Assembly: GCA_003645255.1 (NCBI GenBank)
Contig: QNES01000013.1
Span: 1-47,052, forward strand
Direction of reading: 5' to 3'
DNA length: 47,052 nucleotides
Origin: Gammaproteobacteria bacterium
GTDB taxonomy: Bacteria; Pseudomonadota; Gammaproteobacteria; Beggiatoales; Beggiatoaceae
A program made the position numbers and the translations under genes. Shown one piece after another: positions 1 to 47,052 of the stretch (its first letter is position 1; each line of letters starts with the position of its first letter). The notes beneath the pieces are model-generated. The model had not been told where the DNA came from and ran no database searches. It saw only the letters and a list, made by a program, of their open reading frames with translations.

Positions 1-226
1 TAAAGCCAATAATCGATAAGAGCATTGCGTTAATGCCAAGACATAGGTTTTCTTTCTGATGTTTTTAGGAAGATGATCGTAAATGTCTATAGATGTCCGT
101 AGTAACTATGGAAATTATAACGTAAAAAGTCACCATCAGCTTTCATTAGGTGAGTGGATAAATTGTCAATAAAATTGTTATCTTATCCCAATCAAATTCA
201 CCATTAACCATTAATCATTAACAACT
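1..226. other. Non-coding region upstream of metK
   Basis: No open reading frame with recognisable content. The last 26 bases before metK are built from TTAACCA/TTAATCA-type heptads (about 201-222), one of the spellings of the heptad repeats found before many start codons in this window. No SAM riboswitch fold is evident. Confidence 0.6.
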
Positions 227-1387
227 ATGTTAGAAACTTTGCTTTTTACATCTGAATCGGTATCCGAAGGTCATCCTGATAAAATAGCAGATCAAATATC
301 GGATGCCATTTTAGATGCACTATTAGCGCAAGATACTAAGGCACGAGTCGCATGCGAAACTTTAGTCAAAACGGGTATGGTCATCGTAGCAGGTGAGGTC
401 ACAACAGCAGCACCATTGGATATAGAAAATATTGTACGTCAAACAGTGAAAAAAATTGGCTATAACAGCTCAGAAATGGGTTTTGACTGGGAAACTTGTG
501 CGGTATTATCAGCTATTGGAAAGCAATCTGCTGATATTGCTATGGGTGTAGATGAAACCGAAGCTCATGAGCAAGGTGCCGGTGACCAGGGATTAATGTT
601 TGGCTACGCTACCAATGAAACCGATGTGTTTATGCCTGCACCTATTACTTATGCGCACCGTTTAATGATGCGCCATTCGGAAATACGCCATAATGGGAAA
701 TTGCCATGGCTACGCCCGGATGCAAAAAGTCAAGTGACATTCCGCTATCTTGATGGAAAACCGGTTGGAATTGATGCGGTGGTTTTATCAACTCAACATG
801 CTCCGGAGATTGAAAATAAAGCCTTACACGAGGCTGTGATGGAAGAAATCATAAAACCGGTACTACCAGCATCATGGTTTGACAAAGAAACACGAGTATT
901 TATTAATCCCACCGGTCGTTTTGTAGTTGGGGGACCCATGGGCGATTGTGGATTAACGGGGCGTAAAATCATTGTAGATACTTATGGCGGCATGGCGCGG
1001 CATGGGGGCGGTGCATTTTCTGGAAAAGACCCATCAAAGGTAGATCGTTCTGCCGCTTACGCTTGCCGTTATGTCGCCAAAAATATTGTCGCCGCCGGTT
1101 TAGCTCAACGCTGTGAGATTCAAGTATCTTATGCCATTGGGGTAGCTGAGCCCATGTCAATTCGACTCGAAACTTTTGGTACAGGCGTAATAGAAGAAGC
1201 GCGTTTGACCCAATTAGTGCGGGAACTTTTTGATTTACGACCACGCGGCTTGATATCAATGTTAGATTTACGGCGTCCTATTTACCAAGATACAGCAGCT
1301 TTCGGTCATTTTGGGCGTGAAGAAGAAAAGTTTACTTGGGAACGCACTGATAAAGCAGAAATGTTGCGTCAAGCTGCTGGTATTTAA
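227..1387 (+). CDS. metK: S-adenosylmethionine synthetase MetK
   Basis: Makes S-adenosylmethionine from methionine and ATP in the cytoplasm, releasing phosphate and pyrophosphate. The protein has 386 residues, the usual family length. It begins with the family-typical [19 protein letters not shown], carries the hexapeptide-type signature [12 protein letters not shown] near residue 120 and the second signature [19 protein letters not shown] near residue 260. The ATG at 227 follows heptad-type sequence and not a clear Shine-Dalgarno. The next gene with the same orientation, ahcY, handles the product left after methyl transfer, so the two form a methyl-cycle pair, although 837 bp of non-coding DNA separates them and they are probably not one tight transcript. 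Confidence 0.98.
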
Positions 1388-2224
1388 TTTTTAGCGACTC
1401 AGCTTTGAAATAAATTTCAAGGCTATAGCTTTTTAGAAAAATAAAAATTATAAGAAAGAACAGGTTTTGAAAACCTGTCAGGTCTTTAGACCAAAATATT
1501 TATCTGAAAGGGGGTACGAGCCAAGTCTGAATCAGTTAAAAACTCTCAAACGAAGAAGTTAGGTTTTATCATGACGTGTTTTTAGAAAGCTGTCATGTTT
1601 GAACGAAGTGTTTTAGAAGTTATTTTGTGCACATTCCTAAAGCAGATTTCAATCCGATTGACTAAATTATATTATACACTGCTTGCCTTTGAGTTTCGTG
1701 AAAACATAAAAAGCTAAAATCTGCTAAAGCAAACTTCAATCCGATTGACTAAATTAACTGGCTTTAGACGGCGATAGTTTTCAGGCTTGAAATTTATACT
1801 TTGAAAAATTATTTCAGGCACGTTCCTAAATACAAAAATTTCAAATCGAAATTCGCATCTTTAGTGTCTGCCCTTACTTTCAAGATTATCAGGGCGAACC
1901 GTTCGTTATCGCCCTACAAAAATCCGAAAATTTAACCATGCGGAGTATAAGTAAGTAGGCATAAGTCTTTTAACATTTTCAGAAGGGGGTTGTTTTGGTA
2001 ACCCACCAGTTCTAGCAACGGTGGATATAAAAACCTTGCCTACCCTATTAAATGTTAAGAAATTTTTGCGTACCGACTTATTAAAGTTGTTCGGATTGTA
2101 CAGTTTGGTATTATCTTAATCTTATATTTTTGATAAAAAAATCCACATTTGTCCAACCGAACACTTCATTAAAAGACTTTTTCGATATCTTTTTAATTTT
2201 TCATTTGTTAGCTAGGAAATATAA
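1388..2224. other. Long repeat-rich intergenic region metK-ahcY
   Basis: No gene is visible. The region holds: a TTGAAATAAATTTCAA palindrome just after metK; an 18-base palindrome ACAGGTTTTGAAAACCTG near 1459-1476; two direct copies of a segment reading CAATCCGATTGACTAAATTA near 1651 and 1739; two copies of the dispersed phrase GCACATTCCTAAA or GCACGTTCCTAAA (near 1628 and 1817); a half element related to the TATACTCCG family ending at 1949; and a 127-bp inverted-repeat element at 1953-2079. I looked for an SAH riboswitch before ahcY and did not find its conserved core. Confidence 0.6.
1953..2079. repeat. Inverted-repeat element, AAGTAGGTAC family, copy 1
   Basis: Ends AAGTAGG and CCGACTT pair imperfectly and both arms contain TTAACATTT further in. 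The same arm sequence recurs at 39064-39169 and as a single arm at 39938-39958. Inside are two small stems, GGGTT/AACCC and CCACC/GGTGG (about 1984-2030), so a transcript would fold. There is no coding capacity, so a MITE-like or structured-RNA element is the best description. Confidence 0.5.
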
Positions 2225-3538
2225 GTGAGTACACAACCAATTGTCAATTTAGAACCTGATTATAAAGTGGCTGATATCAGCCTTGCTCAGTGGGGGCGTA
2301 AAGAAATTGCCATTGCTGAAACGGAAATGCCTGGCTTAATACAACTCAGGGAAGAATATACCGCTCAACAACCCCTTAAGGGTGCTTGCATTGCCGGTTG
2401 TTTGCACATGACGGTACAAACTGCTGTCTTAATTGAAACGTTAATAGCCTTAGGGGCGGAAGTTCGTTGGTCATCCTGCAATATTTTTTCGACTCAAGAC
2501 CATGCCGCCGCTGCCATTGCTGATCAAGGTATCCCTGTATTTGCATGGAAAGGTGAAACTGAAGAAGAATTTTGGTGGTGCATTGAACAAACCATTTTTG
2601 GAACTGATGGTTGGCGACCCAATATGATTTTGGATGATGGCGGTGATTTAACCCAAATCATGCATGAAAAATATTCGGATTTGCTGAAAAATGTTAAAGG
2701 CATTTCAGAAGAAACCACTACTGGAGTCCACCGTCTTTATGAAATGATGGCTGATGGTTCATTGCAAGTGCCTGCCATTAATGTGAATGATTCGGTGACC
2801 AAATCCAAGTTTGATAATTTATATGGATGTCGTGAATCCTTGATGGATGGCATTAAACGCGCCACAGATGTGATGATTGCAGGTAAAACCTGTGTCGTCT
2901 TAGGTTATGGTGATGTTGGAAAAGGCTGCGCACAAGCATTTCGGGGTCTAGGAGCTACCGTCTGGATAACTGAAATTGACCCAATATGTGCTTTACAAGC
3001 TGCTATGGAAGGTTATCGCGTCGTGACAATGAAAGAAGCAGCACCTGTGGCTGACATTTTTGTAACAGCAACAGGCAATATCGGTGTCATCACGCATGAG
3101 CATACGAAGCAAATGAAGAATCAAGCCATCGTCTGTAATATTGGGCATTTTGATTCAGAAATTGAAGTGGCAGCTCTACGTGAATATCAATGGGAAAACA
3201 TCAAGCCACAGGTGGATCATGTGATTTTTCCAGATGGTAAACGTTTGATAGTCTTAGCAGAAGGTCGTTTAGTTAATTTAGGTTGTGCCACCGGACACCC
3301 CAGTTTTGTTATGTCTAATTCCTTTACGAATCAGGTACTGGCACAGATTGAATTATGGATGCATCCTGATCGTTATGAAAAGAAAGTTTATGTGCTACCT
3401 AAAAATCTTGATGAAAAAGTGGCGCGTATGCACTTAAAACGCTTAGGGGCAAATTTGACCACTTTGACACCAGCACAGGCTAATTATCTGAATATATCAA
3501 AAGAAGGACCCTATAAACCGGAGCATTATCGCTATTAA
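2225..3538 (+). CDS. ahcY: Adenosylhomocysteinase AhcY
   Basis: Hydrolyses S-adenosylhomocysteine, the product of SAM-dependent methylation, to adenosine and homocysteine, using tightly bound NAD. The 437-residue length fits the family without the extra loop that many proteobacterial members carry. Visible landmarks are the dinucleotide-binding GYGDVGKG at about 227-234, the C-terminal [15 protein letters not shown] segment and the conserved C-terminal tail KPEHYRY. The start is a GTG at 2225, chosen because the family N-terminus follows it and a weak Shine-Dalgarno (TAGGAA) lies at about 2213-2218. It cooperates with MetK upstream in the activated methyl cycle. Confidence 0.98.
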
Positions 3539-3541
3539 TGA

Positions 3542-3698
3542 TTAATGATTATACTCCGCACGGTTAAATTTTTGAATTTTTGTAGGGGAAGTTAAAATGT
3601 AGGGTGGTTTCGAGGTTTGAGTTTTTTGAAGAACCTCCAAAAGTGTTGCCCACCCGACGAAAATCCGAAAACGTGACAACTCGGAGTATAATCATTAA
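3542..3698. repeat. MITE-like element with perfect 17-bp terminal inverted repeats
   Basis: Begins TTAATGATTATACTCCG at 3542-3558 and ends with its exact reverse complement at 3682-3698. The arms continue inward imperfectly, with a TTTGAATTTTTGTAGG-like segment opposite GACGAAAATCCGAAAA. There is no coding capacity. Related copies or half copies lie at 1891-1949, 22639-22728 and 33814-33896. It occupies most of the gap between ahcY and the PTS genes. Confidence 0.7.
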
Positions 3699-3754
3699 CC
3701 AACAAGACGAAGGCACATTGGTGCGGCATCAAAAACTATCAATTCCTAGTATAC

Positions 3755-3892
3755 CGTTATCAGTTATCAGCGAATAGTTATCGGTAAACAGTTGATAGTT
3801 ATCAGTTGCCAATGAACAATTATCAGTGAACAGTAAATAGCCCGTAAATATTTATTCATAAAATAATTGATAACAAATAACTGATAACTGAA
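3755..3892. repeat. TAACTGA-type repeats in both orientations before the PTS operon
   Basis: The block first carries the reverse-orientation form (TATCAGTTATCAG, from about 3758), then degenerate units, and ends with two forward units so that TAACTGATAACTGAAATG runs into the start codon at 3893. No Shine-Dalgarno sequence is present, so the repeats take up the usual ribosome-binding position. Confidence 0.8.
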
Positions 3893-4312
3893 ATGAGCGT
3901 AGGCATTTTATTGATTACCCATGATGATATTGGCTCAAGTTTGTTAGTCAGTTTGCAAAAAATGTTGGGTGCCTTGCCCTTACCCGTGAGAGTTTTACCT
4001 ATTCGTCATGAAGATGAGCCACTTGCATTTTGCTATCATGCGGAATCTCTTTGTCAAACTTTAAACGAGGGACATGGTGTGTTAGTGCTTACTGACCTGT
4101 TTGGTGCGACACCTTGTAATATTGCTTGTAGTTTAATTCATCATCATCGTGTACGAGTAGTAGCTGGAATCAATTTACCTATGCTGATTAAAATTATGAA
4201 TTATCCATTAGCTGATTTAGATACTTTAGCTAGTAAAGCCCTTTCCGGTAGCTGTCAAGGGGTACTTGATGTTAATTCCGTTTTTAGTGAACAGTGTAAT
4301 TGTGAATTGTAA
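3893..4312 (+). CDS. PTS EIIA component, mannose family
   Basis: A 139-residue cytoplasmic phosphocarrier domain of the mannose-type EIIA family. The phosphorylatable histidine is His10 in ITHDDIG near the N-terminus, and the DLFGATPCNIA segment is typical of the family. It stands alone, without the IIB, IIC and IID sugar-transport parts, and is followed by HPr and EI in the same orientation. This EIIA-HPr-EI arrangement is common in beta- and gammaproteobacteria and is generally thought to be regulatory and not a sugar importer. That no permease is present in this window is seen directly; the regulatory role is inferred. Confidence 0.9.
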   Translation: MSVGILLITHDDIGSSLLVSLQKMLGALPLPVRVLPIRHEDEPLAFCYHAESLCQTLNEGHGVLVLTDLFGATPCNIACSLIHHHRVRVVAGINLPMLIKIMNYPLADLDTLASKALSGSCQGVLDVNSVFSEQCNCEL

Positions 4313-4340
4313 ATTTTCACGCAAAAGTTTTGGCGTGAAT

Positions 4341-4368
4341 ACTGATAACTGAATAACTGATAACTGAC
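4341..4368 (+). repeat. TAACTGA heptads before ptsH
   Basis: Three exact TAACTGA units lie directly upstream of the HPr start codon, the last one only one base from the ATG. They occupy the ribosome-binding position and no purine-rich Shine-Dalgarno is visible. Confidence 0.85.
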
Positions 4369-4638
4369 ATGCTGAAACAAACGCTTACCATTATCAATAA
4401 ATTAGGACTACATGCACGAGCCGCAACTAAATTGGTTAAACTTGCCTCCTCCTTTGAAAGTGCAATTCAGGTAAAACGCCAACAGCGCGAAGTGAATGGC
4501 AAGAGCATTATGGGTGTCATGTTGTTAGCAGCTGGTAAGGGGTGCGAGATTGAGTTGACTATCAAAGGTGCGGATGAAACCGAAGCAATGAGTAAATTAA
4601 GCGAACTAATACTAAGCGGTTTCGGAGAAGAAGAGTGA
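4369..4638 (+). CDS. ptsH: Phosphocarrier protein HPr
   Basis: Carries phosphate from enzyme I to EIIA proteins. At 89 residues it is a standard single-domain HPr. The active-site histidine is His15 in GLHARAA, and Ser46 in NGKSIMGVMLLA sits at the position that HPr kinase modifies in organisms that have that enzyme; no such kinase is in this window. The gene ends inside the start codon of enzyme I (4-base overlap GTGA), which points to translational coupling. Confidence 0.97.
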   Translation: MLKQTLTIINKLGLHARAATKLVKLASSFESAIQVKRQQREVNGKSIMGVMLLAAGKGCEIELTIKGADETEAMSKLSELILSGFGEEE

Positions 4639-6371
4639 GCATAACTATACAGGGAATCGGAGTTTCTAAAGGTATTGCTATTGGCAAAGCTCATATCATC
4701 AGACATGAACCTATTGAAATCAATGAGTATTGCTTGCCGGAATACTTTATTGAAGAAGAAATCGCTCGGTTTGAGAATGCCCTAGCGATAGCACGTCAAC
4801 AATTACAACGTATTCGTGCTAGAATTTCAACGGATAGCGTCGTTGATATTGCCACTTTTATTGATACCCATTTGTTAATGCTTGATGATAGCCTTTTAAC
4901 AAGAGTTCCAATAGATTTAATCTATGAACACCAATGCAATGCTGAATGGGCTTTGAAATTGCAGTGCGATAATATCGTACAGATTTTCGATCAAATGGAA
5001 GATCCCTATCTAAGTGCCAGAAAAAGTGATATAGAACAAGTAATCGCTCGTGTTCAGCGCATTTTGCGTGGCTGTCCAGATACGACTAAAGAACCTGTTG
5101 ACACCGATTTAGTTAATGCGATTGTATTAGCGGATGATTTAAGCCCCGCGGATACGGTGCTAATGCAACATCATGGTATTTTGGCATTTGCGACAGAATA
5201 TGGAGGTACTACGTCGCATACTGCCATTTTAGCTCGTAGTTTAGGTATTCCTGCCATTGTTGGTTTGCGCCATGCTCGATCTTATATCCAGCCTAATGAT
5301 ACAGTGATTGTAGATGGGGGCGTGATTTTGGTTGACCCTGATGAACGTAGTTTGCATTATTATCAAGTACGAAAATCAGAAGTAAAACGTTACCGTGCTG
5401 CTTTAAGCAAAATCAAGAAATCTCCCAGTATAACCCGTGATGGTACGCATATTACCCTACATGTCAACATTGAATTTCCGGAAGATATGCTAGCGGTTAA
5501 ACGTGTCGGTAGCTCTGGGGTCGGTTTATATCGGACGGAGTTTTTATTTATGAATCGACAGAAGCCCCCTGATGAAGAAGAACATTTTGAGGCCTATAAT
5601 CAAGTTATTGAAGCTTTAAAAGGCGGTCCTGTCACAATACGCACACTTGATTTGGGAGCCGATAAGCAATTTGTTGATAGCCGGTTCCATGATGGATTAT
5701 TAGCGACTAATCCAGCCCTGGGCCTACGGGCTATACGCCTCTGTTTGAAAAAGCCACAGTTATTCAAGCCACAATTGCGGGCTATTTTGCGAGCTTCGGC
5801 TTTGGGTCAAGTGCGTATGATGATTCCTATGGTATGTGGGATTCAAGAAGTCGTACAAGTTCGTCTTTTGATTGATGAAATTAGAACGGAACTCCGAAAT
5901 AAATCAATTAAATTTGACCCCCAAATGCCTTATGGTATTATGTTGGAAGTGCCTGCAATTGCCCTTTGTACTGATTTAGTGGCACCTTTAGTCGATTTTT
6001 TATCTTTGGGTACCAACGACTTAATTCAATACACCCTAGCGATTGATCGGGGTGATGAAGTGGTGAACTATCTTTATGATCCTCTCCATCCGGCTGTTTT
6101 ACGTTTAATCAAAATGAGTATTGATGCTGCTAAAAAAGCTGGCAAACCGATTAGTATCTGTGGTGAAATGGCTGGTGATTGCCGCTATGTACGGCTTTTA
6201 CTTGGATTAGGATTACGTTCATTCAGTGTTAATCCCGAGGCTTTTTTGGAGGTTAAACAAATTATTATTAATAGTGACATAAAAAGTTTAGCACCGCTGG
6301 CTGATAAAATGCTTCTTGCAACTTCTCATTCTGAGATGGCTAATATTTTGTTAAGGATTAATGATTGTTAG
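4635..6371 (+). CDS. ptsI: PTS enzyme I (PEP-protein phosphotransferase)
   Basis: Takes phosphate from phosphoenolpyruvate and passes it to HPr. The 578-residue protein has the normal enzyme I layout: the HPr-binding helical part, the phospho-histidine domain with GGTTSHTAILARSLG (active His195), and the PEP-binding barrel with the catalytic-loop cysteine in ISICGEMAGD near the C-terminus. It lacks the N-terminal GAF domain of the nitrogen-type enzyme (PtsP). Translation starts at GTG 4635, overlapping the HPr stop, with a good purine-rich site (GGAGAAGAAG) just upstream. A strong terminator follows at 6485-6512. Confidence 0.97.
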   Translation: MSITIQGIGVSKGIAIGKAHIIRHEPIEINEYCLPEYFIEEEIARFENALAIARQQLQRIRARISTDSVVDIATFIDTHLLMLDDSLLTRVPIDLIYEHQCNAEWALKLQCDNIVQIFDQMEDPYLSARKSDIEQVIARVQRILRGCPDTTKEPVDTDLVNAIVLADDLSPADTVLMQHHGILAFATEYGGTTSHTAILARSLGIPAIVGLRHARSYIQPNDTVIVDGGVILVDPDERSLHYYQVRKSEVKRYRAALSKIKKSPSITRDGTHITLHVNIEFPEDMLAVKRVGSSGVGLYRTEFLFMNRQKPPDEEEHFEAYNQVIEALKGGPVTIRTLDLGADKQFVDSRFHDGLLATNPALGLRAIRLCLKKPQLFKPQLRAILRASALGQVRMMIPMVCGIQEVVQVRLLIDEIRTELRNKSIKFDPQMPYGIMLEVPAIALCTDLVAPLVDFLSLGTNDLIQYTLAIDRGDEVVNYLYDPLHPAVLRLIKMSIDAAKKAGKPISICGEMAGDCRYVRLLLGLGLRSFSVNPEAFLEVKQIIINSDIKSLAPLADKMLLATSHSEMANILLRINDC

Positions 6372-6398
6372 TTTTTTGCCTTTCTGCTCCTACCATTC

Positions 6399-6478
6399 AT
6401 GAACCTATCCGGCTCTATTCAATTTTTTCAAAAATCGTATTTTTAAAATTAAAAACGAATAGGGCCGGATAGGTTCAT
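6399..6478. repeat. 22-bp inverted repeat with 36-base loop
   Basis: ATGAACCTATCCGGCTCTAT (left arm from 6399) pairs over 22 bases with the arm at 6457-6478, with one mismatch. The AT-rich loop is 36 bases. It lies between ptsI and a terminator and could be a small hairpin element or part of the 3' end of the PTS transcript. Confidence 0.7.
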
Positions 6479-6484
6479 AAGTAG

Positions 6485-6512
6485 GGGCGAACCTCTGTGT
6501 TCGCCCTTTTTT
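6485..6512 (+). terminator. Rho-independent terminator after ptsI
   Basis: GGGCGAAC (6485-6492) pairs with GTTCGCCC (6499-6506) around a 6-base loop and six T residues follow on the plus strand. The same stem sequence resembles dispersed copies near 1893 and 9594 that lack the T run, so the terminator may have been recruited from a repeat. Confidence 0.85.
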
Positions 6513-6526
6513 AGTTACTCTTAAAT

Positions 6527-7231
6527 CTAACAGTCCTTTTCAAGATATGCACGATTAACCCATCCTTCAATGTCCTTATATTTAATCGCTACCCAACGTG
6601 ACTTTCCAACCGTTTTTTCAGCCCCAGTCATTTGGATATCGATGCCATTATAAGGAATAGCACCTACTTTTTTGGAATTTAACTTCGGTGTAGAACGTAT
6701 CCAAAGCATATCATCCTCTTTCACCTTAAACACACGATAATAACATTCGCTTGGTGCTGATATCCGCAGACGTTGTCCCATTGACAAGTTGTAAGGCGAT
6801 TGTAGCTGGTTCCAACCCGCTATCTCACCCACTTTATAACCATAGCGTTGGGAAATACTATAAAGTGTATCCCCTGATACCACCGTATGATAACGGTTAT
6901 CAGTTACCGTGGCTGCGGTCATCAATTGATGACAATCATCACTTAAATAAGCCCGATTGACCCATCCGCCTGATTGCTGGTATCGGATAGGTACCCATCG
7001 TGATTTTCCAATTTGAATGTCCGGTCCGGTCATTTTGATCCCCACAGCATGATATGGAATCGTACCTATTTCCCTGTATTTCACCGCCGGTCCAAAACGC
7101 ATGACGAGTACATCACCTTTTTGTACTGATACTACCTGATGAAAACATGCCTCATTTGAAAATGTTGTGGGTGATTGATAAACAATCAAAATCGTTACCA
7201 TAAACATGAATACGCTTTTTAAATAGCTCAT
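6527..7231 (-). CDS. Exported SH3-LysM-SH3 protein
   Basis: A 234-residue protein with an N-terminal signal peptide (hydrophobic stretch FMFMVTILIVY, likely cleaved near residue 25). The mature part has a bacterial SH3-like domain (about 28-100), a LysM domain (about 113-158, starting YHTVVSGDTLYSISQRYGY) and a second SH3-like domain (about 163-234). The two SH3 units are clear duplicates: both contain a KSRWV.I.Y segment and GWVNRAYL near the end. LysM binds peptidoglycan and bacterial SH3 domains often bind cell-wall peptides, so a periplasmic wall-binding role is likely; no catalytic domain is seen. A strong Shine-Dalgarno (GGAGGA) precedes the ATG, unlike the heptad-led neighbours. Confidence 0.85.
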   Translation of the reverse strand: MSYLKSVFMFMVTILIVYQSPTTFSNEACFHQVVSVQKGDVLVMRFGPAVKYREIGTIPYHAVGIKMTGPDIQIGKSRWVPIRYQQSGGWVNRAYLSDDCHQLMTAATVTDNRYHTVVSGDTLYSISQRYGYKVGEIAGWNQLQSPYNLSMGQRLRISAPSECYYRVFKVKEDDMLWIRSTPKLNSKKVGAIPYNGIDIQMTGAEKTVGKSRWVAIKYKDIEGWVNRAYLEKDC

Positions 7232-7471
7232 TCATTCCTCCTGCTGTTGGTAAATTAAAGTATAGATATCCAGATAAATTTCAGCGAGTCTTTAGCCCTA
7301 TAGTCTGCTAATGCAGATTTTAGTTTTCAGCCTTGCAATATGATAATCTTAATGTTTCATTAAATCAAGTATCATTTTTTGCGTTTTCCAATTATAAATT
7401 CAATTGAGTGCAGTTGCTCTTTTGACAATTGATATTTTTATCTTTTAAATACAATAATTTAGAGCTTTTTT

Positions 7472-8212
7472 ATGTTAAATGATTTAGTTATTGCCCAGGT
7501 AAGCGATTTACATATTGGACCCTCAGATGCTTTATATAGAGGTGTCAGAATACGTCAAAAATTTCTGGATGTTTTACAAGCACTTGCCAAAAAACCATTA
7601 GATTTATTGATATTATCAGGCGATTTATCCGCGACTCAGGGTGAGCCGGAAGCATACACCTGGATAAAACAAGTTTTAAGCGATTTTCCCTACCCTTATC
7701 TCATTATGGCAGGTAATCACGATCATGTTGAACGCATGACACTCGCCTTTTGTTTACCAGACAGCGATGTATCAGAAGGTATGTTATATTACAGTCGAAT
7801 GATTTCCAACAAGCTATTGCTATTTTTAGATAGTTCCCCTTACCGTATTGCTAGACGGCAATTGAAATGGTTAAAATCAAAACTCACTAACTATCATAAA
7901 CCTGTCTTATTATTTATACACCATCCACCGCTATTATGTGACTGTCAGTTTATGGACGATCATCATGCTTTGCTGAATATAAGGGAAGTCTGGAAAGTAT
8001 TCGATAAATTACCACAAATTCAACATATTTTTACAGGGCATTACCATGCCGCAAAAACGGTTACCAAAAAAAATAAATTTATTCATCTAACACCTTCAAC
8101 GATTTTTCAAATTGATATGGAAAAACCTTATTTCGCTATTGAGCATACCAGGCCTGGTTGGCGCATCATTCATTGGGGGGAGGAAATACGGACTTATGTG
8201 GAATATTTATAG
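7472..8212 (+). CDS. Calcineurin-like metallophosphoesterase, CpdA type
   Basis: A 246-residue cytoplasmic protein with the full set of metallophosphoesterase metal ligands in order: SDLH (Asp12, His14), GD (50-51), GNHD (81-84), HHPP and GHYH near the C-terminus. Spacing and length fit the class III cyclic-nucleotide phosphodiesterase family that includes CpdA (Icc). The substrate cannot be told from sequence alone; cAMP is the family precedent. It ends 8 bases from the convergently transcribed amidase gene. Confidence 0.85.
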   Translation: MLNDLVIAQVSDLHIGPSDALYRGVRIRQKFLDVLQALAKKPLDLLILSGDLSATQGEPEAYTWIKQVLSDFPYPYLIMAGNHDHVERMTLAFCLPDSDVSEGMLYYSRMISNKLLLFLDSSPYRIARRQLKWLKSKLTNYHKPVLLFIHHPPLLCDCQFMDDHHALLNIREVWKVFDKLPQIQHIFTGHYHAAKTVTKKNKFIHLTPSTIFQIDMEKPYFAIEHTRPGWRIIHWGEEIRTYVEYL

Positions 8213-8220
8213 AATAATGC

Positions 8221-9429
8221 TTATCGACGTACCAATAATGTGTCCGATAAAACATAATTGGCAATATACTCACGTATCCCCTCATAAATAGCTTGAGCAA
8301 GCTGACGACGATAATTAATATCACTTAATTTTTGCTCTTCCCTGGGATTAGAGATAAAACCCGTTTCGATTAATATAGAAGGTATATCGGGTGATGATAA
8401 TACCATAAAATTAGCTCGCTGTAGTTGAGAGGCGTGAACTTTACTCACGCTTTGAAGTCGTTTTAATACACTTTGACCAACATAAGCACTCGCTTCTAAC
8501 GTGCTCAACATAGAAAGGTCAAGCAGAACCTGAGCCAGTAGTTTATCTTTATCGTTCAGGCGGATTCCACTTATTAAATCAGCAGCATTCTCCTTTTCGG
8601 CTAACCACCTTGCCATCTCACTACTCGCACCATGGTGCGATAGTATGTAAACTGATGATCCCTGTACTTTGATATCATCCGGATAGGCATCGGCATGGAT
8701 GGAAATAAATAAATCTGCTTGATATTGACGTGCCAATTGAATACGTTTGCGTAATTTTATAAAGTAATCGCCATTACGAATTAACACTCCACGCATTCCT
8801 GGTGTTTTAGCGACCAAAGCCGCTAATTCTTTAGCTATCGCTAATACGACATCTTTTTCCAGTGTACCTCCAAGCCCTGAAGCGCCAGAATCAATACCTC
8901 CATGCCCCGCATCAATGGCTATTACAATATCACGTTTACTTCGCGGTGTTGGGCTTGACTTCATAAGTGAAATAGGCACTCGTGAAGTTTGGAAAGTCGC
9001 TATTTCCAAACTTCGCGATTTTTTCGCTTTGGAATTCAAATTTAAAGTATTAATTTCTATTACCAGGCGATGACCATTAGTCTCGTCAGGTTTAAGTAAA
9101 AAACTTTTTGTACGCACAGGTGTTTTTAAATCTAATACCACTCGTAAATCTTTTTGATGACGGGGTGCACTACGGATTTTTTTGACTAATGTTTCGTTAT
9201 AAGGAAGTTGTAATTTTCTGAGCAATTTAGTATTTTTTAAATCAATAACCAGGCGATGAGGGATTTTGAGCGTAAAAATATTATGAGTTACCGGGATAGC
9301 GTCAAGTTCAAAAACTAAGCGCATTTTTTGAGCCGTTGGCTTAAAAACACGCATATCAAGCAACTGTACCTGCTTTGCTAAACAGGATAAAGAAAGTATT
9401 AACGATAAAAAGGTTATAAATAAGCGCAT
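8221..9429 (-). CDS. amiC: N-acetylmuramoyl-L-alanine amidase, AmiC type
   Basis: Periplasmic zinc amidase that cuts the stem peptide from murein during daughter-cell separation. The 402-residue protein has a signal peptide (about 1-18), an AMIN targeting domain (about 20-125) and an Amidase_3 catalytic domain (about 170-395). Zinc and catalytic residues are visible in IDAGHGG, LEKDVV, SIHADA and ILIETGFISN. It lacks the C-terminal LysM of AmiB, so AmiC is the closer match. TAACTGA-type repeats in the minus orientation precede its start. Confidence 0.93.
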   Translation of the reverse strand: MRLFITFLSLILSLSCLAKQVQLLDMRVFKPTAQKMRLVFELDAIPVTHNIFTLKIPHRLVIDLKNTKLLRKLQLPYNETLVKKIRSAPRHQKDLRVVLDLKTPVRTKSFLLKPDETNGHRLVIEINTLNLNSKAKKSRSLEIATFQTSRVPISLMKSSPTPRSKRDIVIAIDAGHGGIDSGASGLGGTLEKDVVLAIAKELAALVAKTPGMRGVLIRNGDYFIKLRKRIQLARQYQADLFISIHADAYPDDIKVQGSSVYILSHHGASSEMARWLAEKENAADLISGIRLNDKDKLLAQVLLDLSMLSTLEASAYVGQSVLKRLQSVSKVHASQLQRANFMVLSSPDIPSILIETGFISNPREEQKLSDINYRRQLAQAIYEGIREYIANYVLSDTLLVRR

Positions 9430-9439
9430 TTTTAAGTCA

Positions 9440-9478
9440 ATTATCAGTTATCAATTATCAGTTATCAATTATCAGTTT
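9440..9478 (-). repeat. TAACTGA/TAATTGA heptads before amiC
   Basis: On the minus strand, alternating TAACTGA and TAATTGA units run for about 39 bases and stop about 10 bases before the amiC start codon. No Shine-Dalgarno sequence is seen between them and the ATG. Confidence 0.85.
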
Positions 9479-9523
9479 AGAAATAACCTATTCCCAACTC
9501 AATATGTACTATATAAAGAGGTT

Positions 9524-9645
9524 CTTGCAAAACTCATGTCACGAGGGCAGACCACCGCGACTACCCCTACAAAACATCACGTCTTATCGGATTGTAGGGG
9601 CGGACTTTCGTTATCGCCCTCGTTTTCATCCATGAGTTTTGCAAG
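9524..9645. repeat. 122-bp inverted-repeat element
   Basis: CTTGCAAAACTCATG (9524-9538) is exactly inverted at 9631-9645, and GAGGGC near the left end pairs with GCCCTC near the right. The interior holds the dispersed GGGGCGGACTTTCGTTATCG phrase that is related to segments near 1893 and 6485. No coding capacity; MITE-like. Confidence 0.65.
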
Positions 9646-9938
9646 TGCGTCTAAATTAATAGACTTAAATTAGAGCATATTAGCTCATGAAGCAAACTGG
9701 CTCTAATTAAACGAGTTTACTATCAAAAACTTATATTTTATGGCATAACGAATTTCAAATAGGTTATAATAATTAGGCTATAGTGCAAAATGATTGCCGT
9801 AAGTATGAATTCTAAGGGCTAAAAGCTAAAGTCGTTTAAAACCGACAAACCCATTGCCGAGTATTTTAAAGGGTAATCTTAATCAATCTTTGCGTATACA
9901 TAAAAAAATTTTGGGAACTCGCCAAAAGAATATTGTTG

Positions 9939-10047
9939 TATACTTTAAACTGCTTAAATATGGCATGTTATGTAGGGTGGGCAAGTTTTTTTGTGCAACG
10001 GCAACCGTTTAAAAAAAAAAGTCCAAAAATTACCCATTAGTAGTATA
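9939..10047. repeat. TATACTTTAAAC element, copy 1 (109 bp)
   Basis: Starts TATACTTTAAACTGCTTAAA and ends CCCATTAGTAGTATA, so the extreme ends TATACT/AGTATA are inverted. A second copy lies at 33941-34017 and lacks about 32 internal bases (the GGGTGGGCAAG part). The rest of the 743-bp gap between amiC and rpe holds no recognisable gene. Confidence 0.65.
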
Positions 10048-10172
10048 GAAACAATCCATTGTGGTTGCCCTGAGTAGTTACCCATTTTCTGAGTCAAATT
10101 AAAAATCAATCTGAAAATAGAATTAAAATGATAAACTCATTAGTATCACGAAATCAACTATAGAATAAAAAT

Positions 10173-10841
10173 ATGTCTGACTACCTAATTGCACCCTCTA
10201 TTTTATCAGCCGATTTTGCCCGTTTGGGGGAAGAAGTAACTGATGTTTTAGCTGCCGGTGCTGATATTGTTCACTTTGATGTGATGGACAATCATTATGT
10301 TCCTAATTTGACTATTGGTCCGTTAATTTGTGAAGCACTGCGTAAGCATGGTATCACGGTACCGATTGATGTGCATTTAATGGTAAAACCGGTGGATCGT
10401 ATTATCCCCGACTTTGCAGCAGCAGGTGCCACCTATATTACATTTCATCCAGAAGCCAGTGAACATATTGATCGTTCATTACAATTAATACGAGATGCCG
10501 GTTGTCAATCGGGGCTGGTTTTTAATCCTGCTACGCCTTTGGACTATTTGAAATATGTCATAGACAAAGTAGACATGATATTGTTAATGTCTGTCAATCC
10601 CGGTTTTGGCGGGCAGTCTTTCATTCCTTTTACCCTCGAAAAATTACGCGAAGCGCGTCAAATCATTGACAACAGCGGTCATGATATTCGTTTAGAAGTT
10701 GATGGTGGGGTAAAAATCAATAACATCCGTGAAATTGCCCAAGCCGGTGCTGACACCTTTGTTGCCGGTTCAGCCATTTTTAATACAGAAGATTATAAAG
10801 CCACCATTGCTGCTATGCGTTCTGAATTAACTCAAGTTTAA
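10173..10841 (+). CDS. rpe: Ribulose-phosphate 3-epimerase
   Basis: Interconverts ribulose 5-phosphate and xylulose 5-phosphate in the pentose phosphate and Calvin cycles. The 222-residue TIM barrel shows the family signatures: [11 protein letters not shown] at the N-terminus, [16 protein letters not shown] and DVHLMV with metal-binding residues, [12 protein letters not shown], and [11 protein letters not shown] near the C-terminus. It is followed after 20 bases by gph and then trpE and trpG, a common gammaproteobacterial order. Confidence 0.97.
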
Positions 10842-10861
10842 TTGTTAATTGTTAATTGTGA

Positions 10862-11548
10862 ATGAAAAAAATGATATTACCTAATCCCCAACTCATATTA
10901 ATTGATTTAGATGGTACTTTGATAGATACAGTACCTGACTTAGCGAACGCGGTTGATGGTATGATGTCTCAACTGTGTTTACCACACAGGGGAGAAGAAC
11001 AGGTTCGGCATTGGGTGGGCAATGGTATTGAACGCCTGGTTAAACGTGCCTTGCTTAATCAATTGGAAGGAGAGCCTGATGATAAGTTATATCAATCAGC
11101 CATCTCCTACTTTAATGAACTCTATGTACAATGCAATGGTGAACAAAGTGTACTATTTCCAGGGGTACGCGAAGGATTGGATTGGCTTAAATCGCTAAAC
11201 TATAACCTAGCTTGCATTACTAATAAGGCAGGGCAATTCACAATACCTTTGCTAAAAGCATTAAATTTGTACGATAATTTTAGCCTCGTGATAAGTGGGG
11301 ACACTTTGCCAAAAAAGAAACCTGATCCTTTACCTTTACTTCATGCCGCTGACTTTTTTCAAGTAGAACCGCACCACGCTCTTATGATAGGTGACTCTAT
11401 TAATGATGTACAAGCTGCACGAGCGGCGGGATTTCAAATTTTATGTGTCAGTTATGGCTATAATCATGGTTTGGATATTCGCCAGGCTAAACCTGATGTT
11501 GTCATTGATTCATTAAATGAATTATCTTCCGTTTTCCGTGAGCAATGA
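10862..11548 (+). CDS. gph: Phosphoglycolate phosphatase, HAD family
   Basis: Removes phosphate from 2-phosphoglycolate, which arises from DNA repair and from the oxygenase activity of RuBisCO. The 228-residue HAD hydrolase has motif I DLDGTLIDT (nucleophile and acid/base aspartates), motif II CITNK, motif III KKKPDP and motif IV MIGDSINDVQAA. The ATG lies in a TTAATTG-type heptad context right after rpe, so the two are very likely co-transcribed. Confidence 0.93.
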   Translation: MKKMILPNPQLILIDLDGTLIDTVPDLANAVDGMMSQLCLPHRGEEQVRHWVGNGIERLVKRALLNQLEGEPDDKLYQSAISYFNELYVQCNGEQSVLFPGVREGLDWLKSLNYNLACITNKAGQFTIPLLKALNLYDNFSLVISGDTLPKKKPDPLPLLHAADFFQVEPHHALMIGDSINDVQAARAAGFQILCVSYGYNHGLDIRQAKPDVVIDSLNELSSVFREQ

Positions 11549-11720
11549 ACTGTGTATAGTTAGCCAGAAAAGTTTTGTCCCTGCTACAAAACATGGCAGG
11601 TCTTGGCTAAAACTTATCTGGACATCTATATAAGTGATTAATCTTGAAATAAATTTCAGGGCTAAGGGCAAAGCTGAGAGTTTGTAGGGTGGGCTGTAAA
11701 AAATACCTTGCACCTACATT

Positions 11721-11759
11721 TTAACTGATAACTGATAACTAATAACTGACAACTAATAC
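11721..11759 (+). repeat. TAACTGA heptads before trpE
   Basis: Five consecutive seven-base units, three of them exact TAACTGA, the others TAACTAA and CAACTAA, lead directly to the trpE ATG. The rest of the 211-bp gap after gph has a small stem (CCTGC/GCAGG near 11580-11600) but no leader peptide with tandem Trp codons. Confidence 0.85.
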
Positions 11760-13235
11760 ATGACACCTGAACAATTTACCCAATTAGCCGCCGAAGGCTA
11801 CAACCGTATCCCTATACAACGAGAAGTTTTAGCTGATTTAGATACCCCCTTAAGTGCTTATTTAAAATTAACTAAAGGACAACCCTATTCTTACTTATTT
11901 GAATCGGTACAAGGCGGTGAAAAATGGGGGCGTTATTCAATCATTGGGCTACCCGCTCATACAGTGGTGCGGGTTTATGATCATAATATTTCAGTCTATC
12001 AAGGTAAGGTCGTATCGGAACAAATACAAACAATTAATCCCTTAACCTGGATTGGAGAATTTCTAGCACGTTTTCGGGTACCTAAATTACCGGATTTACC
12101 CCGCTTTTCCGGCGGCTTAGTGGGCTATTTTGGCTATGACACAGTGCGTTATATTGAACCCGTTTGCGCCAAAGGTAATTTAAAGGATCCTTTAGAAACC
12201 CCCGATATTCTACTCATGCTTTCCGATGAAGTCGTCGTATTTGACAATATAAAATGTAAATTACATCTAATCGTACACGCCAACCCCTCAGAAACGGATG
12301 CCTTCGCATTAGCACAGCGACGCTTAAATACTCTCGTAGCGCGTTTACGTGAAAATGAGCCAGTAACCTATCATACTCCAGAAGGCAAGCACATTAAAGA
12401 ATGCGACTTTAAATCCGGTTTCAGCCGCGTCCATTATGAACAGGCAGTACAACGTGCGAAAAAATATATTGTAGATGGCGACATTATGCAAGTCGTACTA
12501 TCGCAACGCCTCAAAATAGCCTGTGAAGTACCCCCTTTAAATATCTATCGTGCATTACGTCACCTTAACCCTTCACCCTATTTATATTATTTAAATTTAA
12601 ATGAATTTCAAATTATCGGGTCTTCCCCAGAAATCCTAGTACGTTTAGAAGAGCAACAAATTACAGTACGGCCCATTGCTGGGACCCGCCCGCGGGGCCA
12701 TGATGAAACGGAAGATAAAGCTTTAGAAAAAGAATTACTAAATGATCCCAAAGAATGCGCTGAACACCTCATGCTAATTGATTTAGGCCGAAATGACGTA
12801 GGGCGGATCGCACAAATTGGAACGGTGCAACTCACTGAAAATATGAACGTCGAACGATACTCCCATGTTATGCATATCGTCTCCAATGTCATTGGACAAT
12901 TAAAGCGAGATTTAAATAGCATAGATGTCCTTAAAGCCACGTTTCCCGCCGGTACGCTAACAGGCGCACCCAAAATACGGGCGATGGAAATTATTAATGA
13001 ATTAGAACCCATAAAACGAGGTATTTACGGGGGGGCCATAGGCTATATGACCTGGCAAGGCAATATGGATACCGCCATCGCGATTCGCACTGCGGTCATT
13101 AAAAATCAAAAACTACATATACAAGTTGGGGCAGGGATTGTCGCGGATTCTGTGCCAGCTAAAGAATGGGAAGAAACCATGAATAAAGGACGTGCTATAT
13201 TTAAAGCAGTCGCTTTAGCGCACAAAGGACTCTAA
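11760..13235 (+). CDS. trpE: Anthranilate synthase component I TrpE
   Basis: Converts chorismate to anthranilate with ammonia supplied by TrpG, the first step of tryptophan synthesis. The 491 residues match the family. The N-terminal region keeps the tryptophan feedback-site type sequence [15 protein letters not shown]; the C-terminal chorismate-binding domain contains [26 protein letters not shown] and [16 protein letters not shown]. The glutamine amidotransferase gene trpG follows 70 bases downstream. Confidence 0.97.
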
Positions 13236-13305
13236 ATCAATTATCCGTGAAAATCAGTTAAAACTTCTCAAATTCATAAATAAATCTTATGTATAGAAAT
13301 AAACT

Positions 13306-13941
13306 ATGTTATTAATGATAGACAACTACGATTCATTCACCTATAATTTAGTACAATATTTTGGTGAAATAGGAATAGAGAGCAAAGTATGTCGAAATGA
13401 CGAAATTAGCTGTGAAGATATAAATACACTTGCCCCACAATATATAGTTATATCGCCTGGTCCTTGTACACCTAATGAAGCAGGCATATCTATTGCAGCT
13501 ATTCAAACCTTTGCGGGAAAAATACCAATACTTGGTGTCTGTTTAGGACACCAATGCATAGGGCAAGCTTTTGGAAGTAAAATTGTACATGCGGAACAAG
13601 TTATGCATGGTAAAACTTCTTCAATTTATCACACTGGCACGGACTTATTTACAGGCATTAATAATCCGGTAAAGGCAACCCGTTATCATTCATTGGTTAT
13701 CTCACCAGCTACCTTACCAGATACTTTAAAAATAACAGCCTGGACTGATGATGATAAAAAAGAAATTATGGGCATACAACATAAAACATTACCCATTTAT
13801 GGGGTACAATTTCACCCGGAATCTATACTCACAGAACAAGGGCATGCATTGCTCAAAAATTTTTTAATGATTAATGACTATTCAGTCATGAATTCTAAAG
13901 CCAAAAACAGTTTGGCAAGAGCTTCTCAATTATTAAATTAA
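13306..13941 (+). CDS. trpG: Anthranilate synthase component II TrpG
   Basis: Glutamine amidotransferase subunit that feeds ammonia to TrpE; it may also serve p-aminobenzoate synthesis, as related proteins do. The 211-residue class I amidotransferase has the nucleophile Cys79 in GVCLGHQ, the oxyanion region SPGPCTP and the His-Glu pair in QFHPES. The C-terminal 20 residues beyond the domain are unremarkable. The usual trpD and trpC genes do not follow; pilB comes next. Confidence 0.95.
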
Positions 13942-13974
13942 CAATTAACAATTAACAATTAACAATTAACAATT
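13938..13974 (+). repeat. TTAACAA heptads before pilB
   Basis: Five perfect tandem seven-base units of TTAACAA overlap the trpG stop and end a few bases before the pilB start codon. This is a different spelling from TAACTGA but has the same unit length, position and lack of a Shine-Dalgarno. Confidence 0.85.
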
Positions 13975-13978
13975 ATTA

Positions 13979-15703
13979 ATGGCTGTTTCAAATTTAAAAA
14001 TCATCCTCACTGGGCTTCCACGTCGATTAGTGACAAGTGGCCTTCTGGATGAAGAAGCCGCAGAAAAAGCGTTTGACAAATCACGCACGACGCGCACATC
14101 TTTTGTCAGTTATGTGATCGAGCAGAAACTAGTTGGCAGTCAGGAGCTTGCCCTGGTTGCCGCCGAAGAATTTGGCTTTCCCCTGGTTGATATTGAAAGT
14201 ATTGAACTTGATCCAGAATTAATTAAAAGCTCAATTAGCCAAAAAGCCTTAATAAAAAATCAAGCTCTTCCAATTTTTAACCGAGGCAATCGCCTGTTTG
14301 TTGCGCTATCCGATCCGAGCAATCCAGATACGATTAAAGAAATTCAATTTCATAATAAAAAACCCACTGAGCCTATCCTAGCAGACGAAGTAAAATTACG
14401 AAAGGTTATTGAACGTGCTCTTGAATTGTTCGATGACGGCATGAATGATTTAGGAGATGAATTAGAGGATATTGAATTTGAAGGTAGTGAAGCTGATGAA
14501 GAAGAAGATGATGAATCAACTGATAAAGAAGATGATGCCCCCATCGTCAAATTTGTCAACAAGATGCTATTTGATGCCATCAAGATAGGGGCATCCGATT
14601 TACATTTTGAGCCTTATGAAAAATATTACCGTGTTCGATACCGTATTGATGGTATGCTAAGAGTGGTTGCGAATCCCCCAATAACAGTATCTCGTAAAAT
14701 AGCGGCTCGTATTAAAGTCATGTCACGCCTTGATGTTTCAGAACGACGAGTCCCTCAAGATGGACGTATCAAATTTAAAATTTCGGCTAAAAAATCAATA
14801 GACTTTCGCGTTAGCACCTGCCCCATTTTATGGGGGGAAAAAATAGTGATGCGGATACTAGACTCCTCAGCAGCCAACTTAAATATTGAAATTCTTGGCT
14901 ATGAAGACGAACAAAAACGCTTATACGTGGAAGCCCTGGCGAACCCTTATGGTATGGTCCTCGTCACGGGTCCGACCGGCAGCGGTAAAACAGTTTCCCT
15001 TTATACGGGTATTAATATTCTCAATCAGGAAGGGGTTAATATTTCGACAGCTGAGGATCCGGTAGAAATTAATTTACCGGGTGTTAATCAGGTACAAATT
15101 GATGAGAAAACAGGGATGACCTTTGAGAAAGCTCTCAAAGCTTTTCTACGACAAGACCCTGATATAATATTAGTGGGCGAAATTCGGGATATAAATACCG
15201 GCGGCATTGCCATTAAGGCAGCGACCACCGGCCACATGGTCATGTCTACTTTACATACTAATGATGCGCCACAAACCCTTACCCGCATGGTAGATATGGG
15301 CATCGCACCGTTTGCTATTGCCACCGCTGTCAACCTCATCATGGCACAACGCTTATGTAGGCGGCTATGTAGCTGCAAAGTGGAAGTCAAACCCCCCGAC
15401 TATACCTTATTGGAAGCCGGTTTTAAGCAAGAAGATTTGGAAAACTTAAAACTATATGGTCCCCGGGAAAATGGCTGTGATAAATGTGGTGGCTTAGGAT
15501 ACAAGGGACGGGTAGGTATATACCAAGTGATGCCCATATCTGAAAAGATGAAACGCATTATTATGGAAGGAGGTAATGCCATTGCTATAGCTGACCAAGC
15601 CCGCAAAGAAGGTATCCCGGACCTACGTGAATCAGGCCTCAAAAAAGTAAAAGATGGCTTAACATCCTTAGCTGAAATTAACCGAGTCGTCACTAAAGAA
15701 TAA
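13979..15703 (+). CDS. pilB: Type IV pilus assembly ATPase PilB
   Basis: Hexameric motor ATPase that drives pilus extension from the inner face of the cytoplasmic membrane. The 574-residue protein has an N-terminal MshEN-like domain (about 1-145), a strikingly acidic linker (about 150-185), and the secretion ATPase core with Walker A GPTGSGKT at 331-338, Walker B in ILVGEIRD near 400, and the zinc tetracysteine motif typical of PilB (CSC near the Walker B side and CDKC near residue 500). The pilC and pilD genes follow in order. Confidence 0.97.
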   Translation: MAVSNLKIILTGLPRRLVTSGLLDEEAAEKAFDKSRTTRTSFVSYVIEQKLVGSQELALVAAEEFGFPLVDIESIELDPELIKSSISQKALIKNQALPIFNRGNRLFVALSDPSNPDTIKEIQFHNKKPTEPILADEVKLRKVIERALELFDDGMNDLGDELEDIEFEGSEADEEEDDESTDKEDDAPIVKFVNKMLFDAIKIGASDLHFEPYEKYYRVRYRIDGMLRVVANPPITVSRKIAARIKVMSRLDVSERRVPQDGRIKFKISAKKSIDFRVSTCPILWGEKIVMRILDSSAANLNIEILGYEDEQKRLYVEALANPYGMVLVTGPTGSGKTVSLYTGINILNQEGVNISTAEDPVEINLPGVNQVQIDEKTGMTFEKALKAFLRQDPDIILVGEIRDINTGGIAIKAATTGHMVMSTLHTNDAPQTLTRMVDMGIAPFAIATAVNLIMAQRLCRRLCSCKVEVKPPDYTLLEAGFKQEDLENLKLYGPRENGCDKCGGLGYKGRVGIYQVMPISEKMKRIIMEGGNAIAIADQARKEGIPDLRESGLKKVKDGLTSLAEINRVVTKE

Positions 15704-15758
15704 CTTTATCAGTTATCAATAATGGGAATTTTTGAATTGGGAATGGTTAATTAGAATA

Positions 15759-15789
15759 TTAACCATTAACCATTAACCGTTAACCATTA
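15759..15789 (+). repeat. TTAACCA heptads before pilC
   Basis: Four tandem units of TTAACCA/TTAACCG lie 10 bases before the pilC start codon, again in place of a Shine-Dalgarno sequence. Confidence 0.85.
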
Positions 15790-15799
15790 CTTCAAGATT

Positions 15800-17017
15800 A
15801 TGGCAGCAAAATCCGATATCATGTTTGTCTGGGAAGGCAAAGACAAAAAATCAGGAGATAAACGTAAAGGTGAACTCTCCGGTAAGTCCGAAGCCGCAAT
15901 AAAATCTGCCCTGCGTAAAAAAGATATACTTCCAACTAAAGTTAAGAAAAAACCCAAAGCACTCTTTGGGGGGGACGGTCCCCCCATTGAAAGCAGCGAC
16001 ATAGCTTTATTCGCTCGTCAAATGTCAACAATGATGACATCTGGAGTACCCCTACTTCAATCGTTTGACTTAGTAGGACAAGGCCATGACAAGCCATCCT
16101 TTCAAAAATTAGTCCTAACAATCAAAGCCGATATAGAAGCGGGGGGGACCATGGCTGATGCATTGCGTAAACATCCAAAGTACTTTGACGACCTATTTTG
16201 CAACCTAGTTGATGCAGGCGAACAAGCCGGTATTTTAGAATCACTCTTGACAAAATTAGCGGTTTATCAAGAAAAAAGCGAGTCGATGAAGAAAAAAATC
16301 AAAGGTGCTCTATCCTATCCTATGTCAATTATGAGCGTCGCCATGATTGTCAGTGCAATTCTACTTATCTATGTCGTACCTGTATTTAGTGATATGTTTG
16401 AAAGCTTTGGAGGAGAACTGCCTGGCTTAACACAAGTCGTCGTCATTATGTCAGATTTTATGACCGCCAATTGGTATTATGTCTTTGGCGGCATTTATGC
16501 CGTCCTTACCATTTTTAAACAAGCTAAAAAACGTTCAGTTGCATTTCAAAACTTTTTACAAAGATTTTCACTTAAACTTCCCCTATTTGGAGAGCTACTC
16601 ACTAAGTCAGCCATAGCACGTTTCACTCGCACCATGGCAACCATGTCTGCTGCAGGAACCCCCTTAGTTGAGGCAATGGACTCAATTGCCGGAGCCACCG
16701 GAAACATAGTATTTTATGAAGCTACCATGGCTATTAAAAAAGAAGTTTCAACGGGTGTCCCCTTAGCGGAAAGTATGCGTAATGTTGGCGTATTTCCCAA
16801 TATGTGTGTGCAAATGACTCAAATTGGTGAAGAATCGGGTGATCTTGATAAAATGTTGAATAAAGTAGCCGACTATTATGAAGAAGAAGTAGACGGACTC
16901 GTTGAAGCACTTTCGGGGATGATGGAACCGATGATTATGGCATTCCTGGGTGTCGTGATTGGTGGACTCGTTCTCGCTATGTATATGCCTATATTTAAAA
17001 TGGGAGAAGTCATTTAA
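15800..17017 (+). CDS. pilC: Type IV pilus inner-membrane platform protein PilC
   Basis: Inner-membrane scaffold that couples the PilB motor to pilin assembly. The 405-residue protein fits the family: two GspF-type domains (about 70-195 and 275-395), each with the LFARQMSTMM or FTRTMATMSAAGTPLVEA start, and hydrophobic segments near 175-195, 220-240 and at the C-terminus (about 375-395). It sits between pilB and pilD. Confidence 0.96.
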   Translation: MAAKSDIMFVWEGKDKKSGDKRKGELSGKSEAAIKSALRKKDILPTKVKKKPKALFGGDGPPIESSDIALFARQMSTMMTSGVPLLQSFDLVGQGHDKPSFQKLVLTIKADIEAGGTMADALRKHPKYFDDLFCNLVDAGEQAGILESLLTKLAVYQEKSESMKKKIKGALSYPMSIMSVAMIVSAILLIYVVPVFSDMFESFGGELPGLTQVVVIMSDFMTANWYYVFGGIYAVLTIFKQAKKRSVAFQNFLQRFSLKLPLFGELLTKSAIARFTRTMATMSAAGTPLVEAMDSIAGATGNIVFYEATMAIKKEVSTGVPLAESMRNVGVFPNMCVQMTQIGEESGDLDKMLNKVADYYEEEVDGLVEALSGMMEPMIMAFLGVVIGGLVLAMYMPIFKMGEVI

Positions 17018-17072
17018 TCATTTATTAAAAAATGATTAATGAAGTTGTTGCAATTTGTCAATAAAAAATAAT

Positions 17073-17942
17073 ATGAATCTATTTACTTATCTAGCCACTG
17101 AACCTCAGCTATTGTTCCTATTTGTTGGAATATTAGGGTTAATTATCGGAAGTTTTCTGAATGTCGTTATTTACCGTTTACCCATTATGATGGAACGGCA
17201 ATGGCATCAGCAATGTGCAAAAATACTAAACGTATCAGTAAAAATACCCACTGACCCCTTTAACTTAAATCAGCCACGTTCCCATTGCCCCCATTGTGGA
17301 CACACCCTTAAAGTCTGGGAAAACATACCCATCATTAGCTATATTTGGCAACGTGGTCAATGCACCACTTGTCATAAAAGCATTTCACCACGTTACCCGC
17401 TAATAGAAATCGCCAGTGCCATATTAGCATTGTTTACTACTTGGCATTTTGGAATCGGCTGGCCTTTGATAGGCGCATTAATTTTCACTTGGGCACTCCT
17501 AGCCGCCAGTATGATAGATTATGATCATCAATATTTACTAGATGACATCACACTACCCTTACTCTGGCTCGGATTACTATGTAACTTATTTGGCTTGTAC
17601 ACCGATATAGAATCCAGTCTGATAGGTGCGATGGCTGGCTATCTAAGCTTATGGACGGTATTTTGGCTTTACAAAATCATCACAGGCAAAGAAGGCATGG
17701 GCCAAGGAGATTTTAAACTACTCGCACTGCTCGGTGCCTGGATGGGCTGGCAAGTTTTACCAGTCATTATATTACTATCCTCACTCGTCGGCACCAGCGT
17801 CGGCCTCACACTCATTATAATGCGGAATCACGATAAAGATGTACCCATACCTTTTGGTCCCTACCTAGCCGGTGCCGGTTGGATCAACTTACTCTGGGGA
17901 CAGCAACTCATTGAGACCTATTATCTATGGACATACCCCTAA
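17073..17942 (+). CDS. pilD: Prepilin peptidase/N-methyltransferase PilD
   Basis: Cuts and N-methylates type IV prepilins in the cytoplasmic membrane. I chose the ATG at 17073 over an in-frame TTG at 17055 because it gives 289 residues starting MNLFTYLA, as in known PilD, and places the two catalytic aspartates at Asp149 (MIDYD) and Asp213 (GQGDFK), the same positions known for the Pseudomonas enzyme. The cytoplasmic loop has two cysteine pairs (CPHC and CTTC) for zinc. Several membrane helices are evident. The coaE gene overlaps its 3' end by 16 bases. Confidence 0.95.
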   Translation: MNLFTYLATEPQLLFLFVGILGLIIGSFLNVVIYRLPIMMERQWHQQCAKILNVSVKIPTDPFNLNQPRSHCPHCGHTLKVWENIPIISYIWQRGQCTTCHKSISPRYPLIEIASAILALFTTWHFGIGWPLIGALIFTWALLAASMIDYDHQYLLDDITLPLLWLGLLCNLFGLYTDIESSLIGAMAGYLSLWTVFWLYKIITGKEGMGQGDFKLLALLGAWMGWQVLPVIILLSSLVGTSVGLTLIIMRNHDKDVPIPFGPYLAGAGWINLLWGQQLIETYYLWTYP

Positions 17943-18538
17943 AAATTGGACTCACCGGCGGCATCGCAACCGGAAAAACCACCGTTTCTAAACTATTTGC
18001 AATACGGGGAATACCGATCATAGACGCTGATGAAATTGCCCATCAAATCGTAGCCCCAGGACAGCCAGCCCTTAAACGCATTATTGAAATTTTTGGAAGT
18101 ATTATGATCGGTACCGATGGTAAACTGAATCGCACTAAACTACGTGAACACATCTTTGCAAATTCAGAACAACGGCTACGTTTGGAAGCCATATTACACC
18201 CTGCCATCCGCGAAATCATGCTCGCTAAAACAAGGGCAATAAAGAAACCGATATGTATACTCAGTATACCTTTACTTGTGGAAACCCAACAAGTTGAACT
18301 CGTGGACCGAGTGCTCGTAGTTGATTGTCCCGTTGCCTTACAACGCGAACGCTTAATAAGTTGCAGAGGTTTGTCCCTTTTGCAAATAGAACAAATCTTG
18401 AAAGCGCAAGCTAATCGAAATACAAGACTTGCCATCGCAGACGATATTATTTATAATGATGCAGACTATAAAGAATTAGAAGAACAGGTCATAAAAATGG
18501 TCCAAAAATACAGGACCATTCCAAAAAATAAACCATAA
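17927..18538 (+). CDS. coaE: Dephospho-CoA kinase CoaE
   Basis: Last step of coenzyme A synthesis, phosphorylating the 3'-hydroxyl of dephospho-CoA. The 203-residue P-loop kinase has GLTGGIATGKTTVSKLF at the N-terminus, the DADEIAH substrate motif and the HPAIR segment near the middle. The pilB-pilC-pilD-coaE order is conserved in gammaproteobacteria, and the overlap with pilD suggests co-translation. Confidence 0.95.
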   Translation: MDIPLKIGLTGGIATGKTTVSKLFAIRGIPIIDADEIAHQIVAPGQPALKRIIEIFGSIMIGTDGKLNRTKLREHIFANSEQRLRLEAILHPAIREIMLAKTRAIKKPICILSIPLLVETQQVELVDRVLVVDCPVALQRERLISCRGLSLLQIEQILKAQANRNTRLAIADDIIYNDADYKELEEQVIKMVQKYRTIPKNKP

Positions 18539-18640
18539 GGCGACCCAAAAAGTCCAAACGAATGAAAAAGCCAAAAAGTTCAATTGAAGGGCAATATTAT
18601 TTTTTGGAATGGGCCTAAATACGATTCATTATTTCAACAA

Positions 18641-19408
18641 ATGAAAAAGGTAATATACGAACACCCTCTCAATGAACGCATTAGAAGTATATTGCGAATA
18701 GAAAATTTATTGCACGGTGTCTTATACCACATCAAGGGACCCACTGAATGGGATAGTCGTGCGGTTATCAAAAACTTAATTGAAATTTTAGATTTCACTA
18801 ACCGCTTTGATTACAAAATAGAACTTATAAAACAGTTAGAACTTCATCGAAAAGTATTAGAACGTTGGCTGCGTACCCCTGAAATTGACACCGAACGCTT
18901 AGCCAATCTTATAAAACAAAACGATGCCGTGATAGCAAAATTAAAGCAAATTGTAGAACCACTAGAACAAAGTTATTCTGCTCACGAACTCATCCAAATA
19001 ACACGAAAACGGAGTACCATTAGTGGTGGTAATAGCCGCTGCGACTTGCCTGGTTATTACTATTGGCTACAAAAGAATCCTAAACAGCGTCAAAAAGAAC
19101 TCAATGAATGGCTTATCCCACTAGAACCACTCAGATCGGCAGTTGACTTGGTATTGTATTTGACACGCAATCATGCAGCGATGAGTACCCAAACGGCTCT
19201 CGGTGGCTTTTATCAAACACAATTAGTCGAAAATATGAATTATCAAATGATACAAGTCGCATTGCCATTAGAAAACCCTTGCTATCCAGAAGTTAAAGGG
19301 GGGAAACAACGCATCACGATCCGTTTTCTTGAAATGATTGATGCTAAAATGCAAACGGAGCAAACGGAAGGAGATGTTCACTTTGATTTAACTTATTGCA
19401 TGGCATAA
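18641..19408 (+). CDS. zapD: Cell division protein ZapD
   Basis: Cytoplasmic protein that cross-links FtsZ filaments at the division ring. The family N-terminus (EHPLNER followed by LRIENLL) starts just after the ATG at 18641, giving 255 residues; an in-frame TTG at 18584 would add 19 residues that look unlike the family. Other family landmarks are CDLPGYYYWL, DLVLYLTR and a C-terminal RFLEM. Position directly after coaE is the usual one. Neither candidate start has a clear Shine-Dalgarno sequence. Confidence 0.9.
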   Translation: MKKVIYEHPLNERIRSILRIENLLHGVLYHIKGPTEWDSRAVIKNLIEILDFTNRFDYKIELIKQLELHRKVLERWLRTPEIDTERLANLIKQNDAVIAKLKQIVEPLEQSYSAHELIQITRKRSTISGGNSRCDLPGYYYWLQKNPKQRQKELNEWLIPLEPLRSAVDLVLYLTRNHAAMSTQTALGGFYQTQLVENMNYQMIQVALPLENPCYPEVKGGKQRITIRFLEMIDAKMQTEQTEGDVHFDLTYCMA

Positions 19409-20099
19409 TGAAACTTTTGAAAACCTGAATAATGATAATATTCAGTATGACTAAGAATGCCTTTTAATAAAGGGCAGGTACACAGGTTTGCTCCTATTAC
19501 AAAATCCAGCGTATTCAGAGGCTGTAAGGGGTACATAACTGTTCACCTTGCTTAATTTATCTGTCTAGTACCACGCGCCGTTAATATTACGGTTCATAAT
19601 TGTAGCCTGTACCTTGATTGATGTTGATATGAATATACCTTCGCCAATTTAAAATAGACATTATACATTATACAGATTTAACGTAACTTATTGATTTACT
19701 TAAAATTTTTATTTTGGTAAAGCTAATGAAATCAAGCACTTAAATTAAATCGGTATAATGTCTAATGTTAGCTATTTCCAAAAAAATACTGATTTTTATT
19801 AAAATCAATAAGTTACAAATTTACTGATGCTTGAAATTGACGAGTTTTATAATTTGGCAAAGGTCTTGTAATTAGGAATCACTTATTATTAAAATAATAA
19901 AACTAAGGAAAAAGCATACCCTCTGCATATCCTACTCTATGCAGACATCATCCGCCTTAGAATAATAATTATAGCTAAAGTCGGCTTTAGCCGACTGATG
20001 TGTGCATAGAGTAGCTGCATACCCTAGTCATAACCTATTGATTTTACTGATAAATGATAATTGAAAATTGAAAACTGAAAACGTACAGAGGTATCCTGA
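19409..20099. other. Intergenic region zapD-pilG, repeat-rich
   Basis: No gene is seen. An inverted pair of TAAATCxGTATAATGT-type arms lies at about 19655-19682 and 19743-19768; the same sequence occurs at 39168-39193. GTAACTTATTGATTT near 19682 is inverted as AAAATCAATAAGTTAC near 19801. A hairpin element is listed separately at 19925-20020. The last 60 bases are degenerate heptads (TGATAATTGAAAATTGAA). Confidence 0.55.
19925..20020. repeat. Nested inverted-repeat element before the pil-chp cluster
   Basis: Outer arms contain CTACTCTATGCA (left, from 19931) and TGCATAGAGTAG (right, from 20003), flanking a perfect inner hairpin AGTCGGCT-TT-AGCCGACT at 19979-19996. No coding capacity. It could be a small mobile element or a structured 5' leader of the pil-chp transcript. 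Confidence 0.6.
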
Positions 20100-20921
20100 A
20101 TGTCGAATAAAGTCTTTCAAATAACCCTATTTGGGTTAGCAACCAATGAGCAAAATACATTAGGCAGCATATTTAAACTCGCAGCCTCACGTAACCGTCA
20201 ATATGCTATAGTGAACCCATCAGAACGAACAACGGCTGAAATTGTACTGGTAGATATTGATGATGCCAATGCACTCAACCAGTGGCGTAGTTTTAGCGTA
20301 CATAACAGTCAAATCCCAGTGGTAAAAGTGACCAAAACCGCGCCCGATGAAAGTCGTCATGAAATCTATCTACGTCGGCCCTTAACCTTGAAACGGGTAC
20401 TTGAAACCCTTGACAAAGTCACGATTGATAAAATCAATTTTGTCCCAGAATTGGTCGTGGGAGGTGAAGAAGTACGAAATGAAGAAGCGCACGCCGCTTT
20501 ATCAGATGCCGCAAAATTTGCTGAAAAAGCATCACCGACCGGGATTAAAGCCCTAGTCATCGACGATGCCTTATCAGTACGCAAAGCCATGGAAATTCAA
20601 CTGAAATTCTTTGGCATGGCTATTGATTTTGCCGAAACAGGTGAAGAAGCATTGGAATATATACAAAACCACACTTATGACATAATATTCTTAGACTTGA
20701 TGCTTCCCGGTATTGACGGCTACCAAGTCTGTAAGAAAATTAGAACGCATAAAACTTCTAAAAGTACCCCCGTAATCATGTTAACCGGAAAAGGTTCACG
20801 CTTTGATAAACTCAAAGGCACGATGGCCGGTGCAAACGAATACTTAACAAAACCAGTTGAACAAGAACAATTAAAAGAAGTGATTAAAAAACACTTGCCT
20901 AACAGCACCCCACACACCTAA
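20100..20921 (+). CDS. PilG-like response regulator with extra N-terminal domain
   Basis: A 273-residue protein whose C-terminal half (about 150-270) is a complete receiver domain: acid pair Asp155-Asp156, phosphoacceptor Asp199 in IIFLDLMLPGIDGYQ, and Lys251 in YLTKP. It is at the first position of a pil-chp cluster, where PilG normally sits, but PilG is usually only a receiver of about 135 residues. The first 115 residues follow receiver-like spacing (VLVDID, then VVKVT, then YLRRPLTLKRVLE) without the acid pair, so they look like a degenerate pseudo-receiver. The two parts are joined by an acidic-alanine linker. A Shine-Dalgarno AGAGG is present. Confidence 0.8.
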   Translation: MSNKVFQITLFGLATNEQNTLGSIFKLAASRNRQYAIVNPSERTTAEIVLVDIDDANALNQWRSFSVHNSQIPVVKVTKTAPDESRHEIYLRRPLTLKRVLETLDKVTIDKINFVPELVVGGEEVRNEEAHAALSDAAKFAEKASPTGIKALVIDDALSVRKAMEIQLKFFGMAIDFAETGEEALEYIQNHTYDIIFLDLMLPGIDGYQVCKKIRTHKTSKSTPVIMLTGKGSRFDKLKGTMAGANEYLTKPVEQEQLKEVIKKHLPNSTPHT

Positions 20922-20944
20922 TTAATCGTGAGGAAAATAGTATC

Positions 20945-21310
20945 ATGTCCATCAATAAAATCCTGGTTGTTGACGATTCCACTGTGGATCGGATGAATCT
21001 CCAAAATATTGTATCAGAAGCCGGCTATACCGCTATCCAAGCCAGTTCAGGTGTCGAAGCCATAGAAAAAGCCGCTACTGAACAGCCAGATATCATCTTT
21101 ATGGATGTCGTCATGCAAGAAATGGATGGCTATCAAGCTTGCCGGGAAATCAATCACCATGATTCCACCAAAGACATACCCATTATCTTTGTCACCAGCA
21201 AAGGTCAAAAAGCGGATCGCCTTTGGGCCGAAATGCAAGGTGGAAAAGCCTTGATACAAAAGCCTTACACACCTGATCAAATTATTGAACAAATAAATCA
21301 GTTCAAATAG
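20945..21310 (+). CDS. pilH: Response regulator PilH
   Basis: Single receiver domain of 121 residues with the acid pair Asp10-Asp11, phosphoacceptor Asp54 in IIFMDVVMQEMDGYQ and the conserved lysine in LIQKPYTPDQI. As second gene of the Pil-Chp set it would act in type IV pilus retraction or as a phosphate sink. A Shine-Dalgarno (GAGGAAAA) precedes it and only 23 bases separate it from the previous regulator. Confidence 0.9.
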   Translation: MSINKILVVDDSTVDRMNLQNIVSEAGYTAIQASSGVEAIEKAATEQPDIIFMDVVMQEMDGYQACREINHHDSTKDIPIIFVTSKGQKADRLWAEMQGGKALIQKPYTPDQIIEQINQFK

Positions 21311-21550
21311 AGTCTTCTAAACCATTATTCGGATTATAGAAAACCGAAAACACTGAATAGGAACGAGTATAAAATCTCCCCTAAAAAATAACGATAGGAA
21401 CGTGCCTGAAATCACTTCGACAACTTTAGGGTTGGAGCAATGGATTACCCCTACTATATCTCAATTGATGTAGGGGCAAGACTGCATACGACTCTAGTTA
21501 TTTTATGCTCATTTCTAACTGAACTTACCCATTAACCACTAACGACTAAT

Positions 21551-22627
21551 ATGCGCACATACCTTATACCCCTATTACTACTCATAAGTGGGTGTGATTT
21601 CTTAGCAAACCTCAGCGGAGAAAACCAAGCTAAATCCGAATTTGCCACACTCAAAACCCAGCATTCCCCACAACTCACCTTCGCGGTCGCACCTCAAATT
21701 GCATGGATGCCTTGGTATTTAGGTCATGAAGAAAACATTTTTCAACAAAATGCGACCAAATACGATGTACGATTTGAATTTATATCTGACAACTACCAAG
21801 AAACAATCGACTTATTTATATCCGAAGATGTCCAAGCAGTGGCCATTACCAATATTGACGCAATAGCTCAATTGGTACAGCGAGATATTGAAGCCGATGT
21901 GATATTGATCATGAACCAAAGTGCAGGCAATGACGCAATCCTATTGCCAGCCAGTATAGAAACCAATGTCCATAGTTTGCGCGGCAAAACCTTTGGACTC
22001 GTCAAATACTCAAGTAGCCACTACCTGCTTGAACGCTACCTGATTCGTCATCAAATACCCTTTAAAGAAGTCCGTATCCTGGACACAGCACCGGTGAACA
22101 TAGCCAACGTTTTTAAAAACAAACAAGTCTATGGTGTAGTCACCCAAAACCCCTATTTATCCCAATTGACAGACACAGGAACCGCTAAAATTTTATTTAA
22201 CAGTCGTCAAATTCCCAAAGAAATCTTTGACATCATTATTATACAGCGCGATACCTTACAGGATTACCCGGCGTTTGCGCAAGTCATACTAGCTACCTGG
22301 TTTTCAGTCATGGAAAGATTACAAGGCAATAAGCGGGGGCAGACTTTAGAGGCTTTAGCCAATTTAGCTGACTTAACTCGTGAACAATACGAAGGGCAAT
22401 TAGCGACGACGCGCTTAAACGACACATCAACTAAATCCCTAGCTGCGATCCGTGATCGTCGGATTAAGAAGTCAATGCGGCACCTGCGTTATTTTATTGA
22501 ACGACATAAATTGTCTGGTGAAGAAAGTTTTACGAGCTGGGTATCTTATCCTGGACGAACCCCGGCTATAATCCATTTTAATGGTCAACCTTTACAAGAA
22601 TTTGTTGTTCCCGAAACATCGAATTAA
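21551..22627 (+). CDS. NMT1/SsuA-type substrate-binding lipoprotein
   Basis: A 358-residue periplasmic binding protein with a lipoprotein signal peptide (lipobox LISGC, cysteine 15). The fold markers fit the NMT1/THI5/SsuA/NrtA family: AWMPWYLGHEENIF near the mature N-terminus, then QAVAITNIDAIAQL and LRGKTFGLVKYSSSHYLLE. No ABC permease or ATPase gene is near; the gene stands inside the pil-chp cluster between pilH and pilI. A ligand cannot be named. A sensory role with the neighbouring chemoreceptor is possible but inferred from position only. Confidence 0.8.
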   Translation: MRTYLIPLLLLISGCDFLANLSGENQAKSEFATLKTQHSPQLTFAVAPQIAWMPWYLGHEENIFQQNATKYDVRFEFISDNYQETIDLFISEDVQAVAITNIDAIAQLVQRDIEADVILIMNQSAGNDAILLPASIETNVHSLRGKTFGLVKYSSSHYLLERYLIRHQIPFKEVRILDTAPVNIANVFKNKQVYGVVTQNPYLSQLTDTGTAKILFNSRQIPKEIFDIIIIQRDTLQDYPAFAQVILATWFSVMERLQGNKRGQTLEALANLADLTREQYEGQLATTRLNDTSTKSLAAIRDRRIKKSMRHLRYFIERHKLSGEESFTSWVSYPGRTPAIIHFNGQPLQEFVVPETSN

Positions 22628-22638
22628 TGTTCAATGAT

Positions 22639-22728
22639 TATACTGCATGCGGGCATAATTTAAACTATTAGGGCAGACACTTATGTCTGCCCCTACGAAA
22701 ATCCGAAAAAATGACCGCTTGGAGTATA
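22639..22728. repeat. TATACTCCG-family element, short copy (90 bp)
   Basis: Ends TATACT (22639-22644) and AGTATA (22723-22728), with CCCTACGAAAATCCGAAAAA inside the right arm as in the element at 3542-3698. The centre is a hairpin GGGCAGAC/GTCTGCCC. A dispersed GCACATTCCTAA phrase occurs near 22882, before pilI. No gene lies in this 309-bp gap. Confidence 0.6.
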
Positions 22729-22936
22729 GTTAGAGTTTAAATCCGCATTGAATATACAAACCTTGTAATTATTCTTTGGTATTAGAAAAAACGTGTTCAT
22801 CAAGTAGATAGTATTAGGTTTGACAAGTGTAAAAAATAAAATCGGCCAGATATTAAGTGAAGACTTTGGGACATTATTTTATGCACATTCCTAACTTTTG
22901 AAAAGGATTTATCAACCCTTAAATCACATTACACAA

Positions 22937-23455
22937 ATGAAATTACCCCCAAGTCAAGCATTAAATCGCCCTCTTTATCGGAACAGTAATGAAAGTGCTT
23001 ACCTCACGGATGAAGTGAATACTATTCGTAGGCTAGGTTTTCGTATCGGCAATCTTGGCTTATTAATTGCTGAACAAGCAACCAGTGAATTATCAGAAGT
23101 ATTAGCAATTTGCCCAATACCCTTTAGCAAAAACTGGCTACTGGGACTTATGAATCTACGTGGGAATTTAATGCCTGTTTTTGATTTGTATGAATTATTA
23201 AAATTGGAATCTAGGCATACAAAAAAAACCATGTTATTAATTTTAGGAGAAGGAAAATTTGCAGGTGCAATTGTAATTGATGAATTACCAACACATTTAA
23301 CAATTACCGACAGTGATAAACTGACAAACGTACCACCCTTACCGGCTATTATTAAGCCATACACATTAAGTGGTTATGAAAAAGAAGGCATGGTATGGTT
23401 TAATTTTGACCATTTAAGTTTTTTTGAATCTTTATCCACTCAATTAGCTTTATAA
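22937..23455 (+). CDS. pilI: CheW-type adaptor PilI
   Basis: Couples the chemoreceptor PilJ to the kinase ChpA. The protein has 172 residues from the ATG at 22937; an upstream in-frame TTG at 22898 adds 13 residues and seems less likely. The CheW fold is shown by LLGLMNLRGNLMPVFDLYELL, the characteristic core segment, and a following hydrophobic strand LLILGEGKFAGAIVIDEL. Its place before pilJ and chpA supports the assignment. Confidence 0.88.
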   Translation: MKLPPSQALNRPLYRNSNESAYLTDEVNTIRRLGFRIGNLGLLIAEQATSELSEVLAICPIPFSKNWLLGLMNLRGNLMPVFDLYELLKLESRHTKKTMLLILGEGKFAGAIVIDELPTHLTITDSDKLTNVPPLPAIIKPYTLSGYEKEGMVWFNFDHLSFFESLSTQLAL

Positions 23456-23480
23456 TAATGGTAAATGAAAAATTATACCC

Positions 23481-23514
23481 CATTAATCATTAACCATTAA
23501 CAATTAACAATTAA
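23481..23514 (+). repeat. TTAATCA/TTAACCA/TTAACAA heptads before pilJ
   Basis: Five tandem seven-base units with mixed third positions lead to the pilJ ATG at 23516. The mixture in one array shows that the differently spelled heptads belong to one repeat family. Confidence 0.8.
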
Positions 23515-23515
23515 A

Positions 23516-26092
23516 ATGAAACTACGAAAGAAAATGTTTATTGGTTCCGCTTTTCTGGCGGTGATACCAGTGGTCATCACGGCACTATTAACAGGCCAAA
23601 TTGCCAGTACTTTAGGCCAACAAGCTTTAACTGAAAGTGCAAAAAGTCATATTACCTCAATCCGAGATGCCAAAAAGGCACAAATAGAGGACTACTTTAA
23701 CTGGCTGATTAATCAAATTCAAGTTTATGCAAAGGCAAAAACGACCATTGACGCAATGCGAGGACTCAAAGAGGCTTATCCTAAATTTCAGGATGAAGCC
23801 TCTTTACACACTGAATTTGACCTAACGCAAGATGAAATCCTCACAGAGGGTCCGCCTGCTCCGCTTTCCTTACCAATTGAAAAGCATAAAATGGCTTTAG
23901 GTAAATATTATAGCCAAGACTTTGCGCTGGAATATGGCAACTACAATGTCAACGAATCTCCAGACATGCTCATGCCCCTCAATCAATTGAACGGAAATTC
24001 GCTTGCCCTGCAATATCACTACATTGCAGCTAATCCCAATCCAATTGGAACCAAAGAAGAATATTTTTCTGCCGCTGATGCCTCTAGTTATACCCAACTG
24101 CATCGCCACTATCATCCCTATCTACATGACATACAAATGCGCTTTGATTTCCAAGATATCTTCTTAATTGATGCCGATAATGGTCATGTAATCTATTCCG
24201 TCATCAAGCAATTGGACTTTGCTACCTCTTTAAAGGATGGCCCTTATGCAAAGACAACCTTAGGTCAAATTTTTGAGAAGTTAAATCAAGCTCCCCAGGG
24301 GAGCAATGAATTAATTGATTTCACCCCCTATTTGCCATCCTATGACAGTCAAGCCGCCTTTGTTGGAACACCTATTTTTGAAGGTGAACAAAGATTGGGG
24401 CTACTCATATTTCAAATATCCATTGATAGTATTAACGATATTATGACTAATCATCACGTATGGCGTTTTGACGAATCTGGGCGTACAGGGGAAGATTATA
24501 TTGTCGCCAGTGAAGGCACCATGCGCAATGATAGTCGGATGTTGGTCGAAGATAAGGAGGGTTATCTACTCGTCGTTCAACAGGCAGGACTTCCCGAAGA
24601 TATTATATCCAACATAGAGTTGAAAGACACCAGTGTTGGATTGCAACAGGTTGATAATCCAGGCAGCCGCGCCGCCTTCTCAGGTGTGACCGGTTTTGAC
24701 CTCTATGAAGATTATCGGGGAGAGTTTGTATTATCGGCTTTTGCGCCCATAAATGTGCCTGGGTTACAATGGGCGATTTTTTCAAATTTGCAAGAACAAG
24801 AATCATTAGAACGTTTACAAGAACTCACCATAGAAATTACCAAAGGAGCCGTGCCCATAGCCATCGTGATATTATTAGTGGGGGGAATTGCAGGCTTCTT
24901 CTTTTTTGGTCGGATTGCCGCTCCGATTTTGCAAATGGAAGCCACCGTCACGAAAGTGGCTGAAGGTGATTTTACAGCTCGTGCGGATATCAGGACGGGG
25001 GATGAGTTGGAAACTTTGAGTAATGCCTTTAACGGATTATTAGATGATCGTTTAACGGCTTTAGCGAAGGCGGAGAAGGAGAATGAGATGTTGAATAATT
25101 CCATCATAGAATTACTTAAAGCCTCTTTCCAACTCAGTCAGCGTGACCTCACCGTACAAGTGCCTGTGACGGAAGATGTGACTGGCCCCTTAGCGGATGC
25201 GATTAATCAGATGGCATCTGAAACGAGTAAAGTATTATTAAATGTACGACGGATTACGGATGAAGTAGAAGCGGCAACCCGTCAGGTCAAAATACAGGGT
25301 GACAATGTATCTAAGGAAGCAAAACATGAACGGGAAGTGGTGGATACCACCATAGACGAATTAGCAGCAGCGGCTGAAGCGATGAAGAAAATTGCTGAAG
25401 TCGCACAAACTTGTAATGAAATTGCTGCCCAAGCCACGCAGACTACTCAAACTGCCTTAGTCACGGTGACGGGAACGGTTCATGGTATCGGTGAAATCCG
25501 CGAAACGATTCATGAAACGGAAAAACGTATTAAGCGTCTTGGTGAACGTGCTCAGGAAATCAGTAGTATTGTCGATATTATTAACAACATTGCAGAACGG
25601 ACTCATGTACTTTCCTTAAACGCTAGTATGCAAGCTGCCGCTGCTGGTGAAGCCGGACGTGGATTTTCGGTTGTCGCCGACGAAGTACAACGTCTTGCTG
25701 AAAGCTCTCGTAATGCTACCTCACAGATATCTGCACTGGTCAAAAATATTCAAGTAGAGACCAATGACACCATTGCAACAATGGACAAAACCATTGGGCA
25801 AGTCATAGAAGGTTCTCGTCTTGCAGAGCAAGCCGGTGAACAGATGAAAGATACTCAAAATACCACATCTAAACTCGTACAGGTTGTTGAGCAAATTGCG
25901 ATGGCTTCAGGACAGCAGGCGCAAATTAGTAATGATTTGCGCGAACGTGCTGGAACGATTCAGGATAGTACTCACGAGACAGCTAAGCAGTTGGATGAGC
26001 AAACAATTCAAACGGATCGTTTGGTTGATTTTTCACGTCAGTTAATTGAATCAGTTCGGGTCTTCAAATTACCTCAAGCTCATGATGAGTGA
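23516..26092 (+). CDS. pilJ: Methyl-accepting chemoreceptor PilJ
   Basis: Membrane chemoreceptor of the Pil-Chp system. Of 858 residues, 9-28 form the first membrane helix, about 30-440 are periplasmic, about 444-468 form the second helix, followed by a HAMP region (about 470-520) and a signalling coiled coil whose tip includes GEAGRGFSVVADEVQRLAES near residue 710-730. It is longer than the Pseudomonas PilJ (about 680 residues), and the sensor region resembles a double-Cache-like module (FQDIFLIDADNGHVIYS and GLLIFQIS) and not the PilJ N-terminal helical domain. Membership rests on position and on the signalling domain. Confidence 0.9.
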   Translation: MKLRKKMFIGSAFLAVIPVVITALLTGQIASTLGQQALTESAKSHITSIRDAKKAQIEDYFNWLINQIQVYAKAKTTIDAMRGLKEAYPKFQDEASLHTEFDLTQDEILTEGPPAPLSLPIEKHKMALGKYYSQDFALEYGNYNVNESPDMLMPLNQLNGNSLALQYHYIAANPNPIGTKEEYFSAADASSYTQLHRHYHPYLHDIQMRFDFQDIFLIDADNGHVIYSVIKQLDFATSLKDGPYAKTTLGQIFEKLNQAPQGSNELIDFTPYLPSYDSQAAFVGTPIFEGEQRLGLLIFQISIDSINDIMTNHHVWRFDESGRTGEDYIVASEGTMRNDSRMLVEDKEGYLLVVQQAGLPEDIISNIELKDTSVGLQQVDNPGSRAAFSGVTGFDLYEDYRGEFVLSAFAPINVPGLQWAIFSNLQEQESLERLQELTIEITKGAVPIAIVILLVGGIAGFFFFGRIAAPILQMEATVTKVAEGDFTARADIRTGDELETLSNAFNGLLDDRLTALAKAEKENEMLNNSIIELLKASFQLSQRDLTVQVPVTEDVTGPLADAINQMASETSKVLLNVRRITDEVEAATRQVKIQGDNVSKEAKHEREVVDTTIDELAAAAEAMKKIAEVAQTCNEIAAQATQTTQTALVTVTGTVHGIGEIRETIHETEKRIKRLGERAQEISSIVDIINNIAERTHVLSLNASMQAAAAGEAGRGFSVVADEVQRLAESSRNATSQISALVKNIQVETNDTIATMDKTIGQVIEGSRLAEQAGEQMKDTQNTTSKLVQVVEQIAMASGQQAQISNDLRERAGTIQDSTHETAKQLDEQTIQTDRLVDFSRQLIESVRVFKLPQAHDE

Positions 26093-26126
26093 GCAGATTT
26101 AAGGATTTTATTGAGCGTATACTATT

Positions 26127-29100
26127 TTGATGAATAACATAGAGCAATTAAAAGAATTACAAGCGATCATTATTAACCAAGCCTATCAATTCTACGAAGC
26201 AGTGGCAGACATGGGTGCAAAAATAACCCAAGAAGCGATCCATCTGGCCCAAAATTATGTGATGAAAGTAGGAGAAGCCTCTGCCGCGGCAAAATTAAAA
26301 GGCTTGCCAATCATCGTGCAGCATACCCAGCAAAATTTAGCAGCATTGCAGGAACTAGAAGCTTCTCAAAGACAACTATTACTTCGTGAAATAGAGCGTT
26401 GGCCCAAATTAGTCTTAAATTATCTTTATGCCCTTTCAAATCAAAATACGGGGCATAGTATAATTGGTTATTTTCAAAATTCAATATGGCCTCAACCTTG
26501 TACAGAGCAGTTAAGCACCGAATTGAATGAAAGTTTTACCCATGATTTTAGACACCTAGCCAACAAAAACTTGGTAACCATTTTAGCTGAAAGTGAGTTG
26601 GGCGATTTAAATCTTATGAAGGAATCGGTTGGGGAAGCATCTTATGAAAATACTCAGACTGAAGTTGCTAATCCGTTATATCAGTCTATTTCTTCCATGA
26701 GCAATACATTGTCATCGGCGCTTATTCAAATGTTGACGCTTGATGTCGAACATGAGGCGTTTATTGACCAAGTAGAACAGTATACAGATAGCGTGCAATC
26801 ATTATGGGAGTTAGCAGAAGAGTTAGATTTTAAGGGTCTCCAAGAAGTTTGTACCTTTATTAATGATAATGTCTTTGCTGCTGCTAGTTCACAACCGCAA
26901 TCGGTGAGATTTGAACAATTAGAACCGTTAGCGTTATGTCCTAAATTATTGCTAGACTATTTACAATCGCCAGAGCTCGGGGCCCCAAAACTGGTAGAAT
27001 GGCTATATCTTGAAACTTGGCCAGTATCAATATCACCCGATGCCCGGCCAAACTTATTGAGTCAGTTAAAACAGGATTGTTCTTCTCCTATTGTTTGTGA
27101 GACAGATTGTAAAGGGATGAACGCATTTATTCCTGAAAAGGCATTAGAATTGACTTTGGGTGACAAGAAACAGAATCAGCTTGAGGAAAATGCTTTATCT
27201 ATTCCTAATGCCCAGTTATTGATTGAACAAATGAGTCAAATAGCTAAAATCAATAATCAATGTCTTAATGAATTAATCGCCGCTGATGATGGGACAGAAT
27301 CCTTATTAATGGCCACTATAACTTATACGGAAAATGTGCAAACCGTATGGGATGCGGCTGAAGGAGTTGAAGGTTTACAAGCGATTTGCACCTTTATTAA
27401 TGATAATGTCATGATATTGGGTAGCCAGTCGAAATCTTCCAGAGAGGCTGCGCGTGAGTTGTTAGCTTCATGGCCAGAGTTAATCATAGGGTATTTTTAT
27501 CAGCCAGTTGAATCAGCTTCCGCGTTGATTAGCCTGTTGCAACAAAGCGAGTGGCCAACACCACTTGATAAGGAGATGGCTTGTGAAATCGAAGCACGTT
27601 TAATAGAAGAGAGCAAGCCATCTTCTGGTGAAGAGATAAAAAGCGATGTATCAAATGAGGAAAGTGCTGAAATGGCTTTACTGCCATTAGCACCACGTAT
27701 CATGGAAGAAATTGAGGAAGTGTCTGAAGATTTTATAGAATTAGTCACACCGGATCTATTAGAACTGGTGTGTAGCCAAATAAGTGATTCGAGTGAGGGA
27801 TTATCAGCCGCCCTTGAGGTATGTGTGTCTATGGAAAATGATAACCCGGCTTTTTTCGAGGCCATTGAAGATTATACGAATAGAGTACAAGATATTTGGG
27901 ACGTCGCCGAAATGGTAGAGCTCAAAGGGTTGCAAGAAGTTTGCACTTTTATTAATGAGAATTTATTAGCGTTTAGTATTCAGGAACAAACAACAAGGGT
28001 GGCTACGCAGAAGTATTTTCAAAATTGGCCTGCTCTCGTTTTAGAATATTTACAGTTTCCAACTAAAGGGGCACCTCGCTTAGTCAATTATTTACAGGAA
28101 GCCGATTGGCCCAGCCCTTTAACTGTGGAATCAGGTGAGCAGTTATTGGGCTTGCTAAAAACACCTTCAGGTGGTGGTCAAGGTGAAAGTGGTCATTGTG
28201 ATTTTGTAGAAACGGTGACCGATGTGCCAGATTTGCCTCTTGAAGAATTGGCTCCATTACCGGTCAGTGTGGATGAAACTATTTCGTTGGGTAATGCTGA
28301 GGTGGTGGAGATTCTCAGTAGTGAGTTGGAATCTGCTGAAGCTGATTTGGAAGGGGAACTGAAAAAGTTTATCAGTGCTGAGAATAATACGACTCTGTTG
28401 AATGAGGCAACGGAGACTTATATTGAACATGTACATCGTTTATATGTTGCTTCTGAAATGATGGGTTTAGATGGGTTGCAGACAATTTGTACCCAGGTGA
28501 TGGATAATGTTAAGGTACTGAGTGCTGAATCAATAGTGTCTCGACAAAAGGCATTAAGTGTTTTAGAACCTTGGCCAAATTTGGTATTAGCTTATTTGAA
28601 ATCACCGGGAGACAAGAGTGTCGGGGCCCTTGTGACGCATTTCCGTGCGCCGACTTGGGTGCATGCATTATCTGATGAAGCGGCTTTAAATTTGTTGAAT
28701 CAGTTGGTGGTGGGAACAACGGTTGATGAAGAGGCTGAGGAATCAGATGCTTATTCTCGTCCAAGTACTACAACCCCAGAGGATGTGTTGATAACAGTTC
28801 CTGAAGATATCAATCAAGAATTGTTAGAGGCTTATTTGCAGGAAGTGCCGCAAAATGCGGCGGATTTTTCGACGTGTATTCAGAATATTATTCAGTCTCC
28901 TGATATTTCTGAAATTGAGCGGGCTCAGCGTATTGCTCATACTTTGAAAGGCTCTTCGAATATTATTGGTATCAAGGGGGTTGCTAATATTGCTCATCAT
29001 CTTGAGGATACTTTGGAGTATCTTGCGAAGCATCAAGTGGTGCCGCCTCAAGAGTTGACTGATACGATGACCGAGGCGGCTGATTGTCTGGAGATTATGG

Positions 29101-31142
29101 TTGATGCTTTGTTGGGGCAAGATGATCCGCCTCCGCAAGCACAACAGGTTTTGCAGTCGGTATTAGATTGGGCGAACCGTATTGATAAAGGTAAGCTTGA
29201 TGGTCCCCCTTCTAAACCTCTTTCTGAGAAAGTGCCGGCAGCGGTCATTGATAAACAGGCTACGCCTGAAAAAGTTGATAAACAGATAGATAACAAAGCT
29301 TTGGGAACCCCGGAACAATTTTTGAAGGTTCCGACGAAGACGATTGATGAGTTGATGCGTTTGGTGGGTGAGTTATCTATTTCGGTGGGGCAAATTCAGG
29401 ATAAATTAAAGCATGTCACTCAAAGTACGCGCACTTTGACAATGCGTGATTTAACACTTCAAAAGAAAACGTTTGAATTGGAGAATTTGGTTGATGTACG
29501 GGGTATCACGGGGATTGATAACCGTAAACAGATATCGTCACAGGATGAGCATTTTGATCCGTTGGAATTTGAGGAGTATAATGAGTTACATAGTGTGGCA
29601 CATAGTTTCATTGAGTTCATAGCGGATAATCGTGAGTTGGCAAAGTCGATACGTGAGGATATGGGTGAATTGGATACGATGTTTATTCATCAGGAGCGTC
29701 TTAATAAGGAGTTCCAAGCGAATATTATGACCACACGCATGGTGCCTGTGAATACGATTTTGTCTAAAGTGCAGCGCAATGTTCGCCAGACGTGCCGTAT
29801 GACGGGCAAAAAAACGGAGTTGGATGTGAGTGGTACGGATATTTTGATTGACAGTGATGTATTGAGTCACTTGGGGGAGCCATTACAGCATATTTTGCGC
29901 AATGCGATTGATCATGGTATAGAAGCACCAGATGAACGGGTGATTTTGGGCAAACCTGAGTCGGGTAAGATAAAGCTGAGTTTTTACCGTGAAGGCAATA
30001 ATGTTGTGGTGAGTTGTCAGGATGATGGTCAGGGCCTTAATTATACTAATATCCGTTTTACTGCCATTCAACGTGGTTTAATCACGGAAAGTCAAAAGCT
30101 GACGGAACAAGATTTGGGGCGTTTAATTCTGATGTCTGGATTTTCGACTAAATCGGGTGTGACGCAGGTATCTGGACGTGGTGTGGGTATGGATGTGGTG
30201 CATACAAGTATTCGTCAGATGAAGGGAACATTGGATTTGCATTCTCAAACGGGGGTGGGTACAAGTATTTTGATTAAGTTGCCTATGACTTTGGTAACAG
30301 TGCATGTGTTGTTGGTGCGTATAGGAGAGCGTCGCTTTGGTATTCCGACGAATCATTTGGAGCAGGCTTTGGCTCCTGGTACTGAGGAATTTCTTCAGGT
30401 GGGTGATGAAATCACTTTAAAAAAGGATAAGAATTTTTATGCGTTGAAGTCTTTGGCCAAGTTATTAAATATGCCAGATGATATGGAGATTACTGAGCAA
30501 GAGTCTCGGTCCATCTTGTTGGTACATGAGGAAACGGGAATCAGTGCGGTGTTGGTAGATGAGTTGTTAGAAACTCATGATTTGGTAATGAAGAGTATGG
30601 GTAAGTATGTCACTAATATTCGTGGTGTGACGGGTGCTTCTATTTTGGGTGATGGTAGTTTGGTTCCGTTATTAGATTTACCTGAGTTATTACGTTCTGG
30701 AACAGCAGCTTCGATGCCAATCGCGCATTCTAAAGGGCAAGTTGAAGAAGGCATTGCAGCTGCGCAGGCGATTCCTCATATTATGATTGTGGATGATTCA
30801 TTAAGTGTTAGGAAGTCGTTGTCGTTGTTGGTGGAGGATGCTGGTTTTGAAATTTTGTTAGCAAAAGATGGGTTAGAGGCGATTGAAGTGATGGAGCAAA
30901 CACGCCCTAATGTGATGTTGGTGGATATGGAGATGCCGCGTATGAATGGTTTGGAGTTGACGGCTCATGTTCGTGCGAATCAGGCGATGCAGAATTTACC
31001 TATTTTTATGATTACTTCGCGTACTACGGAGAAACATCGTGAGCAGGCGAAGGCGGCTGGGGTTAATGCTTATTTGACGAAGCCCTATCAGGAGAGTGAG
31101 TTGTTAGCTTTGATTGATAAAGCGTTAGCGGGGCAAGTTTAA
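26127..31142 (+). CDS. chpA: Hybrid chemotaxis histidine kinase ChpA
   Basis: CheA-type kinase of the Pil-Chp pathway, 1671 residues. Order: five tandem divergent units of about 105 residues (about 40-145, 209-316, 395-491, 574-678, 758-861) with the shared core GLQxxCTFINDNV; one canonical HPt domain with phospho-histidine His938 in AHTLKGSS; dimerisation region near 1080; ATPase with HILRNAIDHGIE near 1255 and SGRGVGMDVVH near 1350; CheW-like domain (about 1390-1530); receiver with Asp1600 in MLVDMEMPRMNG. Pseudomonas ChpA carries six HPt domains plus Ser and Thr variants; here only one HPt keeps histidine. The sequence is markedly G-rich on the plus strand from about 28.2 kb. Confidence 0.95.
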   Translation: MMNNIEQLKELQAIIINQAYQFYEAVADMGAKITQEAIHLAQNYVMKVGEASAAAKLKGLPIIVQHTQQNLAALQELEASQRQLLLREIERWPKLVLNYLYALSNQNTGHSIIGYFQNSIWPQPCTEQLSTELNESFTHDFRHLANKNLVTILAESELGDLNLMKESVGEASYENTQTEVANPLYQSISSMSNTLSSALIQMLTLDVEHEAFIDQVEQYTDSVQSLWELAEELDFKGLQEVCTFINDNVFAAASSQPQSVRFEQLEPLALCPKLLLDYLQSPELGAPKLVEWLYLETWPVSISPDARPNLLSQLKQDCSSPIVCETDCKGMNAFIPEKALELTLGDKKQNQLEENALSIPNAQLLIEQMSQIAKINNQCLNELIAADDGTESLLMATITYTENVQTVWDAAEGVEGLQAICTFINDNVMILGSQSKSSREAARELLASWPELIIGYFYQPVESASALISLLQQSEWPTPLDKEMACEIEARLIEESKPSSGEEIKSDVSNEESAEMALLPLAPRIMEEIEEVSEDFIELVTPDLLELVCSQISDSSEGLSAALEVCVSMENDNPAFFEAIEDYTNRVQDIWDVAEMVELKGLQEVCTFINENLLAFSIQEQTTRVATQKYFQNWPALVLEYLQFPTKGAPRLVNYLQEADWPSPLTVESGEQLLGLLKTPSGGGQGESGHCDFVETVTDVPDLPLEELAPLPVSVDETISLGNAEVVEILSSELESAEADLEGELKKFISAENNTTLLNEATETYIEHVHRLYVASEMMGLDGLQTICTQVMDNVKVLSAESIVSRQKALSVLEPWPNLVLAYLKSPGDKSVGALVTHFRAPTWVHALSDEAALNLLNQLVVGTTVDEEAEESDAYSRPSTTTPEDVLITVPEDINQELLEAYLQEVPQNAADFSTCIQNIIQSPDISEIERAQRIAHTLKGSSNIIGIKGVANIAHHLEDTLEYLAKHQVVPPQELTDTMTEAADCLEIMVDALLGQDDPPPQAQQVLQSVLDWANRIDKGKLDGPPSKPLSEKVPAAVIDKQATPEKVDKQIDNKALGTPEQFLKVPTKTIDELMRLVGELSISVGQIQDKLKHVTQSTRTLTMRDLTLQKKTFELENLVDVRGITGIDNRKQISSQDEHFDPLEFEEYNELHSVAHSFIEFIADNRELAKSIREDMGELDTMFIHQERLNKEFQANIMTTRMVPVNTILSKVQRNVRQTCRMTGKKTELDVSGTDILIDSDVLSHLGEPLQHILRNAIDHGIEAPDERVILGKPESGKIKLSFYREGNNVVVSCQDDGQGLNYTNIRFTAIQRGLITESQKLTEQDLGRLILMSGFSTKSGVTQVSGRGVGMDVVHTSIRQMKGTLDLHSQTGVGTSILIKLPMTLVTVHVLLVRIGERRFGIPTNHLEQALAPGTEEFLQVGDEITLKKDKNFYALKSLAKLLNMPDDMEITEQESRSILLVHEETGISAVLVDELLETHDLVMKSMGKYVTNIRGVTGASILGDGSLVPLLDLPELLRSGTAASMPIAHSKGQVEEGIAAAQAIPHIMIVDDSLSVRKSLSLLVEDAGFEILLAKDGLEAIEVMEQTRPNVMLVDMEMPRMNGLELTAHVRANQAMQNLPIFMITSRTTEKHREQAKAAGVNAYLTKPYQESELLALIDKALAGQV

Positions 31143-31296
31143 GGGGTGTATAGATATTTGTATTTTAGTTTGTTCCCGCGCTAAGTATAAAACCTGTCAT
31201 GTTTATGGGTAGAAAAACCACCGCACGAAATAAATACGATAATTATTTTGTGGTGGGTTTGGCTACCCACCCTACGTTTACTTTTTATAATCAATT

Positions 31297-31740
31297 ATGA
31301 ACGTTGCTTACGAACAAGACTTTTACAGTTGGACTAATAATAATGTTGAATTACTACGAGAAGGAAAGTTATCTGAAATTGATAGAATTAATATTGCAGA
31401 AGAACTGGAAGCTATGGGTAAAAGTCAACAACATGCCTTAGTGAGTCGGTTAGCCGTTTTATTAATGCACTTGCTAAAATGGCAATATCAACCCGAAAAG
31501 TGTTCCCGCAGTTGGGAATTGACGATTATTGAACAGCGTCATGAAATTTTCGAGCTTATTGAAGACAGCCCAAGTCTAAAACATACTCTTGAAGAAAAAT
31601 TGGCGAAAGCTTATCAGAAATCACTTATAAAAGCGGAACGTGAAACGGGTATTCGATACACAAAGTTTCCCCATAGTTGCCCTTATACTTTAGAAGAAGT
31701 ATTGGATAAACAATTTTATCCTGAGAAATCAGATGTTTAA
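31297..31740 (+). CDS. DUF29 family protein
   Basis: A 147-residue soluble protein with clear DUF29 hallmarks: YEQDFYSW at the N-terminus, IDRINIAEELEAMG, LAVLLMHLLKWQYQPE and SWELTIIEQR. The family is widespread in cyanobacteria and large sulfur bacteria, often as many paralogues, and has no known function. It follows chpA after 154 bases that contain a GTGGGT/ACCCAC stem and the GGGTAGCC-type phrase, so it need not belong to the chemosensory transcript. Confidence 0.88.
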   Translation: MNVAYEQDFYSWTNNNVELLREGKLSEIDRINIAEELEAMGKSQQHALVSRLAVLLMHLLKWQYQPEKCSRSWELTIIEQRHEIFELIEDSPSLKHTLEEKLAKAYQKSLIKAERETGIRYTKFPHSCPYTLEEVLDKQFYPEKSDV

Positions 31741-31931
31741 ACTCTTTGCTGTCACCAAACTGAATTTTTTTCAATGTGGCAAGTGAGCAAGACTTTGCCC
31801 ATCCTATATAAAAGTTTAAATTATGCTCGCGTATAGTATATTCTATTTCAAACTCTTCACATAAGTTTTTTTGAAAATATTGGGAATGGCTATATTATTT
31901 TTGGGTGAGCTTAAGTGGTTTTCGATTTTTT

Positions 31932-32375
31932 ATGAGTGAAATTCATAATCCCCATTTGTATGTTTTATTGGTATTTGATGGTCAATATTTTTTTATACCT
32001 CAAGATGAGGTGTTGTCAATAGAAATTATTGCTGATGTTCTTATGACCGATGATGATATAGGGGCTGTTGGGCGGTTTTCGGGACATGGATTGGAATCGC
32101 CTGTGTTTTGTTTGGCTTATGATTTGTCTTTATTGTCAGAGGTACCGTCCTGTCGTGAGTATTTTGTTTTACTTAAAGATGAGGAACAGCCGTTGGGGAT
32201 AACTTGCGATGAGGTGGAAAATATTAATTTTAAACAAGAACATTTCTACCCTCAAGATTTACCTGATGTGATGCAAACGCAAAATTCACCTATCCGACAA
32301 TTGTTGTTTTATCAAGAACAGGTTGCTTGTGTTTGTAGCGGCAGTGCTTTGGTGAAGTATTTATCTAATAGTTAA
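31932..32375 (+). CDS. Divergent CheW-like protein
   Basis: A 147-residue protein from the ATG at 31932 (an in-frame GTG at 31905 would add nine residues). The N-terminal YVLLVFDGQYFFIPQDEVLSIE has the strand pattern of a CheW domain start, and later strands (YFVLLKDEEQPLGITCDEVE) also fit. It lacks the strong glycine-rich CheW core, so assignment rests partly on position between chpA and another CheW-like gene. It may correspond to ChpC, the accessory CheW of the Pseudomonas cluster. Confidence 0.55.
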   Translation: MSEIHNPHLYVLLVFDGQYFFIPQDEVLSIEIIADVLMTDDDIGAVGRFSGHGLESPVFCLAYDLSLLSEVPSCREYFVLLKDEEQPLGITCDEVENINFKQEHFYPQDLPDVMQTQNSPIRQLLFYQEQVACVCSGSALVKYLSNS

Positions 32376-32381
32376 AATAAA

Positions 32382-32840
32382 ATGAGCGAAGAAGAAGTTG
32401 CAAAAACGAATCGAGCATGGGTGTTAGACTTTGGTTCGGGGTTACGAGCAGCAGTGGGTCATCATGAAATGTGGCAGGTGCTGCTTTCACCTAAGTTATT
32501 TGATGTCCCTTGTACACCTTCTTATTGTGGTGAAGTTTTAATTTTTCAAGATCGCATTTTGCCGGTGCTTTCAGTATCTCATTTGTTGGAAAGAGAGAAA
32601 AACGGTACAAGTCAAATAGTCGGTATTGCTATTTACCAGGATGATCCTGCCCATCCGATTCATTATGGTGGTTTGCATTTGGCGGAAATGCCACAGAGTA
32701 TTTATGTGAGTGATGAGCAGGCTTGTGATTTACCTGATTCTCAAGAATTTTGGGAGCCTTTAGCGGTGTCTTGTTTTACTCATGAGAGTTTAGCTATTCC
32801 AATTATTGAGCTGGCTTCTTTATTTTCTGGTAACTGGTAA
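32382..32840 (+). CDS. CheW-like adaptor, ChpC candidate
   Basis: A 152-residue protein, starting six bases after the previous gene. The segment [28 protein letters not shown] matches the CheW core in which a gate-keeping proline/glycine run is followed by a redefined hydrophobic strand (shown here in two parts: [16 protein letters not shown], then [12 protein letters not shown]). It and its upstream neighbour probably tune ChpA or its receptor array. It ends five bases before the ADP-ribosylglycohydrolase gene, so the three genes form one operon. Confidence 0.65.
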
Positions 32841-32845
32841 CTGAT

Positions 32846-33781
32846 ATGTATTCTGTTGAACATTATTGTGGTTGTCTTTTCGGTTTAGCTGTAGGAGATG
32901 CTTTAGGTACTGCCCTTGAATTTGAATTGCCGGATTCTCTTGCTCAAATAAGTGATATTGTGGGTGGTGGACCGTTTAATCTTAAACCTGGGCAATGGAC
33001 AGATGATACTTCAATGGCATTGTGTTTGGCTGAAAGTCTAATTAAAATGCGTAGATTTGAGCCTGTTGATCAATTAACTCGTTATTGTCGGTGGTATCGA
33101 CAGGGCTATTTAAGTAGTACCGGTCAATGTTTTGATATTGGTAGAACGATCCGAGAGTCTTTGGAAAAATTTGAACAGACGGGTGAACCATATTGTGGGT
33201 TGACGGATGAATATTCTGCTAGTAATGGTTGTCTTATGCGTTTGGCTCCTATTCCTCTGTTTTATGCTCGTATTCCTCAACAAGCAATTGAAAAATCAGG
33301 AGAAAGTGCGCGTACGACACATGGTCTTCAAATCACGATTGATGCTTGTCGTTATTTTGGGGCGTTGTTAGTCGGAGCTATTATGGGTGTCAATAAATCG
33401 ACTTTATTAAGTAAACGTTTTAGCCCTGCTTTAAATTATTGGGAAACTAATCCTTTGGTTGAGGAAATTGATGAGGTGGCTAGTGGTTCTTTTAAAGAAA
33501 AACAACCGCCAATGATACAGGGTACGGGTTATGTGGTGAAGTCCTTAGAGGCGGCTTTGTGGGCATTTTATAATAGCAATAGTTTTAAAGAGGGGGCGTT
33601 GAAAGCAGTGAATTTGGGTAATGATGCGGATACCACCGGTGCTGTTTATGGACAGTTGGCAGGGGCTTTTTATGGTGAATCAGCGATTCCTAGTTATTGG
33701 CTAGATAAGTTATTTAAGCGGTATTTGATAAAATCTTATGCGGTGCAGTTGGCTAAAATTGGTAAGAAGGTTAATGCATAG
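32846..33781 (+). CDS. ADP-ribosylglycohydrolase family protein (DraG-like)
   Basis: A 311-residue hydrolase expected to remove ADP-ribose from a protein or small molecule. Metal-binding motifs of the family are visible: [15 protein letters not shown] near the N-terminus, [12 protein letters not shown] near residue 50, [10 protein letters not shown] and the C-terminal [17 protein letters not shown] with paired aspartates. A TAACTGGTAACTGA heptad run overlaps the preceding stop and leads to the ATG. Tight spacing ties it to the two CheW-like genes. No ADP-ribosyltransferase partner is in the window. Confidence 0.9.
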
Positions 33782-33813
33782 AAGGCTAAAAGCGGGAGGA
33801 GGCTAGGGCTGTC

Positions 33814-33896
33814 AAGTTTTCGGATTTTCGTAGGCTCCCAGTGTTTTTTTGCCCACCCTACATTTTGACTTCCCCCCTATAAAAATCAGAAAATTT
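33814..33896. repeat. TATACTCCG-family related inverted arms
   Basis: AAGTTTTCGGATTTTCGTAG (33814 onward) is inverted, with a few mismatches, as CCTATAAAAATCAGAAAATT (33876 onward). The arms match the inner arms of the elements at 3542 and 22639 but the outer TATACT ends are missing. GGGTGGGC-type sequence lies between. Confidence 0.55.
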
Positions 33897-33905
33897 AACC
33901 GTTAG

Positions 33906-33934
33906 CCTCAGAATTTATTCTGAGGTTTTTTTTT
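33906..33934 (+). terminator. Rho-independent terminator after the pil-chp cluster
   Basis: CCTCAGAAT (33906-33914) and ATTCTGAGG (33917-33925) form a perfect nine-base stem followed by nine T residues on the plus strand. It closes the transcript that ends with the ADP-ribosylglycohydrolase gene. Confidence 0.9.
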
Positions 33935-33940
33935 GTAAAC

Positions 33941-34017
33941 TATACTTTAAACAGCTTAAATATGGCATGTTATGTAGACAGTTAAAAAAAGTCCAAAATT
34001 TACCCGTTAGTAGTATA
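33941..34017. repeat. TATACTTTAAAC element, copy 2 (77 bp)
   Basis: Same ends as 9939-10047: TATACTTTAAACAGCTTAAA at the left and CCCGTTAGTAGTATA at the right, with AAAGTCCAAAATTTACCC before the end. It is about 32 bases shorter inside. It begins six bases after the T run of the terminator. Confidence 0.65.
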
Positions 34018-34086
34018 TAAACTATTTGTGAAGGGTATCGTTATTGAAGCGTTGCTTCCAAAACAACTGATAACTGACAGTGGACA

Positions 34087-36435
34087 CTATTTGGGTTTTC
34101 GTTTGATGAAAATATCTTCTATTAGTTTGGGTTCCAGAAGCTTTTTTTCTAATATTTTGGCTGCTTGGTATGAATAGGAGCCACTGATGGTTATTTCCCA
34201 AACATTGCCCGCTTTGTTAATGTTATTTTCAGTGAAATCCAGGGAGTCCACTTGGGAATAAAAAAGTTCGGGGTGCCTTGCCCTGAGTTTTTCAAGCTGT
34301 TTTTCAGCGTCCTGTCGCCGAGCATAAGAGCCTAGGATTATTATCTGATCGCCTGTTTCTAACTGTGATATTAAACGTGCCCATTTGGTGCTTGGGGAGG
34401 TTTCTCTATGTGCTATTTCAAGTTTGGCAACTTTTTGTTGGGCGAGTGTTTGTTCCAAAACCGTATTTTTCCCATTCACTTGTTCAAGCGTTTTTGTTAA
34501 AGATGCTTTTTGTTCCTGCGTGTGTTCGAGTTGTTTTTCAAGCAGTTCTTGTTTTTTGTTGCTTTGTTCAAGCGTTTCTTTTAGAACGGTATTTTGTTCT
34601 TCGAGGTGTTCAAGTTGTTCTGCCTTATATGCCTGTTTTGGGTGTGCTTGTTCTAATGCTTGTTCCACAATAGTTTGGTTAGTCGGCTCAAGTAATGGTT
34701 TTATTGCCCTTTTAATCGGTTGAGTTCCAAAAAAAAACCATAGGCTAAAGACTAATAGCAATATCACTAGCACCCAAAGTGGGTAATGTATTTTGGAGGT
34801 GCTGGTTTTTTGGGTTAGGTTAAAGTATTGCTCAAGAATGGTTTGTTCTATCTCTGCAATTTTTTTGTTTATACCTAGCTTTTTATAAATGCCTAGTGCG
34901 GTTTTAAAATCAGCTTTTGCTAATGCTGCTTCACCCCGTTGTTGCCATAATTTTCTGGTTTTAGCCGTGGCTTCTACTTGATGAGGTTCTAGGGTTAGGA
35001 CTTGTTCATATAGTTCAAGTTGTTGTGTCTCATTTTCGGTTTGTTGAGCCAGTGTGAGTAGGGCTTGTATTAAGCGAGAATTTGCGGTAAGTGGTTGATA
35101 ATAATACAGTTTTTCTAGCAATATTTTGGCTTCTTTGGCTTGTCCTTGAGCTAGTAGAATATCAGCGAGCAATTGATGAGCACCGAGATGATTAGGATTT
35201 AATGCAATCACTTCGCCTAATTGTTGGGCTGATAATTCTAGGTGTGTTTCTTTATGCAACGCTACTGCCGATTGAAAAAGTTTTTCGGCAACTGGATCTA
35301 TATGATCTAATTTGATTTGGATTCGTCGCAGGGGTTTATTTTCCCTGATCCAGCGGCGTATTAATTCGACTTGAAATTGATATCCTGCTTCAGTCAATGT
35401 GAGTAAATCCCAATCTTGTAGTAGGTGGGGTGCATTTTGTAATTCCCGAATAACAACGCGGATACCACTTTCATAGAGCTTTTTTTCCAGGGCTTTTTCT
35501 GTCATGACTTTACTACCCGCTTCAGCCATTGCTACCGCAACCACTTGTTCTGCCGGTGGTAAACCTTGAAATAACCATGCCATTTTGTTCCGACTGGCAT
35601 CTAAAACGTCAAAAATCACATTTTCTACATCGGCAGGTGTAGCTGTTGGTATTTTTTCTGATGTTTTGTAAGATTCATAAGCTTGTACCCAAACCTGGTA
35701 ACAGACTTGTTGAGTTAAATAAGGGTGACCATGTGTATATTGCCAAACACATTCTACTGCTTCATCCGGCCAATTTAGGCTATTATTTGCTTCAGAAAGA
35801 CGCACTAGCTTGGTGGTCTCTGTTTGATTGAGCAGTGATAAGCGTTTAGTGGGCGGAATACCTCTAAAAAGGGAAATCGTAATGGGATCAAGATCATCAA
35901 TATTACGCCCCCCTGTGAAAATAAACTTAAGGTGTTGGGAATCGTAATCTATTAATTGACGTATATAAGGAAAAAATGTCACCCCTGCCGATTCTATCTT
36001 GGGCTCTTCAAGCACATCAAATTCATCAAACAATAATACTAAAGCAGCATTTTCTGAAAGGTTTTGTAAGATGTTGGGTAACCAGCTATCTTGAAAGACT
36101 GCTTCCGGTTGTTCTTCTAAATCCGGTTCTGCTTGATTCAAGGTATTGGCAATACTTTTTGCTAATTCAGTGATTATTTGAGCTAAAGTAAGGCTTGCTT
36201 TATCTTGTAAGTCAAAGTAAATAGGATAATAATCTCCTTGGGTGGGTAAATAGGTTTTTAAATGTTGCAAGAGCGATGTTTTACCTATGCACCGTTGCCC
36301 GTATAATACGAGAGCATTTTTTTTTGCGTGGCGTAAAACGAGCATGATTTCACGCAAAATATGGGTTCGTTCGATAAAAGTGGTATGAGTCCCCACTGGA
36401 TTATCAGTAATATAAGGATTGATTGATTCAGACAT
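34087..36435 (-). CDS. AAA ATPase-TPR-membrane-coiled coil-SPOR-like protein
   Basis: A 782-residue protein with an unusual layout: an Orc1/Cdc6-like AAA ATPase (Walker A GQRCIGKT at 46-53, Walker B LLFDEFDV near 135), a winged-helix-like part, a TPR-like helical region (about 390-530), one membrane helix (about 549-570), a coiled coil with repeated LEQxxKKxxxLEKQLE-type heptads (about 590-670), and a C-terminal SPOR-like module with GSYARRQDAEKQLEKLRA and ISGSYSYQAAKILEKKL. SPOR domains bind denuded glycan strands at division sites. A cytoplasmic ATPase coupled to a periplasmic wall-binding end is inferred. Neighbouring ampD is divergent. No Shine-Dalgarno is seen. Confidence 0.75.
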   Translation of the reverse strand: MSESINPYITDNPVGTHTTFIERTHILREIMLVLRHAKKNALVLYGQRCIGKTSLLQHLKTYLPTQGDYYPIYFDLQDKASLTLAQIITELAKSIANTLNQAEPDLEEQPEAVFQDSWLPNILQNLSENAALVLLFDEFDVLEEPKIESAGVTFFPYIRQLIDYDSQHLKFIFTGGRNIDDLDPITISLFRGIPPTKRLSLLNQTETTKLVRLSEANNSLNWPDEAVECVWQYTHGHPYLTQQVCYQVWVQAYESYKTSEKIPTATPADVENVIFDVLDASRNKMAWLFQGLPPAEQVVAVAMAEAGSKVMTEKALEKKLYESGIRVVIRELQNAPHLLQDWDLLTLTEAGYQFQVELIRRWIRENKPLRRIQIKLDHIDPVAEKLFQSAVALHKETHLELSAQQLGEVIALNPNHLGAHQLLADILLAQGQAKEAKILLEKLYYYQPLTANSRLIQALLTLAQQTENETQQLELYEQVLTLEPHQVEATAKTRKLWQQRGEAALAKADFKTALGIYKKLGINKKIAEIEQTILEQYFNLTQKTSTSKIHYPLWVLVILLLVFSLWFFFGTQPIKRAIKPLLEPTNQTIVEQALEQAHPKQAYKAEQLEHLEEQNTVLKETLEQSNKKQELLEKQLEHTQEQKASLTKTLEQVNGKNTVLEQTLAQQKVAKLEIAHRETSPSTKWARLISQLETGDQIIILGSYARRQDAEKQLEKLRARHPELFYSQVDSLDFTENNINKAGNVWEITISGSYSYQAAKILEKKLLEPKLIEDIFIKRKPK

Positions 36436-36462
36436 TTTTTATCATTTTTAAAAAGTTTGATA

Positions 36463-36489
36463 GTTACCACCGGCGGAGCCGGTGGTAAC
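36463..36489. repeat. Perfect 12-bp hairpin between divergent genes
   Basis: GTTACCACCGGC and its reverse complement GCCGGTGGTAAC are separated by GGA. TTTTAT follows on the plus strand. It lies between the start codons of the minus-strand ATPase and plus-strand ampD, so a terminator role is not expected there; an operator or a small repeat is more likely. A second hairpin, TCCAAACGTGAAAGTTTGGA, follows at 36495 and recurs in variant form at 43377-43401. Confidence 0.6.
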
Positions 36490-36582
36490 TTTTATCCAAA
36501 CGTGAAAGTTTGGATTCCAATTTGAAGCATAGTTCGGTGAATTTTTATTTTAATCCTAATTTTAATTTGAATCAATAAAAAA

Positions 36583-37116
36583 ATGAAACTTGACATGAAT
36601 AATGCATGGTTAGAAGGTGTGCGCCACCATCCTTCAGCGCATTATGATGAACGTCCAAAGGCGGTAGAGATTGAATTGTTGGTTATTCATGCGATCAGTT
36701 TACCGCCTGGGCAATTTGGTGGTCCTTTTATTGAGCAGTTGTTTACACATCGTTTGAATAAAAATGAACACCCCTATTTTGCTGATATTGCCGATTTGCG
36801 TGTTTCCGCTCATTTGCTAATTCGGCGTTTGGGGGAAATCACGCAATATGTTTCTTTTCAGCAACGGGCTTGGCACGCTGGCGTATCTTCTTTTGCAGAG
36901 CGTAGCCGTTGCAATGATTTTTCAATTGGCATTGAGCTTGAGGGGTGTGATGATGTACCTTATACGGATGAACAATATCAGCAATTGGCACGAGTTATAA
37001 ATATTTTGCAGCAAGCCTGGCCTATTTTAACCCATGACAGGATTGTTGGTCATTGTGATATTGCCCCAGGGCGTAAAACGGATCCCGGGCTGGCATTTGA
37101 TTGGGGGCGTTTATAA
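36583..37116 (+). CDS. ampD: 1,6-anhydro-N-acetylmuramyl-L-alanine amidase AmpD
   Basis: Cytoplasmic zinc amidase of murein recycling that separates anhydromuropeptides into sugar and peptide. The 177-residue protein follows the family: N-terminal WLEGVRHHPSAHYDERP, zinc ligand in LLVIHAISLPPGQFGG, RAWHAGVSSF, GIELEG and the C-terminal VGHCDIAPGRKTDPG with the second histidine and the aspartate. It stands alone, without ampE, and its transcript probably ends before the convergent dndC. Confidence 0.95.
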   Translation: MKLDMNNAWLEGVRHHPSAHYDERPKAVEIELLVIHAISLPPGQFGGPFIEQLFTHRLNKNEHPYFADIADLRVSAHLLIRRLGEITQYVSFQQRAWHAGVSSFAERSRCNDFSIGIELEGCDDVPYTDEQYQQLARVINILQQAWPILTHDRIVGHCDIAPGRKTDPGLAFDWGRL

Positions 37117-37205
37117 GTTAGGTGTTAGCGAATAATTGCCTCTACATGCCCATTATATAACGTTTTTAACGGGTTTATCTGGTTGCCCTGAGTAGTTACA
37201 ATTAA

Positions 37206-38711
37206 TCATTCCTTAAAAAGCTGTAAACTTCTTGTCAACAGGGCAGCTTCATCGCCACGCGCTTTGGCTTTTGCGGATTCACGCCTTAATGCAAATTCTT
37301 CTGCTGAAGGGGCATTAGTAAATACATTACGTTGTAAGGTATTATCCAGAGCATCATATAGCCCGGCACGACGTGCCATAGTACGGTGTTGTTGTTCCAA
37401 GTGTAGTAGCGCACGGATCAGTTGAAAATGAATATTGTCATCATCGCCCTCTTCTTGACATAAATCTTTTAAAAGCGCAATGTCCTGGGGACTCCAAACT
37501 TGATTTTCATTGAGGCGCTTACCCGGATAAATTTTACCCATGACACGTTGATAGATTTTAGGTAAGTTATCCTCAATTTCATGTTTTTCCATTACCCATA
37601 GGCGACGGATTTCTTCTAAATCTTGCTCACTAATCAATTCAAGATTTTTAACCTCAGGGGGACCATTTTTTTGCACCGCTTGTTGTGCTTGCAATACTGC
37701 CGTTAATAATTTTTCACGGTAGGCTTGTGTATAAGGTCCATGCACTAAGCGCCCCGACACAATTTTTAAAGTACCCCCCATGCGCCGAAAATCACGATGT
37801 TGGCGATCTGTTTTGATATCAAGCCATTCATTACGAAGTTTCATCAAGGGGAGCATCCATTCTTTTTCTTCATCATTTTGAATCATCGCTTGCATTGATT
37901 TGTCTTGTTCAACCATCGTGCAAACATAGCAGCCAAAACGACTATCACCACAGCTAGGTGTACTGGTATCAACGACTAAGGGACATTCACCATCGGCGGT
38001 GGCACCTTGGTACATATTTAGAAGGGCTTTATTGTCAAAGCCCCAGGGGTTTTTTACCTGGGTGATATACATCCAAACATCATCGTTGGTCCAATCAGCC
38101 AGGGGGGTATAAATCCAGCTATTCGGTAAACTGGCATTGGTGGCAAGTTGTTCGCGGGTACTGCTTTTTTCATGTTTCAGCATATTGGCAGCGCGTACAA
38201 AACTTTCCGCTTTGCGGGTGCCGAGTACTAAAATAACTTGCCCGTTTTGCCGAGTCATATTGTTGATAAAACGATTAGAGGGATTAATTTTAAGGCGACT
38301 GGTACACCAGCGAAATTTAGGGCGAGGGGCTGGATAGCCACGCCCTATTAGATTAACCCAAAATCGATCTGGCACTTCTGGTGTTAGGCGATGTGGATAA
38401 ATGGGTAAATCTTGTTCAATAGCGGCTATTTTCATTGCTTTTAAAGAAGATTCTACCCATAAAGCGACAATGGGATTTTCAACTAGGGTATCTGTACTAA
38501 TGGCATAAACAGATTTGGTACGTTTTTCTTTAGGCAGTTTCGAGAGGGCATACCAAATTATTTGTAAAGTGGCGGTTGAATCCTTACCACCGCTATAACC
38601 GACTACCCAGGGAATATCATCACTTAAATAAAGCGTTTGAGTTTGTTTAATCAGGGCTGCAATAGCATTTTTAAAGCCTTTGGCAAAGGCTGTTTTACGT
38701 TGTTTATCCAT
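37206..38711 (-). CDS. dndC: DNA phosphorothioation ATP pyrophosphatase DndC
   Basis: PAPS-reductase-like PP-loop protein that helps place sulfur in the DNA backbone. The 501 residues contain the PP-loop SGGKDS at 40-45, ISTDTLVENPIVA, the segment RGYPAPRPKFRWCTSRLKI, and the cysteines in CGDSRFGCYVC expected for the iron-sulfur cluster. All match DndC closely. The usual partners (dndA or iscS-type desulfurase, dndB, dndD, dndE and the dndFGH restriction genes) are absent from the window, so the gene is an orphan here. It is intact. A DUF262/DUF1524 remnant lies beside it. Confidence 0.9.
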   Translation of the reverse strand: MDKQRKTAFAKGFKNAIAALIKQTQTLYLSDDIPWVVGYSGGKDSTATLQIIWYALSKLPKEKRTKSVYAISTDTLVENPIVALWVESSLKAMKIAAIEQDLPIYPHRLTPEVPDRFWVNLIGRGYPAPRPKFRWCTSRLKINPSNRFINNMTRQNGQVILVLGTRKAESFVRAANMLKHEKSSTREQLATNASLPNSWIYTPLADWTNDDVWMYITQVKNPWGFDNKALLNMYQGATADGECPLVVDTSTPSCGDSRFGCYVCTMVEQDKSMQAMIQNDEEKEWMLPLMKLRNEWLDIKTDRQHRDFRRMGGTLKIVSGRLVHGPYTQAYREKLLTAVLQAQQAVQKNGPPEVKNLELISEQDLEEIRRLWVMEKHEIEDNLPKIYQRVMGKIYPGKRLNENQVWSPQDIALLKDLCQEEGDDDNIHFQLIRALLHLEQQHRTMARRAGLYDALDNTLQRNVFTNAPSAEEFALRRESAKAKARGDEAALLTRSLQLFKE

Positions 38712-38758
38712 TTTTTTTGTTTTTCAGTTTTGAAGACAAGTTTTTTCTAAAGCTAACT

Positions 38759-38847
38759 AATAGCTACATGGATTGTATATAAAAAAGGATTTAAACCGGA
38801 TACCACCACATTCCAATCCCTTCTTATATACAATCCCTGTAGTTATT
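38759..38847. repeat. 89-bp element with 24-bp inverted ends
   Basis: The left arm (38759-38782, centre GGATTGTATATAA) is inverted at 38824-38847 (TTATATACAATCC centre) with two mismatches over 24 bases. The interior adds a GGATT/AATCC pair. It lies directly upstream of dndC and has no coding capacity. Confidence 0.7.
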
Positions 38848-39063
38848 ATTATCAGGCTAAAAATTTAAACATCAAGTTTAAACATTATAGTCTATAGCGT
38901 TTTTCGTTATATGTATTTAACTCAAAAGGGAAATGCTATATCTATAATATACCCATTAAAAAAAACAATTAGCCAATTTTTTTATAGATTTGAAAAAACT
39001 CGGTTTCTAGGAACAATTTTATAAAAGTTATCCAGGAATCCGTTGTAAGTTTCCTTATAAGAT

Positions 39064-39169
39064 AAGTAGGTACACATAAATATTTTAACAGGTTATTTTC
39101 TGCTAAAGCACTGATTATTAACGGATTTCTAAAAATAGAATATGTTAAAATACTTTTGAGTACCTACTT
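39064..39169. repeat. AAGTAGGTAC element, complete copy (106 bp)
   Basis: AAGTAGGTAC at 39064-39073 is exactly inverted as GTACCTACTT at 39160-39169, and the match continues inward to TATTTTAACA/TGTTAAAATA, about 27 bases in all with four mismatches. Related to 1953-2079, and one arm recurs at 39938-39958. Confidence 0.7.
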
Positions 39170-39182
39170 AAATCGGTATAAT
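39156..39182 (+). promoter_or_regulatory. Candidate sigma70-type promoter
   Basis: TTGAGT (39156-39161) and TATAAT (39177-39182) are 15 bases apart, shorter than ideal. The -35 part lies in the end of the adjacent repeat element, so insertion of the element may have supplied it. The sequence around the -10, AAATCGGTATAATGTCTA, recurs near 19747. Confidence 0.35.
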
Positions 39183-39211
39183 GTCTATTGTTAACGTGCA
39201 AAGGGGATAAA

Positions 39212-39846
39212 ATGTCTTTTATGTCCATGGAAGCAATTAATCAAACATTCCAGGAAATGATGAGTAATGCTGTAAAATACCAAATTCCGAGATTTCAGCG
39301 GAATTACATTTGGAAAGAGGAGCTATGGGAAGATTTATGGAGTGATATTGAAACATTACCAAAAGAAAAATATCATTATATGGGATATACGGTGTTGTCT
39401 ATTCGTTATAATGTGATATGCCATTTTTCTCCCAGCGAACAGGCGCAAAAATATAATCAAATCGCGATCAAAGTTCATGAAAAAGCATTTAAGCGTGCAA
39501 GCCTTATGAAAAACAGTGATTTATTTAAAAACTTATATCCGGATGATAAGATATTCTTTAATGCTTTTGAGTTTTACAAAATGCCCAGTCGTCAAACCTC
39601 TAAAAAAATTCGTTTTGGCAGCCATTGAAAGTTATTTGGATCATAAAACGGCAGAAAATGATATTTCATTTAGAGCATATATGCCCTTATAAGCCTAATG
39701 AAATTTGGAGCAATGCGTTTGGCGAAGGCTATGATGAAGTTAAGGATCGTATTGGCAATATGCTTTTACTGCCAAAACGGGTAAACAAAGATGTAGATAC
39801 CAAGCCGTTCATAGAAAAAAATGTTTGCCCTTGCCGTTTTTTTTGA
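39212..39846 (+). pseudogene. Decayed DUF262/DUF1524 nuclease (GmrSD or SspE type)
   Basis: The start (ATG 39212, preceded by AAAGGGGATAAA) encodes a typical DUF262 N-terminus: QIPRFQRNYIWKEELWEDLW and YHYMGYTVL. The family's central DGQQRLTT part is missing. Further on a DUF1524-type HNH region is recognisable in pieces from different frames: KFVLAAIESYLDHKTAEND in one frame (about 39591-39650), then HLEHICPYKPNEIWSNAF and RIGNMLLLPKRVNKDV in another. At least two frameshifts and an internal deletion are therefore needed. DUF262-DUF1524 proteins act as nucleases against modified or unmodified DNA; this one cannot be functional. Confidence 0.75.
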
Positions 39847-39856
39847 TGGCGCAAAA

Positions 39857-39887
39857 GAAATACCATTTTTTGAAAAAATGGTATTTC
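39857..39887. terminator. AT-rich perfect hairpin after the DUF262 remnant
   Basis: GAAATACCATTTTTT is inverted as AAAAAATGGTATTTC with one base between, forming a 13-15 bp stem that ends in T-rich DNA. A similar ATACCA/TGGTAT hairpin follows the AAA ATPase gene at 46456-46490, so this may be a shared terminator or repeat. Confidence 0.55.
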
Positions 39888-39988
39888 TAATGGCTCTTAA
39901 AAAATACTCTTTATTGAAGAAATAGTCTTTTTAAAAATGTTAAAATACTTTTTCGTACATAAATAACTTTTAGGGGAATTTTTTAATT

Positions 39989-40312
39989 ATGGCACTCACA
40001 CTAACTGAAAAAGCCGCAAAACATATCCAAAAAAGCCTCACTAATCGGGGCAAGGGCATTGGCTTACGCCTTGGCGTAAAAACTTCAGGCTGTTCGGGCA
40101 TGGCTTACATTATGGAATTTGCCGATGAAGCGGGGGAACATGATCAAATATTTGAATCGCAAGGGGTTAAAATCCTTGTCGATCCCAAAAGCCTGGCTTA
40201 TATTGACGGCACCGAGCTTGATTACGTGCGGGAGGGCTTAAATGAGGGCTTTAAATTCAGCAATCCTAATGTCAAAGATAGTTGTGGTTGTGGCGAAAGC
40301 TTCAATGTTTAA
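39989..40312 (+). CDS. iscA: Iron-sulfur cluster assembly protein IscA
   Basis: A-type carrier for Fe-S clusters or iron. The 107 residues include the three invariant cysteines, Cys35 in SGCSGMAY and Cys99 and Cys101 in SCGCGESF. It begins a five-gene isc run (iscA-hscB-hscA-fdx-iscX), but iscR, iscS and iscU, normally directly upstream, are not in the window. One arm of the AAGTAGGTAC element lies about 30 bases upstream at 39938-39958. A purine stretch TTTTAGGGGAA gives a usable ribosome-binding site. Confidence 0.95.
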
Positions 40313-40318
40313 AGAACT

Positions 40319-40342
40319 GATAACTGGTAACTGATAACTGAA
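40319..40342 (+). repeat. TAACTGA heptads before hscB
   Basis: Units TAACTGG, TAACTGA (and a leading partial) run from the iscA stop to the hscB ATG, replacing a Shine-Dalgarno inside an operon whose later genes (fdx, iscX) keep classical sites. Confidence 0.85.
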
Positions 40343-40864
40343 ATGAATTATTTTGAAGTGTTTGATTTACCTGTCTCTTTTGATATAGATACTGATACGA
40401 TTGCCGAACGTTATCGGGATTTACAACGTGTGGTACATCCCGATAAATATGTAAACGCGCCTGATAGAGAGCGTCGTTTAGCGATGGAAAAGGCGACGCA
40501 AGTTAATGAAGCTTTTCAAACGCTAAAAAATCCCCTCAGTCGCGGATTGTATCTATTGCAATTACAGGGTATAGAGACTCATGATAATCATACCGCTATG
40601 GATAGCGAATTTTTAATGCAGCAAATGGAATATCGCGAAGAATTGGTTGAAATTAAGCAACTGTCGCATCCTTTCGATGCTTTAAATGCTTTTTTAAATC
40701 GTATTGAACGCGAACAGAAGCAATTGAATGATACATTAAGTCAGCAATTTGCCCAAAATGATTATCAATCGGCTCATGATAATTTACGAAAATGCCAATT
40801 TTTAATACGATTACATGAAGAAGCTTTGAGTTTGGAAGAAGAATTGAATAATGGTGAATTATGA
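40343..40864 (+). CDS. hscB: Co-chaperone HscB
   Basis: J-domain protein that delivers the scaffold IscU to the Hsp70 HscA. The 173 residues start NYFEVFDLPVSF, carry the HPDK motif in VVHPDKYVN near residue 33 and have the C-terminal helical IscU-binding domain. It is between iscA and hscA in the normal order. Confidence 0.95.
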   Translation: MNYFEVFDLPVSFDIDTDTIAERYRDLQRVVHPDKYVNAPDRERRLAMEKATQVNEAFQTLKNPLSRGLYLLQLQGIETHDNHTAMDSEFLMQQMEYREELVEIKQLSHPFDALNAFLNRIEREQKQLNDTLSQQFAQNDYQSAHDNLRKCQFLIRLHEEALSLEEELNNGEL

Positions 40865-40876
40865 AACGTAGTAATT

Positions 40877-40909
40877 ATGACTGAATAACTGATGACTGAA
40901 TAACTGATG
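40877..40909 (+). repeat. TAACTGA/TGACTGA heptads overlapping the hscA start
   Basis: Units TGACTGAA and TAACTGA alternate and the last unit contains the start codon itself (TAACTGATG), showing how closely the repeats are bound to start sites. Confidence 0.85.
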
Positions 40910-42814
40910 CCTCTTTTACAAATCTCTGAACCTGGCAAATCTGCCGCACCACATCAACATAATCTTGCTGCCGGTATTGATTTAGGCACGACTAATTCTT
41001 TAGTTGCCTCAATACGCAGTGGTATCGCAGAAACATTTCCCGATATAGAAGGGCATCACTTATTGCCTTCTATTGTACATTATAGTGAAATGGCGATAAC
41101 AAAGGTTCGCGATGATGAAATCATTGTAGGCAATGCCGCTAAATCCTTTGCTAATCAGGATCCACTTAATACCATTGCCTCCGTTAAACGTTTGTTAGGG
41201 CGTGGACTTAAAGATATTAAAACTCTCGGTACGCGCTTGCCTTATGAATTTGTGGAAAATGAAGGGCAAGGAATGCCAATGATTCGCACCGTTGCGGGCT
41301 TAAAAAGTCCGGTACAAGTTTCCGCCGATATTTTAAAAGTGCTGAAAAAACGGGCTGAAAAAACATTGGGTGGTGAATTGACAGGGGTTGTCATTACCGT
41401 TCCCGCCTATTTTGACGACGCACAACGCCAAGCGACTAAAGATGCCGCCACTTTAGCCGATTTAAATGTATTGCGCCTACTCAATGAACCTACCGCTGCG
41501 GCTGTTGCCTATGGTTTAGATAAGGGCGCTTCAGGGATTCATGCCATTTATGATTTAGGCGGTGGTACCTTTGATATCTCTATTTTGCGTTTACATCATG
41601 GCGTATTTGAAGTCATGGCGACTGCCGGGGATTCCGCCTTAGGTGGCGATGATATTGATCGCGTCATTGCACAATGGATCATGCAGCAAGCTCATATTGC
41701 CAATGATGCTGAACATCATCAAATTCGTGAACTACTAGATGTGGCACGAACAGCTAAAGAAACGTTAAGTACCCAAAATACAGCACCGTTAAATATTAAA
41801 CTGGATAACGGCATCCAATGGCAAGGCGAATTAACCCATTCTCAATTCCATGAATTAATTGATCCCCTGATTCAAAAAACCATATCTCCCTGTCGTCGTG
41901 CTTTACGTGATGCGCGTTTAACCGTTGCTGATATTAATGAAGTTGTGATGGTTGGTGGTACAACGCGGATGCCCAGGGTACGAGAAAAAGTGGGCGATTT
42001 TTTTCAACGCCCTCCCCATATAGACATTGATCCCGATAAAGTCGTCGCCATCGGTGCCGCCATTCAAGCTGATATTTTAGCCGGCAACAAGCCCGATGAT
42101 GATATGCTATTATTAGATGTCATTCCCTTATCGCTAGGCATTGAAACCATGGGCGGCTTAGTCGAAAAAATTATTCCCCGCAATACCACCATTCCCGTCG
42201 CCAAAACGCAAGAGTTTACCACCTTTAAAGATGGACAAACGGCGATGGCTATCCATGTCGTACAAGGGGAACGTGAAATCGTTCTTGATTGCCGTTCATT
42301 AGCCCGTTTTGAATTGCGTGGCATTCCACCGATGGTTGCAGCTTCAGCCAGGATTCGTGTCACTTTTCAAGTAGATGCAGACGGTTTATTAAGCGTTTCC
42401 GCAACAGAAGAAACCACAGGCGTACACAGTGAAATCACAGTTAAACCTTCCTACGGTTTACAAGACACTGATATTGAACGCATGTTAAGAGATTCACTAG
42501 AACATGTTCAAAAAGATGTCGCCACTCGCACTTTGCGCGAACAACAAGTCGAAGCTGATCGGGTTATCAATGCCCTACGCGCCGCCCTTAAAGCCGATGG
42601 ACATCATTTACTGAAACATCACGAATTTTTAGAAATTAGTGCAGCCTTAGATGAATTATTAAGAGTTAAAGAGGGTAACCATGTTCAAGCCATTAAAAGG
42701 GCAATTGAGCACCTTGATGAAATCACACAATCCTACGCACAGCGGCGAATGGATACAGCTATTCATCATGCCATGACCGGACACAGGATTGATGAATTTA
42801 CCCAGGAGAATTAA
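40907..42814 (+). CDS. hscA: Hsp70-type chaperone HscA
   Basis: Specialised Hsp70 that releases Fe-S clusters from IscU with HscB. The 635 residues include the phosphate-binding [45 protein letters not shown] and [14 protein letters not shown] of the ATPase, then the substrate-binding domain from about 390 and a C-terminal lid. Length and N-terminal extension (20 residues before GIDLGTT) are typical of HscA and not DnaK. Two bases separate it from fdx. Confidence 0.96.
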
Positions 42815-42816
42815 CG

Positions 42817-43155
42817 ATGCCTAAAGTGACTTTTTTACCTCATGAAGAAATTTGCCCACAAGGTGTGGCTATCGAAGTAGAATCGGGTATCAGCCTTTGT
42901 GATGCCGCCTTAAAGCACGGTATTGAAATAGAACATGCCTGTGAAAAATCATGCGCTTGTACAACTTGTCATGTGATTATCCGTGAAGGATTTGATTCCT
43001 TAGAAGATGCCGATGAATTTGAGGAAGATATTTTAGATATAGCCTGGGGGCTTGAACCAGAATCGCGCCTAAGCTGTCAAACAATAGTGGGTAATGAAAA
43101 TTTAACCGTAGAAATCCCAAAATACACCCTGAATTTGGCTAATGAACATCATTAA
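42817..43155 (+). CDS. fdx: ISC-type [2Fe-2S] ferredoxin Fdx
   Basis: Electron donor for Fe-S cluster assembly. The 112-residue protein has the four cluster cysteines of the ISC ferredoxins: Cys42, Cys48, Cys51 in CEKSCACTTC and Cys87 in SRLSCQT. A Shine-Dalgarno (AGGAG) lies in the 3' end of hscA. Confidence 0.95.
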   Translation: MPKVTFLPHEEICPQGVAIEVESGISLCDAALKHGIEIEHACEKSCACTTCHVIIREGFDSLEDADEFEEDILDIAWGLEPESRLSCQTIVGNENLTVEIPKYTLNLANEHH

Positions 43156-43167
43156 AGGAGGAAAATC

Positions 43168-43371
43168 ATGGGCTTAAAATGGGTAGATACACAAGACATT
43201 GCCATCGAATTATACGAAAAGTTCCCAGAGATTGATCCACGATATATCAATTTTCCTGAAATGTATCAATGGATTTTGGCACTTGAGGATTTTGATGACG
43301 AGCCTCAACATAGTGGAGAAAAAATCCTGGAAGCGATTCAGCAAGCCTGGATTGAAGAAGCAACTGATTAG
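43168..43371 (+). CDS. iscX: Fe-S assembly protein IscX
   Basis: Small acidic protein (67 residues) that binds IscS and modulates desulfurase activity. The sequence MGLKWVDTQDIAIELYEKFP and the following DPRYINF and FDDEP segments are typical. A strong Shine-Dalgarno (AAAGGAGG) precedes it. It is the last gene of the isc run; a hairpin repeat (43377-43401) and a terminator follow. Confidence 0.95.
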   Translation: MGLKWVDTQDIAIELYEKFPEIDPRYINFPEMYQWILALEDFDDEPQHSGEKILEAIQQAWIEEATD

Positions 43372-43461
43372 TTTTTTCCAAAGTTGAAGCTTTGGATTCC
43401 ACGCAACTCTAAGTATGGTAGTATGTAGGTCGGGTTAGCTTATCAAGCGCTGTGATAATGT

Positions 43462-43508
43462 AACCCGACATTTACCTGACGAAATAGCCCTTTGTCGGGT
43501 TATGTTTT
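43462..43508 (+). terminator. Terminator-like hairpin after iscX
   Basis: AACCCGACA (43462-43470) pairs with TGTCGGGTT (43493-43501), followed after two bases by a T run. The stem is nine bases with a 22-base loop, and an additional GTCGGGTTAGC upstream could pair as an alternative. The CGGGTTA phrase looks like a dispersed repeat. Confidence 0.6.
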
Positions 43509-43561
43509 TTTGCGGTGCCAAGACCTACCTGGCTTTATGTATGATTTCTTTAGGAGTTTTT

Positions 43562-43717
43562 ATGCAAGCATTACGAGAAATACATCAAATTACGTCAAAT
43601 ACGCTAACAATCCCAGTACCAAAGGCATTTTAAAATTGTCGATTGGAAATTATTATGTTACCTTTGGATGAAAACACATCACAAATAACCTCTTCAAATA
43701 AAGATTACACCCCATAA
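43562..43717 (+). pseudogene. Small antitoxin-like gene with an in-frame stop
   Basis: Reading from ATG 43562 gives MQALREIHQITSNTLTIPVP and then KAF, a TAA stop at 43631-43633, and in the same frame NCRLEIIMLPLDENTS with a second stop at 43715. The whole resembles the short antitoxin-like proteins (about 50-75 residues, MQxLREI start and an xxVxVIVLPL middle) found in large sulfur bacteria and cyanobacteria. No toxin gene follows. The upstream TTTAGGAG provides a good Shine-Dalgarno. Confidence 0.5.
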
Positions 43718-43723
43718 TTTTTT

Positions 43724-44755
43724 GAAAAAACCGCTGCGGGTAGAAGATTTATCTTTAAATCACGCATCGCCTCAGCAAAATTTGCAATTAGTTTCACCCG
43801 CCACCTTATCAGAATTAGAAAACGGTTCTGAAAATTCGGCAACTTCTCAGATTATTCAAAACTCAGAATTAGAATAAATTAATCTATCAACTCAACCAAT
43901 TGTTTTAGAACCAATTGATTTGGAACAAGTCATTGATTTAAAAGATGAAAAATATATTATCCTTGAAGAACAAGTACCTGCATTAGCCCAAGATTTTTCG
44001 GACTCTAATACAACGCCTCCCGTTGCGGCTGATAAAGCTCGCTTAGATACCACTAGCAAACCATATTTATCACTTTATTTAAAACGAATTGCCCTGGCAA
44101 GTTTTTTGATAATCACTTTGGTACTATTTTTTGTTATAGCCGCTCACAAAGATGGCTCACCTATTTTATCTTCTGAAAATCGCTCAAGCGATCATCCAAA
44201 CACCCCTTCACTCCCGATGGTGGAATTATTGTAATAGAACACAAAAGTTATTCCTCATCTTCTGATGTACAAGAAAAGGACCTTTGGGTTTTCAAATTGG
44301 AAGCACAAAATGGACATAGGCGTTGGGAAAAAAACTTTGGGGGTTATGAAAACGATGGCGGTATCGCCTTGGATTCTTTCTCTAATGGTGATATCGTCAT
44401 TGCCGGTTGGACCGATTCAAAAGGTTCTGGAAAAGCTGATGGTTGGTTACTTCGTTTAAATCATCAAAACGGTCAAATCATTTTGGAAAAAACACTGGGT
44501 AGCTCAGAAGCGGATGTCATCCGCGCCGTCAAAGTCACTGGCGATGACAACATCATTATCGCTGGCACCACCCAATCTCCGTATTATCACTGGAATGCTT
44601 GGGTATTAAAACTGGATAATCGGGGTAGAACCTTATGGGAAAAAACTTTCGGTGGCAACCATTTACAAGCCACCTCCAATAAGGAACTCATCATGGCAGG
44701 CTATGGTGAATCATCAGGCAAAAAGCAGACTTGGGTATTGAAGTTTGGAGAGTAA
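43724..44755 (+). pseudogene. Broken membrane protein with beta-propeller-like repeats
   Basis: One coding frame runs from about 43724, interrupted by TAA at 43875-43877, and continues through a low-complexity region to a membrane helix (IALASFLIITLVLFFVIAA). Near 44205-44215 the frame shifts and coding continues to 44755 with TPDGGIIVIE, then repeated units such as WEKNFGGYENDGGIALDSF and LWEKTFGG, IVIAGWTDS and IIIAGTTQS that suggest a beta-propeller. A single ancestral gene with one nonsense and one frameshift mutation is the simplest reading. The family function is unknown. Confidence 0.65.
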
Positions 44756-44780
44756 TATGATGAGATAGAACCTTCAAAAA

Positions 44781-45030
44781 ATAATGGAGGCGTCGTATAA
44801 TAAGAATAGACGGTTCATAAAGCAAAAAATGTTCATTACCGATCTAAAAACGAATGTTTGAACAAAATTGAACGGATGAAGGGATTGACAAGATATAGGC
44901 AGAGTGATAGGCATTTAATTCTGTTAATTCTGTGAATCTTAAAATCCGTTTTATCCTGTTCAAAATTCTTATGTCATTTATAGGGCATTCTTACCCTGGT
45001 AAGAATGATATATTAACGTAATAAATAAAT
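44781..45030. repeat. Long dispersed repeat, copy A (250 bp)
   Basis: Matches copy B at 46515-46833 almost throughout, from ATAATGGAGGCGTCGTATAA to AACGTAATAAATAAAT. Includes GAACGGATGAAGGGATTGAC, an ATCCTGTTCAAAATTC phrase and a perfect hairpin CATTCTTACC-CT-GGTAAGAATG. Copy B has about 80 extra bases carrying a promoter-like segment. Non-coding. Confidence 0.8.
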
Positions 45031-45104
45031 CGCAGCCCAATCCCTTTTACACGATTAATTCGTCTGCGTAAAAATTTGGCACAACATGAATTGGTCGATA
45101 CGCT

Positions 45105-45321
45105 ATGATTTGTTTTCGTGATCAAGCATGGCAGGATTATCTATACTGGCAGCAAACAGAAATTTTTGAAACGGATTAACATATTGATTAAAGATATTCA
45201 GCGTGAACCATTTACAGGTTTGGGCAAACCTGAACAATTAAAACATCAGTTTACCAGTTTTTGGTCACGTCGTATTACAGATGAATATCTTGAATTTTCT
45301 ATCAATTTTTTTGGAAAATAA
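45105..45321 (+). pseudogene. yoeB: Frameshifted YoeB-type toxin
   Basis: ATG 45105 starts MICFRDQAWQDYLYWQQT, the family N-terminus, then the frame is lost near 45150-45165 and resumes one frame away as KFLKRINILIKDIQREPF, TGLGKPEQLKH and FTSFWSRRITDEY. This is the ribosome-dependent mRNA interferase YoeB. The GKPEQL glutamate and SRRI arginine of the active site are kept, but the C-terminal catalytic His-Tyr region is lost. Just upstream, RLRKNLAQHELVDTL (from 45061) overlaps the ATG by its stop and may be the end of a YefM-type antitoxin; that part is weak. Confidence 0.8.
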
Positions 45322-45423
45322 AGTATTTTGAACCGGTTGCTAATATCAATCGAAAACATAAACTCAAACAAGTTAATTTGGAAAACAACTATTTACATCC
45401 GTAGGTGTGAGTTTAAAATCAAG

Positions 45424-46296
45424 ATGAAACTTCAATTAGAAAATATAGGAATGATTAAGAATGCGACCATTGAATTTAATGGTCTAACTGTTATTGCCGG
45501 GGAAAATGATACAGGCAAAACGACAGTCGGGAAAGTTTTATTTTCCGAAATAAGACAATATAAAAAAATGTCGAAGTCTTATCAATCTAAAAATGGTATC
45601 AATTTTTATACGGAAAACCATAAAATCAGCTTTCCAATTTTTATAGATACACCCGATTTTTTATCGAAATTTAATTATCTGAAAAATACGCTGCTATTAC
45701 TACAACAAAATGAATTGAATTTCACGATACCCATTGAAGTGGGGGATTTAATTTTGAGGCTTTCTCAGCCTAGCGTTCTAAAGCGTTCTAATCAATATTT
45801 TAAAGATATCAAAAAGATAATTCAGGGCGAAGTGTTTTATGATTCATCTTGTGATAATATTTTTTATAAAAAAGAGGGTTTACCCAATCAATTAGAAATG
45901 GCTCAAACATCCAGTGGTATAAAAATGTTTGGTTTTTTTCAAATACTCATTTTAAATCAAAGTCTTAGGCAAAACAGTGTTTTAATTCTTGATGAACCTG
46001 AAGTTCACTTACATCCAAAGTGGCAACTCAAATATGCTAAATTGATTATTTCCTTAGTCAAAGGAAATATTTATGTTCTCGTTAATTCACATAGCCCTTA
46101 TATGATTGAAGCTTTAAAAAAATATGGTACCCAGGCAAAAACCCGGATGAATTTTTATTTAGCCAATAAAGAAGGGGAACAATCTACCATCCAGGAAGTC
46201 ACCACTAATATTTCCCCCATTTTTGAGCAATTAAAAGTAAACAACGTTCACATCCTACATGATTTATGTTTATTAGCTGAAATTTTTAAAAAATGA
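45424..46296 (+). CDS. Small AAA ATPase, OLD/RecF-like
   Basis: A 290-residue ATP-binding protein. From ATG 45424 (preferred over an in-frame TTG at 45328 because the ABC-type MKLQLENIGMIKNATIEFNG start follows) it carries Walker A GENDTGKTT, a signature-like QTSSGIKMFGF, Walker B VLILDEPEVHLHPKWQ and the switch histidine in NSHSPYMIEAL. Family members are often near 400 residues; the segment between Walker A and signature is short here. Such ATPases occur with phage defence or toxin-antitoxin genes, but no partner nuclease is seen. It lies between the two copies of the long repeat. Confidence 0.75.
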   Translation: MKLQLENIGMIKNATIEFNGLTVIAGENDTGKTTVGKVLFSEIRQYKKMSKSYQSKNGINFYTENHKISFPIFIDTPDFLSKFNYLKNTLLLLQQNELNFTIPIEVGDLILRLSQPSVLKRSNQYFKDIKKIIQGEVFYDSSCDNIFYKKEGLPNQLEMAQTSSGIKMFGFFQILILNQSLRQNSVLILDEPEVHLHPKWQLKYAKLIISLVKGNIYVLVNSHSPYMIEALKKYGTQAKTRMNFYLANKEGEQSTIQEVTTNISPIFEQLKVNNVHILHDLCLLAEIFKK

Positions 46297-46297
46297 G

Positions 46298-46325
46298 TTG
46301 ACATAAACATAATGTCCTTTATAAT
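46298..46325 (+). promoter_or_regulatory. Strong promoter with overlapping operator, no gene downstream (copy 1)
   Basis: Consensus TTGACA (46298-46303) and TATAAT (46320-46325) with a 16-base spacer that contains the inverted pair GACATAA and TAATGTC. Such promoter-embedded palindromes are typical of self-repressed toxin-antitoxin operons. It starts two bases after the AAA ATPase stop codon and leads into DNA with no gene. Confidence 0.7.
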
Positions 46326-46455
46326 CACCAGTATAGGTCTTTTATACGCTATGGGTCGTTTGGTGGATTAGCAAAACTTTATCCACTCTACACAATATTT
46401 TGTATAATGATAATAGCCAGGATGGGTAACGAACATTTTTGAATTGTTAATTGGG

Positions 46456-46490
46456 AAAAATACCATTTTTTTTTAAAGTGGTATTTTTTT
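46456..46490 (+). terminator. ATACCA hairpin with T run
   Basis: AAAAATACCA pairs with TGGTATTTTT around an AT loop, followed by T residues (46483-46490). Resembles the hairpin at 39857-39887. Confidence 0.55.
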
Positions 46491-46514
46491 GGAGCATTTT
46501 AGATTTTCACAAAA

Positions 46515-46833
46515 ATAATGGATACGCCGTATAATAAGGATGGACTGTTCATAAAGCCAAAAATGTTCATTACCTGTCTAAAAAAATTGTTAAAAATGAG
46601 TTGACATAAATATTATGTCCATTATAATATTGGTATGGGGTGTTTAGTACATCCACTAACCTGACAAATGTTTGAACAAGATTGAACGGATGAAGGGATT
46701 GACAGGATGTAGGCAGAGTGATAGGCATTAATCCTGTGAATCTAACAACCGTTTTATCCTGTTCAAAATTCATGCGTCATTTATAGGGCATTCTTACCCT
46801 GGTGAGAATGATGAATTAACGTAATAAATAAAT
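46515..46833. repeat. Long dispersed repeat, copy B (319 bp)
   Basis: Direct repeat of 44781-45030, with an insertion of about 80 bases (about 46583-46666) that holds the second promoter-operator copy. Hairpin CATTCTTACC-CT-GGTGAGAATG is conserved with one G-U pair. Confidence 0.8.
46601..46628 (+). promoter_or_regulatory. Strong promoter with overlapping operator, no gene downstream (copy 2)
   Basis: TTGACA (46601-46606), 16-base spacer, TATAAT (46623-46628); the spacer region carries a perfect inverted repeat GACATAA-ATA-TTATGTC (46603-46619). The bases before it (TTAAAAATGAG) match the end of the AAA ATPase gene before copy 1. Confidence 0.7.
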
Positions 46834-46865
46834 TGAGCCTACTCCCTTTTTTACAACAGCAAGTG

Positions 46866-47052
46866 TAGGGTGGGTAGCCAGGTAGGGTGGGTAAGCGTGC
46901 GGCACGATCTTTGACTTGAGCGACGATCTATCCGCCCGCTTGCCCACCATTTTTTTCATTCCAACGGCAAATATTTTGATATTTTGGTGGGCAACAAAAA
47001 ACACGTTACCCACCCTACATATTGCCCACCATTTTTTTCATTCCAACGGCAA
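46866..47052. repeat. GGGTGGGTA-type repeat cluster
   Basis: A 31-base unit beginning TTGCCCACCATTTTTTTCAT and ending CAACGGCAA occurs at 46941-46971 and 47022-47052. GTAGGGTGGGTAAGCGTG is inverted, with small changes, as CACGTTACCCACCCTAC. These phrases recur in the element at 9939-10047 and near 31250. The cluster continues past the window end. Confidence 0.65.

What the first reader, a model, noticed from the sequence alone, without database searches (positions are those of the whole stretch)
37206..39846. Orphan dndC beside a ruined DUF262/DUF1524 nuclease
Seen: an intact dndC with PP-loop and cluster cysteines, no other dnd gene within the window, and next to it a frameshifted, internally deleted DUF262-DUF1524 gene. 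Known: Ssp-type phosphorothioation systems pair a DndC-like enzyme (SspD) with SspE, a DUF262/DUF1524 protein. Inference: the pair may be what is left of a phosphorothioate modification-restriction island; conservation of dndC would then need another use or partners elsewhere.
Basis: partly seen in the sequence, partly recalled or inferred. Interest (0 to 1): 0.6.

Follow-up and report, generated by a model that had tools for sequence, protein, structure and literature searches.

The report
Scattered DNA-sulfur genes, not an orphan
A gene for putting sulfur into the DNA backbone looks orphaned in this stretch, but its partner genes sit intact at two other places in the same giant-sulfur-bacterium genome, and the broken nuclease gene next to it is an unrelated dead neighbour.

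Summary
In detail: an intact dndC (37206-38711, minus strand) lies 0.5 kb from a wrecked DUF262-DUF1524 gene, and no other dnd gene is in the window (which is a whole contig). The island reading is mostly wrong. The same genome carries intact dndA (contig C61) and dndD-dndE (contig C5), all above curated cut-offs. So it holds a complete DndACDE sulfur-modification set split over three loci at least 16-26 kb apart, among housekeeping genes. No DndB, DndF, DndH, SspB or intact DUF262 protein was found. In the surrounding Beggiatoaceae-type clade (Thiomargarita, Parabeggiatoa, Marithrix, Thioploca) the same four genes share one origin, co-vary, and are scattered differently from genome to genome; one Marithrix has all four on four large contigs. 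Outside the family, 65 of 66 sampled dndC loci have dndD next door. DndC is under strong purifying selection (omega 0.08-0.10). The nuclease remnant is a decayed copy of a standalone HEC-06-type gene, with intact copies 73-86% identical in relatives, none on a contig that carries dnd genes. Adjacency is best read as chance. Verdict: a known system in an unusual, operon-free, restriction-free form; moderately interesting.

The parts
37206..38711 (-). dndC: PP-loop ATP pyrophosphatase / Fe-S sulfurtransferase of DNA phosphorothioation, intact, 501 aa
   Evidence: TIGR03183 674 bits, cut-off 290; 135/137 invariant residues kept; omega 0.095 in genus, 0.083 in clade
39188..39625 (+). Remnant of a HEC-06-type DUF262-DUF1524 gene, first frame: N-terminal 65 residues joined by an internal deletion to profile position 377 onward
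   Evidence: GmrSD_N 6.7e-10; HEC-06 1.6e-37; 78-83% aa identity to intact L171 in two stretches; deletion junction about 39391-39397
39640..39843 (+). Remnant continued in a second frame after a net frameshift: DUF1524 core; the C-terminal ~45 residues are lost
   Evidence: GmrSD_C 1.7e-8; HEC-06 profile 469-524; alignment to L171
39989..43155 (+). iscA-hscB-hscA-fdx: the second half of the isc operon, cut off from iscRSU (contig C9); context showing that operons other than dnd are also split here
38758..38848 (.). Palindromic dispersed repeat (34-nt arms, 88% complementary) 46 nt upstream of the dndC start; a genome-wide repeat family, context only

Best explanation
This dndC encodes the sulfur-transferring subunit of a complete DNA phosphorothioation set (DndA-DndC-DndD-DndE) whose operon has been broken up. 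DndA (contig C61) would take sulfur from cysteine and load the Fe-S enzyme DndC (this window); DndC with the ABC-type ATPase DndD and the DNA-binding DndE (contig C5) would place sulfur in the DNA backbone at specific sites, without a cognate DndFGH restriction complex. Shown: all four genes are present, intact, single-origin, co-inherited and under purifying selection, at three separate loci. Inferred: that they are expressed, assemble and modify DNA. The adjacent DUF262-DUF1524 remnant is a separately acquired, decayed HEC-06-type defence gene and plays no part.
For: Own genome: DndD 620 bits and DndE 120 bits on C5, DndA 516 bits on C61 (cut-off 480), one DndC. dndD-dndE lie between lptC/kdsC and a nuoL-like gene. 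Invariant residues kept: DndC 135/137, DndD 67/70, DndE 15/15. Family of 43 genomes: 20 with DndC all have DndD; DndE in 18 of those 20, the two without it being draft genomes, one only 59% complete. Operon scattering. One clade each for C, D, E and A, support 96, 100, 97 and 99; distance correlations C-D 0.95, C-A 0.95, all Mantel p <= 0.001. On the rpoB tree the main dnd type fits one gain and one loss. Omega: C 0.083-0.095, D 0.154-0.159, A 0.104, E 0.082-0.182, rpoB 0.076-0.138. The isc operon is split too, so operon break-up here is not specific to dnd.
Against: No transcript, protein or phosphorothioate data. DndB was not found, but it is not essential for modification (PMC8569181). The genome is a draft (313 contigs), although the flanks of each dnd locus are long enough to exclude adjacency. 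The two same-genus genomes showed no DndA-type desulfurase, so DndA may be dispensable, with IscS serving instead as in E. coli (PMC3519819).
Confidence: 0.83

Rival explanations
1. One reading: dndC and the DUF262-DUF1524 remnant are what is left of an Ssp- or Dnd-type modification-restriction island.
For: They are neighbours; DUF262-DUF1524 effectors of phosphorothioate systems exist (SspE; DndI, PMC11662687); the closest solved structure to the intact relative is DndI 9JFL (1.5e-17); about 8 of 66 outside dnd loci have a DUF262-DUF1524 gene, whole or cut by the locus edge, within 8 kb.
Against: The remnant falls, with support 97-100, in a clade of standalone genes, and a 100%-supported branch separates that wider clade from the dnd-linked actinobacterial ones. 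The intact close copies lie on contigs without dnd genes and also occur in dnd-negative genomes (G035, G042, G013, G022, G004). The plasmid relatives looked at stand alone or sit beside type I restriction genes. SspB is absent from the genome. dndC is not decaying.
Confidence: 0.06
2. DndC has left DNA phosphorothioation and serves another sulfur-transfer job (for example on RNA or a cofactor), which is why it stands alone.
For: It is physically unlinked from dndD/E; it sits near isc genes in this window.
Against: No dnd-positive genome in the family has DndC without DndD. C-D and C-A distances correlate at 0.95. All but 2 of 137 DndC invariants are kept. The isc neighbourhood is not conserved even in the same genus.
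Confidence: 0.06
3. The set is a dead or dying passenger: genes still intact by recency but no longer used.
For: Loss of the operon, of DndB and of restriction genes; decayed extra fragments of dndC or dndD in some relatives; complete loss in one sub-clade (g7).
Against: Purifying selection as strong as or close to rpoB's across the clade; intact reading frames in all 17 main-type DndC genes.
Confidence: 0.05

Closest known systems
DndACDE DNA phosphorothioation modification system (TIGR03235, TIGR03183, TIGR03185, TIGR03184)
   Same: All four subunits present above curated cut-offs, with catalytic and invariant residues conserved
   Different: Genes lie at three loci instead of one operon; no DndB match; no DndF or DndH
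Dnd systems of Cyanobacteria with disordered operons (PMC8569181)
   Same: Disordered dnd gene order and no dndFGH, reported there for Nostocales
   Different: A separate gammaproteobacterial lineage; scattering traced here within one clade from C-D-E neighbours to four separate loci
HEC-06 candidate defence protein (PADLOC PDLC04154), single-chain GmrSD-like DUF262-DUF1524
   Same: The remnant and its intact relatives match this profile best (up to 700 bits for the intact copy)
   Different: The window copy has an internal deletion, a frameshift and a truncated end
DndI (PDB 9JFL; IscS-DndBCDE-DndI, PMC11662687)
   Same: DUF262-DUF1524 architecture; nearest solved structure to the intact relative
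   Different: Only 67 bits; DndI is dnd-linked, the remnant's clade is not
SspE of the SspABCD system
   Same: Shared DUF262 and DUF1524 domains
   Different: Much weaker profile match than HEC-06 (67 against 700 bits for the intact relative); no SspB in the genome

Membership tests
Dnd phosphorothioate modification system | DndC equivalog with PP-loop and Fe-S/transfer cysteines | tested here: met
   674 bits against cut-off 290; invariants kept, including C136, C243, C254, C261, C264
Dnd phosphorothioate modification system | DndD ABC-type ATPase in the same genome | tested here: met
   C5:38804-40771, 620 bits
Dnd phosphorothioate modification system | DndE in the same genome | tested here: met
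   C5:38334-38738, 119.6 bits against cut-off 71.85
Dnd phosphorothioate modification system | Cysteine desulfurase DndA or IscS | tested here: met
   DndA on C61 516 bits; IscS on C9 760 bits
Dnd phosphorothioate modification system | Genes in one operon (usual, not strictly defining) | tested here: not met
   Three contigs, minimum separations 16-26 kb (from contig positions)
Dnd phosphorothioate modification system | Phosphorothioate in the DNA | not testable with these tools
   Needs mass spectrometry or a peracid-cleavage gel
DndFGH restriction module | DndF and DndH present | tested here: not met
   No DndF over cut-off and no DndH in 43 genomes; DndH positive control rings in G047; DndF had no positive control and DndG was not searched
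Ssp system (SspABCD-SspE) | SspB (DUF4007) in the genome | tested here: not met
   No PF13182 match in G000; matches do occur in G030, G031 and G042. That SspB carries DUF4007 is from my own knowledge
Ssp system (SspABCD-SspE) | SspC and SspD in the genome | not tested
   No separate search; DndC scores only 33 bits on the SspD profile
HEC-06 / single-chain GmrSD-like protein | DUF262 plus DUF1524 in one chain, best match HEC-06 | tested here: met
   For the ancestral gene. The window copy itself is a pseudogene
DndI | DUF262-DUF1524 gene linked to dndBCDE | tested here: not met
   No dnd linkage in the remnant's own clade

The most novel reading that the evidence does not exclude
In this clade of large sulfur bacteria, DNA phosphorothioation has been freed from its mobile, restriction-coupled operon and has become a vertically inherited, housekeeping-like chromosomal function (for example redox protection or epigenetic marking), with each gene scattered independently and still kept.
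Probability: 0.4. Interest if true: 0.65.

Novelty: new variant of a known kind. Interest (0 to 1): 0.42.

Why it matters
Phosphorothioation is usually treated as a mobile defence cassette. A lineage that keeps all four modification genes for a long time after losing operon linkage and, as far as tested, DndFGH restriction gives a natural test of whether phosphorothioate has a host function beyond defence. It also warns that dnd annotation by gene neighbourhood will miss such systems or call them orphan.

Tried and rejected
Ssp origin of the pair: no SspB, and the remnant is HEC-06-like. dndC tied to the isc genes: isc is itself split and dndC has other neighbours in the same genus. The palindrome upstream of dndC as a dnd-specific mover: it is a genome-wide repeat, 1.25 arm matches per 100 kb in 400 kb of this genome and about 10 per 100 kb in G029. 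Association of HEC-06 with dnd across genomes: strong HEC-06 matches in 7 of 21 dnd-positive and 5 of 22 dnd-negative genomes, counted by hand, no evident link. Rfam: nothing between 36400 and 41000. Literature: no paper in the library links Beggiatoa or Thiomargarita with phosphorothioation.

Full report
What is there. The window is the whole of contig C13 (47,052 bases) of a 4.41 Mb, 313-contig, 96.7% complete genome. dndC at 37206-38711 (minus) is a full-length DndC (TIGR03183, 674 bits, cut-off 290). Of 137 positions that are at least 97% conserved in 66 DndC proteins from outside the family, 135 are kept, among them the PP-loop residues S40-T46 and cysteines 136, 243, 254, 261 and 264. 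About 480 bases away, on the other strand, lies a wrecked DUF262-DUF1524 gene in two frames.

dndC is not an orphan in the genome. DndD (620 bits) and DndE (120 bits) are intact and adjacent on contig C5, between lptC/kdsC and a nuoL-like gene. A DndA equivalog (516 bits, cut-off 480) is on contig C61, and ordinary IscS is on C9. The flanks on each contig put dndC at least 26 kb from dndD and at least 16 kb from dndA whatever the contig order (my arithmetic from the positions). No DndB, no DndF over cut-off, no DndH and no SspB-type DUF4007 was found; the DndH model does ring in a known dnd genome. The HEC-06 search found no DUF262-DUF1524 protein in this genome other than the remnant.

Relatives. 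Named records place the family with Thiomargarita, Parabeggiatoa, Marithrix and Thioploca. Of 43 family genomes, 20 have DndC over cut-off; all of them have DndD, and 18 have a DndE match. Three genomes (G016, G020, G021) carry a divergent second type (36-39% identity); the other 17 plus G031 (DndD and DndE only, 80% complete) form the main type. Gene order in the main type ranges from C-D-E neighbours with dndA beside dndC (G038, G039), through C-D without E (G030), C-E without D (G032), D-E without C (own genome, G033, G034, G007, G008), and spaced genes on one contig (G040, a one-contig genome; G041), to four genes on four large contigs in Marithrix (G027, G028). Outside the family dndD directly follows dndC in 65 of 66 sampled loci. 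That sample is the set closest to the query, not a random one.

Origin and maintenance. Trees of DndC, DndD, DndE and DndA each put the main-type sequences in one clade (support 96, 100, 97, 99). Distances among genomes correlate between C and D (0.95), C and A (0.95) and more weakly with rpoB (0.51-0.73), all Mantel p of 0.001 or less. On an rpoB tree the main type fits one gain with one loss in the five-genome group g7 (my reading). Codon-model omega is 0.083-0.095 for dndC, 0.154-0.159 for dndD, 0.104 for dndA and 0.082-0.182 for dndE, against 0.076-0.138 for rpoB. These genes are kept, not decaying. Unlinked genes cannot travel together on one short island, so I infer one acquisition followed by vertical descent and operon break-up.

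Break-up is not special to dnd. In this genome iscRSU is on C9 and iscA-hscB-hscA-fdx is in the window, while Marithrix keeps the whole isc operon together; in G034 unrelated genes follow iscU, and in G040 a gap of about 2 kb separates iscU from iscA. The nearness of dndC to isc genes therefore says little; in G033 and G034 dndC sits beside ftsK-type and AAA ATPase genes.

The remnant. It is 83-86% identical in DNA to an intact 571-aa gene in G031 and 75-84% to intact genes in the two same-genus genomes. About 930 nt are deleted near 39391-39397, with a net frameshift and a lost C-terminus. The intact relative scores 700 bits on HEC-06 and 67 on the best SspE model. In a tree the remnant groups with these genes (support 94-100) inside a clade that a 100%-supported branch separates from DUF262-DUF1524 genes sitting next to actinobacterial dnd operons. 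The contigs that carry the close intact copies hold no dnd gene, and plasmid relatives stand alone or beside type I restriction genes. Caveat: DndI, the nearest solved structure (1.5e-17), is a dnd-coupled nickase (PMC11662687), so the wider family does contain phosphorothioate-coupled members.

Conclusion. Shown: a complete, intact, dispersed DndACDE gene set of single origin in the clade, without the restriction genes tested. Inferred: that it modifies DNA. The pair in the window is a chance neighbourhood. Disordered dnd clusters without dndFGH were already reported for Cyanobacteria (PMC8569181), and decoupling of modification from DndFGH is described in PMC10853773; an independent gammaproteobacterial case with the scattering traced step by step is, as far as the held library shows, not described.

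Noticed in passing
window 3878-4367, 11722-11749, 40328-40341, 40886-40907: TAACTGA heptamer repeats, 30 in the window against about 6 expected, including just upstream of hscB and hscA; a feature already described for marine Beggiatoaceae (PMC4679880).
   Followed up: partly
window 38758-38848; also L073 18772-18958, L080 4266-4288, L221 6336-6358: A palindromic dispersed repeat that lies beside several dnd genes in the family but is genome-wide. In G025 two same-orientation copies flank an intact HEC-06 gene (L179 965-987 and 2901-2923).
   Followed up: partly
window 39139-39171 and 39934-39966: Imperfect 33-nt direct repeat (82%) on either side of the HEC-06 remnant.
   Followed up: no
L293 538-5628 (G000 contig C42): rpoB of this genome has an open frame of 1696 aa with a large insertion between Rpb2_6 and Rpb2_7 and no Pfam match in it; long rpoB frames also occur in G033, G034, G023, G016, G020 and G021.
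   Followed up: partly
G032:C235 and C491, G033:C465: A second, divergent DndD-like gene (293-316 bits), in G032 followed by a weak DndE-like gene; possibly a CxC-ATPase-type system separate from the dispersed set.
   Followed up: no
L082 9998-10201 (G027), L023 (G007:C63), G034:C316:8695-8880, G013:C231:5361-5657: Short extra dndC or dndD fragments, one (43 bits) in the dnd-negative group g7, which would fit past presence and loss.
   Followed up: no
window 34087-36435 minus: 782-aa protein with an N-terminal AAA/STAND-like ATPase, TPR repeats and a weak SPOR-like C-terminus, next to ampD.
   Followed up: no
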